Below, piece by piece: positions 1 to 34,946 of a DNA stretch of 34,946 nt. The notes beneath the pieces were generated by a model that was not told the DNA's origin, searched no databases, and saw only the letters and a program-made list of their open reading frames with translations. The translations under genes and the position numbers were made by a program. Source of the DNA: Thermodesulfobacteriota bacterium (lineage in GTDB: Bacteria > Desulfobacterota > Desulfobacteria > Desulfobacterales > JAUWMJ01); NCBI GenBank assembly GCA_034189135.1, contig JAXHVO010000087.1, forward strand, positions 1-34,946, read 5' to 3'. The number at the start of each line of letters is the position of its first letter. Position 1 is the first letter of the stretch.

Positions 1-367
1 AGGTAGCCAAGATTTGATTTACTACTGGCTGCCATCATTTTGAACGGTAGTAATTTAATGAACGAACATAACCAACCGGCTGGCTCGTAAAACCATGACT
101 TTTCGTTCAGGCACTATTTAGCTGAGGAGCTGTTTTAAATATTTGCGCACACATTGAGAGTTTACCTTTGAACCTCTTGCCCTTCTTTCTATCTTCCCAA
201 GTAATTGTTAACAGAATAACCCCCACTTATAGGCAAAAATCATAAACCAACCTTCAGATACTAAAAATCGTCCCTAAAAATCATACTTTCGGACGATTAC
301 ATTCTCCATTGAGTGGTTTATTTTTATATCGAAAACTTGATCAATTTTCTTTGAGAGGAATCTGACA
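1..367. other. gene-free left edge
   Basis: No open frame with a ribosome-binding site and recognisable protein character is visible on either strand. The stretch is AT-rich and probably carries the tail of an upstream gene region and the promoter of the gene that begins at 368. A good Shine-Dalgarno sequence (AGAGGAA, 354-360) sits just before that ATG. No transposase, RNA gene or clear terminator was recognised. Confidence 0.5.
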
Positions 368-655
368 ATGGCAAAACAAAAAGTTTGACATGGTCCGGCG
401 GACTATCAAATAAAGGTAAAAGGACATCTCGGAAGCCAGTGGTCTGATTGGTTTGCGGGTATGAAAATTGAATCCAAGGGAGCTTTTACAAACATAACAG
501 GCAAAGTATTAGACCAACCCGCTTTGCATGGATTGATCGTTCGGATACGGGATTTGGGTTTACCTTTGATTTCAGTCATGACTATGGATATAGTTGGTGA
601 GTTGTATGGGAAAGAAAGGTTGGAAGATTTTTTTAAGCAAGAGTCATTATCATAG
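368..655 (+). pseudogene. small conserved protein gene interrupted by an in-frame TGA
   Basis: An ATG at 368, preceded by AGAGGAA seven bases upstream, opens a frame that meets TGA at 386-388 (codon 7) and then stays open to 655. The downstream part (YQIKVKGHLGSQWSDWF, then DQPALHG and RIRDLGLPLISV) resembles a small uncharacterised protein of about 70-95 residues that I recall from several anaerobic bacteria and archaea. The only later ATG in frame (461) would remove the conserved N-terminal strand, so the gene looks broken. A second reading is a lost base near 402 joining ATG 390 to the main frame, which would give MVRRTYQIKV. Selenocysteine was considered and is disfavoured: I know of no conserved Cys at this position, and the nearby hairpin (GTCC/GGAC, 393-403) lies too close to the TGA. 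Function unknown. Confidence 0.55.
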
Positions 656-754
656 TGAAAGCTATTCTTGTATGTTTTAAATCAGGCTTTTTTCCTATAG
701 TTTAAATGAAATAATAGATTTCAAAAAACAAAGATGAAAATGAAAGGAGTTACC

Positions 755-1723
755 ATGAAAAAGACAATTTTTGCTTTAGGCTTAATTCTATTAATATTCA
801 TGTCAATAACCGCTTTGGCTCAGGAAGGTGACAGGCATAAGGAGGATGGTTTTTCAGCACGTATAGAAGCGGGAGCCATATGGATTAATACTACAGATCA
901 GCTTTTTGTGGATGACAAAAATGAAAAGACGGATAATTTAAACGACGAAGCGGACAGTTTCAATATAGCCTTGCCCGCGCTTATGTTTGATTTGAGGTAT
1001 AAATTTCGAGATGCAGACACGGAAGTTTATCTTGGAACACCTTTGAAAGAATCCAGGACAGCCTTGACCTTGGGCTTAACACAAACTTTCATCGACAAAA
1101 GCAAGCTGGACGTTTCTGTTTTTGCCGTGAATATGGCTGAAGTGTGGGAAAACCCATATGTTGCAGGAGTGGATAGGGATGAAACAGATGTCGAAGACGT
1201 CGGTTTTACAATAGATTACGATCGCATATTGGATACAGGACTTAACCTTTATTACAGATATAATTCGGTAGACGTGGATGTAGACGTTATCGGAAGCCTG
1301 TTTAATAACCTGAAAAGAGATGGGGTAATCCATACCACAGGTCTTGGCTACATGATAGATCTCGAAAAAAGTAACATAATAATTCCCGGCTTTGAGTATT
1401 CCAAGGCCGACATGGACGGAGAAAGCAACAGCTACAATGGTTACAGGATTAAACTCGGATACAAGAGAATGAATAAAGATTACATCGTAAACGCCTTTGT
1501 CTCGGCCGACAAAAAAGAGTATGACAAAACGCACCCTATATTTAACAAAACCAGGGACGAAAAAGGATACTCTGCTATGGCAATTTTCACACTACTCAAT
1601 CCACTCGGTTATGATAAATTTTTCACCAATTTTATAGCCGGCTGCGGCTACTCGGACTCCAACATAGATTTTTTTGATAAACGCACCTATGTCAGCGGTG
1701 TAACTATAGGCTATAATTTTTGA
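755..1723 (+). CDS. DUF2860-family outer-membrane protein
   Basis: Encodes about 322 residues, starting with a signal peptide: Met-Lys-Lys, a hydrophobic stretch, then ALAQ-E, which looks like a signal peptidase I site. The mature part alternates short beta-strand-like segments with charged turns (YDRILDTGLNLYYRYNS, GYRIKLGYKRM) and ends in an aromatic residue (YNF), the usual C-terminus of an outer-membrane beta-barrel. The pattern matches the DUF2860 family, whose function is unknown. The start at 755 is preferred over ATG 734 because GGAGT (746-750) stands just upstream and it places the signal peptide at the true N-terminus. The gene stands alone, with a small zinc-ribbon gene 50 bases downstream. 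A structural or porin-like role is inferred, not shown. Confidence 0.8.
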   Translation: MKKTIFALGLILLIFMSITALAQEGDRHKEDGFSARIEAGAIWINTTDQLFVDDKNEKTDNLNDEADSFNIALPALMFDLRYKFRDADTEVYLGTPLKESRTALTLGLTQTFIDKSKLDVSVFAVNMAEVWENPYVAGVDRDETDVEDVGFTIDYDRILDTGLNLYYRYNSVDVDVDVIGSLFNNLKRDGVIHTTGLGYMIDLEKSNIIIPGFEYSKADMDGESNSYNGYRIKLGYKRMNKDYIVNAFVSADKKEYDKTHPIFNKTRDEKGYSAMAIFTLLNPLGYDKFFTNFIAGCGYSDSNIDFFDKRTYVSGVTIGYNF

Positions 1724-1773
1724 AAAAATGAGTCCACTCAATACCCTTGAATTTGGAATAAGGAGAATTCTTA

Positions 1774-1962
1774 ATGGCTAAGCACAACTGTGAAAAATGT
1801 GGTTTCAGGGCAAGATATGACAATAATTCCAAATCGTTTTTAGGCCGGTTATGGAAATGGCACATTAGCTGGTGTCCCGGATGGAAGGGACATATAACAT
1901 CTCTTCCCAGTGATGAAAGAACTGTATTAGCTGAAAAGTATGATTTAAAAAAATACAAATAA
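1774..1962 (+). CDS. small zinc-ribbon-like protein (62 aa)
   Basis: A 62-residue soluble protein with CEKCGFRARYD near the N-terminus and WHISWCPGWKGH in the middle, followed by a short charged helix ending KKYK. The first Cys pair (CxxC) with the later Cys and His residues suggests one metal site, probably zinc. An AAGGAG Shine-Dalgarno precedes the ATG at a good distance. I recall similar orphan proteins in sulfate reducers but know no assigned function. It lies between the outer-membrane protein and the selenoprotein, both on the same strand; co-transcription is possible. Confidence 0.7.
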   Translation: MAKHNCEKCGFRARYDNNSKSFLGRLWKWHISWCPGWKGHITSLPSDERTVLAEKYDLKKYK

Positions 1963-2168
1963 TTTTATTATGGATTATAATTATTCATTGCGGAGATGCC
2001 GGAGAATTTATGTCAATTATCGGGGTTTGTGTTTCAATAGAAAAATAGGTGGGACATCATCCGAGTGTAAAGAATATTTAATTTTCTTCAAAACAAAACC
2101 TAACACGCATTTTCCGGGTGGTTGTCCGGGAAATGATACATGTGATTTGAAAAACAAGAGGAGATAAA

Positions 2169-3011
2169 ATGAGCAAAGTAAAAAATGAGGTATCATCGTT
2201 AGGGGCAGCGCTTGCATTTCTAAAAGGCAAGACATGATCAGAATCGCTGTCGGGAGTCCTCGACCAGGCATTCAATCACCAGTTGAAACTCGAGGAGAAG
2301 GCCTCGATGCCCTTAGCAGGCGGAATAATGCAGCATGGCTACCAGTGCGGCATGATTTGGGGCGCGGTGCTTTCCGCAGGGGCACAGGCCTATCGAATTC
2401 TTGGCCCGGGTCCGCAAGCTGAAACTGCGGCAATTAATGCAGCACAAAGGCTTGTGGAATCCTTCCGTGCTGACAACAACCATATAAATTGCCTCGAAAT
2501 AACTAATATAGACAAATCATCATCAACTATGAAGATGATTATGTATTTTATTGTAAAAGGTGGGACTATAGGCTGCATGCACAGGGCAGCTAAATATGCC
2601 AAGGCAGCATTTAATGAGATAAATATCGCTCTTTCCGAAAAACACATAGAAGCACCCTCGCCACCGGTAAGTTGCACGGCAATGCTGGCACAAAAGATGG
2701 GCGTATCCGATATGCATACGGTCATGGCGGCGGGATTTGCGGGTGGTATCGGCTTAAGCGGAGGTGCCTGTGGGGCATTGGGAGCCGCGATATGGATCAT
2801 CGGAATAAGCAGCCTCAAGGAAGGTCCTGGTAAAATTAAATTTAAAAGCCCCGGAGCCATAGCTGCGATTGATAGATTTATGAAATGCACCGACTTTAAA
2901 TTCGAGTGCTCCGAAATAGTCGGCCAGAGATTTGAGAATATCGACGACCATGCCGGCTATTTGCGCGATGGAGGCTGCTCGAAAATTATTGAAGTATTAG
3001 CTGCTGAATGA
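2169..3011 (+). CDS. C_GCAxxG_C_C family redox protein, probable selenoprotein (TGA = Sec at codon 23)
   Basis: The ATG at 2169 follows AGAGGAGATAAA and opens a frame of 280 codons broken only by TGA at 2235-2237. The residues on both sides (SSLGAALAFLKGKT, then SESLSGVLDQAF) continue one protein. In relatives as I recall them the TGA position is Cys (KTCSESL), so reading it as selenocysteine restores the conserved redox residue. Downstream come QCG (Cys60), NCLE (Cys108), GC (Cys136), SC (Cys169), GGACGALG (Cys201) and C-terminal KCTDF, FECSE and GGCSK, the spaced cysteines that name the family. The protein is otherwise hydrophobic and glycine-rich in the middle (AGGIGLSGGACGALGAAIW), so membrane association is possible. 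A hairpin suited to a bacterial SECIS lies directly after the TGA. Starting at the in-frame TTG 2283 would discard the conserved N-terminus. The substrate is unknown; a thiol or selenol redox role is inferred from the family. Confidence 0.82.
2235..2273 (+). promoter_or_regulatory. candidate bacterial SECIS hairpin after TGA
   Basis: TGA occupies 2235-2237. A hairpin follows: GTCGGG (2249-2254) pairs with CTCGAC (2259-2264), with one G-U pair, around the four-base loop AGTC (2255-2258). GAAT (2241-2244) can pair with ATTC (2270-2273) as an outer stem across an internal loop. The apical loop begins 18 bases after the TGA and contains G and U, which fits the usual geometry of bacterial selenocysteine insertion elements. 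Pairing was done by eye. Confidence 0.6.
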
Positions 3012-3055
3012 TCTGCAGGATAAGCTTTCTTGAAAGGCGGGGAGTTGCGGTTTTA

Positions 3056-3090
3056 GTCATAGACCACCGGTGAATCCGGCGGTCTATGAC
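3056..3090. terminator. strong hairpin, probable terminator
   Basis: GTCATAGACCACCGG (3056-3070) pairs with CCGGCGGTCTATGAC (3076-3090) with a single mismatch around a five-base loop. It lies 45 bases after the stop of the selenoprotein gene and ahead of the convergent minus-strand cluster, so it may end transcription from one or both sides. No long U-tract follows immediately. Confidence 0.65.
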
Positions 3091-3146
3091 TTGTGATTTG
3101 AGATTTCTCTGATCTTCATTTTTTGCTGTTTAAAAATACAAGATTT

Positions 3147-3173
3147 CCGTCAGTATTAAGCTTAGCCTGACGG
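3147..3173 (-). terminator. weak hairpin beyond the HEAT-protein gene
   Basis: CCGTCAG (3147-3153) pairs with CTGACGG (3167-3173), with a further short palindrome (TAAGCTTA) in the loop. Read on the minus strand it follows the last gene of the redox cluster and is followed by a moderately T-rich stretch. It could be the end of that transcript. Confidence 0.35.
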
Positions 3174-3279
3174 CTATGGCGTGTAGTGGACAGGAAGATG
3201 AACTATCATTACTACTTTTACCGATGACGTTAATATAGTGTCTGTCAAAATCGAAAATGAAAAGATTAAGCGCTGTACC

Positions 3280-4020
3280 TTATCGACGCTTAAGCCGAGT
3301 TGATACATCAAGGCATAAATTGCGTAGATGCGATGTTCCCGGCAATTTGTTGGCAGGATTAAAACTCTTCTTAAAAAGCTGAGCCACTGTGAGTGTTTCC
3401 AGCGTGCCTTCAAGATAGAATGTGAATGTGGCCGGGTCGCTTTCAAGACGTTTAAGAAACCGGTCTGTCGCCTGGCAATCAAACAGTCCGGCCGTCCATG
3501 CAGCCAGTCCGCGAAGGGCCGGGTCCGGCGATTTCAAATAGGGGCAAAGCAGATGGATAGAATTCTTTACAAAATGAGACCTGGCGTGTGCTAGCCTTCC
3601 GATACCCCATAAAACCCCACGTTGCAGAATTTCATGTTCGATATAATTTGCGTCAGGTACAATATAGGATAAGAGTATGTGATGATACTCTTTGGCAAGT
3701 CCTTCGTGCCTGGCCGTGATTTCGCCCATGGCCTCCGGGGATCCCCAGCCGATTCCCCCGGACTCGTCATTAAGGTTCCAGAGCAAACGACGCATCACCA
3801 CCCGGGCAGATTCCAGGTCATGATCGGCAAGGTCCTGAACCACCACGCCCATGGCGGTAACCGCCCGCCATTTGATCAGTTCATCGCTGTTGTAGAAGAA
3901 AGAGAAAAGCGGGTTGACCACCGCTCTGGCAGAAAACCCGCTTATGTTTAATATGTCTTTTTCAAAATCGGTATTATGTAACAGGTCAAAAACTTTTTTT
4001 TTAAGCTGTCTGCCACCCAT
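3280..4020 (-). CDS. DVU0298-type HEAT-repeat protein
   Basis: Encodes 246 residues made of helical pairs typical of HEAT or armadillo-like repeats, for example the segments beginning NPLFSFFYNSDELIKWRAV, YIEHEILQRGVLWGIGRLA and KSPDPALRGLAAWTAGLFD. No signal peptide or membrane segment is seen. I recall the Desulfovibrio protein DVU0298 as the namesake of this family in sulfate reducers; its role is not established, and a scaffold or protein-interaction function is inferred from the fold. It is the last gene of the minus-strand redox cluster, 49 bases after the ferredoxin gene, so it is probably co-transcribed. The Shine-Dalgarno upstream of the ATG is weak. Confidence 0.75.
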   Translation of the reverse strand: MGGRQLKKKVFDLLHNTDFEKDILNISGFSARAVVNPLFSFFYNSDELIKWRAVTAMGVVVQDLADHDLESARVVMRRLLWNLNDESGGIGWGSPEAMGEITARHEGLAKEYHHILLSYIVPDANYIEHEILQRGVLWGIGRLAHARSHFVKNSIHLLCPYLKSPDPALRGLAAWTAGLFDCQATDRFLKRLESDPATFTFYLEGTLETLTVAQLFKKSFNPANKLPGTSHLRNLCLDVSTRLKRR

Positions 4021-4069
4021 GATTCATCTTATTTGGAGACCTTCAAAACATTCCGTTCGGCAAAGGGCT

Positions 4070-4279
4070 CTATTCTTCTTCCCAGTATATGCAGTCCTCG
4101 GGACAATTTTTGATGGCTTCATCAACATCGGTCTCAGGATATTGCTCAAGCTCACTAACCTCTATAAAACCAATATCATTCAGCCTGAAAACCATAGGGC
4201 ACATCTCAATACATCCGCCGCACAAAGTGCACTGGCCGATATCAACCACCGGTGTTTTTTTATCATCTCTCAAACACAA
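4070..4279 (-). CDS. 4Fe-4S ferredoxin
   Basis: A protein of about 65-69 residues with the cluster-binding motif CTLCGGCIEMCP and a later NCPEDCI. The first three cysteines plus a C-terminal one would bind a single [4Fe-4S] cluster; the spacing resembles small archaeal and delta-proteobacterial ferredoxins. It would carry electrons among the neighbouring rubredoxin and flavodiiron proteins or to another oxidoreductase. The start is unclear: the open frame begins with TTG at 4279 without a clear Shine-Dalgarno. An ATG at 4266 is one base out of frame across a run of seven A on the coding strand; one more A would give MIKKTPVVD, an N-terminus that looks natural. The published base run or true start therefore deserves care. 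Confidence 0.85.
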   Translation of the reverse strand: MCLRDDKKTPVVDIGQCTLCGGCIEMCPMVFRLNDIGFIEVSELEQYPETDVDEAIKNCPEDCIYWEEE

Positions 4280-4314
4280 AGCAAATTAATGAAATATATT
4301 GTTAATCAAGTAAA

Positions 4315-4339
4315 CCCCACTTAAAACAAAACAGTGGGG
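4315..4339 (-). terminator. hairpin after the rubredoxin-like gene
   Basis: CCCCACT (4315-4321) pairs with AGTGGGG (4333-4339). On the minus strand it lies six bases after the stop of the gene at 4346-4591 and is followed by TTTACTT. It may reduce read-through into the ferredoxin gene. Confidence 0.45.
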
Positions 4340-4345
4340 CTATAG

Positions 4346-4591
4346 CTATAATCTATGATCAATGTTACCAGGCCCTCCGCATTCAGGCGTGTAACAGGTA
4401 ACGTTCAAAAAATCGCACTTTTTCTTACACTGGGGGCATGCTTCAGGAGGCTCAGCTGCTGTAACTAGAAACCCACAATTGCCACATTTCCAGTAAGTAA
4501 GGCCGCATCCCGGGCAGATATCCCCGTCAAACTTGCCTTCAGCCGTATACCCGCAGTGGGCACACACCATTTTTTTTTGTTTATCGGCCAT
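4346..4591 (-). CDS. two-module rubredoxin-like / zinc-ribbon protein
   Basis: Encodes 81 residues with two metal-binding modules. The first is CAHCGYTAEGKFDGDICPGCG (positions 10-30), a CxxCG...CPxCG ribbon. The second is WKCGNCGFLVTAAEPPEACPQC, followed by a tail with extra cysteines (KKKCDF, TCYTPECGG). The second module closely resembles the whole 50-residue protein at 7397-7549, so the gene looks like a ribbon fused to that variant. The CPQC spacing with a PPE-x-CP loop is rubredoxin-like, but the aromatic core of a classical rubredoxin is only partly present, so iron or zinc are both possible. A strong GGGAGGT precedes the ATG. Electron transfer in the oxygen-defence cluster is inferred from the neighbours. 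Confidence 0.8.
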   Translation of the reverse strand: MADKQKKMVCAHCGYTAEGKFDGDICPGCGLTYWKCGNCGFLVTAAEPPEACPQCKKKCDFLNVTCYTPECGGPGNIDHRL

Positions 4592-4647
4592 TTCTTTTAC
4601 CTCCCGAATCTTCGATTTCTTCTTGAGCTCTATTCGCTTTATAAACT

Positions 4648-5010
4648 CTAAAAAGTGAACACTTTATACTCCGGATTCACCATCATATCGACAAGTACGG
4701 AGCCCCCGGATATCACAGATCCCGGCAGGCATTCGTCCGGTGAAATGAGTCGTTTATCCGCACACGCCGCACATACATGAATCGGGGTATTTCTTTCAAT
4801 GAGTTTGTCCAAAAGGTCTTTCATATGTTCTCCGGTGGATGATCGTATTCCCTGGGCCATGCCGAATTGGGCCCAGTGAACCGCATCATCGATGAGGAAC
4901 ACCTCAACGTGGTGACCCTTTTCTGCGGCGATGCTGGCAAATTGAACGGCCCGGGTGGCCGCACCCGATTTCTCAAATCCCTTGGAAATGACGAATACAA
5001 ATTTTTCCAT
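4648..5010 (-). CDS. DsrE/DsrF-like sulfur-relay family protein
   Basis: Encodes 120 residues with the DsrE/F/H-like alpha/beta fold: an N-terminal strand MEKFVFVISKG, an alanine-rich helix (AATRAVQFASIAAEKG), the strand HHVEVFLIDDAVHW, and a late CAAC motif (Cys80 and Cys83) followed by Cys94. The family includes sulfurtransferase subunits and accessory proteins that bind persulfide, although many members have no known partner. It sits between the flavodiiron protein and the two-module rubredoxin-like protein, which suggests a thiol or persulfide role under oxidative stress; this is inference. GGAAA precedes the ATG. Confidence 0.8.
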   Translation of the reverse strand: MEKFVFVISKGFEKSGAATRAVQFASIAAEKGHHVEVFLIDDAVHWAQFGMAQGIRSSTGEHMKDLLDKLIERNTPIHVCAACADKRLISPDECLPGSVISGGSVLVDMMVNPEYKVFTF

Positions 5011-5120
5011 CTTGGTTTCCTTTTATTCTGCATAAAATTTGTCAACCAGACATATAAAGCAAAGCGATAAAACCAAAAAAACACTTGATAAGCTGTTAAA
5101 TTTTCGGCTTAAAATATGGT

Positions 5121-6296
5121 TTACATGGCCCGGGCGATTTTCCTTCCCAGCTCATAACAGGTGTTGATGGCGTCCTTATCGGGAACATATTTTACCTTTA
5201 CCCCGGCATCAATGACTTCAAATTTCATGGCCTCAAGCTCTTGGTTAATCAGCTTGACTGCTTCCCCACTCCATCCGTAAGAGCCGAAGGCTGCTCCTAT
5301 CTTGTTTTTTGGCCTTAGACCTTTGATGTATGTCAAAATATCTGCTACAGTAGGAAATATCTGATTGTTCAGCGTTGGAGAGCCGATGATCACTGCCTTT
5401 GCATCCAAAATCTCAGTGATGATTTCGCTGCGATGTGAGCTTCTGATATGGATAGGTTTTGCCGGAACTCCCTCACTGGCAAGTCCTGAGACGATGGCTT
5501 CCGCCATGGCTTCGGTACTGTGCCACATGGTTTCGTAAATAACGACCGCCTTTTTTTCAGCCTCCTGTTTGCTCCATTTTACATAGGCGTCGATTATTTT
5601 GCCGGGATTTCTCCAGAAAATACCGTGGTCAGGGCATACCAGGTTAAATTCGAGTCCGAGGCTGGTCACGGTTTCCACCAGTTTTAAAATCTTAACCGTA
5701 TACGGAAGCAGGATATTGGCAAAATATTTTTTTGCATGAAACATTATCTCGTCGCCAACTTCGTCATCGAATTTTTCCGGACCTGCATAGTGCTGACCAA
5801 AGGCATCACTGGAGAAAAGAATTTTATCTTCCTTGACATAGGTGAACATGCTATCCGGCCAGTGAAGCATCCTGGTTTCGAGAAAGGTCAGGGTTCTGTG
5901 ACCGATATTAAGCTCTTCACCATTTTCCACCGCATGGTAATTCCATTTCTGCCTGAAATGACTGGAAAGGTTTTTATATCCCATCTTGGAGCAATACAGC
6001 GGTTTGTCTTCTCCGACCCGATGCATGATTCTGGGCAGTCCCCCGGAATGATCCATTTCGGTATGGTTGCTGACCACCAGGTCGATTTTTTTGGGATCAA
6101 TCACCTGAGATATATTTTCCAGGAGCTGATCGGCAAACTGTTTTTTAACCGTATCGATAAGCACCACCTTTTCGTCCACAATTAAGAAAGCATTATAGGT
6201 GGTTCCCGCATAGGTTGAATAGCCGTGAAAATCCCTGATATTCCAGTCGGTGACCCCGACGCTGTAAATTCCCTTTGCTAGCTCTAAAGGTTTCAT
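5121..6296 (-). CDS. FprA-type flavodiiron protein (rubredoxin:oxygen oxidoreductase)
   Basis: Encodes 391 residues with the two-domain layout of class A flavodiiron proteins. The N-terminal metallo-beta-lactamase-like domain carries the di-iron motif His78-x-Glu80-x-Asp82-His83 (HTEMDH), then LHWPDSMF, SSDAFGQH and CPDHGIFWR, which supply the remaining ligands. The C-terminal flavodoxin domain, from about residue 250, starts VVIYETMWHSTEAMAEAI, the FMN phosphate loop, and later has GSYGWSGEA. These enzymes reduce oxygen to water, or nitric oxide to nitrous oxide, in the cytoplasm, with electrons from rubredoxin. A classical rubredoxin gene lies 14 bases upstream in the same operon and is the obvious donor. 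AGAGGAAA precedes the ATG. Confidence 0.95.
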   Translation of the reverse strand: MKPLELAKGIYSVGVTDWNIRDFHGYSTYAGTTYNAFLIVDEKVVLIDTVKKQFADQLLENISQVIDPKKIDLVVSNHTEMDHSGGLPRIMHRVGEDKPLYCSKMGYKNLSSHFRQKWNYHAVENGEELNIGHRTLTFLETRMLHWPDSMFTYVKEDKILFSSDAFGQHYAGPEKFDDEVGDEIMFHAKKYFANILLPYTVKILKLVETVTSLGLEFNLVCPDHGIFWRNPGKIIDAYVKWSKQEAEKKAVVIYETMWHSTEAMAEAIVSGLASEGVPAKPIHIRSSHRSEIITEILDAKAVIIGSPTLNNQIFPTVADILTYIKGLRPKNKIGAAFGSYGWSGEAVKLINQELEAMKFEVIDAGVKVKYVPDKDAINTCYELGRKIARAM

Positions 6297-6310
6297 GTTG
6301 TTTCCTCTTA

Positions 6311-6469
6311 TTATTCTTTTTCAAAATCGTCCTTAGCAGCGCCGCACACCGGGCATTCCCAGTCGTCCGGTACATCTTCCCACTTTGTTCCCGGCTCAAC
6401 GCCACTGTCAGGGTCGCCTTGCTCGGGGTCATAAACATAACCACAAATCGTACATACGTATTTATCCAT
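6311..6469 (-). CDS. rubredoxin
   Basis: A 52-residue classical rubredoxin, starting [18 protein letters not shown] and continuing with [18 protein letters not shown]. The two CxxCG knuckles bind one iron, and Tyr, Trp and Phe core residues are present. It ends KDDFEKE. GGAGGAAAC precedes the ATG. The gene lies directly upstream of the flavodiiron gene with a 14-base gap, the usual donor-acceptor arrangement; rubredoxin passes electrons from an NADH:rubredoxin reductase to the flavodiiron protein and to rubrerythrin. Confidence 0.95.
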
Positions 6470-6712
6470 TGTTTCCTCCTTGCTTGAATATTGTGTGAGT
6501 TAACGGAGTGCCATAATGAGAAAGTAGAAATATGGCTTTCACGTGTTCAACGATTAAACTTACTTCAGTGCCACTCATTTCTTATTTCAAGTTTCCAATT
6601 TCCAACCTTGAGCGGCTGTTTATCATCTTTATTTATTAAAGCTGTTGTATGCAACCAAAGTTTCTTTGGTCCCTTCGCCAGTCTCAATTTTTTCCAAAAC
6701 CGGTGTATGTGC

Positions 6713-6901
6713 TTAAACGCCGGCATCGAAAGTGCACTGGTTAAAATCAATCTCCTGGCCGCACCCACTGCACTTATGGGACTTGTCAAATTCGTCAGAA
6801 AATATTTCCTTTTCTTCTCCGCAATTGGGGCATTGACATTTAAACGACTTAAGGTTTTTAAACTGTTCATAGCCTGGACAATGTTGTGGTGTGGACATCA
6901 T
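6713..6901 (-). CDS. small zinc-ribbon protein (61-62 aa)
   Basis: Encodes MSTPQHCPGYEQFKNLKSF, then KCQCPNCGEEKEIFSDEF, then HKCSGCGQEIDFNQC. The pairs CPNCG and CSGCG would form one zinc ribbon, and further cysteines lie at positions 7-8 and in QCTF. I do not know a named family or function. GGAGG directly upstream supports either of the two adjacent ATG codons at 6901 and 6898. It lies between flavodoxin and rubredoxin genes on the same strand, so a role in the same stress response is plausible. The 243 bases between it and the rubredoxin gene hold only a short hairpin (ACCAAAG, 6654-6660, with CTTTGGT, 6664-6670). Confidence 0.75.
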   Translation of the reverse strand: MMSTPQHCPGYEQFKNLKSFKCQCPNCGEEKEIFSDEFDKSHKCSGCGQEIDFNQCTFDAGV

Positions 6902-6950
6902 AAGCCTCCTTTTTTGTCTTTGGTAAGTTTCTTTAGCAGGCCAGGGTTCG

Positions 6951-7382
6951 TTATAATTTTTTTACAATTTCTTTGCCATAATCCTGGGCCATTTGAACAC
7001 CTCCACCAAGAGATGCTGATTTAAGCCTCAGAGGACCGCTTACCATGGTCATCTTAAAAATATTTTCCATTGTATCAAAAATACGACCCGGAGCTTCGCC
7101 GCTCCAACCAAAGGCGCCAAAAGCGCCGCCGACCTTTCCTTCAAGATTCGCCTTTTCAGCCAAAAAAAGCAAGGTTTTCATTCCCTGCATCATATCTCCA
7201 TGGTAAGTGGCTGACCCGAAGACAACGGCGTCATAACCGTCAAGATCGGTTTCTTTTTTTATTTCATTTGTTTTTACCACAGATGCCTCATGGCCGGCAA
7301 TACGAATTCCTTCGGCAATCAGCTCGCCTATCTTTTTGGTAGAACCGGCCCTTGAAGCATATGCAATCAGTGCTTTTGCCAT
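6951..7382 (-). CDS. flavodoxin
   Basis: Encodes 143 residues of a flavodoxin fold: MAKALIAYASRAGSTKKIGE contains the FMN phosphate-binding loop, followed by DGYDAVVFGSATYHGD and GGAFGAFGWSGEAPG, which surround the isoalloxazine ring. The last motif matches the flavodoxin domain of the flavodiiron protein nearby (GAAFGSYGWSGEA), so it belongs to the same family of domains. It is a cytoplasmic one- or two-electron carrier. GGGGAGA precedes the ATG, and a rubredoxin variant gene ends 14 bases upstream. Confidence 0.9.
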   Translation of the reverse strand: MAKALIAYASRAGSTKKIGELIAEGIRIAGHEASVVKTNEIKKETDLDGYDAVVFGSATYHGDMMQGMKTLLFLAEKANLEGKVGGAFGAFGWSGEAPGRIFDTMENIFKMTMVSGPLRLKSASLGGGVQMAQDYGKEIVKKL

Positions 7383-7396
7383 TTTTTTCTCCCCTA

Positions 7397-7549
7397 TTAA
7401 AGTCTTTTATCTGTACCTTCGAATCCGCAATCCGGTGTGTAACAGGTATTATCAACAAATTCACATTTTTCTTTACATGAAGGGCATTCCTCAGGCGGTG
7501 TGTCTGCTTCGAGTGCGTAACCACAGTTTGAGCATTTCCAGTTTGCCAT
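7397..7549 (-). CDS. rubredoxin-like protein with extra C-terminal cysteines (50 aa)
   Basis: A 50-residue protein, [19 protein letters not shown] followed by [12 protein letters not shown] and a tail [11 protein letters not shown] ending KRL. The first CxxCG and the CPSC pair form a rubredoxin-type site; four residues later comes a further Cys, then the conserved CYTPxCG tail. The second half of the protein at 4346-4591 has the same arrangement, which marks a distinct subfamily. A very strong Shine-Dalgarno, GGAGGTGAT, precedes the ATG, suggesting high expression. It is likely an electron carrier or metal-binding protein working with the superoxide reductase encoded upstream. Confidence 0.85.
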
Positions 7550-7594
7550 TGGGATCACCTCCTTATTTACTTTTTTATGACTTTCTCGGTTGTT

Positions 7595-7969
7595 TTAGCT
7601 TTTCCACAAACCATGAAGGTTACAGTAACCTCTTGCCGTTAACTGGTTGGCTTCAACATTAAATGTCGCTTCCGGTGCATCGCCCGGACTTAAAAACTGC
7701 CTGTATGCTTTCCCGTCTGCGATGATCTCAATCCATTCAATGTAGTGTTTTTCTTCCATTGGATGGGCCACATCACCGACTTTAACTTTTACGCCTCCGG
7801 CGATTTTTTCACTAACCGGGACATGTTTTTCTTTTGCAGCATCGACGGTGTTTTCTTTCATCAGCTTCATGGGCTCACCACAGCATACCAGTTCACCTTG
7901 TCCACCGTGCACCACCTCTACAATGTTTCCACAAGCTTCGCATTTATAAACTTCGAGTTTTTCCGCCAT
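7595..7969 (-). CDS. dfx: desulfoferrodoxin (superoxide reductase, two-iron type)
   Basis: Encodes 124 residues with both iron centres. The N-terminal desulforedoxin domain has Cys10, Cys13 and the pair Cys29-Cys30. The catalytic domain has EKHVP (His49), HP (His69), KHYIEWI (His75) and the C-terminal CNLHG (Cys116 and His119), the four-His one-Cys site that reduces superoxide to peroxide. The length is normal for the two-iron class. Electrons would come from rubredoxin. AAGGAG precedes the ATG, and the gene lies directly downstream of rubrerythrin, which would remove the peroxide formed. Confidence 0.96.
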
Positions 7970-8038
7970 GATTTTTCTCCTTATTTTTATGGTTAAGTAA
8001 TTTAGTAATGGTCTTCTTTCCCACCAAATGTGTTTTGG

Positions 8039-8614
8039 TTAGTAATTCTCACCCAGAAGCTCAAAGTGAGCCTGGGGATGCGCGCACGCCGGGCAGGCAC
8101 CGGGGGCTTCTGTACCTTCATGTAGATAACCGCAATTGCGACAGCGCCACACCACCGTTTCATCCTTTTTAAACACCTTGCCTGTTTCGATATTGGCGGC
8201 AAGATCGTTGTATCGTTTTTCATGTTGTTTTTCCGCGACCGCAATTGCCTCAAATATGGCAGCAATTGAATCGAACCCTTCTTCGCGGGCAACCTTTGCA
8301 AAACCGGGGTACATCGTCGTATGCTCATAATTTTCTCCGGCAGCCGCTTCCTTCAAGTTTTCCAGGGTGGTGTCGATCACCCCGGCAGGAAATGCGCCGG
8401 TGATTTCTACTTCACCGCCTTCCAGCAATTTAAAAAGCCTTTTGGCATGTTCTTTCTCTTGATTCGCCGTTTCCTCAAAAATTGCCGCCATCTGGACATA
8501 CCCTTCTTTTTTCGCCTTGCTGGCAAAATAGGTATAGCGGTTTCTTGCCTGGGATTCGCCGGAAAAGGCGGTTAAAATATTTTTTTCAGTTTGTGTTCCT
8601 TTTAAATTTGCCAT
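8039..8614 (-). CDS. rbr: rubrerythrin
   Basis: Encodes 191 residues: a ferritin-like four-helix domain with di-iron ligands (Glu20 in [36 protein letters not shown]) followed by a C-terminal rubredoxin domain ([12 protein letters not shown] and CPACAHPQ). This is the standard layout of peroxide-reducing rubrerythrin in anaerobes. It works in the cytoplasm, taking electrons from rubredoxin or NADH oxidoreductases. AAGGAG precedes the ATG. The following gene is desulfoferrodoxin. Confidence 0.96.
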
Positions 8615-8661
8615 TGGTATGTTCTCCTTTTTGTTTTTAGATAGTTATAAGCACAATTACG

Positions 8662-8693
8662 AAGAAGGGCGACCCCCATTGGTCACCCTTCTT
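8662..8693 (-). terminator. hairpin at the end of the 68-aa gene
   Basis: AAGAAGGG-C-GACC (8662-8674) pairs with GGTC-A-CCCTTCTT (8681-8693) with one mismatch. It overlaps the stop codon of the small gene at 8683-8889 and stands ahead of rubrerythrin on the minus strand. There is no T-tract after it, so it may attenuate transcription or stabilise mRNA instead of terminating. Confidence 0.45.
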
Positions 8694-8889
8694 TCCACCA
8701 GCCTTTTTTTATATGATTTTGTTTTTCATCCTCAGCCAATCGTTTCAATTTGTATGCATAATCACGCAGAATTCCGTAAAGAATTCCACAGCCATTGTCT
8801 TCCCTGTCAATATCTCCCTTGTTTGCCAGGTTTATCATTTCTTCAGCCAATTGCAGTGTATTTTTAATGTTTCGATCGCAGGCTTTCAC
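8683..8889 (-). CDS. small helical hypothetical protein (68 aa)
   Basis: Encodes MKACDRNIKNTLQLAEEM followed by INLANKGDIDREDNGCGILYG and a charged helix ending KKGWWKEG. It is predicted soluble and mainly helical, with two cysteines. The start is GTG at 8889 without a strong Shine-Dalgarno, so the N-terminus is uncertain. I recall comparable small proteins beside redox genes in sulfate reducers but no function. It is the first gene of the minus-strand oxygen-defence cluster. Confidence 0.6.
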   Translation of the reverse strand: MKACDRNIKNTLQLAEEMINLANKGDIDREDNGCGILYGILRDYAYKLKRLAEDEKQNHIKKGWWKEG

Positions 8890-8953
8890 GTATATATATC
8901 TCAGGGAGTCATTTATTTAACAACATGGTCAATATCAAACAGATATAGCCATT

Positions 8954-8973
8954 TTGATAATTATTAATATCAA
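8954..8973 (-). promoter_or_regulatory. operator-like inverted repeat
   Basis: TTGATA and TATCAA flank an eight-base AT-rich centre, and another TATCAA lies a few bases to the left (around 8932-8937). It is 65 bases upstream of the first gene of the oxygen-defence cluster on the minus strand, where a repressor or activator site would be expected. The cognate regulator is unknown. Confidence 0.35.
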
Positions 8974-9012
8974 GATTTATGCCATTGATGAAAAAATACA
9001 TTATTTTTTTAT

Positions 9013-9035
9013 AAAACCCTAACAGACAGGGTTTT
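9013..9035. terminator. AAAACCCT/AGGGTTTT hairpin
   Basis: AAAACCCT (9013-9020) pairs with AGGGTTTT (9028-9035) around a seven-base loop. The A and T runs lie inside the stem, a pattern seen in bidirectional terminators, but no gene ends nearby. It could instead be part of the regulatory leader of the minus-strand cluster. Confidence 0.35.
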
Positions 9036-9176
9036 GTGAAGGTTTAAGCCGTTTTCAGATAAATTAGACAAAAGGCAAAAGATTCGTTTTTTCCCCCACC
9101 ACAAGACATATGCTTTTGATTCTATTGTCCAAAAACCCGTAATTATCTAAATTAATAAAACAAATTGTATTTTTAG

Positions 9177-9219
9177 TTGTCTCAAATTGAATTGCGATAC
9201 AAAATTGTCTCATAAGACA
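9177..9219. promoter_or_regulatory. repeated TTGTCTCA sites
   Basis: TTGTCTCA occurs at 9177-9184 and again at 9205-9212, 28 bases apart, which is close to an integral number of helical turns. The second copy is part of a near-palindrome, TGTCTCATAAGACA (9206-9219). This is the arrangement expected for an activator or repressor bound to the same face of the helix. The regulator is unknown. Confidence 0.35.
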
Positions 9220-9303
9220 GATGAGGAAATATCTGACGTATTTTTTATACTGTTTTTTATAAATTTTTATGCCCAACTGGCCACAACGAAGTATGAAACC
9301 TAA

Positions 9304-9544
9304 GGCTCGACCGGGGAATCGCCTATGGGCCAGTTACAATACTTAACAATCCTATCTGGAAATAAACGTACGGCAGCTATCTCGCTTCAATTAGTTTTAA
9401 GCCAACTCCAGGGGACAGAATCCCACGGTGACGTTGATCGTATCTGCCTGTATGGGTTTAACTGAGAATATAGGGGGCGTGTAACACACTGACCTTATAT
9501 ATTAAGTATTGTAACTGGCCCATAGGCGATTCCCCGGTCGAACC
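9304..9544 (+). repeat. 241-bp fold-back element, copy 1 (43-bp inverted arms)
   Basis: The left arm (9304-9346, beginning GGCTCGACCGGGGAATCG) is the reverse complement of the right arm (9502-9544, ending CCCCGGTCGAACC) with one mismatch in 43 bases. The 155-base centre contains CGGCAGCTATCTCGCT (9371-9386), GGGGACA, CCCACGG, CTGTATGG (9448-9455) and GGCGTGTA. The same centre occurs in opposite orientation in copy 2 (15523-15763), which has exactly the same total length. No open reading frame is present. It could be a non-autonomous mobile element or a structured RNA gene; the plus orientation is assigned arbitrarily from the core. Confidence 0.85.
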
Positions 9545-9562
9545 GAGCTAAAATGGAAAAGG

Positions 9563-9633
9563 GAACGTGTACGGAGTGTTGTACTTATTTTTTAAGGCTT
9601 GTGCGGGCAAATGAGTGCTTCCCCAGACGAGCA
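9563..9633 (+). repeat. remnant right end of a third fold-back element
   Basis: Just after copy 1, the sequence CGTGTACGGAGTG, CTTATTT, TTAAGGCT, CGGG and CAAATG follows the same order as the right end of copy 2 (read on its minus strand) through to a decayed GGTCGAACC-like end. No matching left arm or core was found, so this is a truncated copy. Its arm sequence is closer to copy 2 than to the complete copy beside it. Confidence 0.65.
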
Positions 9634-9769
9634 TCTAAAAATCATTAAAGCGGAACAGATTGATGACAACGACTATAACACTTTCCCTTTCATGAAAACG
9701 TCTCCCGGGCTTTGGCCTGTCGTTGATTATGCTGTTAGCAACTGACTCATATAAAAGCAGATAATAGCC

Positions 9770-9798
9770 TTGACAGGGAGCGACTGTTTCATTATTAA
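9770..9798 (+). promoter_or_regulatory. promoter of the TetR-RND operon
   Basis: TTGACA (9770-9775) is followed after 17 bases by TATTAA (9793-9798), a good sigma-70-type pair. The start of transcription would fall inside the palindromes that follow, so a bound repressor would block it. Confidence 0.6.
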
Positions 9799-9827
9799 TA
9801 AACATGTTTAATCAATAAGCATGTTTA
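9799..9827 (+). promoter_or_regulatory. paired palindromic operators for the TetR regulator
   Basis: TAAACATGTTTA (9799-9810) is a perfect 12-base palindrome; TAAGCATGTTTA (9816-9827) repeats it with one change, 17 bases downstream. They abut the -10 box and overlap the first possible ATG (9821). This is the expected layout for autorepression by the TetR-family protein encoded next, and it favours translation from the later ATG at 9842. Confidence 0.6.
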
Positions 9828-9841
9828 TGGGAATTAAGCGT

Positions 9842-10456
9842 ATGAACCAACGTGAAACAGCAAAATCTGAAACTCACCAGCTGATTCTTGGCACTGCTAA
9901 AAAACTCTTTCGGGAAAAGGGGGTCGAGCAATGCACCATGAGGAGTATTGCCAAGGAGGCAGGCGTTTCTGCGGCATCGGTGATTGTCCATTTCAAAAAC
10001 AAAACCGCCCTGCTGGAAGAGGCTCTTTATGAAGATATCGAACGTACCATTTCACAAGCCGTTGCAACCATGCCTGCTGAAGGGAGTCTGACTGAACGAC
10101 TCATGCACCTGGCAAAAACCATGTTTGTTTTTTATGGTATTCATAAAGAACTCTACCGTATCTTGATACGGGATACGGTATTTGAGCCGGAAGAGAACAG
10201 CCCTCACCTGACCCGGCAGTTGGAGCATTACCTGCAGTTTTTCGGTGAGCTGATTAAGCAGGAAAAGAGGATAGGCAATATTCGTCCTGATGCAGATGCA
10301 CATATCGCAGCTGAATCACTTTTTGCCTTATACTTCAAAGGACTTATGGATTTTTTGCGCAACCCGGCGATAACTGTAGAAACCGCTCTGGAAAAGCTTT
10401 CTGCCATAGCAAACCAGCACTTGACAGGCATCATGATTGTTAAGGAGAAAAAATGA
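9842..10456 (+). CDS. TetR-family transcriptional regulator
   Basis: Encodes about 204 residues (211 if ATG 9821 were used). The N-terminal helix-turn-helix is clear: ILGTAKKLFREKGVEQ, then CTMRSIAKEAGVSAASVIVHF and KNKTALLEEAL, the normal TetR sequence pattern. The C-terminal ligand domain is helical and not specific to a known subfamily. The gene overlaps the exporter gene by four bases (ATGA), so the two are translated together and the regulator probably controls the pump. Two palindromes and a promoter precede it. ATG 9842 is preferred because 9821 lies in the operator; the Shine-Dalgarno is weak for both. The inducer is unknown. Confidence 0.9.
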   Translation: MNQRETAKSETHQLILGTAKKLFREKGVEQCTMRSIAKEAGVSAASVIVHFKNKTALLEEALYEDIERTISQAVATMPAEGSLTERLMHLAKTMFVFYGIHKELYRILIRDTVFEPEENSPHLTRQLEHYLQFFGELIKQEKRIGNIRPDADAHIAAESLFALYFKGLMDFLRNPAITVETALEKLSAIANQHLTGIMIVKEKK

Positions 10457-12855
10457 CCACCGTTCACCGGAAGTTCGAAACCTGGTTTGCTGAATTTGCT
10501 GCATGGGTCTATGAAAGAAAATATGCGGCACTTGCCTGTATGCTTCTGATGACCCTTGGTTTGGCCATTCAGATACCGAAACTTACCATCGATACCCGTG
10601 ACGAAAGCCTTTTTCACCACGATGATCCGGCATTGATCGCCTACAACACCTTTCGGGACACATTCGGCCAGGATGACATGTTCATCATTGCCATGAAACC
10701 GCAAAATGGTTTGACTAAAGATTTTTTTGCTACATTATACCAGATTCACCATGAGCTGGAAGCTTCGGCTCCCTATCTGGACGATATCACCAGCCTGGTC
10801 AATGGACGAATCATCAGGGCCGAAGGCGACACACTTATAGTGGAAAATCTGATGAAAAGACCGCCGAAAACAGATATCGAGCTCCATCGGATACTAAAAC
10901 TCATTAATCACTACCCGCTTTATGAAAAATTGCTGGTGTCTAAGGACAGGTCCATTATTTCTATTTTTATTAGGGCTCAGGCTGTCAAGAAGGTCTCGGA
11001 AGATGAGCTTTTAGCTGGATTTGAGCAGGAGGGGTCACAGAAAATCAATAACCGGCGTATTTATCTGAGCAACGCAGAGAATGTCAAAATTTATGAGGCA
11101 ATCCGTAAGGTGGCAGCAAGGTACCAAGGCCGGGGAATCGAATTTCATTTCACCGGAACACCGGCATTCGTCGCTGAAATTCAAAAAGGCATTGAAGAAG
11201 ATATGAAAATCATGCTTCCCTTGTCATTTTTTATGATTGTCCTTTTTCTTGCTATCCTTTTCCGAAGGATTTCGGGGGTCATCTATCCATTGGTTATTGT
11301 GTCCTTTTCTCTCGTATCCTGTCTGGGTATTATGGCGATGGCCGCAATGCCTATTACCAATGCCAGTCAAATTCTGCCGATATTTCTTATTGTAGTAGGC
11401 ATTGGCGACAGTGTCCATATTCTAACAATTTTTTACCGGCTCCATCGCAACACAAACGATAAACGCCGGGCTATCATCCAGGCCGTGAGGTATGCCGGGT
11501 TGCCGGTGTTGATGACCAGCGTGACCACCGCATGCGGTCTGGTATCCTTTGCTTGGGCGGATGTAGCAGTTATCGCACAACTCGGCTACATTGCGCCTGT
11601 AGGCGTCATGCTGGCTTTTTTTTATACAGTGGTTTTGTTACCGGCCTTGATTGCCGTATTCCCCATTAGACAGGCCAAATCATTTCCCAAAGACAAACAG
11701 CTAATTGCGGATCGGCTATTTGACGCGATTGCTCGAGTAACAACGCGGCGTCCAATGGTTATGGCCCTTATTTCAACGGTCATCTTAGTGGTGGTCGGTT
11801 TCAGTGCCTTTTCTGTTCGGTTTTCCCATAACGCTCTGACCTGGTTTCCCCAAAATGCCCCCATCCGGGTTTCAACAAATCTACTCGATAACATCAATGG
11901 CGGCACTGTAATGCTTGAAATAACAGTCGATTCCGGCACGGAAAACGGTCTGTATGATCCGGATCTGCTTCGGAGGCTGGATGAAGCGGCAGCCTTTGTG
12001 CCAGGTGTAAAAGTACACGGTATTCAGGCGGGCAAAGCCTGGTCCATTTCCGACGTGCTAAAGGAAATTAACCGTGCCCTGCATGAAGATCGAAATGACG
12101 CCTATCGGGTGCCGACTAAACGGGAAACGATTGCCCAGGAGCTGATTTTATTCGAATCAAGCGGAAGCGAAGACCTTGAAGATTTTACCGACAGCACCTA
12201 TCAAACCGCGCGTCTTTCTATCCTCGCTCCCTTCACCGACTCCGTTCTGTACAAAGATTATGTGGAAAAAGTCAAAGGGTATCTCGACAAACAGTTTCCC
12301 CATGAAACCGTTATCCTGACGGGACATATGGCCCTTTTTGTGAAGATCACCAAAAACTTTATCACCAGCATGGCCAAAAGCTACGGTTTTGCATTACTGG
12401 TCATCACCTTTCTGATGGTGCTGATGATCGGGCGCATACGGATCGGGCTGATGAGCATGGTTGCCAACGTGGTCCCGATCATCTGTATTTTCGGGATCAT
12501 GGGGTCCTGCCGTATCCCATTGGATATGTACACGATTATGATTGGCAGCATTGTTCTGGGGCTGGTGGTGGATGATACCATTCAATTTCTTCACCACTTC
12601 CGCAGAGCCTATGATGAAACAGCGAGTGTTGAGTTCGCAGTACGCGAAACCCTGCATTCCACCGGGCGGGCTTTGGTGATTACCAGCCTGGTGCTCTGTG
12701 GCGGCTTTTTTATCTACACGACTTCATACCTGACGAGTAATGTACGGTTTGGTGTGTTAACCGGCAGCGCGGTGCTTTTTGCCCTGGCAGCGGATTTTTT
12801 CCTGGTACCCGCCTTACTCAGTCTGGCGTATGGGAAAAGGACGTCTATCCCTTAA
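10453..12855 (+). CDS. RND/MMPL-family exporter (HAE3-like)
   Basis: Encodes 800 residues with the duplicated RND layout: one N-terminal membrane helix (YAALACMLLMTLGLAIQIP), a large periplasmic loop, then five helices starting IMLPLSFFMIVLFLAILF, and the same plan repeated in the second half (from about 430 and again from 640). At roughly 800 residues without the long docking domains it resembles hopanoid or lipid exporters and MMPL proteins more than AcrB. GDSVHI and DDTIQFLHHF in equivalent positions of the two halves are typical of the family. It would move a hydrophobic compound across or out of the inner membrane using the proton gradient. AAGGAG precedes the ATG, which overlaps the TetR stop. 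No membrane fusion or outer-membrane partner gene follows. Confidence 0.9.
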   Translation: MTTVHRKFETWFAEFAAWVYERKYAALACMLLMTLGLAIQIPKLTIDTRDESLFHHDDPALIAYNTFRDTFGQDDMFIIAMKPQNGLTKDFFATLYQIHHELEASAPYLDDITSLVNGRIIRAEGDTLIVENLMKRPPKTDIELHRILKLINHYPLYEKLLVSKDRSIISIFIRAQAVKKVSEDELLAGFEQEGSQKINNRRIYLSNAENVKIYEAIRKVAARYQGRGIEFHFTGTPAFVAEIQKGIEEDMKIMLPLSFFMIVLFLAILFRRISGVIYPLVIVSFSLVSCLGIMAMAAMPITNASQILPIFLIVVGIGDSVHILTIFYRLHRNTNDKRRAIIQAVRYAGLPVLMTSVTTACGLVSFAWADVAVIAQLGYIAPVGVMLAFFYTVVLLPALIAVFPIRQAKSFPKDKQLIADRLFDAIARVTTRRPMVMALISTVILVVVGFSAFSVRFSHNALTWFPQNAPIRVSTNLLDNINGGTVMLEITVDSGTENGLYDPDLLRRLDEAAAFVPGVKVHGIQAGKAWSISDVLKEINRALHEDRNDAYRVPTKRETIAQELILFESSGSEDLEDFTDSTYQTARLSILAPFTDSVLYKDYVEKVKGYLDKQFPHETVILTGHMALFVKITKNFITSMAKSYGFALLVITFLMVLMIGRIRIGLMSMVANVVPIICIFGIMGSCRIPLDMYTIMIGSIVLGLVVDDTIQFLHHFRRAYDETASVEFAVRETLHSTGRALVITSLVLCGGFFIYTTSYLTSNVRFGVLTGSAVLFALAADFFLVPALLSLAYGKRTSIP

Positions 12856-12957
12856 AGCAATTCTGTGGGTCTTCACATTCATCTGTCCTCCAAAAATAGA
12901 TAGATTCCGCTTTTCGTTTATTTTTCCGGACCAACGTTCGATAAAATTTAGCGGCGA

Positions 12958-12991
12958 TTGCAACACGGGTTGTTGTAAGAGTCTTTTTTTT
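12958..12991 (+). terminator. rho-independent terminator of the TetR-RND operon
   Basis: TTGCAACA (12958-12965) pairs with TGTTGTAA (12971-12978) around CGGGT, followed closely by eight consecutive T residues (12984-12991). It lies 100 bases after the exporter stop codon. Confidence 0.8.
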
Positions 12992-13117
12992 CAATAAATG
13001 CTAAAGTGTACCCTGCTAAAAGCCGATATGATAAACAAATTGGCATGCAAGATTTGCACGTCATAATGAGCAGAAAGATTAGATATCAACCACCCAAACT
13101 TGCTGAGAGGTAAAAAA

Positions 13118-15136
13118 ATGCGTAATTTGCAGTTCAAACACAAACTGACTTTACATGTGTGCTTTTTAGTTGCTTTCACCATGATTGTTTCCACCATCAT
13201 CGTCTCATTTACGGTAAACCGGCAAAATAAAAAAATAAGCTACCAATCGCTAAAAAAGACCTTTGTGGTGATCCATCATACCTTAACCGATCTCAGCAAA
13301 AAGACGCTTCACAATGCCAGACAGATTATTCCCGCCACCAATCTGGGTAGCAAGATCAAATTCCTCGGAGATTATCATGACAACATTGAAATGACACGCA
13401 ATACTTATGAGGAAATCACCCGACAGCTCTATTCGGCAGTGCTGGCGAATCAGATCTGGCAGTTGGCGGTTTATGATATGAATTCCAACCTTAAGGCCTT
13501 CGTCCGGTTTCACCAGGATTACATATTGGCAGGTTACTGTTACCATAAAGATGGAAAACCGGTGTATAATTTGGCCAAACTTAAACCGGGAGAGCAAATT
13601 GGAAATAACTGGCAGCAAACTGAACAACTGGCGAACCAAACCTCCTTGCAGGTGGGAAAGGCACCTGAAAAGGACGGGGTAAATTACGTATCTTTGGATG
13701 GTTTCGCAGGAATTGCCGGAACGGCGCTGGCAAAGGCTAAATTTTATATGGAAGATTCCGATGAACCGGTTTTGAAGCCCACCGGTTTTGTTGCAGCGGT
13801 GCGCAGGCTTGATCAGGGATTTATGTCACGTATTCACCAGTTTACCGGTTCAGAAATCAACATATTCACCCGAAAGGGATTGAGTATCGGAACACTTCCT
13901 GATTTCAATACGCTAGATATTAGAGCATTTTCCGGATCGGAAAAAAAAGAAAAGGTCGAAGGGCATACCATTGCCTTTGAAGAAACCTCGGTAAACAAAA
14001 AACGCTTTTTAAGGGGAACATTGATTCTTGAAGGGCATCGGAAACCGGCTGGGGCGATTGCTGCTCTGTATTCACTTGACATTGCCTATGCCAATACATT
14101 GCAGATGGTGAAACTGCTTGCAGGAGTGGCGTTACTTTGTGTCCTGGCAGCCACACCTTTTACCATGATGCTGATCCGAACCGTTACCCGGCCCATCAAC
14201 ACCATAATCGACGGTTTGCGGAGCGGGGCCGAGCAGGTTGCCGCGGCGGCCGGGCAGGTTTCCTCGGCCAGCCAAACATTGGCCGAAAGCGCCTCAAAAC
14301 AGGCATCATCTCTGGAAGAAGGCTCTGCTTCCCTGGAAGATATTTCAACCATGACCCAAGAAAACGCTGCAAAGGCCCATGAAGCAGATACTCTAATGAA
14401 AGAAGCCCAGGTGGTCGTCGGCAGGGCCAACGAATCCACCGGTGCTTTGACCGAATCGATGGCGGAAATATTCAAGGCCAGCGAAGAAACCTCAAAGATC
14501 ATCAAAACCATTGACGAGATCGCCTTTCAAACCAACCTGCTGGCACTCAACGCAGCAGTAGAGGCAGCGCGAGCCGGTGAAGCCGGGGCCGGTTTTTCAG
14601 TGGTGGCTGATGAAGTACGTAATCTGGCCATGCGTGCTTCCGAGGCGGCGAAAAACACAACGACACTTATTGAAGGCACCTCCAAAAAGGTCCAACAGGG
14701 CGGTGAACTGGTGGGTAAAACCAATGAGGACTTTTCCGCGGTGGAAACCACGGCAAGCAAGGTTGCCGTTCTGGTCAATGAAATTGCTGCTGCCTCCAAT
14801 GAACAGTCCCAGGATATCCATCAGGTCAATGCCGCCGTGTCGGAGGTGGATAAGGTGGTTCAGCAGAACGCATCCAGCGCAGAGGAGTCGGCCAGCTCCT
14901 CCGAGGAAATGAGCGCTCAGGCCCAGCAAATGAAACGCAATGTGGAAAAACTGGTCCAATTAATCGGCAAAACAAGCAAAAAAAACGGCCAACAGGGAAA
15001 AAAAAGAAAACCCCGAGAGGTTGCGGCACAAAACGTTTCAGGCAAAATAGAAACGCGTCCGCCTTCGGCTTCAAAAAGGATAATTTCTCCTAGCCAAGTT
15101 CTGACCATAGAAGATGCCGACTTTCAGGACTTTTAA
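13118..15136 (+). CDS. methyl-accepting chemotaxis protein with a large periplasmic sensor
   Basis: Encodes about 672 residues. A membrane helix at about 13-32 is followed by some 300 periplasmic residues of the Cache type, then a second helix at about 330-353 ([20 protein letters not shown]). The cytoplasmic signalling domain contains the hairpin tip, with [20 protein letters not shown] and [15 protein letters not shown], as in the consensus, flanked by Ala/Ser/Glu-rich methylation helices. Only TRPIN follows the second helix before the signalling coiled coil begins, so a full HAMP domain is missing or much shortened. The tail is Lys-rich and ends [13 protein letters not shown], not the CheR-binding NWETF pentapeptide. 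GAGAGG upstream of 13118 decides this start over TTG 13100. The ligand is unknown. Confidence 0.92.
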
Positions 15137-15231
15137 CGGCATCGCCTGATACAGCGCCAAAGGGCATTCGGTGGTGCAGTCCGATTAATTTGGCTGATGC
15201 CCCTTCCGCCGAATCGCACCCTTACTGCAGC

Positions 15232-15254
15232 AAAAAACCTTACGGCGGTTTTTT
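15232..15254 (+). terminator. terminator after the chemoreceptor gene
   Basis: AAAAAACC (15232-15239) pairs with GGTTTTTT (15247-15254) around TTACGGC. The T-run continues into a TATATA stretch. The symmetric A and T runs would allow termination in both directions, 96 bases after the chemoreceptor stop. Confidence 0.7.
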
Positions 15255-15522
15255 TATATATGAGTTTTTGATCGTTTAAAACGGAATATATTTATGTCAA
15301 ACTATATGTACGCTTGAATGTCAAAAGGGCATCTCATAAAAATCAGTGCATGTACTTTTTGATTGAATTTCAAGAACCCGGCTTTTAATTAGGCATGAAT
15401 GCCTGTTATAGAGCACTGAAAATGCTCAATTAGAATCGATTTCAGTTCCAGAATTAAATGATCAGGGAGTTTCTTATCATTGGCCTTTTTGGTGAACCGT
15501 TTGCGCTTTAATGATTGTTAGT
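15255..15522. other. gene-free stretch left of fold-back element 2
   Basis: No open frame or RNA gene recognised. Near its right side GGGAGTTT (around 15464-15471) has a complementary AAACTCCC to the right of the element (around 15778-15785), which could form an outer pairing enclosing the fold-back element. This may be chance. Confidence 0.4.
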
Positions 15523-15763
15523 GGTTCGACCGGAGAAATGCCCATTTACCCGGATCAGCCTTAACAAATAAGTCCAGCACTCCGTACACGCCTCCTATCT
15601 TCTCAGCGAAATCCATACAGAGAGAGATGATCAGCGTTGCCGTGGGGTTATGTCCCTTGAGGCTGGTTCAAATCGGATCTCAGCGAGATAGCTGCCGAAC
15701 GCCGGTTTCTCAAAACTATCGTTAAGGCTGATCCGGGTAAATGGGCATTTCTCCGGTCGAACC
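15523..15763 (-). repeat. 241-bp fold-back element, copy 2 (perfect 43-bp inverted arms)
   Basis: The left arm (15523-15565, beginning GGTTCGACCGGAGAAATG) and right arm (15721-15763) are perfectly complementary over 43 bases. The centre carries, on the minus strand, the same ordered blocks as copy 1: CGGCAGCTATCTCGCT (15697-15682), a GGGACA block, CCCCACGG, TGATC, CTGTATGG (15620-15613) and GGCGTGTA. Only the outermost 11 bases (CCGGTCGAACC) and scattered positions of the arms agree with copy 1. No coding potential. It separates the chemoreceptor gene from the FAD oxidoreductase gene. Confidence 0.88.
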
Positions 15764-15948
15764 GAGTAGAGATCGAAAAACTCCCCGACCCATCAATTAA
15801 ATAATTCAAAACGCTTCATGCCTGAAATATACTCTTGATCCTATCTATTATCCGTTTCATCGCGCTTTCTTTGCGTAATTATTCTTTCATGTTTAAGATG
15901 TATGGTCAGAGAAATAAAAAAAGCAAACTTGTTCAAAGGAGGAAAATC

Positions 15949-17592
15949 ATGGGTAAAAAAATCTCCAGACGAAACTTTCTGACCATTTCAGCGATGATTG
16001 CTGCGGGTGTTGCCCTCGATTTAAAGAAGATTTCGGCTTACGCTGGCAGCATGGGGCCCAAAAAGGATTATCCCACAGTGATCATTGGTGCAGGTCTGGG
16101 CGGATTGTGCTGTGGTGCCTACCTGGCAAAGCAGGGGATCCCGGTCACCGTAATGGAGCAACATAGTGTGCCCGGAGGGTATGCAACGTCTTTTGATCGA
16201 AAAGGAGGTAAGTTCACCTTTGAAGTATCACTACACGGTTCATCCATTCATAATAATACATCGGCGCAGATTCTTGATAATATTGGCGTCCTGAAAAAAC
16301 TGGAACTGGTTCGACTCCCCGAGGTTTATCGCCTGAAAACCCCCAACCTTGACATTTCAGTCCCACAACAGGATCCGGAGGCCTATATTCGACTTGTTGC
16401 AGAGCATTTTCCGGATGAAAAAAACGGAATACAGGGTTTTGTACAGGAAATGCTCAGTATTTCCGATGAAGTTGCCGACTATGACCGTAAGGGAAAATGG
16501 TTTAAAACCATATTTAAAATTATATTCCCGCTCCAGTATCGACATATGTGGAATGTACGCAACAAGACCCTGGCTGATTTGATAAACGAATACGTTAAGG
16601 ATCCGGCTCTTCAAGGGGTCCTGGCCGGCTTGTGGGGTTACTACGGACTGCCGCCTTCAAAGCTATCAGGGTTTTACTATGCGAACGCGACCGGCGGGTA
16701 TCTCAAGAACGGATCCTACTATTTTAAGAATCGATCCCAGGATTTGAGCAATGCACTGGCCGGAGTGATCGAAGATTCCGGTGGAAGGATCATATACGAC
16801 ACGCCGGTGGAAAAGATCCTGGTGGATAGACATTCTGTGCAGGGGGTGGTTGTATCCGGCGGAGAGACCATTTCCGCGTGTGCGGTGGTGAGCAATGCCA
16901 GCGGATTTACCACTTTCAAGGCAATGCTGCCTCCAAAGGTCGCTCCGGCCGAATATATGAAAAAGCTGGAAGGATATCGGCCCAGCATTTCTTCCTTTAT
17001 TGTGTGGCTCGGATTAAACCGGGAATTAAGAGGTAAAATCGATGCATACAGCACTCATGTGTCTTCTGGCCGTGGGGCTGAGGTCGATTATCAATCGTGT
17101 TTGAAGGGAGAAATCGAAAAAACAGGGTTCGCCGTCACCATCTATGATAACCTGTTTGAAAACTATTCACACCTTGGGACATCGACTCTCATGCTTCTTT
17201 CCCTTTCAGGTTATGAACCCTGGCGAAAATTCGAAGCCGATTATAGAGCCGGTCGAAAAGAGGCTTACAACAAAGAAAAGGATAGATGGACCGATATCCT
17301 CATCCGTCGGGCCGAGGAAATGCTTATTCCCGAGCTTTCTTCCATGATTGAGGTGAAAGAGGCGGCAACCCCCCTGACCAACTGGCGATACACCGGAAAC
17401 ACTGATGGAGCCATTTACGGTTTCGAGCAGTCGATGGACAATGCCTATATGAACCGAATCGACAACCGGACTCCTGTAAAAGGACTTTATCTGGCCGGCG
17501 CATGGGGAAATCCGGGTGGTGGCTACGTAGGGGCGTTAAGATCCGGAGAAGAAACTTTTCAGAAAATGATGGAGGATTGGGGAAAAGGATAA
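15949..17592 (+). CDS. Tat-exported FAD-dependent oxidoreductase, phytoene desaturase-like
   Basis: Encodes 547 residues. The N-terminus (KKISRRNFLTISAMIAAG) is a twin-arginine signal, so the folded flavoprotein would be exported or membrane-attached. Next comes the dinucleotide-binding motif VIIGAGLGGLCCGAYLAKQG, then MEQHSVPGGYATSF, typical of the carotenoid desaturase and isomerase (CrtI/CrtISO) group of amine-oxidase-like flavoproteins. The C-terminus LYLAGAWGNPGGGYVGAL is the second FAD-contacting motif. AAAGGAGGAAA before ATG 15949 decides the start over the longer frame from 15835. The methyltransferase-like gene follows after 10 bases. A retinoid, carotenoid or quinone-like lipid substrate is plausible from the family but not shown. 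Confidence 0.88.
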   Translation: MGKKISRRNFLTISAMIAAGVALDLKKISAYAGSMGPKKDYPTVIIGAGLGGLCCGAYLAKQGIPVTVMEQHSVPGGYATSFDRKGGKFTFEVSLHGSSIHNNTSAQILDNIGVLKKLELVRLPEVYRLKTPNLDISVPQQDPEAYIRLVAEHFPDEKNGIQGFVQEMLSISDEVADYDRKGKWFKTIFKIIFPLQYRHMWNVRNKTLADLINEYVKDPALQGVLAGLWGYYGLPPSKLSGFYYANATGGYLKNGSYYFKNRSQDLSNALAGVIEDSGGRIIYDTPVEKILVDRHSVQGVVVSGGETISACAVVSNASGFTTFKAMLPPKVAPAEYMKKLEGYRPSISSFIVWLGLNRELRGKIDAYSTHVSSGRGAEVDYQSCLKGEIEKTGFAVTIYDNLFENYSHLGTSTLMLLSLSGYEPWRKFEADYRAGRKEAYNKEKDRWTDILIRRAEEMLIPELSSMIEVKEAATPLTNWRYTGNTDGAIYGFEQSMDNAYMNRIDNRTPVKGLYLAGAWGNPGGGYVGALRSGEETFQKMMEDWGKG

Positions 17593-17602
17593 ACAGGGGA
17601 AA

Positions 17603-18097
17603 GTGAGCGAGATGAAGATCGGAAATGTCTTTAATCATTTTTTTCTTTCTAATCCCTTTTATCGCGGGATGTTTGAATTGTTTGTTCTTATTGGAACGGG
17701 AATTTGTGGATTGGTTTTCTCCTGGACGAGGTTTTCCATTGTTCCAGTATCGAATATTTTCGGTGGTATTCTGATCCCCTTGGCTTTTGCGTTTCATTGG
17801 TGGACGGAGAAAGCTCATAAGCAGGCCCACGAAAAATCAGGAAATATCAAAAAGATAGTCATAACGGGTGTCTACGCAAAGATACGTCATCCATTATATC
17901 TCAGTCTTATACTCCAGAATATAGGTATTGCCCTTGCCTTTGGCGTCATAATTACTTTTGTTATGGCTTTGCTGACAATTATTCACTGGGTTGTCACGGC
18001 ATTAAAGGAAGAAGCCGTGTTATTGCAGATATTTCCCCATGAATATATGCAATACAGGCAAAAGGTACGATGGCGGATGATCCCAGGAGTCTTTTGA
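17603..18097 (+). CDS. isoprenylcysteine carboxyl methyltransferase-like membrane protein
   Basis: Encodes 164 residues with about four membrane segments. The C-terminal part has the family signature GVYAKIRHPLYLSLILQN, a hydrophobic helix, then KEEAVLLQIFPHEYMQYRQK, matching ICMT and phospholipid N-methyltransferase-like proteins, where the RHP and EE/Y residues contribute to S-adenosylmethionine binding. Many bacterial members methylate small lipophilic or thiol substrates that are not known. The start is GTG 17603, with AGGGGAA upstream; ATG 17612 is an alternative. It follows the FAD oxidoreductase by 10 bases, so both probably act on the same membrane-associated compound. Confidence 0.82.
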   Translation: MSEMKIGNVFNHFFLSNPFYRGMFELFVLIGTGICGLVFSWTRFSIVPVSNIFGGILIPLAFAFHWWTEKAHKQAHEKSGNIKKIVITGVYAKIRHPLYLSLILQNIGIALAFGVIITFVMALLTIIHWVVTALKEEAVLLQIFPHEYMQYRQKVRWRMIPGVF

Positions 18098-18239
18098 GAA
18101 AACCGGGGAAGAAATACGGTCTTTTTTCACAACACTCGGCCTAAGGGATGGCGCAAAAAACTTCACTACTCCTAAGCCAAAGCCTATGACGCAATTTTCC
18201 ATGATCAAAATTATCGATATATTAATAGGGGCCTAACGA

Positions 18240-19439
18240 ATGAAAATAAAACGGATAATAATCGCATTCACCATACTTATAATGATTATTGTAGCAGGAT
18301 TTTTCATAATACGATTGAGGTTTTCAACCCCATCGTTTGATGATTTGAATCAGGAAATGCAATATTTGGTTTCAAATTTAGTAGCGAAAAACAAATCGGT
18401 GAGAAATTGTGTTCTGTCTGTAATGAAAGGTGATGGATCTTTCTCTTGGTCAGGCGCAGCCGGAATCACCCATCAAGACGGTCAGGTCTCCATGACCAAA
18501 GACACGCCCATTTACCTTGCCAGTATTACTAAGCTCTATACTGCCACGGCAATCATGCGATTATATGAAAATCAAGCGCTCTCTTTAGATGACCCAATGT
18601 CAAGATATCTTCCGGAAAAGCTAATTCAGGGTATTCATGTGTATAAAGGGAAAGATTATTCTCACGAAATTACCATTAAAGAATTGTTGTCGCATACTTC
18701 AGGCATAGCAGATTACTATACCGAAAAACCGAAACAAGGGAAAAGCTTGTTTGAATTGGTCCTGGAAAAACCGGAACGGTCATGGACAGTAGATGAGACG
18801 ATTGAAAGGGCAAGAAACAATTTGGAACCTAATTTTCAGCCAGGTACGGATGCATCCTATTCGGATACAAATTTCCAGTTATTGGGAAAGGTCATCGAGG
18901 CCATAACCGGTAAGCCACTTCACATCGTTTACCAGGACTTTTTCTTTCATCCTCTGGAACTCAAGTATACCTGGTTGGTCGGCCGCTCTGAACCACAGTT
19001 CGCTCCATTCGCTGCTCCAGCGGACGTATTTTATAAAGATTCGATTATTACGAACACCCGCTTAAGCATGGCCTACTGGGCTGATGGTGGCATTGTTTCT
19101 ACAGCAGAAGAATGTATTATTTTTCTAAAAGCCCTGAATGAAGGTCGAATTGTCAGTGGAAACACGCTGGAGTTGATGCACAACTGGCGTCGATTGAAGA
19201 ATCTTCCGTTTGAATATGGGTATGGAACAATGTATTTCAAGCTGCCCTGGTTTATCAATATAATGATGAAAGCCCCGCCGTTATGGGGTCATTCGGGATC
19301 GACCGGCTCATTCCTTTATTATTCCAAAGATCTGGATCTGTATATGGCAGGAACTATCAATCAGACAGAATTGAAGTCGACACCGTTTAGATTGATGCTA
19401 AGGGTGATGAAGGCGATTCAAGCGAAAAAGAAGCTTTGA
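18240..19439 (+). CDS. membrane-anchored serine hydrolase of the beta-lactamase class C family
   Basis: Encodes 399 residues. A hydrophobic segment at about 5-25 acts as signal anchor. The catalytic motifs of the class C beta-lactamase/DD-peptidase family are present: Ser95-Ile-Thr-Lys98 (ASITKLYTA), the tyrosine motif YSDTNFQLLG (Tyr207), and HSGSTGSF near the C-terminus. This is the esterase, peptidase and beta-lactamase-like group; real substrates range from peptidoglycan peptides to esters, so no specific activity is claimed. It stands alone between the FAD-methyltransferase pair and the sensor kinase genes. The TAGGGG just upstream of the ATG is a modest ribosome-binding site. Confidence 0.87.
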   Translation: MKIKRIIIAFTILIMIIVAGFFIIRLRFSTPSFDDLNQEMQYLVSNLVAKNKSVRNCVLSVMKGDGSFSWSGAAGITHQDGQVSMTKDTPIYLASITKLYTATAIMRLYENQALSLDDPMSRYLPEKLIQGIHVYKGKDYSHEITIKELLSHTSGIADYYTEKPKQGKSLFELVLEKPERSWTVDETIERARNNLEPNFQPGTDASYSDTNFQLLGKVIEAITGKPLHIVYQDFFFHPLELKYTWLVGRSEPQFAPFAAPADVFYKDSIITNTRLSMAYWADGGIVSTAEECIIFLKALNEGRIVSGNTLELMHNWRRLKNLPFEYGYGTMYFKLPWFINIMMKAPPLWGHSGSTGSFLYYSKDLDLYMAGTINQTELKSTPFRLMLRVMKAIQAKKKL

Positions 19440-19654
19440 CAATCCAAACAGCCAACCAAAACGGTGCTATTTTTTTTCAATCATTACATCCACGAAGCAC
19501 AGTCTCAGAATGAAACCGATGAACGTTATTTACAAACAACGACATCTGTGTTTTGTGGTTTTGTTCGCTTCTGATATAAAGATGGCCTTATTGATGTATT
19601 GCCTTAGAAAGAAATGGATGGTATCAAACAGGAACAACCCAGGAAAAAAAGAAC

Positions 19655-20713
19655 ATGGACCCAAAATTTGCAGTGATAAACCGAAGGCACGTGCTCAAAA
19701 CCTTTTCCTATACCGCCCTCTTCAACACCGGTATTGCCATATTCCTAAGGTTTCTGGAATTCGGTGGCGGGTTTATGGAAACCTTCATCATTACCCAGTG
19801 TATCGGTATGTCTATTTGTGCCTGTATCTTGCTTGTCCATTTCCTTATTAAATCCGCCAATTTCTTTATCCAGATGGCTGCCATATTTATTGCCATGATT
19901 ATCGGATCGGTTCTTGGAACCCTGTTGGGCACAGTCGCCTCGGGGATAGGTACTTCTATTTTTTTCCAAAAATACAGTTTGTTACAGATGACAATCCTTG
20001 GGATCGTGTTTGGGTCTATCATCAGCTATTTCATTGCCTCCCGGGAAACAATTTCTGCTAGCAAAACCCTAATCCAAGAAGAAAGAATTAAAAGACTCAT
20101 TGGTGAAAAGAAAGTCGTGGAAAGCAACCTGAGGTTTCTCCAGGCCCAGATTGAACCTCATTTTTTGTTTAACACACTCTCCAACATCGTAAGCTTGCTC
20201 GAAACCGATCTGGAGAAGGGAAAATATATGTTGGAAGATCTAATTCACTATTTGCGGACATCACTTTCCAAAACTAGGAGTGACACAACCACCATTGGCC
20301 AGGAGATGGATATGATACGGGCTTATATCAATATTTTTAAAGTTCGCATGGGTAACAGGCTGCAGTACCAGGTCGATGTGCCGGAAAGCATAAAGGACAT
20401 CCCGTTTCCCCCAATGTTGATTCAACCGTTGGTGGAAAATGCCATCAAGCACGGACTGGAACCAAAAATCGAGGGTGGAGAAGTGTTTATAGGAGGAGAT
20501 AAAAATGAGGAAATCCTTCGGCTGGAGATAGCCGATACCGGTGTGGGGTTTTACGAAAAAAATGAATCGGGAACGGGTCTTTCCAACATCAGAGAGCGCC
20601 TGCAATCCATATATGGTGACAAAGGACGCTTGATATTAGAAGATAACCGGCCATGCGGCCTAAAGGCAATTATCGAGGTCCCACATGCAAGAGATAAAAG
20701 CGATCATCGCTGA
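19655..20713 (+). CDS. LytS-type sensor histidine kinase
   Basis: Encodes 352 residues. The N-terminal half holds about four membrane helices (for instance CIGMSICACILLVHFLI and MAAIFIAMIIGSVLG) without an obvious extracellular sensor. A short coiled coil follows (about 140-160), then the His_kinase motif QAQIEPHFLFNTLSN with phospho-acceptor His169, and a C-terminal ATPase domain with VENAIKHGLEP, DTGVGF and GTGLSNIRERL. The response regulator gene overlaps its end by 29 bases. Cells use this class to control one or a few target promoters through LytTR regulators; the target here is unknown. GGAAAAAAAG upstream supports ATG 19655. Confidence 0.92.
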   Translation: MDPKFAVINRRHVLKTFSYTALFNTGIAIFLRFLEFGGGFMETFIITQCIGMSICACILLVHFLIKSANFFIQMAAIFIAMIIGSVLGTLLGTVASGIGTSIFFQKYSLLQMTILGIVFGSIISYFIASRETISASKTLIQEERIKRLIGEKKVVESNLRFLQAQIEPHFLFNTLSNIVSLLETDLEKGKYMLEDLIHYLRTSLSKTRSDTTTIGQEMDMIRAYINIFKVRMGNRLQYQVDVPESIKDIPFPPMLIQPLVENAIKHGLEPKIEGGEVFIGGDKNEEILRLEIADTGVGFYEKNESGTGLSNIRERLQSIYGDKGRLILEDNRPCGLKAIIEVPHARDKSDHR

Positions 20714-21452
20714 TGATGAAGGTCAGTTAAGGAGCTATCTGAAATCAAAGCTTTCTGATGTGTGGCCTGATCTTGTTATTTGCGGTGAAGCCGGAAATGG
20801 ACAGGAAGCCTTAGCACTAATAGAGGAGTACCGACCCCATATCGCCTTCCTCGATATCCGAATGCCTGGTCTATCTGGAATGGAAGTGGCAAAAAAGATT
20901 GCCGGCTCATGCTGGGTTGTCTTTATCACTGCCTACGATCATTACGCAGTGGAGGCCTTTGAGAGTGAGGCCATGGACTACATTCTGAAACCGGTAACAC
21001 GTAAGAGATTGAAAAAGACCACGGACCGATTTAAAAAACAACTCACCACATCATCCGGACCTCCTGCCGACCTTTCAAAGGCAGTTGAGCGAATTGTAGC
21101 CCGACTCCCCAATAAAGAAATGCCGAACTATCTGCAGTGGATTCGAGCCCGGCAGGGTAAGGAGATCAGGCTTGTTCCCGTAGAGGAGGTTTTATACTTC
21201 AAGGCAAGCGATAAATATACCACGGTCATAACAAAAGGCGGTGAATCTCTCATCAAAAAACCCATTAAAGAACTGACCAGCGAACTTGACCCCAACAAGT
21301 TTTGGCGCATTCATCGGGGAACAATTGTGAATGCAGGCTGCATAGCCAAAATGAGCCGCTCTATTACCGGACGCGGCGTCGTCAGGCTGAAAGATTGCCC
21401 CGAGACCCTTACGGTCAGCAGGTCTTACATCCATATTTTTAGACAGATGTAG
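20685..21452 (+). CDS. LytTR-family response regulator
   Basis: Encodes 255 residues: a receiver domain with the acidic pair Asp10-Asp11, the phosphorylation site Asp57 (IAFLDIRMPG) and the conserved Lys102 (YILKPV), followed by a LytTR DNA-binding domain from about 150 (VEEVLYFKASDKYTTVIT, KFWRIHRGTIVN, and LTVSRSY near the end). It overlaps the sensor kinase gene, so expression is translationally coupled. LytTR proteins bind paired direct repeats; none were identified here. Confidence 0.94.
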   Translation: MQEIKAIIADDEGQLRSYLKSKLSDVWPDLVICGEAGNGQEALALIEEYRPHIAFLDIRMPGLSGMEVAKKIAGSCWVVFITAYDHYAVEAFESEAMDYILKPVTRKRLKKTTDRFKKQLTTSSGPPADLSKAVERIVARLPNKEMPNYLQWIRARQGKEIRLVPVEEVLYFKASDKYTTVITKGGESLIKKPIKELTSELDPNKFWRIHRGTIVNAGCIAKMSRSITGRGVVRLKDCPETLTVSRSYIHIFRQM

Positions 21453-21513
21453 ACATGCTGAAGTCTAAATAGGTTTACCCGATCAATTTTATTACCACCT
21501 TTACTGGACCGCC

Positions 21514-21560
21514 TATACCGCTTGCCATAAATATGCTCCGAAATATGGAATTGCGGTATA
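21514..21560. terminator. hairpin between convergent genes
   Basis: TATACCGC (21514-21521) pairs with GCGGTATA (21553-21560), and inside it CCATA pairs with TATGG. It lies between the LytTR gene and the convergent AblB-like gene and could terminate both transcripts, though T-runs are short. Confidence 0.5.
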
Positions 21561-21621
21561 AGTGGTTTTAGGTACCTGCTTATTGTGCAAGCACGCAGTT
21601 TGCTTTGTTAATGGCGGAAAG

Positions 21622-22461
21622 TTATAAATGTTTGTACCATACCGTCATGCTTTGGATACTTCCACAGATCTGGGAATTGTTTTTTAATAATCCTGAATAG
21701 TTGTATCCATTGTTCTTAAAGACGGAATTCATCCCATGTGATTCAGCCCTTGCAATCGTATATGCGGTAATAATTCCCAGCTTGCGAGCCTTGTTGTCCA
21801 TATAACGCAGCAGTGTGTCGGCAAAGCCCATGCTTCTCCATTTCGGCAAAGTTGCAAAATCGGTCATTTCAGCATTTTTGTTTATCAAATTAATTTCTAC
21901 GGCAGCGATTGCTGCAATTCTGCCTTGCATCCGAATACAAAAATAGAGAACTCCCTCTTTGAGCATTCGTTGCAAGTAGGTGGGTTGGTGAATTGGGAAA
22001 GGATAAGAGCTAAAAACCTGCCGGTAAATTGTGCTCATCTCTTCTGCATCTGAGGGTTTGCAAGAAACCACATCTCGTACAGTCCTGTCTGTTCGAGGTT
22101 TTTTGTTTGCAATTCCTCTGCCGGCATTGTTCACAAGCCTCAATAGTGTTTCAGCATCTTGTGCCCTTTGTCTTTTGGCAGAAAAGTATTTGGCAATAAA
22201 AAAACCGTCGGTTTTGCCTAAAAAAAATCTCGGAACCACAGCCTCTTTAACATAATCAGCGGATTTGAAATCTTTCCACACAGATGCCGGTATTTTACCA
22301 AATATCTTTCCGTAGCCATTTTTTAAAGCCATATCATTAAGTGTTGCAATCAGTCCATGAGTATCGTCTGTGTTCAACTGCATTAAATAAATGCGGTCGT
22401 TGTGCAGTCCGTGCTGAATGATGGACCCTTTTATGTCTTCAATGATATCCGGCAAAATCAC
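21622..22461 (-). CDS. ablB: beta-lysine N-acetyltransferase-like GNAT protein
   Basis: Encodes about 279 residues matching the AblB type: an N-terminal part beginning IQHGLHNDRIYLMQLN that is typical of this family, and a C-terminal GNAT domain with EMTDFATLPKWRSMGFADTLL, the acetyl-CoA-binding region, and the ending YNYSGLLKNNSQICG. In methanogens and some bacteria AblB acetylates beta-lysine made by lysine 2,3-aminomutase, giving the osmolyte N-epsilon-acetyl-beta-lysine. Here the usual neighbour AblA is absent; the only aminomutase-like gene is the double KamA protein 9 kb away. It follows the aminotransferase gene by 66 bases on the same strand. The start is GTG 22461; no better start is visible, so the N-terminus is uncertain. 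The substrate may differ from beta-lysine. Confidence 0.82.
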   Translation of the reverse strand: MILPDIIEDIKGSIIQHGLHNDRIYLMQLNTDDTHGLIATLNDMALKNGYGKIFGKIPASVWKDFKSADYVKEAVVPRFFLGKTDGFFIAKYFSAKRQRAQDAETLLRLVNNAGRGIANKKPRTDRTVRDVVSCKPSDAEEMSTIYRQVFSSYPFPIHQPTYLQRMLKEGVLYFCIRMQGRIAAIAAVEINLINKNAEMTDFATLPKWRSMGFADTLLRYMDNKARKLGIITAYTIARAESHGMNSVFKNNGYNYSGLLKNNSQICGSIQSMTVWYKHL

Positions 22462-22527
22462 CTTTTTATTGTTTCGAGATGTTTTAATCTGGGTTCCTTG
22501 CGAACTTATTTGTCAGGATAGCGTATA

Positions 22528-23685
22528 TTAGTCTAAAGATTTAAGTTTTTTCAACCGTTTGCCGATTTCATGCAGTATTTCTTCAGATCTTGAAAAGTGA
22601 AGCCTGATCAGGTGGTTCACCGGTTCATGGAAAAAGCTGGAACCGGGTACGGCGGCTACGCCGACCTCCTTGGCCATCCAGCGGCAAAATTCCCGGTCAT
22701 CCTTAACACCATAGGCTGTACAGTCCACCATCACATAGTAGGCTCCCTGGGGCTTCGTGTATGAGAGTCCTGCTTCGTTCAGATATGCTAAAAATAATTT
22801 CCTTTTGTGGGTATAATCTGCCGCTAACTTCTCATAGTAACTTAAGGGCAGTTCCAGTGCACTGGCGGCGGATTCCTGCAGCGGAGCGGCGGCGCCAACT
22901 GTAAGGAAATCATGCACTTTTCGGGCACCGGCGATCACTGCTTCAGATCCGATGACATAACCGAGCCGCCAGCCGGTCATATTGTAAGTTTTTGACAGGG
23001 AACTGCATGAGATGGTCCGTTCGAACATATCCGGCAAGGCCGCCATATAGCGATGTCGGTTCGGGCGGTAAACGATATGCTCATATACTTCATCGGTGAT
23101 GACAAAGACGTCATACTCCATTGATAGGTCCGCAATGAATTCAAGCTCTTCCCGGGAGAAGACTTTTCCGCAAGGGTTGGAGGGATTACACAGTATAATG
23201 GCTTTGGGATTTTGGGCAAAGGCTGTTCTGAGTTCATCCGGATCGAACACGAAATCGGGAGGATGCAAAGTCACATAGATGGGTTGAGCGCCGCTTAGGA
23301 TGGTAACGGCCCCGTAATTTTCGTAATAGGGAGAAAAAATAATCACCTTGTCTCCGGGATTGCAGGCGGTCATCATGGCACTCATCATCGCTTCGGTGCT
23401 GCCGCAGGTCACCACCACATGGATCTCGGGATCCAGGTCAAGTCCCATCCAGTATTTCTGTTTTTTTACCAGCGCTTCCCGGAAGCGCGGTGCACCCCAA
23501 GTAATGGCGTACTGGTGGGGGCCATCGGTCATCGCCAGTTTACCGGCGGTCAGAACTTCCGCCGGCGGGTCGGCATCAGGAAAGCCCTGGGAAAGATTGA
23601 TGGCGCCGTACTGATTCGACACACGAGTCATTTCGCGAATTACCGACTCAGTAAAAAAGGTCAAACGATCAGCGGTTTTGGGCAT
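22528..23685 (-). CDS. PLP-dependent class I/II aminotransferase
   Basis: Encodes 385 residues of fold type I aminotransferase: substrate loop INLSQGFPDADPP, NPSNPCGKVFS (the conserved Asn), DEVYEHIVY and the PLP lysine Lys232 in SSLSKTYNMTGWRLGY; the C-terminal carboxylate-binding Arg lies in IRLHFSRS. It resembles aspartate, kynurenine and methionine-type aminotransferases. GGAGG upstream of ATG 23685 makes this the start, not the longer frame to 23718. The upstream amidohydrolase gene ends 32 bases before. It would move an amino group in the catabolic module of the region. Confidence 0.92.
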   Translation of the reverse strand: MPKTADRLTFFTESVIREMTRVSNQYGAINLSQGFPDADPPAEVLTAGKLAMTDGPHQYAITWGAPRFREALVKKQKYWMGLDLDPEIHVVVTCGSTEAMMSAMMTACNPGDKVIIFSPYYENYGAVTILSGAQPIYVTLHPPDFVFDPDELRTAFAQNPKAIILCNPSNPCGKVFSREELEFIADLSMEYDVFVITDEVYEHIVYRPNRHRYMAALPDMFERTISCSSLSKTYNMTGWRLGYVIGSEAVIAGARKVHDFLTVGAAAPLQESAASALELPLSYYEKLAADYTHKRKLFLAYLNEAGLSYTKPQGAYYVMVDCTAYGVKDDREFCRWMAKEVGVAAVPGSSFFHEPVNHLIRLHFSRSEEILHEIGKRLKKLKSLD

Positions 23686-23717
23686 ATGTTCCTCCAAAAT
23701 ATTGATTTGCACACCCA

Positions 23718-25346
23718 TTAAAACTGCCGGTGAACAATCCGGCCGTCAAACAGGGTCATGTCTACCTGAACCTCCGGCATTAGTGAAGGTAGAATTTCCA
23801 GAATATTTCTATTTAGAACCACCATATCCGCCCGTTTACCGGGTTCTATGCGTCCGATATCATGGGCATTGTGGACGGTCGCAGGTGTATAGGTATAGGC
23901 TCTCAGCGCTTCAGCCACTGTTACACGGGAATCCGGATACCAGCCACCTTTCGGCGTTCCGTCGGTTCGCTGTCGCGTAACTGCCGCATGAATTCCTAAT
24001 AGCGGATCAGGGGTGCATACCGGACAGTCGGAGCTGAACATCACCGGCGCACCGGTATCGAATAATTGGCGGAGAGGATAGGTCCACTTTCCCTTTTCTC
24101 CCAGTGCCATATCGATGAGGTTTATATCCAGCAGCATGTTGGCTGGGTTGACACACAGAGCCATATTAAGCTTGCTGAGTCGATCGGCATCCTCCGGTTG
24201 CAGCATCTGTACATGTTCGATGCGATGGGCAATGGCTGGCGATGGTAAACCGGAGGAGATGCGACGCAATTCAAGGGCTTCAAAAATGTTGATCAATTCC
24301 CGGTTCGCGCGATCCCCCACCGCGTGCACCATCACCGACAGACCGGCTTTATCGGCCCTGTTAATATCACGTGACAGAACTTCCATATCAATCAGCGGCA
24401 TCCCTCTGTCAGCATCCAGGTAGGGTTCGATCAACCAGGCGGTACGGGCGCCCATTCCGCCATCGGAAAAAAATTTTACATGACCGACGCGCAGCTTTTC
24501 GTTACCGAACCCGGTTTGAAGGCCCAGACCGATGATGTGGTCCAGCTCGTGTCCGGGCAGGGAAACCCAGCAGCGGAGGTCGAGACGCCCTTCATGGTCC
24601 AGTCTCTGAAAAGTCTGAAATGATCCGGCGCCGTCCTTATCTTCCATCAAGCGGACGTCTTGAATGCCGGTGACCCCCCATCGGTGAAGGGCCTTAGTCG
24701 CGTCTTCAAAAGCTTGCATTATCTGATCTGTCCTCGGCGGCGCAATGGCCTGTCGCACGAGGTTGATGGCCAGTTCTCTTATAATACCGTTGGGTTCTCC
24801 GGTGTGGTTGTGTTCAATCCGCCCTTCCGGTGGATCCGGCGTGTCAGCATGAATGCCGGCCAAACCCAGAGCAACGGAGTTGGCAACGGCCAGGTGCAGA
24901 TCACAGCGCCAAAGCAGCACCGGATGCTCCGGTGCTACCCGGTCCAGGGTTTCTCTGGTTGGGATGCGTTGCTCGGTCCAGTCGGTCTCATTCCATCCCT
25001 GGCCAATAACCCACTGGCCCGGAGGGCGACTATCAGCTGCCTTTCCCACACGGTTTAACAGTTCTTCAAGGCTGGTAAGGTCATCCAGCTTTATACCCTG
25101 ACGATTGAGTGCCCACTCATAGAAATGGATGTGGGTATCGATAAAACCCGGTGCCACCAGTCTACCGTCAAGGTTGACCCTTTCAGTGCCAGGACCGGCC
25201 AGATTGAGCACATCCTTGTCTTGCCCCAGGGCCAGGATTTTTCCGTTTCCAACGGCAACGGCCTGGGAATGGGGATAAGTAGTACTCTGGGTGGCAATGA
25301 TGCCGTTGTAAAGGATACTTTGAGGCACTCCGATAGGCATTTTCAT
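23718..25346 (-). CDS. YtcJ-type metal-dependent amidohydrolase
   Basis: Encodes 542 residues of the amidohydrolase superfamily. Metal-binding features are VAPGFIDTHIHFYEW (the HxH pair), VMVHAVGDRANRE, IAHRIEHVQ and the late FSSDCPVCTPDPL aspartate; the small beta-sandwich domain at both ends (GRLVAPG and KRADMVVLNRN) is typical. Close relatives include YtcJ and N-substituted formamide deformylases; they hydrolyse amide or formamide bonds of small molecules. AAGGA precedes the ATG, which overlaps the stop of the racemase-family gene by four bases, so both act together. It carries no signal peptide and is cytoplasmic. Confidence 0.9.
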   Translation of the reverse strand: MKMPIGVPQSILYNGIIATQSTTYPHSQAVAVGNGKILALGQDKDVLNLAGPGTERVNLDGRLVAPGFIDTHIHFYEWALNRQGIKLDDLTSLEELLNRVGKAADSRPPGQWVIGQGWNETDWTEQRIPTRETLDRVAPEHPVLLWRCDLHLAVANSVALGLAGIHADTPDPPEGRIEHNHTGEPNGIIRELAINLVRQAIAPPRTDQIMQAFEDATKALHRWGVTGIQDVRLMEDKDGAGSFQTFQRLDHEGRLDLRCWVSLPGHELDHIIGLGLQTGFGNEKLRVGHVKFFSDGGMGARTAWLIEPYLDADRGMPLIDMEVLSRDINRADKAGLSVMVHAVGDRANRELINIFEALELRRISSGLPSPAIAHRIEHVQMLQPEDADRLSKLNMALCVNPANMLLDINLIDMALGEKGKWTYPLRQLFDTGAPVMFSSDCPVCTPDPLLGIHAAVTRQRTDGTPKGGWYPDSRVTVAEALRAYTYTPATVHNAHDIGRIEPGKRADMVVLNRNILEILPSLMPEVQVDMTLFDGRIVHRQF

Positions 25347-26380
25347 ATTAAAAATCCTTTTTGAAAAGGGTCATGCGCATCCACAACGAACTGGTGATAA
25401 CCGGTAATCTGCGCGTTTCCCCGAACTTGGCCCACGATGCCCTTGAATTTTCCAATGGGCAGTGTTTTGACGATCCGTCCTTCGAACACCGTGCCCAGAG
25501 GACTGGCATTTTTATAATCCTGACCACGATCGAGCGTTCCCAGGTGGTGGAGCAGCGTCATCTTGGCCGTGGTACCGGTGCCGCAGGGGGAACGGTCCAT
25601 GTGGGACTCGCCGTATATCACCACGCTCTTTCCGGTGCCGGTTTTAGGGTCTTCATCATAAAATTCGGTCACATCTATCGTGTTCACCTCCGGCCGCTGG
25701 GGATGGTAAACGCGAAGGGCCCGATTGGCGGCCTCAATCACCGCCATTCCCAATGGGATCAGACGGTGGCTGTTTTGGGGAACCAGGTCAATGCCGATGG
25801 ATCGGGCCGACACCATGGCGAAAAACCCGCCCACGCAGACCAGGTCAACGGGAACCTTACCAAATTCGGTGACATCAATCTCGCAGTCGGTATCAAAGAC
25901 AAATGAGGGCACCATTTCAATGGCAACTGATTCCACATGACCATCTCTAATCCGGGTATGGGCATCCAGCGGTCCGGAAGGGGTATCCACGGTGATAATG
26001 GTGTCGTCAGCGTCTGTGTGCAAAGCTCCGGCTTCGATTAATGAAACCACCGCTCCGATGGTGGCATGGCCACATAAGTAGGGATAACGCCGGGCGTCCA
26101 TGTAAAACAGACCGAATTGTCCTTCAGGACTTATCGGTTCGGTCACCACGGCCGCCATGATTCCTCTATGTCCCCTGGGTTCCCGGGTCAGTAGCATACG
26201 GACATGATCGAAATGAGATTCGAAATAGTTCCGTTTGTCTTTCATTGTGCTGCCGGGCAGGGAACCCACGCCACTGATCAGCAACCGGGTGGGTTCCCCC
26301 TGGGTATGAGAGTCAATGGTAACGATTCGATCCGGATATAGAGCCAGAAATCTGCTTTTAATCTGATCAAGTTTCAGCAT
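25343..26380 (-). CDS. proline racemase / 4-hydroxyproline epimerase family protein
   Basis: Encodes 345 residues. The two catalytic cysteines of the racemase and epimerase branch are both present: Cys103 in YLCGHATIG and Cys266 in DRSPCGTGT. In the dehydratase branch the second is replaced, so epimerase or racemase chemistry is favoured. Start motif IDSHTQGEPTRLL matches the family. The family acts on proline, hydroxyproline and related cyclic amino acids, but cluster context with an amidohydrolase and aminotransferase leaves the substrate open. AGGAAGG precedes ATG 26380; the amidohydrolase gene overlaps by ATGA. It is the first gene after the terminator that follows the transporter. Confidence 0.92.
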   Translation of the reverse strand: MLKLDQIKSRFLALYPDRIVTIDSHTQGEPTRLLISGVGSLPGSTMKDKRNYFESHFDHVRMLLTREPRGHRGIMAAVVTEPISPEGQFGLFYMDARRYPYLCGHATIGAVVSLIEAGALHTDADDTIITVDTPSGPLDAHTRIRDGHVESVAIEMVPSFVFDTDCEIDVTEFGKVPVDLVCVGGFFAMVSARSIGIDLVPQNSHRLIPLGMAVIEAANRALRVYHPQRPEVNTIDVTEFYDEDPKTGTGKSVVIYGESHMDRSPCGTGTTAKMTLLHHLGTLDRGQDYKNASPLGTVFEGRIVKTLPIGKFKGIVGQVRGNAQITGYHQFVVDAHDPFQKGFLI

Positions 26381-26457
26381 ATGTGCCTTCCTGTATCTTT
26401 GTCGATGTTTTACACAGCATAGCTTCGTTCAGGTCGCCCCATACCCGCATAAAAAAC

Positions 26458-26493
26458 AAAACCTGAAAACGATGAAGCCTGCTTTCAGGTTTT
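26458..26493 (-). terminator. terminator after the ABC transporter operon
   Basis: AAAACCTGAAA (26458-26468) pairs with TTTCAGGTTTT (26483-26493). On the minus strand the stem is followed by GTTTTTTATG, a U-rich tail. It lies 36 bases after the ATPase gene stop, which implies that the downstream racemase gene has its own promoter or is reached by read-through. Confidence 0.8.
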
Positions 26494-26529
26494 GGGGTGA
26501 AAAAATTGCAAGAAAAACGACCTGGCATA

Positions 26530-27630
26530 TCATTGAATGGGAATCAGATGGCAGTGTTGCGGTGACACCTGGACGCTGACGTCTTCGCCGATGTTGTAGA
26601 TGCGGGTTCTCATCATACTGATGACATGAATTTCACGGTCGGTACCCAGTTCAATGAAATAGCTGACTTCTCCGCCCATGTAACTGCGGTCTTTAATGCG
26701 GCCCTGAAAGTGGTTCATTCCCTCCTCCGGCTCAAATTCATCCTGGGGAAAGGCATCAAACCGCTGTGCGCGGACGATCATTTCCACCTGATCGCCTTTG
26801 GAGAATCCGCCTTTATTTTCTGCAAAGAGGACATCACCGGTTTCAATTTGGACGTCTATGCGATGCGGGTCGACATCCACGACTTGGCCTTGAATGAAAT
26901 TGGAGTGGCCTAGAAAATCAGCTACAAAATGGTTGGCCGGCTCGTTATAGACAGATTTGGGGCTGCCTTCCTGCTGTTTGCGACCATCTTTCATGACCAG
27001 GATCTGATCCGACATGCTCAATGCCTCGCGCTGGTCATGGGTGACAAAGATGGTGGTGACACCGAGCATTTGCTGAATGTTGTCTACCTCCCGCCGCATC
27101 TCTTCTCTCAGGTTCTCGTCCAGCGCGGACAGAGGCTCGTCCATCAGCAACACATCCGGCTCAATAACAATGGCTCGGGCCATAGCGATGCGCTGCTGCT
27201 GGCCTCCGGAAAGCTGGTTCGGCATTCGATTTTCAACCCCTGGCAGACGAACCATCTCCAATGCCCGTGTCACCTTTTTTTTGATCTCCTCTTTGGGTAC
27301 ATCTCTGTATTTCAAACCAAAGGCCACGTTTTCAAAGATGGTCTTGTGGGGGAACAAGGCATAGTTTTGAAAAATCATTCCCAGGTTTCGCTTGTGGATC
27401 GGTATTTCGTTGATCCGGACCCCCTTGATGAAAATATCACCCTCGGTGGGCTCCTCCAACCCGGCCACCATGCGCAGCAATGTGGTCTTTCCGCATCCGG
27501 AAGGACCCAGCAGCGTCACCAGACTCCCTTCTTCGATGTTAAAATCCATTTTTTCAACGGCAACCACTTTGCCGAACCGTTTCAAAATGCCTTTAAACTG
27601 TACCATGGGCTGTTTCTTGTCCGTCGTCAA
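26530..27630 (-). CDS. ABC transporter ATP-binding protein, PotA-like
   Basis: Encodes 366 residues (358 if ATG 27606 is used). The nucleotide-binding motifs are Walker A GPSGCGKTT, the signature LSGGQQQRIAMARA, Walker B VLLMDEPLSALD and the switch His in FVTHDQREA. A C-terminal TOBE-like domain from about 280 is typical of the spermidine/putrescine and related importers. The frame begins with TTG 27630, behind GGGAG at a longish distance. It is the last gene of the B-C-D-A-ordered importer operon. Energises import of a small cationic or amino compound; the substrate is unknown. Confidence 0.92.
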   Translation of the reverse strand: MTTDKKQPMVQFKGILKRFGKVVAVEKMDFNIEEGSLVTLLGPSGCGKTTLLRMVAGLEEPTEGDIFIKGVRINEIPIHKRNLGMIFQNYALFPHKTIFENVAFGLKYRDVPKEEIKKKVTRALEMVRLPGVENRMPNQLSGGQQQRIAMARAIVIEPDVLLMDEPLSALDENLREEMRREVDNIQQMLGVTTIFVTHDQREALSMSDQILVMKDGRKQQEGSPKSVYNEPANHFVADFLGHSNFIQGQVVDVDPHRIDVQIETGDVLFAENKGGFSKGDQVEMIVRAQRFDAFPQDEFEPEEGMNHFQGRIKDRSYMGGEVSYFIELGTDREIHVISMMRTRIYNIGEDVSVQVSPQHCHLIPIQ

Positions 27631-27659
27631 AATATACAGTCTCCCTTCGTTGTTCTAGT

Positions 27660-27702
27660 GCCGAGGTCGGACATCTTCCACTTAAGAGAGTCCGACCCCG
27701 GC
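27660..27702 (-). promoter_or_regulatory. stem-loop between binding protein and ATPase genes
   Basis: GCCG-a-GGTCGGAC (27660-27672) pairs with GTCCGACC-c-CGGC (27690-27702), a 12-pair stem with one mismatch. It sits between the solute-binding protein gene and the ATPase gene. Such stems commonly protect the upstream message so that the binding protein is made in excess over the ATPase. Confidence 0.6.
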
Positions 27703-27744
27703 AATCATATGGCCTATACCAACACCCATCTATCGAATGTCGAT

Positions 27745-28908
27745 CTAACTGCCTGACTTGATTCGATCCCATTTTTCGGTGAATTCCAACTGGTTGGCAT
27801 TCCAGTAAGACGGATTGGCAAACAGATAACCGTCCAGTTTTCCGGTGGGATCGAAGGCCGGCATCTTCTTGATCTTTTCGGTCAATTTAACCTTGGTTGG
27901 ATCCAGGCTGGGCGGATAATTCTGTCCTTCCGCCACAGCGATGGCCGCACTTGGTTCCAGCATGAAATTGAGCAGCTTATGGGCGATCTTAAGATCGGTT
28001 CCTTTGAGGACAAACAGATATTCCATCCAGGAGTAGGTCTCCTTGGGAGAGAGGTAACCGATGGGATGACCTTCCTGCTGAAGTGCGGCCACCCGTCCGG
28101 ACCAGGCCACCGTCGCATAGATCTCTCCGTTGGCCAACAGGCTCATCAACTCGGCACCGGAGCTCCAATATTTCTTCATCAGGCCGCGCTGCTCACGTAA
28201 AGCCGCCCATATGGCCTTGAGATTGGTCATATTGTTGGGGCTTTGGCCGGTATGCAACGCGGCGTACCACATATTGGTCCTGAAGTCACCGCCCCAACTG
28301 CCCAGTTTGCCTTTCAAGCTTTTGTCCCACAGCAGGGAAGCACCCAGTTTTTCAGCCTTTTTTTTGCTGATATGTTTGGTATTGTAAGCGATTCCGGTTT
28401 GTCCCAAATCATACGGCACAGCCGACAGGGTTCCTTTGGTGATTTTCCGCAGGGGTTTAATCATGGCGGCCATGACATTTTTCAGGTTGGGAATTTTGGA
28501 TTCATCCAGCACCGAGGCAAAACCCAACTCTGCATAACGCGCATAGTCGAAAACGGCGCTGAGATGGGCGATATTAAACTCCCCACCCGGTGGGTAGGAC
28601 GCTTTAACTCGCGTCAGGTAGGAGTTCATGTCACCGAATTCACCATCGATAACCTTGATGCCCGTGGCTTTGGTAAAAGGCTTGAAGGCGTATTTTCGAA
28701 AGGCTTCAGAGGTAGAGCCGCCCCATCCGTCAAAGCGGATGGACTTGGCCGCCCATGCCTCTTTTACGGCGTTTCCAAAGGGCAATCCCACCAGCCCGAT
28801 CGATGCACCGGCAAGCCCGAGATATTTGAGAAAGTGACGCCGGCTGATTTTGCCGTTTTTATACGCATCGTATACCCTATCCAGTTTTTCTATGGTAATG
28901 TTGCCCAT
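27745..28908 (-). CDS. periplasmic solute-binding protein, PotD-like, Tat signal
   Basis: Encodes 387 residues. The N-terminus has a twin-arginine signal (KISRRHFLKYLGLAGAS), so the protein would be exported folded, unusual for this class but seen in some relatives. The mature part matches polyamine-type binding proteins: DGWGGSTSEAFRKYAFKPF, SLLANGEIYATVAWSGRVAAL and SAAIAVAEGQNYPPS. The substrate may be a polyamine, an amino acid derivative or a related compound. A strong AAGGAGG precedes the ATG. It follows the two permease genes and precedes the stem-loop and ATPase gene. Confidence 0.9.
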   Translation of the reverse strand: MGNITIEKLDRVYDAYKNGKISRRHFLKYLGLAGASIGLVGLPFGNAVKEAWAAKSIRFDGWGGSTSEAFRKYAFKPFTKATGIKVIDGEFGDMNSYLTRVKASYPPGGEFNIAHLSAVFDYARYAELGFASVLDESKIPNLKNVMAAMIKPLRKITKGTLSAVPYDLGQTGIAYNTKHISKKKAEKLGASLLWDKSLKGKLGSWGGDFRTNMWYAALHTGQSPNNMTNLKAIWAALREQRGLMKKYWSSGAELMSLLANGEIYATVAWSGRVAALQQEGHPIGYLSPKETYSWMEYLFVLKGTDLKIAHKLLNFMLEPSAAIAVAEGQNYPPSLDPTKVKLTEKIKKMPAFDPTGKLDGYLFANPSYWNANQLEFTEKWDRIKSGS

Positions 28909-28938
28909 TGTGCCTCCTTTCAGTAGATGGTTGTCAGT

Positions 28939-29736
28939 TTATGTTTTTACTTTGGAAAACTTCCGGGATAGATATCCTGCCAGCAGCGGGGTGGCGACGG
29001 TCAGCACGATCATCACCGCACCCAACGCATTGATTTCCGGGCTGATGGAATTTCTCAACATGCTAAAAATCTTCACTGGAACCGTTTGATTCTGTGCCGT
29101 TGCCCAAAACAGGGTCGCCGTAATATCATCAAACGAAATGGTAAAGGAAAAAAGAGCACCGGCCAGTATGGCCGGTAGTAATAACGGAAAAGTAATCTCC
29201 TTAAAAGTTTGAAATGCATTGGCACCCAGTGATTTTGCCGCTTCCTCATATTCTTTTTTAATGCCCACCAAGCGGGCCTGAACAATCAGCAGTACATAGG
29301 GTAGGGTCAGCACCACGTGTCCGATAACCAGCAGGGCAAAACTCTTGGGCTGCTGGAGCCATCGTAAAAACAGCAGCAATGCGACGCCTAAAACCACTTC
29401 CGGAATCATGATCGGCGATAACAGCAGCGTGTTGAGGGTGTTTTTGCCGGGAAACTCAAAACGAATAAATGCCATAGCGGCAAGAATCCCGATGCCGGTA
29501 GATATCACTGCAGTCAGCGAACCCAGGACAATAGAGTTGGTAAAGGCGTCAATGATCGATTCATTTTGAGCCAGCCTGATAAACCAACGGAAACTCACCC
29601 CTTCCATGGGGAAAATGCCGAACTGTTTGGGATTGAACGCCAATACCATAACCACGACGATGGGGGCGAACATGAATACGTACACGAGGAACGTGTAAAC
29701 TCTGATTAATGTCCATCCCAGTGAGAATTGTTTCAT
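28939..29736 (-). CDS. ABC transporter permease, PotC-like
   Basis: Encodes 265 residues with about six membrane helices and the coupling motif EEAAKSLGANAFQTFKEITFPL (EAA loop) near residues 160-180, which contacts the ATPase. It forms the membrane channel with the second permease. The gene starts three bases after the stop of the PotB-like gene. The length and helix count are normal for the family. Confidence 0.92.
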   Translation of the reverse strand: MKQFSLGWTLIRVYTFLVYVFMFAPIVVVMVLAFNPKQFGIFPMEGVSFRWFIRLAQNESIIDAFTNSIVLGSLTAVISTGIGILAAMAFIRFEFPGKNTLNTLLLSPIMIPEVVLGVALLLFLRWLQQPKSFALLVIGHVVLTLPYVLLIVQARLVGIKKEYEEAAKSLGANAFQTFKEITFPLLLPAILAGALFSFTISFDDITATLFWATAQNQTVPVKIFSMLRNSISPEINALGAVMIVLTVATPLLAGYLSRKFSKVKT

Positions 29737-29739
29737 GGT

Positions 29740-30606
29740 CTAATTTCCCTGAAGACTTTTAAAAATCTGGTTGATTCCCAAATATCGGTTGTAGGTCCAT
29801 ACGATCACAAACAATAGAGAAAGCAGGATGACACTGATGGCCGAGCCGAACGGCCAGTCCAGTGTACCGATAATTCGTTTGAAAACGAGATTGGCGATCA
29901 TTTCGTTACCGGGACCGCCCAGTATCATGGGTGGCAAATAAGTGCCCGCCGTCAAAACAAAAACCAGCAAGCAGCCGGCGCTGAGACCTGGAAGGCTCAA
30001 GGGCAGCGTCACCTCACGAAACGCCTGCCATTCGGTGCAGCCCATGCAGCGTGCGGCTTCTAGCAAACTCTTATCGATGCCCTCTAAACTGACATATATG
30101 TTAAGGATCATGAATGGTAGGAGATACATGATCAAACCCATAAGCACGGTGAATTCATTGTAAAGCATGGATATGGGGGATTGAATCAGTCCGATTTTCA
30201 ACAGGAAGTGGTTAATCAGGCCCGAATCACCCATGATGTTGATCCAGCTCATGGTGCGGATGATAAAGCTGACCCAAAACGGCAGCATGATGAGCAAAAG
30301 GAAGACCTGTTTATAGCGATTTTCGCTGCGGTAAAAAAAATAGGCGGGAATATACCCCATGACCACGCATAACAGGACGGTTTCAAAAGAGATACGAATG
30401 GTTCGAAGGAGAATTATAGGATAGAAAAAATCTTCAAAGAACTTGGCGTAATTCCCGAACTGGAAGGCGGGAATGTCCGCTCCGCTAGGTGCGCGCAGCC
30501 AGAAGCTGTATACAACCACAAAACAAACCGGTATGACCAGAAGAAAAAAGACTGCACTCAAAGAAGGCGCCAGCAGCGCCCATGGTTTCCATTTTTCAGG
30601 TTTCAT
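29740..30606 (-). CDS. ABC transporter permease, PotB-like
   Basis: Encodes 288 residues with about six membrane helices (first LLAPSLSAVFFLLVIPVCFVV) and the EAA-type loop LLEAARCMGCTEWQAFREVTLPL. It pairs with the PotC-like permease. AGGGAAA precedes the ATG. It is the first transporter gene after the IclR regulator, 67 bases away on the same strand, so the regulator and transporter genes may share a transcript. Confidence 0.92.
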   Translation of the reverse strand: MKPEKWKPWALLAPSLSAVFFLLVIPVCFVVVYSFWLRAPSGADIPAFQFGNYAKFFEDFFYPIILLRTIRISFETVLLCVVMGYIPAYFFYRSENRYKQVFLLLIMLPFWVSFIIRTMSWINIMGDSGLINHFLLKIGLIQSPISMLYNEFTVLMGLIMYLLPFMILNIYVSLEGIDKSLLEAARCMGCTEWQAFREVTLPLSLPGLSAGCLLVFVLTAGTYLPPMILGGPGNEMIANLVFKRIIGTLDWPFGSAISVILLSLLFVIVWTYNRYLGINQIFKSLQGN

Positions 30607-30673
30607 GGTGTGTTTCCCTGGTGAATTGATTAAAAAATATGCAAACTGTAACGTTCTATAAGGCTGTTTTTAC

Positions 30674-31462
30674 CTACCTGCGGTTTTTACCTGGCGGCAG
30701 GAGCCCGGATAGGGACTTGGCCGTTTCTCTGATCATGTCCCCATACTTTGCTTGGATGTCCTTTGCACTGTGTTGCAGTACTGAAAAGTCAAAGCATACC
30801 GCACCGACTCCTTTCCCGCTCAGAGGATCGTACAAGGGCGCCCCAATAGCAATCAAATTGGGTAGATACTCTTCCACGGATATGGCATATTGACGCGCTT
30901 TGGTTTTTTTTATTTCCGAAATCAACGCCTCCTTGTCCACGATCGTCTTTTCGGTTTTGGCCACCAGAATCATCTTGTCGATCTTTTCAGCGATCAGATC
31001 GTCAGGCAGGCTGGACAGATAGGCTTTCCCCAATGACGTGCTGTGTAAGCAGTTTTTGGAAAAATCCGGCAAACTGTAAATAAGGGTCTCTTCCGCCTCA
31101 CGATGATAGATGCGCACCAACATGTCATCCACTGCAAAGTGCACATCGATGCTGATATTTTTCTCTCTGTGGATCCGGTCCACCACCTCCTTGATCATCT
31201 TCAAATGGTCGGTGGCCCGCATCAAATTGTTGCAAAACAGCAGGCACAGTATGGATGGCCGGATCTCCTTGGTTTTTGTGTCTTTTGCCAGGTACCCCAG
31301 CTCTACCAGTGTGTTGATGTAACGGTAGGTTGAAGTCATGTTTAAATCCAGCGTCTTGGCAATTCCACTCTGGGTCAATACCGGGGTTTCCCTGTTGAAA
31401 AGAGACAGGATTTTCAACCCCTTTTCCAGCGATTTCGAAAAATAGTATTTTTCTTTTGACAT
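30674..31462 (-). CDS. IclR-family transcriptional regulator
   Basis: Encodes 262 residues: a winged helix-turn-helix (SLEKGLKILSLFNRETPVL, TQSGIAKTLDLNMTSTYRYIN) and an IclR effector domain (LLFCNNLMRATDHLKMI, STSLGKAYLSSLP, and AIGAPLYDPLSGKGVGAVCFD). IclR proteins bind small carboxylic or aromatic ligands and usually control the adjacent catabolic genes. The gene is divergent from the KamA-like gene across a 122-base region with a palindrome. It probably regulates both the transporter-enzyme operons and the KamA gene. The effector is unknown. Confidence 0.94.
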   Translation of the reverse strand: MSKEKYYFSKSLEKGLKILSLFNRETPVLTQSGIAKTLDLNMTSTYRYINTLVELGYLAKDTKTKEIRPSILCLLFCNNLMRATDHLKMIKEVVDRIHREKNISIDVHFAVDDMLVRIYHREAEETLIYSLPDFSKNCLHSTSLGKAYLSSLPDDLIAEKIDKMILVAKTEKTIVDKEALISEIKKTKARQYAISVEEYLPNLIAIGAPLYDPLSGKGVGAVCFDFSVLQHSAKDIQAKYGDMIRETAKSLSGLLPPGKNRR

Positions 31463-31489
31463 TCCGTTTAAAGATGATTTAATAGGTGC

Positions 31490-31520
31490 ACTATAATAGA
31501 AATGCTTTTACTATTATAGT
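31490..31520. promoter_or_regulatory. operator-like inverted repeat with two divergent -10 boxes
   Basis: ACTATAATAG (31490-31499) and CTATTATAGT (31511-31520) form a perfect 10-base inverted repeat with an 11-base spacer. Each arm contains TATAAT, one on each strand (31492-31497 plus; 31518-31513 minus), so the palindrome may be both the IclR operator and the pair of divergent -10 elements for the iclR and kamA-like genes. Matching -35 sequences are weak. Confidence 0.5.
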
Positions 31521-31584
31521 TAATAATGCAGATTTCAGAACAAATGTCAACTACTAATTTTTATTTAGTGAATGAGGAGGGGTC

Positions 31585-34047
31585 ATGCTGCAAAATAATA
31601 CATTAATGACGATTGTTTTTGAGAATTCGGATGAAGAGAACCACATACCTCTCTCAGACCTGATTGAGGCTCTTATAGATTTTTTAGGCCACTTTGCGGA
31701 AAAGAGCTTGGTGGGGAAAGCGTTTTATTCCATTGTTCAGACGGGTGACGGACGAACGAAGTTTTCAAGGCTGCTCAACGCCTGCAAGTATAACAACAAT
31801 CCCAAAGGATTTTTTTCAGAACTGCTCATGTTGCTTGGGAAAGCGGATGGTACCGGAAAAATCAGCATCAATGGAGTAGAATTGCCCCATTTGCTGCTGG
31901 TGGCAATTCTGGAAGTCGTGCTTCCGGGCAATCGGTTCACATCGATAAAGTCAACCGAACAGCTGGAAAAAATGGCCAATATCAAGTTGTCGGAAGCGGA
32001 TCGGGGCGATATGCAAAAAGTGATCGATACCTATCCGGTGCGGCTTTCCATGCACACCATTCGCCAGATGCGGGTGTCCGGCGATGTGGCCTATCAGTAC
32101 CTGCCTTTTATCCAGGAGTTGGATGATGCCGGGCACACCAACACATGGATCGGTCAGTTCCACCAGGGACTGCTGGAACAGATGTATCAGAACCGGGTCA
32201 TTTTTTTACTCAATATGAGCTGTCCGGTCTACTGCAGGTTCTGCTTCCGCAAACACAAGGAAACACGAAACGAAGCCAATCCCACCCCGGCGGATGTCAA
32301 AAAGGCGGTGGCCCACGTGAAAAATTCACCATCCATCAAAGAAATCGTAATCACCGGAGGCGACCCATTCATGAACCGGACCAACATGGCCTGCGCCATT
32401 GATGGTCTGATGGAGATCGACCATGTCCAGACCCTGCGCCTGGCGACCCGTTGCATTTCGTACTATCCCCACCTATTCTTGTCTAACGATTCAAAGCTGC
32501 TGGGTTACTTGAAACGAAAAAATTTGGAACTCCAGGAGCGCGGCAAGCGGATGGAAGTGGCCACCCATTTCATCCATCCCGATGAAATATCCCCGCAGAG
32601 CCTGATGATCATCACCGAACTGGTAAAAAGCGGCATTGCGGTTTACGTGCAGACACCGTTTTTGAACAACTGCAACGATAAAGGCCCCGAACTGGTCCGG
32701 CTGTTCAGTCTGCTGCGTGGTGCCGGCGCCGAGCTCCATTATATTTACATCCCCTGCAGTCCCATCCATGGAAACAGCGTATACTGGACACCGATTTCAA
32801 AAGGCCTGGAGGCAGGCAACTATTTGCGGGCACACATGTCTGATCGGGTTATTCCCAGAATATGTACGGCCACTCCCATCGGCAAGATGGACTGGCACAC
32901 CAGCGGTTGGGCCGTGGAGCCGGTGGCGGAAAATGACAACTTCATGTGGATCCGAACGCCTTACACACCGGGCTATTTTAAGCGATTCGCACCCATTGCC
33001 AATGAACTGGAAAATATCCGGGTCAACGACGAGGGAACCATCGATATTCAATACATGGCACAAATCGGCGATGAATCGCTTTTTCTGGGAAACAGGGCGC
33101 CTGTACTTGCCGGAGGTGCGACCACGCAACCGGAAAGTGCTGATACGATTCTGCCGATGGTATTCAGCGGTGAAAAAATCACGCCATCTATTGTCGATAC
33201 CGGATCAAAAACCATTTCACGCGTCCATGAAACCCGGGTTGAAATTGACACCGAATGTATCGAATCGGATCTGGATTATATCCGGGATGACGAAAGAATT
33301 ACCGACGTGGTAATCGTTTCTGAAAAAGACGCTACCGAATCCTTGTTCCGAATCAGAAAAATCATCGGGACGCTTAAAAATTTCCCCCATGTGAATGCCG
33401 TGCGACTGCGCAGCCTGAATTTCAACTATCAACCGGAACGCTACACCCCGGTGGTAATCGACAAACTGGCCGACCTGAACAAACTGACCATGGTCAATCC
33501 GCTGCGCCTGGAAATTGAAACCCAATTCCTGGTTGCTGAGGAATTTCAACCGGAGCATACTCGGCTTACCCGTCTGCTGAGCAACAAGGGCATTACCGTT
33601 TATAACAACACGCCTCTGCTGGGTGGAATCAATGACACCCCGGAGGCCATTCACCATCTTGCCTATGGCTGCCGGAAAGCCGGCATTGAATTTCATCATC
33701 TTTATGTGGCCGGGCTTCCCATCCAAGACCGCTGGAATATAAAAAATCCGGTGGCACTTTACGATGTGGTGGACGTTGCCACACGGGTGCGCCGGGAAGG
33801 CAGCGGCAGGGAAATCCCCCGCTATATTATTCGCACGGTCTTGGGTGAGGTGGATTTCGGTTTGTCATCCACCATTATCGGTAAAGATGGAAATCTGAAG
33901 GTTAAACTGCTTCCCTACGAACTGTCATACTTTAAGGCCATATCGCCGGATTTCACCTGGCCCGAGGATATTAAGGAAGATGTAGACGGCAAACCGGTCG
34001 TATCGATTTCCGGCCTGATGAAAACCACTGATTTTGCATTATCGTAA
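31585..34047 (+). CDS. double-length KamA-type radical SAM protein with a degenerate second half
   Basis: Encodes 820 residues. The first half (to about 515) is a lysine 2,3-aminomutase-like radical SAM domain: Cys213, Cys217 and Cys220 in CPVYCRFCFRKHKE hold the [4Fe-4S] cluster, with ITGGDPF, HFIHPDEIS and HYIYIPCSPIHGN aligned to the aminomutase core; Lys434 in TPIGKMDW lies where the PLP lysine of KamA is found. The second half (about 540-820) repeats the barrel plan (LLGGINDTPE, HHLYVAGLPIQDRW, and TVLGEVDF), but has no CxxxCxxC and has Glu755 where Lys434 stands. It therefore looks like a duplicated, inactive barrel. An Asp that helps bind the lysine side-chain amine in canonical KamA appears missing, so another substrate is likely. 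GGAGGGG precedes the ATG. The M23-like gene follows after 12 bases. Confidence 0.9.
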   Translation: MLQNNTLMTIVFENSDEENHIPLSDLIEALIDFLGHFAEKSLVGKAFYSIVQTGDGRTKFSRLLNACKYNNNPKGFFSELLMLLGKADGTGKISINGVELPHLLLVAILEVVLPGNRFTSIKSTEQLEKMANIKLSEADRGDMQKVIDTYPVRLSMHTIRQMRVSGDVAYQYLPFIQELDDAGHTNTWIGQFHQGLLEQMYQNRVIFLLNMSCPVYCRFCFRKHKETRNEANPTPADVKKAVAHVKNSPSIKEIVITGGDPFMNRTNMACAIDGLMEIDHVQTLRLATRCISYYPHLFLSNDSKLLGYLKRKNLELQERGKRMEVATHFIHPDEISPQSLMIITELVKSGIAVYVQTPFLNNCNDKGPELVRLFSLLRGAGAELHYIYIPCSPIHGNSVYWTPISKGLEAGNYLRAHMSDRVIPRICTATPIGKMDWHTSGWAVEPVAENDNFMWIRTPYTPGYFKRFAPIANELENIRVNDEGTIDIQYMAQIGDESLFLGNRAPVLAGGATTQPESADTILPMVFSGEKITPSIVDTGSKTISRVHETRVEIDTECIESDLDYIRDDERITDVVIVSEKDATESLFRIRKIIGTLKNFPHVNAVRLRSLNFNYQPERYTPVVIDKLADLNKLTMVNPLRLEIETQFLVAEEFQPEHTRLTRLLSNKGITVYNNTPLLGGINDTPEAIHHLAYGCRKAGIEFHHLYVAGLPIQDRWNIKNPVALYDVVDVATRVRREGSGREIPRYIIRTVLGEVDFGLSSTIIGKDGNLKVKLLPYELSYFKAISPDFTWPEDIKEDVDGKPVVSISGLMKTTDFALS

Positions 34048-34059
34048 CCAGGAGGCCTC

Positions 34060-34740
34060 ATGTATTATCCGTTTTTGCTTTACAGCAAAAAAGTCAAACA
34101 CCGACCTGTCTTTCCCGAGCTGAAAGGAGATCCTTTTATTGCCGATCTTTCAAACAACAGTCCGCTGCTCAAAGGATTGGAGGTGAGAAACCAGGAAAAA
34201 TTCCAACGAATCTTGGATGAGAAGATGGGAGCGGAATTTAGTTGGGGGATTTCTCCCTATCTGGAGCGGCGCGACACCCTGCTCGGAGACTGCCCCCAGA
34301 TGGTGGCCGACCAGCGATTCATCCACCTGGGTCTGGATGTAATCGTGGACCTGGGCACGCCACTGCATGCGCCGCTGGATGCCACTGTCTCAGAAAGCGG
34401 TTACGAAAGTGGAGAAGGAAACTATGGCGGGTACGTACTTTTAAAGCACAAAAGCCCCTATTTTGAGACCTTTTACAGCTTTTACGGACACCTGTGCAAA
34501 GATCGCCTGCCGCCGGCCGGCAAAACCTTTCCGGCCGGCGTGGCATTTGCCGAGATCGGTGATTTTCACCAAAACGGTAACTGGTTCCACCACACGCATA
34601 TCCAGGTGATCACTGGCAAGGGCCTGGAAATGAGTTATGTTTCCAAAGGATATTGCACTGAAAAAGATCTGGTGGAAATAAACGATCTCTGCCCTTCGCC
34701 GATACCCTTGTTTATTGTCGGGTTCCGGGGCAATTCTTGA
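34060..34740 (+). CDS. cytoplasmic M23-like (LytM-fold) protein
   Basis: Encodes 226 residues with the metallopeptidase M23 zinc motif: His89-x-x-x-Asp93 in IHLGLDVIVDLGTPLHAP, His144 in FYGHL, and HHTHIQV (His178 and His180). It has no signal peptide or membrane segment, unlike peptidoglycan hydrolases of this family. The HLGLDVI...GTPLHAPLDA pattern resembles the M23 domain that is fused to aminotransferases in some metabolic enzymes. GGAGG precedes the ATG, 12 bases after the KamA-like gene, so the two are co-expressed. A role in splitting or sensing a small amino compound is inferred; cell-wall cleavage is unlikely. Confidence 0.85.
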   Translation: MYYPFLLYSKKVKHRPVFPELKGDPFIADLSNNSPLLKGLEVRNQEKFQRILDEKMGAEFSWGISPYLERRDTLLGDCPQMVADQRFIHLGLDVIVDLGTPLHAPLDATVSESGYESGEGNYGGYVLLKHKSPYFETFYSFYGHLCKDRLPPAGKTFPAGVAFAEIGDFHQNGNWFHHTHIQVITGKGLEMSYVSKGYCTEKDLVEINDLCPSPIPLFIVGFRGNS

Positions 34741-34844
34741 TATATTGACATATCGAATAATAAATATAGCTGAAGTATTATCTACAGGCAATCCAGGTAG
34801 ACGTTAATTCTAGTAGCACAATAACACCCCAATTGAGCGAAAAC

Positions 34845-34946
34845 TTATGCTGCTTTTTTAAATTCATTTTCGTTTAGAGTAGTACAAATGTTACGATAAA
34901 GTAATTCAGTTTCATTGTTCTTTGTCAATTCGATGACTTTTACACC
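34845..34946 (-). CDS. possible C-terminal fragment of a gene running off the right edge
   Basis: The minus strand is open from the window end to TAA at 34847-34845, encoding 33 residues that read VIELTKNNETELLYRNIC, then LNENEFKKAA. The composition looks protein-like, but the length is too short to identify a family. The 104 bases between it and the M23-like gene contain nothing recognised. Confidence 0.35.
   Translation of the reverse strand, partial: GVKVIELTKNNETELLYRNICTTLNENEFKKAA

Follow-up and report, generated by a model that had tools for sequence, protein, structure and literature searches.

The two 241-bp fold-back cassettes in the window, a 34,946-nucleotide stretch of Thermodesulfobacteriota DNA, are best explained as the inner portions of mobile elements that are old, non-coding and for the most part intergenic. 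From the comparison of their copies we consider it probable that these are MITEs with an inner inverted repeat whose arms are homogenised, and whose spacer is inverted, by template switching or by recombination between the arms. Arm-to-arm exchange probably explains the constant match of the arms without a selected RNA: copying one arm onto the other would leave paired changes in both, a template switch or a crossover within the arms would invert the spacer, and neither a selected RNA, an invertible promoter nor a dedicated recombinase would be required. In yeast, arm homogenisation and spacer inversion are reported as outcomes of template switching (PMC8604942), and inverted loops in rRNA genes are likewise attributed to it (PMC8794818); as far as the excerpted yeast study goes, the inverted spacers are only a few base pairs long and switching is favoured by shorter spacers (PMC8604942). 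For a 155-bp spacer, recombination fits at least as well as template switching, and some of the arm matching could predate insertion, arising in source copies.

Both cassettes are real, with arms of 43 bp that pair at all but one position in copy 1 and at every position in copy 2 (Table 1), and the longest perfect inverted repeat in the window with arms at most 300 bp apart is 43 bp, compared to a maximum of 13 bp among 50 mononucleotide shuffles. The sequence-only reading had counted about 17 differences between the arms of the two copies; in a gap-free comparison there are 18 of 43 on the left and 17 of 43 on the right. It had also recognised that the copies share ordered internal blocks but missed that they lie in opposite orientation, 169 of 237 aligned positions matching once copy 2 is reverse-complemented, and it had taken as the whole unit a cassette that is the inner part of a larger mobile element. 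Copy 2 sits within an element of a kind that we call A-type, bounded by outer inverted repeats and, beyond them, an exact 8-bp target duplication for which the left terminus was set by eye (an automatic search put this degenerate end elsewhere, where the duplication has 3/8 matches), whereas copy 1 has a flank of a different kind, B-type, and is adjoined by a third, truncated cassette end.

Table 1. Features of the two cassettes and their flanks in the window.
Feature	Position	Strand	Basis or remark
Copy 1 B-type 5' flank	9244..9303 (approx.)	+	83-89% over ~57 bp to left ends of other B-type copies
Copy 1 left arm	9304..9346	+	42/43 paired with 9502-9544
Copy 1 core, 155 bp	9347..9501	+	orientation class F within its own flanks
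Copy 1 right arm	9502..9544	+	paired with 9304-9346
Truncated B-type 3' flank GAGCTAAAATGGAAA	9545..9559	+	weak B3 score of 25
Remains of a further A-type element (end of core, a single arm, 5' flank)	9560..9651	+	pair I2, 79%
Left target-site duplication AATTAAAT of A-type MITE	15452..15459	.	same as 15795-15802; terminus set by eye
A-type MITE in full, 335 bp, holding copy 2	15460..15794	+	termini, 8-bp duplication, family alignment
Degenerate left copy of the outer terminal inverted repeat GATCAGGGAGTTT	15460..15472	+	family terminus is GAGGGGTCGGGGAGTTT
A-type 5' flank (GGCCTTTTTGGTGAACCGTTTGCGC...)	15473..15522	+	flank conserved in family
Copy 2 left arm	15523..15565	+	43/43 paired with 15721-15763
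Copy 2 core, 155 bp, opposite to copy 1 core	15566..15720	-	orientation class R within its own flanks
Copy 2 right arm	15721..15763	+	paired with 15523-15565
A-type 3' flank, including right outer terminal repeat 15778-15794	15764..15794	+	
Right target-site duplication AATTAAAT	15795..15802	.	

A search for further copies located the cassette, with conserved flanks, at no fewer than 86 places in the source genome (G000) and found relatives in other genomes of the order. The A-type layout consists of two arms of 43-46 bp around a core of about 155 bp, all within outer repeats that start GAGGGGTCGGGGAGTTT, and spans 335-347 bp (336-347 bp in 41 rows, 335 bp in the window copy). Both termini, scored at a minimum of 11 of 17 positions, are present in 41 of 50 A-class rows, and the GAGGGGTCGGGGAGTTT terminus matches 56 times in G000 with at most two mismatches, compared to one control match. 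Target duplications, which are AT-rich, stand out at a length of 8 bp (4.90 identities versus 3.94 when shuffled, n=41): they are perfect in 12 of the 41 and have 7-8 matches in 15, whereas lengths of 5-7 and 9-12 bp give 0-2 perfect cases. Because its copies have termini in common and 8-bp target duplications, the A-type is a non-coding MITE. The earlier contrast with ordinary miniature transposons, which keep the same terminal sequence between copies, was thus misdirected, since the element does not end in the 43-bp arms and the outer A-type termini are common to copies; what separates the A-type from a plain MITE, with which it shares target duplications and conserved outer ends, is its variable inner arms. 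For the B-type, no target duplication stands out in 30 copies (best z 3.9 among ~11,000 settings), and no outer inverted repeat is apparent by eye in the aligned copies. All but two of 72 copies lie outside any ORF of at least 90 aa. A coding core was considered, since a minus-strand frame KPIQAETIIAAVGICLLGLAQI, or one near it, recurs in several genomes, and set aside: its column entropies at the three positions (0.357/0.491/0.450) lack a clear coding periodicity, and Pfam gives nothing above cut-off for two core translations. The core pattern has no match in viral contigs and three in a scan of genome contigs, two of them presumably contigs of the congener G001 and of G002. The open-licence literature searched yielded no paper joining a MITE with Desulfobacterales.

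No autonomous transposon with the same termini was found in the loci and genomes searched. By eye, the ORFs at five loci with an unpaired terminus (in G000, G001 and G002) include no transposase, and in G067, where 11 of 20 stretches have two termini within 700 bp of each other, no partner was recognised among the ORFs of the nine stretches viewed. Several candidates were rejected. One G067 terminus, with a Y1 transposase gene (PF01797) some 400 bp away, has the first bases of a 180-bp G067 MITE, the rest being masked; two G067 termini lie 3,076 bp apart at L213, but the ORFs between them are unlike a transposase; and the locus of the single Y1 transposase of G000 lacks the termini. ISAs1-like proteins (PF13808) occur in none of the 12 genomes, and ISL3-like proteins (PF01610), present in six of the 12 at 12 loci, have no pair of termini, only weak single matches, the best of which (L225, one substitution and two deletions) lies inside a frame named Y1-transposase-like by its likeness to the L210 protein.

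The arm-bounded segment occurs in both orientations inside the same flanks at about 1:1. Counting only copies with both flanks of one type (74 rows, six dropped), we found 33 F and 35 R among 68 G000 copies; held-out G000 copies split 7 F to 7 R (n=14) and those of the congener 6 F to 7 R (n=13). In G026 the two flanks are alike, and orientation calls are unreliable (scores of 57 to 37, 54 to 48, 46 to 44 and 62 to 48). The 180-bp G067 MITE, which has the same termini, holds its inner segment in the same orientation in 21 of 23 copies and inverted in none (two not found), but with imperfect arms and younger-looking copies it is a weak control either way. On trees built without the arms, orientation does not cluster: it changes 14 times among 33 A copies and 14 times among 34 B copies, compared to shuffled means of 11.2 and 11.6, and two copies at a distance of only 0.062 (L102 and L103) are opposite. 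Distances between flanks are correlated with those between cores (Mantel r 0.40 and 0.37, reached by 5 and 0 of 1000 permutations, respectively), which indicates that cassettes generally remain in their own flanks and flip within one element, while mixed or one-sided flanks in four G000 copies (L028, L038, L044 and L073) point to some exchange or rearrangement between elements as well.

Within a copy, the two arms resemble each other much more closely than independent divergence predicts, and more closely than arms of different copies do. Compared to the numbers expected from the terminal branches of a core-plus-flank tree, which may be overestimated, arm mismatches amount to 39 versus 297 in A and 85 versus 342 in B, or 13-25% of the expectation without homogenisation; in raw distances, mismatch within copies is about one third of that between them (0.027 versus 0.090 and 0.055 versus 0.152). 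Paired arm changes number 56, 111 and 55, against 13.2, 23.9 and 20.2 when arms are re-dealt, a 2.7- to 4.6-fold excess in a comparison that leaves the relatedness of copies in place. The middle third of the arms holds the fewest mismatches (10/84, 20/115 and 2/44), as expected if copying misses the arm ends.

The many paired changes could instead mean that the hairpin is transcribed and its pairing selected, with arm changes compensated, and the alignment of the whole cassette does fold at -72 and -74 kcal/mol on its two strands, although nearly all of this comes from the arms. On the cassette's minus strand, one-arm mismatches favour G-T over A-C (54 versus 32), but on the flank strand the two are equal (43 and 43, in 86 copies), and transversions, at 23/56, 70/111 and 25/55, are common among the paired changes. 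The core of single copies folds at -33 to -42 kcal/mol, values with no shuffle baseline, whereas the aligned core reaches only -6.7 and -3.7 kcal/mol with covariation terms of 0.00 and 0.56, that is, little common structure. Rfam returned nothing with an E-value of 1 or below for positions 9000-16100 of the window, and a sigma-70 pattern scan found no promoter-like site in 15440-15810 and one in 9240-9670, where 0.9 are expected, outside the cassette. Since the core flips, a transcript would also lack a fixed sense, and we regard a structured RNA as unlikely. Of the two explanations offered by the sequence-only reading, copying between the arms is backed by the likeness of arms within copies, the inversion of about half of the spacers, the equal G-T and A-C mismatches on the flank strand, the many paired transversions and the scarcity of common core structure; on this same evidence, selection on the hairpin itself is not needed.

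Invertons are phase-variable invertible promoters, in which intergenic DNA between inverted repeats occurs in two orientations. The family is likewise intergenic, bounded by inverted repeats and found in two orientations, and a site-specific recombinase that flips the cassette and so switches neighbouring genes on or off would fit the near 1:1 orientations, the position of 70 of 72 copies outside ORFs, the well conserved inner arm end CTTAACAA and the core lying on the genes' strand in 27 of 40 tandem contexts. However, the arms are unlike between copies, the two window cassettes themselves lack a promoter-like site in the pattern scan, and the gene contexts (40 tandem, 19 convergent and 11 divergent, n=70) do not amount to promoter-like placement. 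Nor would site-specific strand exchange alone make the middle of the arms most alike, and the cassettes are scattered over at least 86 places; we judge an inverton very unlikely. Even less credible is an artefact in which a short-read assembler picks the spacer orientation at random between identical arms. Within a copy, the two arms do agree almost completely along about 45 bp, and the G000 draft comprises 140 contigs, but 45-bp arms are shorter than ordinary reads; the public contig L140, presumably of G001, has k141 as part of its name, a word size that spans the arm, and G001 is likewise split 6 to 7; and the homogenisation of the arms is independent of orientation.

Alternatively, both flipping and arm copying might be confined to transposition. 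A hairpin intermediate could, for instance, be copied by snap-back, and each new copy would then begin with fully matching arms and a changed orientation. Orientation alternates on the A tree slightly more than in shuffles, of which 29 in 1000 reach it (105 in 1000 for B), an excess that exchange between resident arms does not predict; 21 of 33 and 21 of 34 copies are opposite to their nearest neighbour; and L133, a 158-bp relative in G002 that lacks the core, shows by eye a mismatch-free hairpin and an 8-bp duplication. Against this, adding G001 removes the A excess (290 in 1000, with 25 of 46 copies opposite to their neighbour), the terminal branches are long, with medians of 0.087 and 0.106, and in A the arm mismatch does not rise with branch length (r 0.09; 0.31 in B). 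Long branches together with A mismatches that do not depend on them suggest that matching is kept after insertion, and we find the restriction to transposition improbable. A dedicated flipping module, in which a hairpin copied off one arm, as an intermediate of transposition or repair, would rewrite the other arm and reverse the core each time, making inversion part of the life cycle instead of a side effect and perhaps altering how neighbouring genes are read, is a slightly better but still doubtful prospect.

Several known systems come close to the family. The A-type resembles the closest MITE-type system in being short, non-coding, mostly intergenic and present in many copies, with terminal inverted repeats and 8-bp AT-rich duplications, but differs in its second, inner pair of 43-46-bp arms around a two-way cassette and in that no autonomous partner was found. 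The Correia repeat enclosed elements of Neisseria are MITEs with >120 copies for which inversion of the element is reported in a review (PMC10969869); here, by contrast, the inner cassette flips and the outer flanks stay, and the cassettes in the window contain no promoter-like site. With the template-switch cases described in yeast genes and rRNA hairpins, the family shares paired arm changes, an inverted spacer and recurrence (PMC8604942; PMC8794818). As described in the relevant excerpts, however, those studies use separate loci, whereas the arms (~45 bp) and spacer (155 bp) are longer here and tens of copies are dispersed in one genome. With one inverted repeat replicated at least 86 times in a single genome, in both orientations and with flanks that mark polarity, the process becomes measurable, and the family also advises caution in covariation-based RNA discovery, as abundant 'compensatory' hairpin changes can come from DNA copying without a selected RNA.

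The window carries the two 241-bp fold-back cassettes described in the sequence-only reading, each made of two 43-bp arms around a 155-bp core. Their arms pair with one mismatch in copy 1 and none in copy 2 and differ between the copies at 18 and 17 of 43 positions; across 50 shuffles of the window, perfect inverted repeats reached at most 13 bp. The cassettes are oppositely directed, and reverse-complemented copy 2 matches copy 1 at 169 of 237 aligned positions. The cut-off end of a further cassette adjoining copy 1 suggests that one element inserted beside or into an older one.

Repeat features in the window, with a relative from another genome of the genus (L numbers denote single loci)
Feature	Position	Description
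Copy 1 cassette	9304-9544	B-type flanks
Cut-off end of second A-type cassette	9560-9651	core end, one arm, 5' flank
Lone fragment	15250-15307	resembles B-type elements at their far 3' end; 85-91% to L068, L125, L091, L073, L088, L096
A-type MITE around copy 2	15460-15794	AATTAAAT on both sides; left terminus chosen by eye
Copy 2 cassette	15523-15763	
Other short dispersed repeat	21514-21571	unrelated to cassette; 95% to L028 over 58 bp, 88% to L095 over 40 bp
Core-less relative (L133, G002:C119)	221-378	158 bp; A-type termini; by eye, 8-bp duplication ATTTAACT and mismatch-free hairpin with 4-base loop

Searches of the window's genome and of others uncovered a dispersed family. Queries with copies 1 and 2 (for each, 40 of about 100 first-look candidates scored) together gave at least 72 distinct places in the window's genome, a core pattern with up to three mismatches gave 68, four of them new, and stretches guided by termini added 10, bringing the cassette to at least 86 places, some truncated. 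Among 40 genomes, copy 2 matched four: the window's own, two of the same genus (G001, G002) and one from another family (G026). Across 389 genomes of the order, a G026 element matched in 43, many to the outer terminus alone, and a G001 element in 22. At positions about 75-95, A-type cores of the window's genome come in two forms, with either CAGCTATCTCG... or a small palindrome (GTCCGCC..GGCGGAC) there.

Alignment of A-type copies, the class defined by the flanks around copy 2, revealed a common 5' flank, 3' flank and outer termini GAGGGGTCGGGGAGTTT, both termini being present in 41 of 50 rows (33 from the window's genome, 13 from G001, three from G026 and one from G002). The 8 bp flanking these 41 share a mean of 4.90 identities versus 3.94 when shuffled, with 12 perfect duplications; lengths of 5-7 and 9-12 gave 0-2 perfect cases. 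For the window's A-type copy, the automatic search placed the degenerate left terminus elsewhere, with three of eight duplication matches there. Copy 1 and the other B-type copies have flanks unlike those of the A-type and share with it GAG...AGATTGAAAAAC beside the cassette; a target duplication was looked for in them and none was found. On contig MAXL01000267.1 of Desulfobacterales bacterium S5133MH16 (L142/L147), from a family other than the window's, a left flank resembles that of the B-type (86% over about 56 bp), and the B-type may therefore predate the window's genus. In other genomes the A-type termini also enclose other interiors: eight elements of 210-278 bp from the order (L155, L181, L156, L161, L170, L172, L173 and L177) differ internally and, by eye, hold long imperfect inner inverted repeats. 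A Y1 (IS200-like) transposase reading frame lies near a terminus in L210 (G067), and a terminus-like word lies within such a frame in L225 (G026:C14); both are probably coincidence.

When all cores are set the same way round, about half of the copies have their 5' and 3' flanks on swapped sides. Among 68 copies in the window's genome with both flanks of one type, 33 were forward and 35 reverse (of 74 rows scored, six were excluded: overlapping loci had yielded two duplicates, in L024 and L100, and in L028, L038, L044 and L073 the flanks were mixed or one-sided). The split was 6 to 7 in G001 (n=13) and 7 to 7 in held-out copies of the window's genome (n=14, excluding L109, which lacks a usable core match, and a second core in L123 that is the same copy as L013); the one G002 copy was reverse, and calls in G026 are unreliable. 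Trees were built without the arms, after duplicates, truncated copies and two hybrids had been removed (4 of 37 A rows, 3 of 37 B rows). They required 14 orientation changes in 33 A copies (15 forward, 18 reverse; shuffled-label mean 11.2) and likewise 14 among the 34 B copies (18 forward, 16 reverse; mean 11.6). Flank and core distances are correlated within types, and therefore cassettes mostly stay with their own flanks and flip within the element. In the joint A tree, close pairs separated by 0.06 to 0.1 show same as well as opposite orientations. Judged from these non-independent pairs, flipping would keep pace with about 10% divergence or be quicker.

The sequence-only reading had offered two accounts of the matched arms, selection on the hairpin or copying of one arm from the other, and the second is favoured, because arms are more alike within copies (mismatch 0.027 in A, 0.055 in B, 0.045 in others) than between them (0.090, 0.152 and 0.136). 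As fractions of the number expected from terminal branches of the core-plus-flank trees, arm mismatches come to 0.13 in A, 0.25 in B and 0.18 in A combined with G001. Cells altered alike in both arms numbered 56 (A), 111 (B) and 55 (G001), versus 13.2, 23.9 and 20.2 over 1000 rounds of re-dealt arms (maxima 28, 44 and 44), an excess that is not a probability because relatedness among copies persists after re-dealing. By outer, middle and inner third, mismatches were 23/10/51 (A), 27/20/68 (B) and 15/2/27 (G001), the inner third taking in the edge where arms end.

That pairing is kept by selection on an RNA we regard as improbable: on the flank strand of 86 copies G-T and A-C mismatches are equal (43 and 43), the common fold of the core is weak and Rfam returned no match. 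The cassette plus strand of these copies has 32 G-T versus 54 A-C mismatches, an imbalance without explanation. Hairpin selection is not needed: copying of one arm from the other would match the arms, exchange within the arms would flip the spacer, and together they would account for both. Template switching or RecA-type recombination could be the agent acting on the 155-bp spacer; one study reports arm homogenisation and spacer inversion by template switching in yeast (PMC8604942), and another describes loop inversions with multiple paired changes in rRNA genes (PMC8794818).

It is very unlikely that the cassette is an invertible promoter switch, as the two window cassettes hold no promoter-like or terminator-like site. 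Gene calls by a simple ORF rule rather than annotation put 70 of 72 copies outside any ORF of at least 90 aa. Neighbours are tandem in 40 cases, convergent in 19 and divergent in 11 (n=70; A-type alone, 11 convergent versus 2 divergent), and the core lies on the genes' strand in 27 of the 40 tandem contexts, a slight excess. We conclude that the cassettes probably belong to a MITE family in which the inner inverted repeat flips and corrects itself.

In one open-licence library, no paper was found that joins 'miniature inverted-repeat transposable' with 'Desulfobacterales', and titles and abstract openings among the matches listed described no invertible inner cassette of a MITE. The closest MITE precedent for the flipping cassette is the Correia elements of Neisseria, which according to a review are able to invert (PMC10969869).
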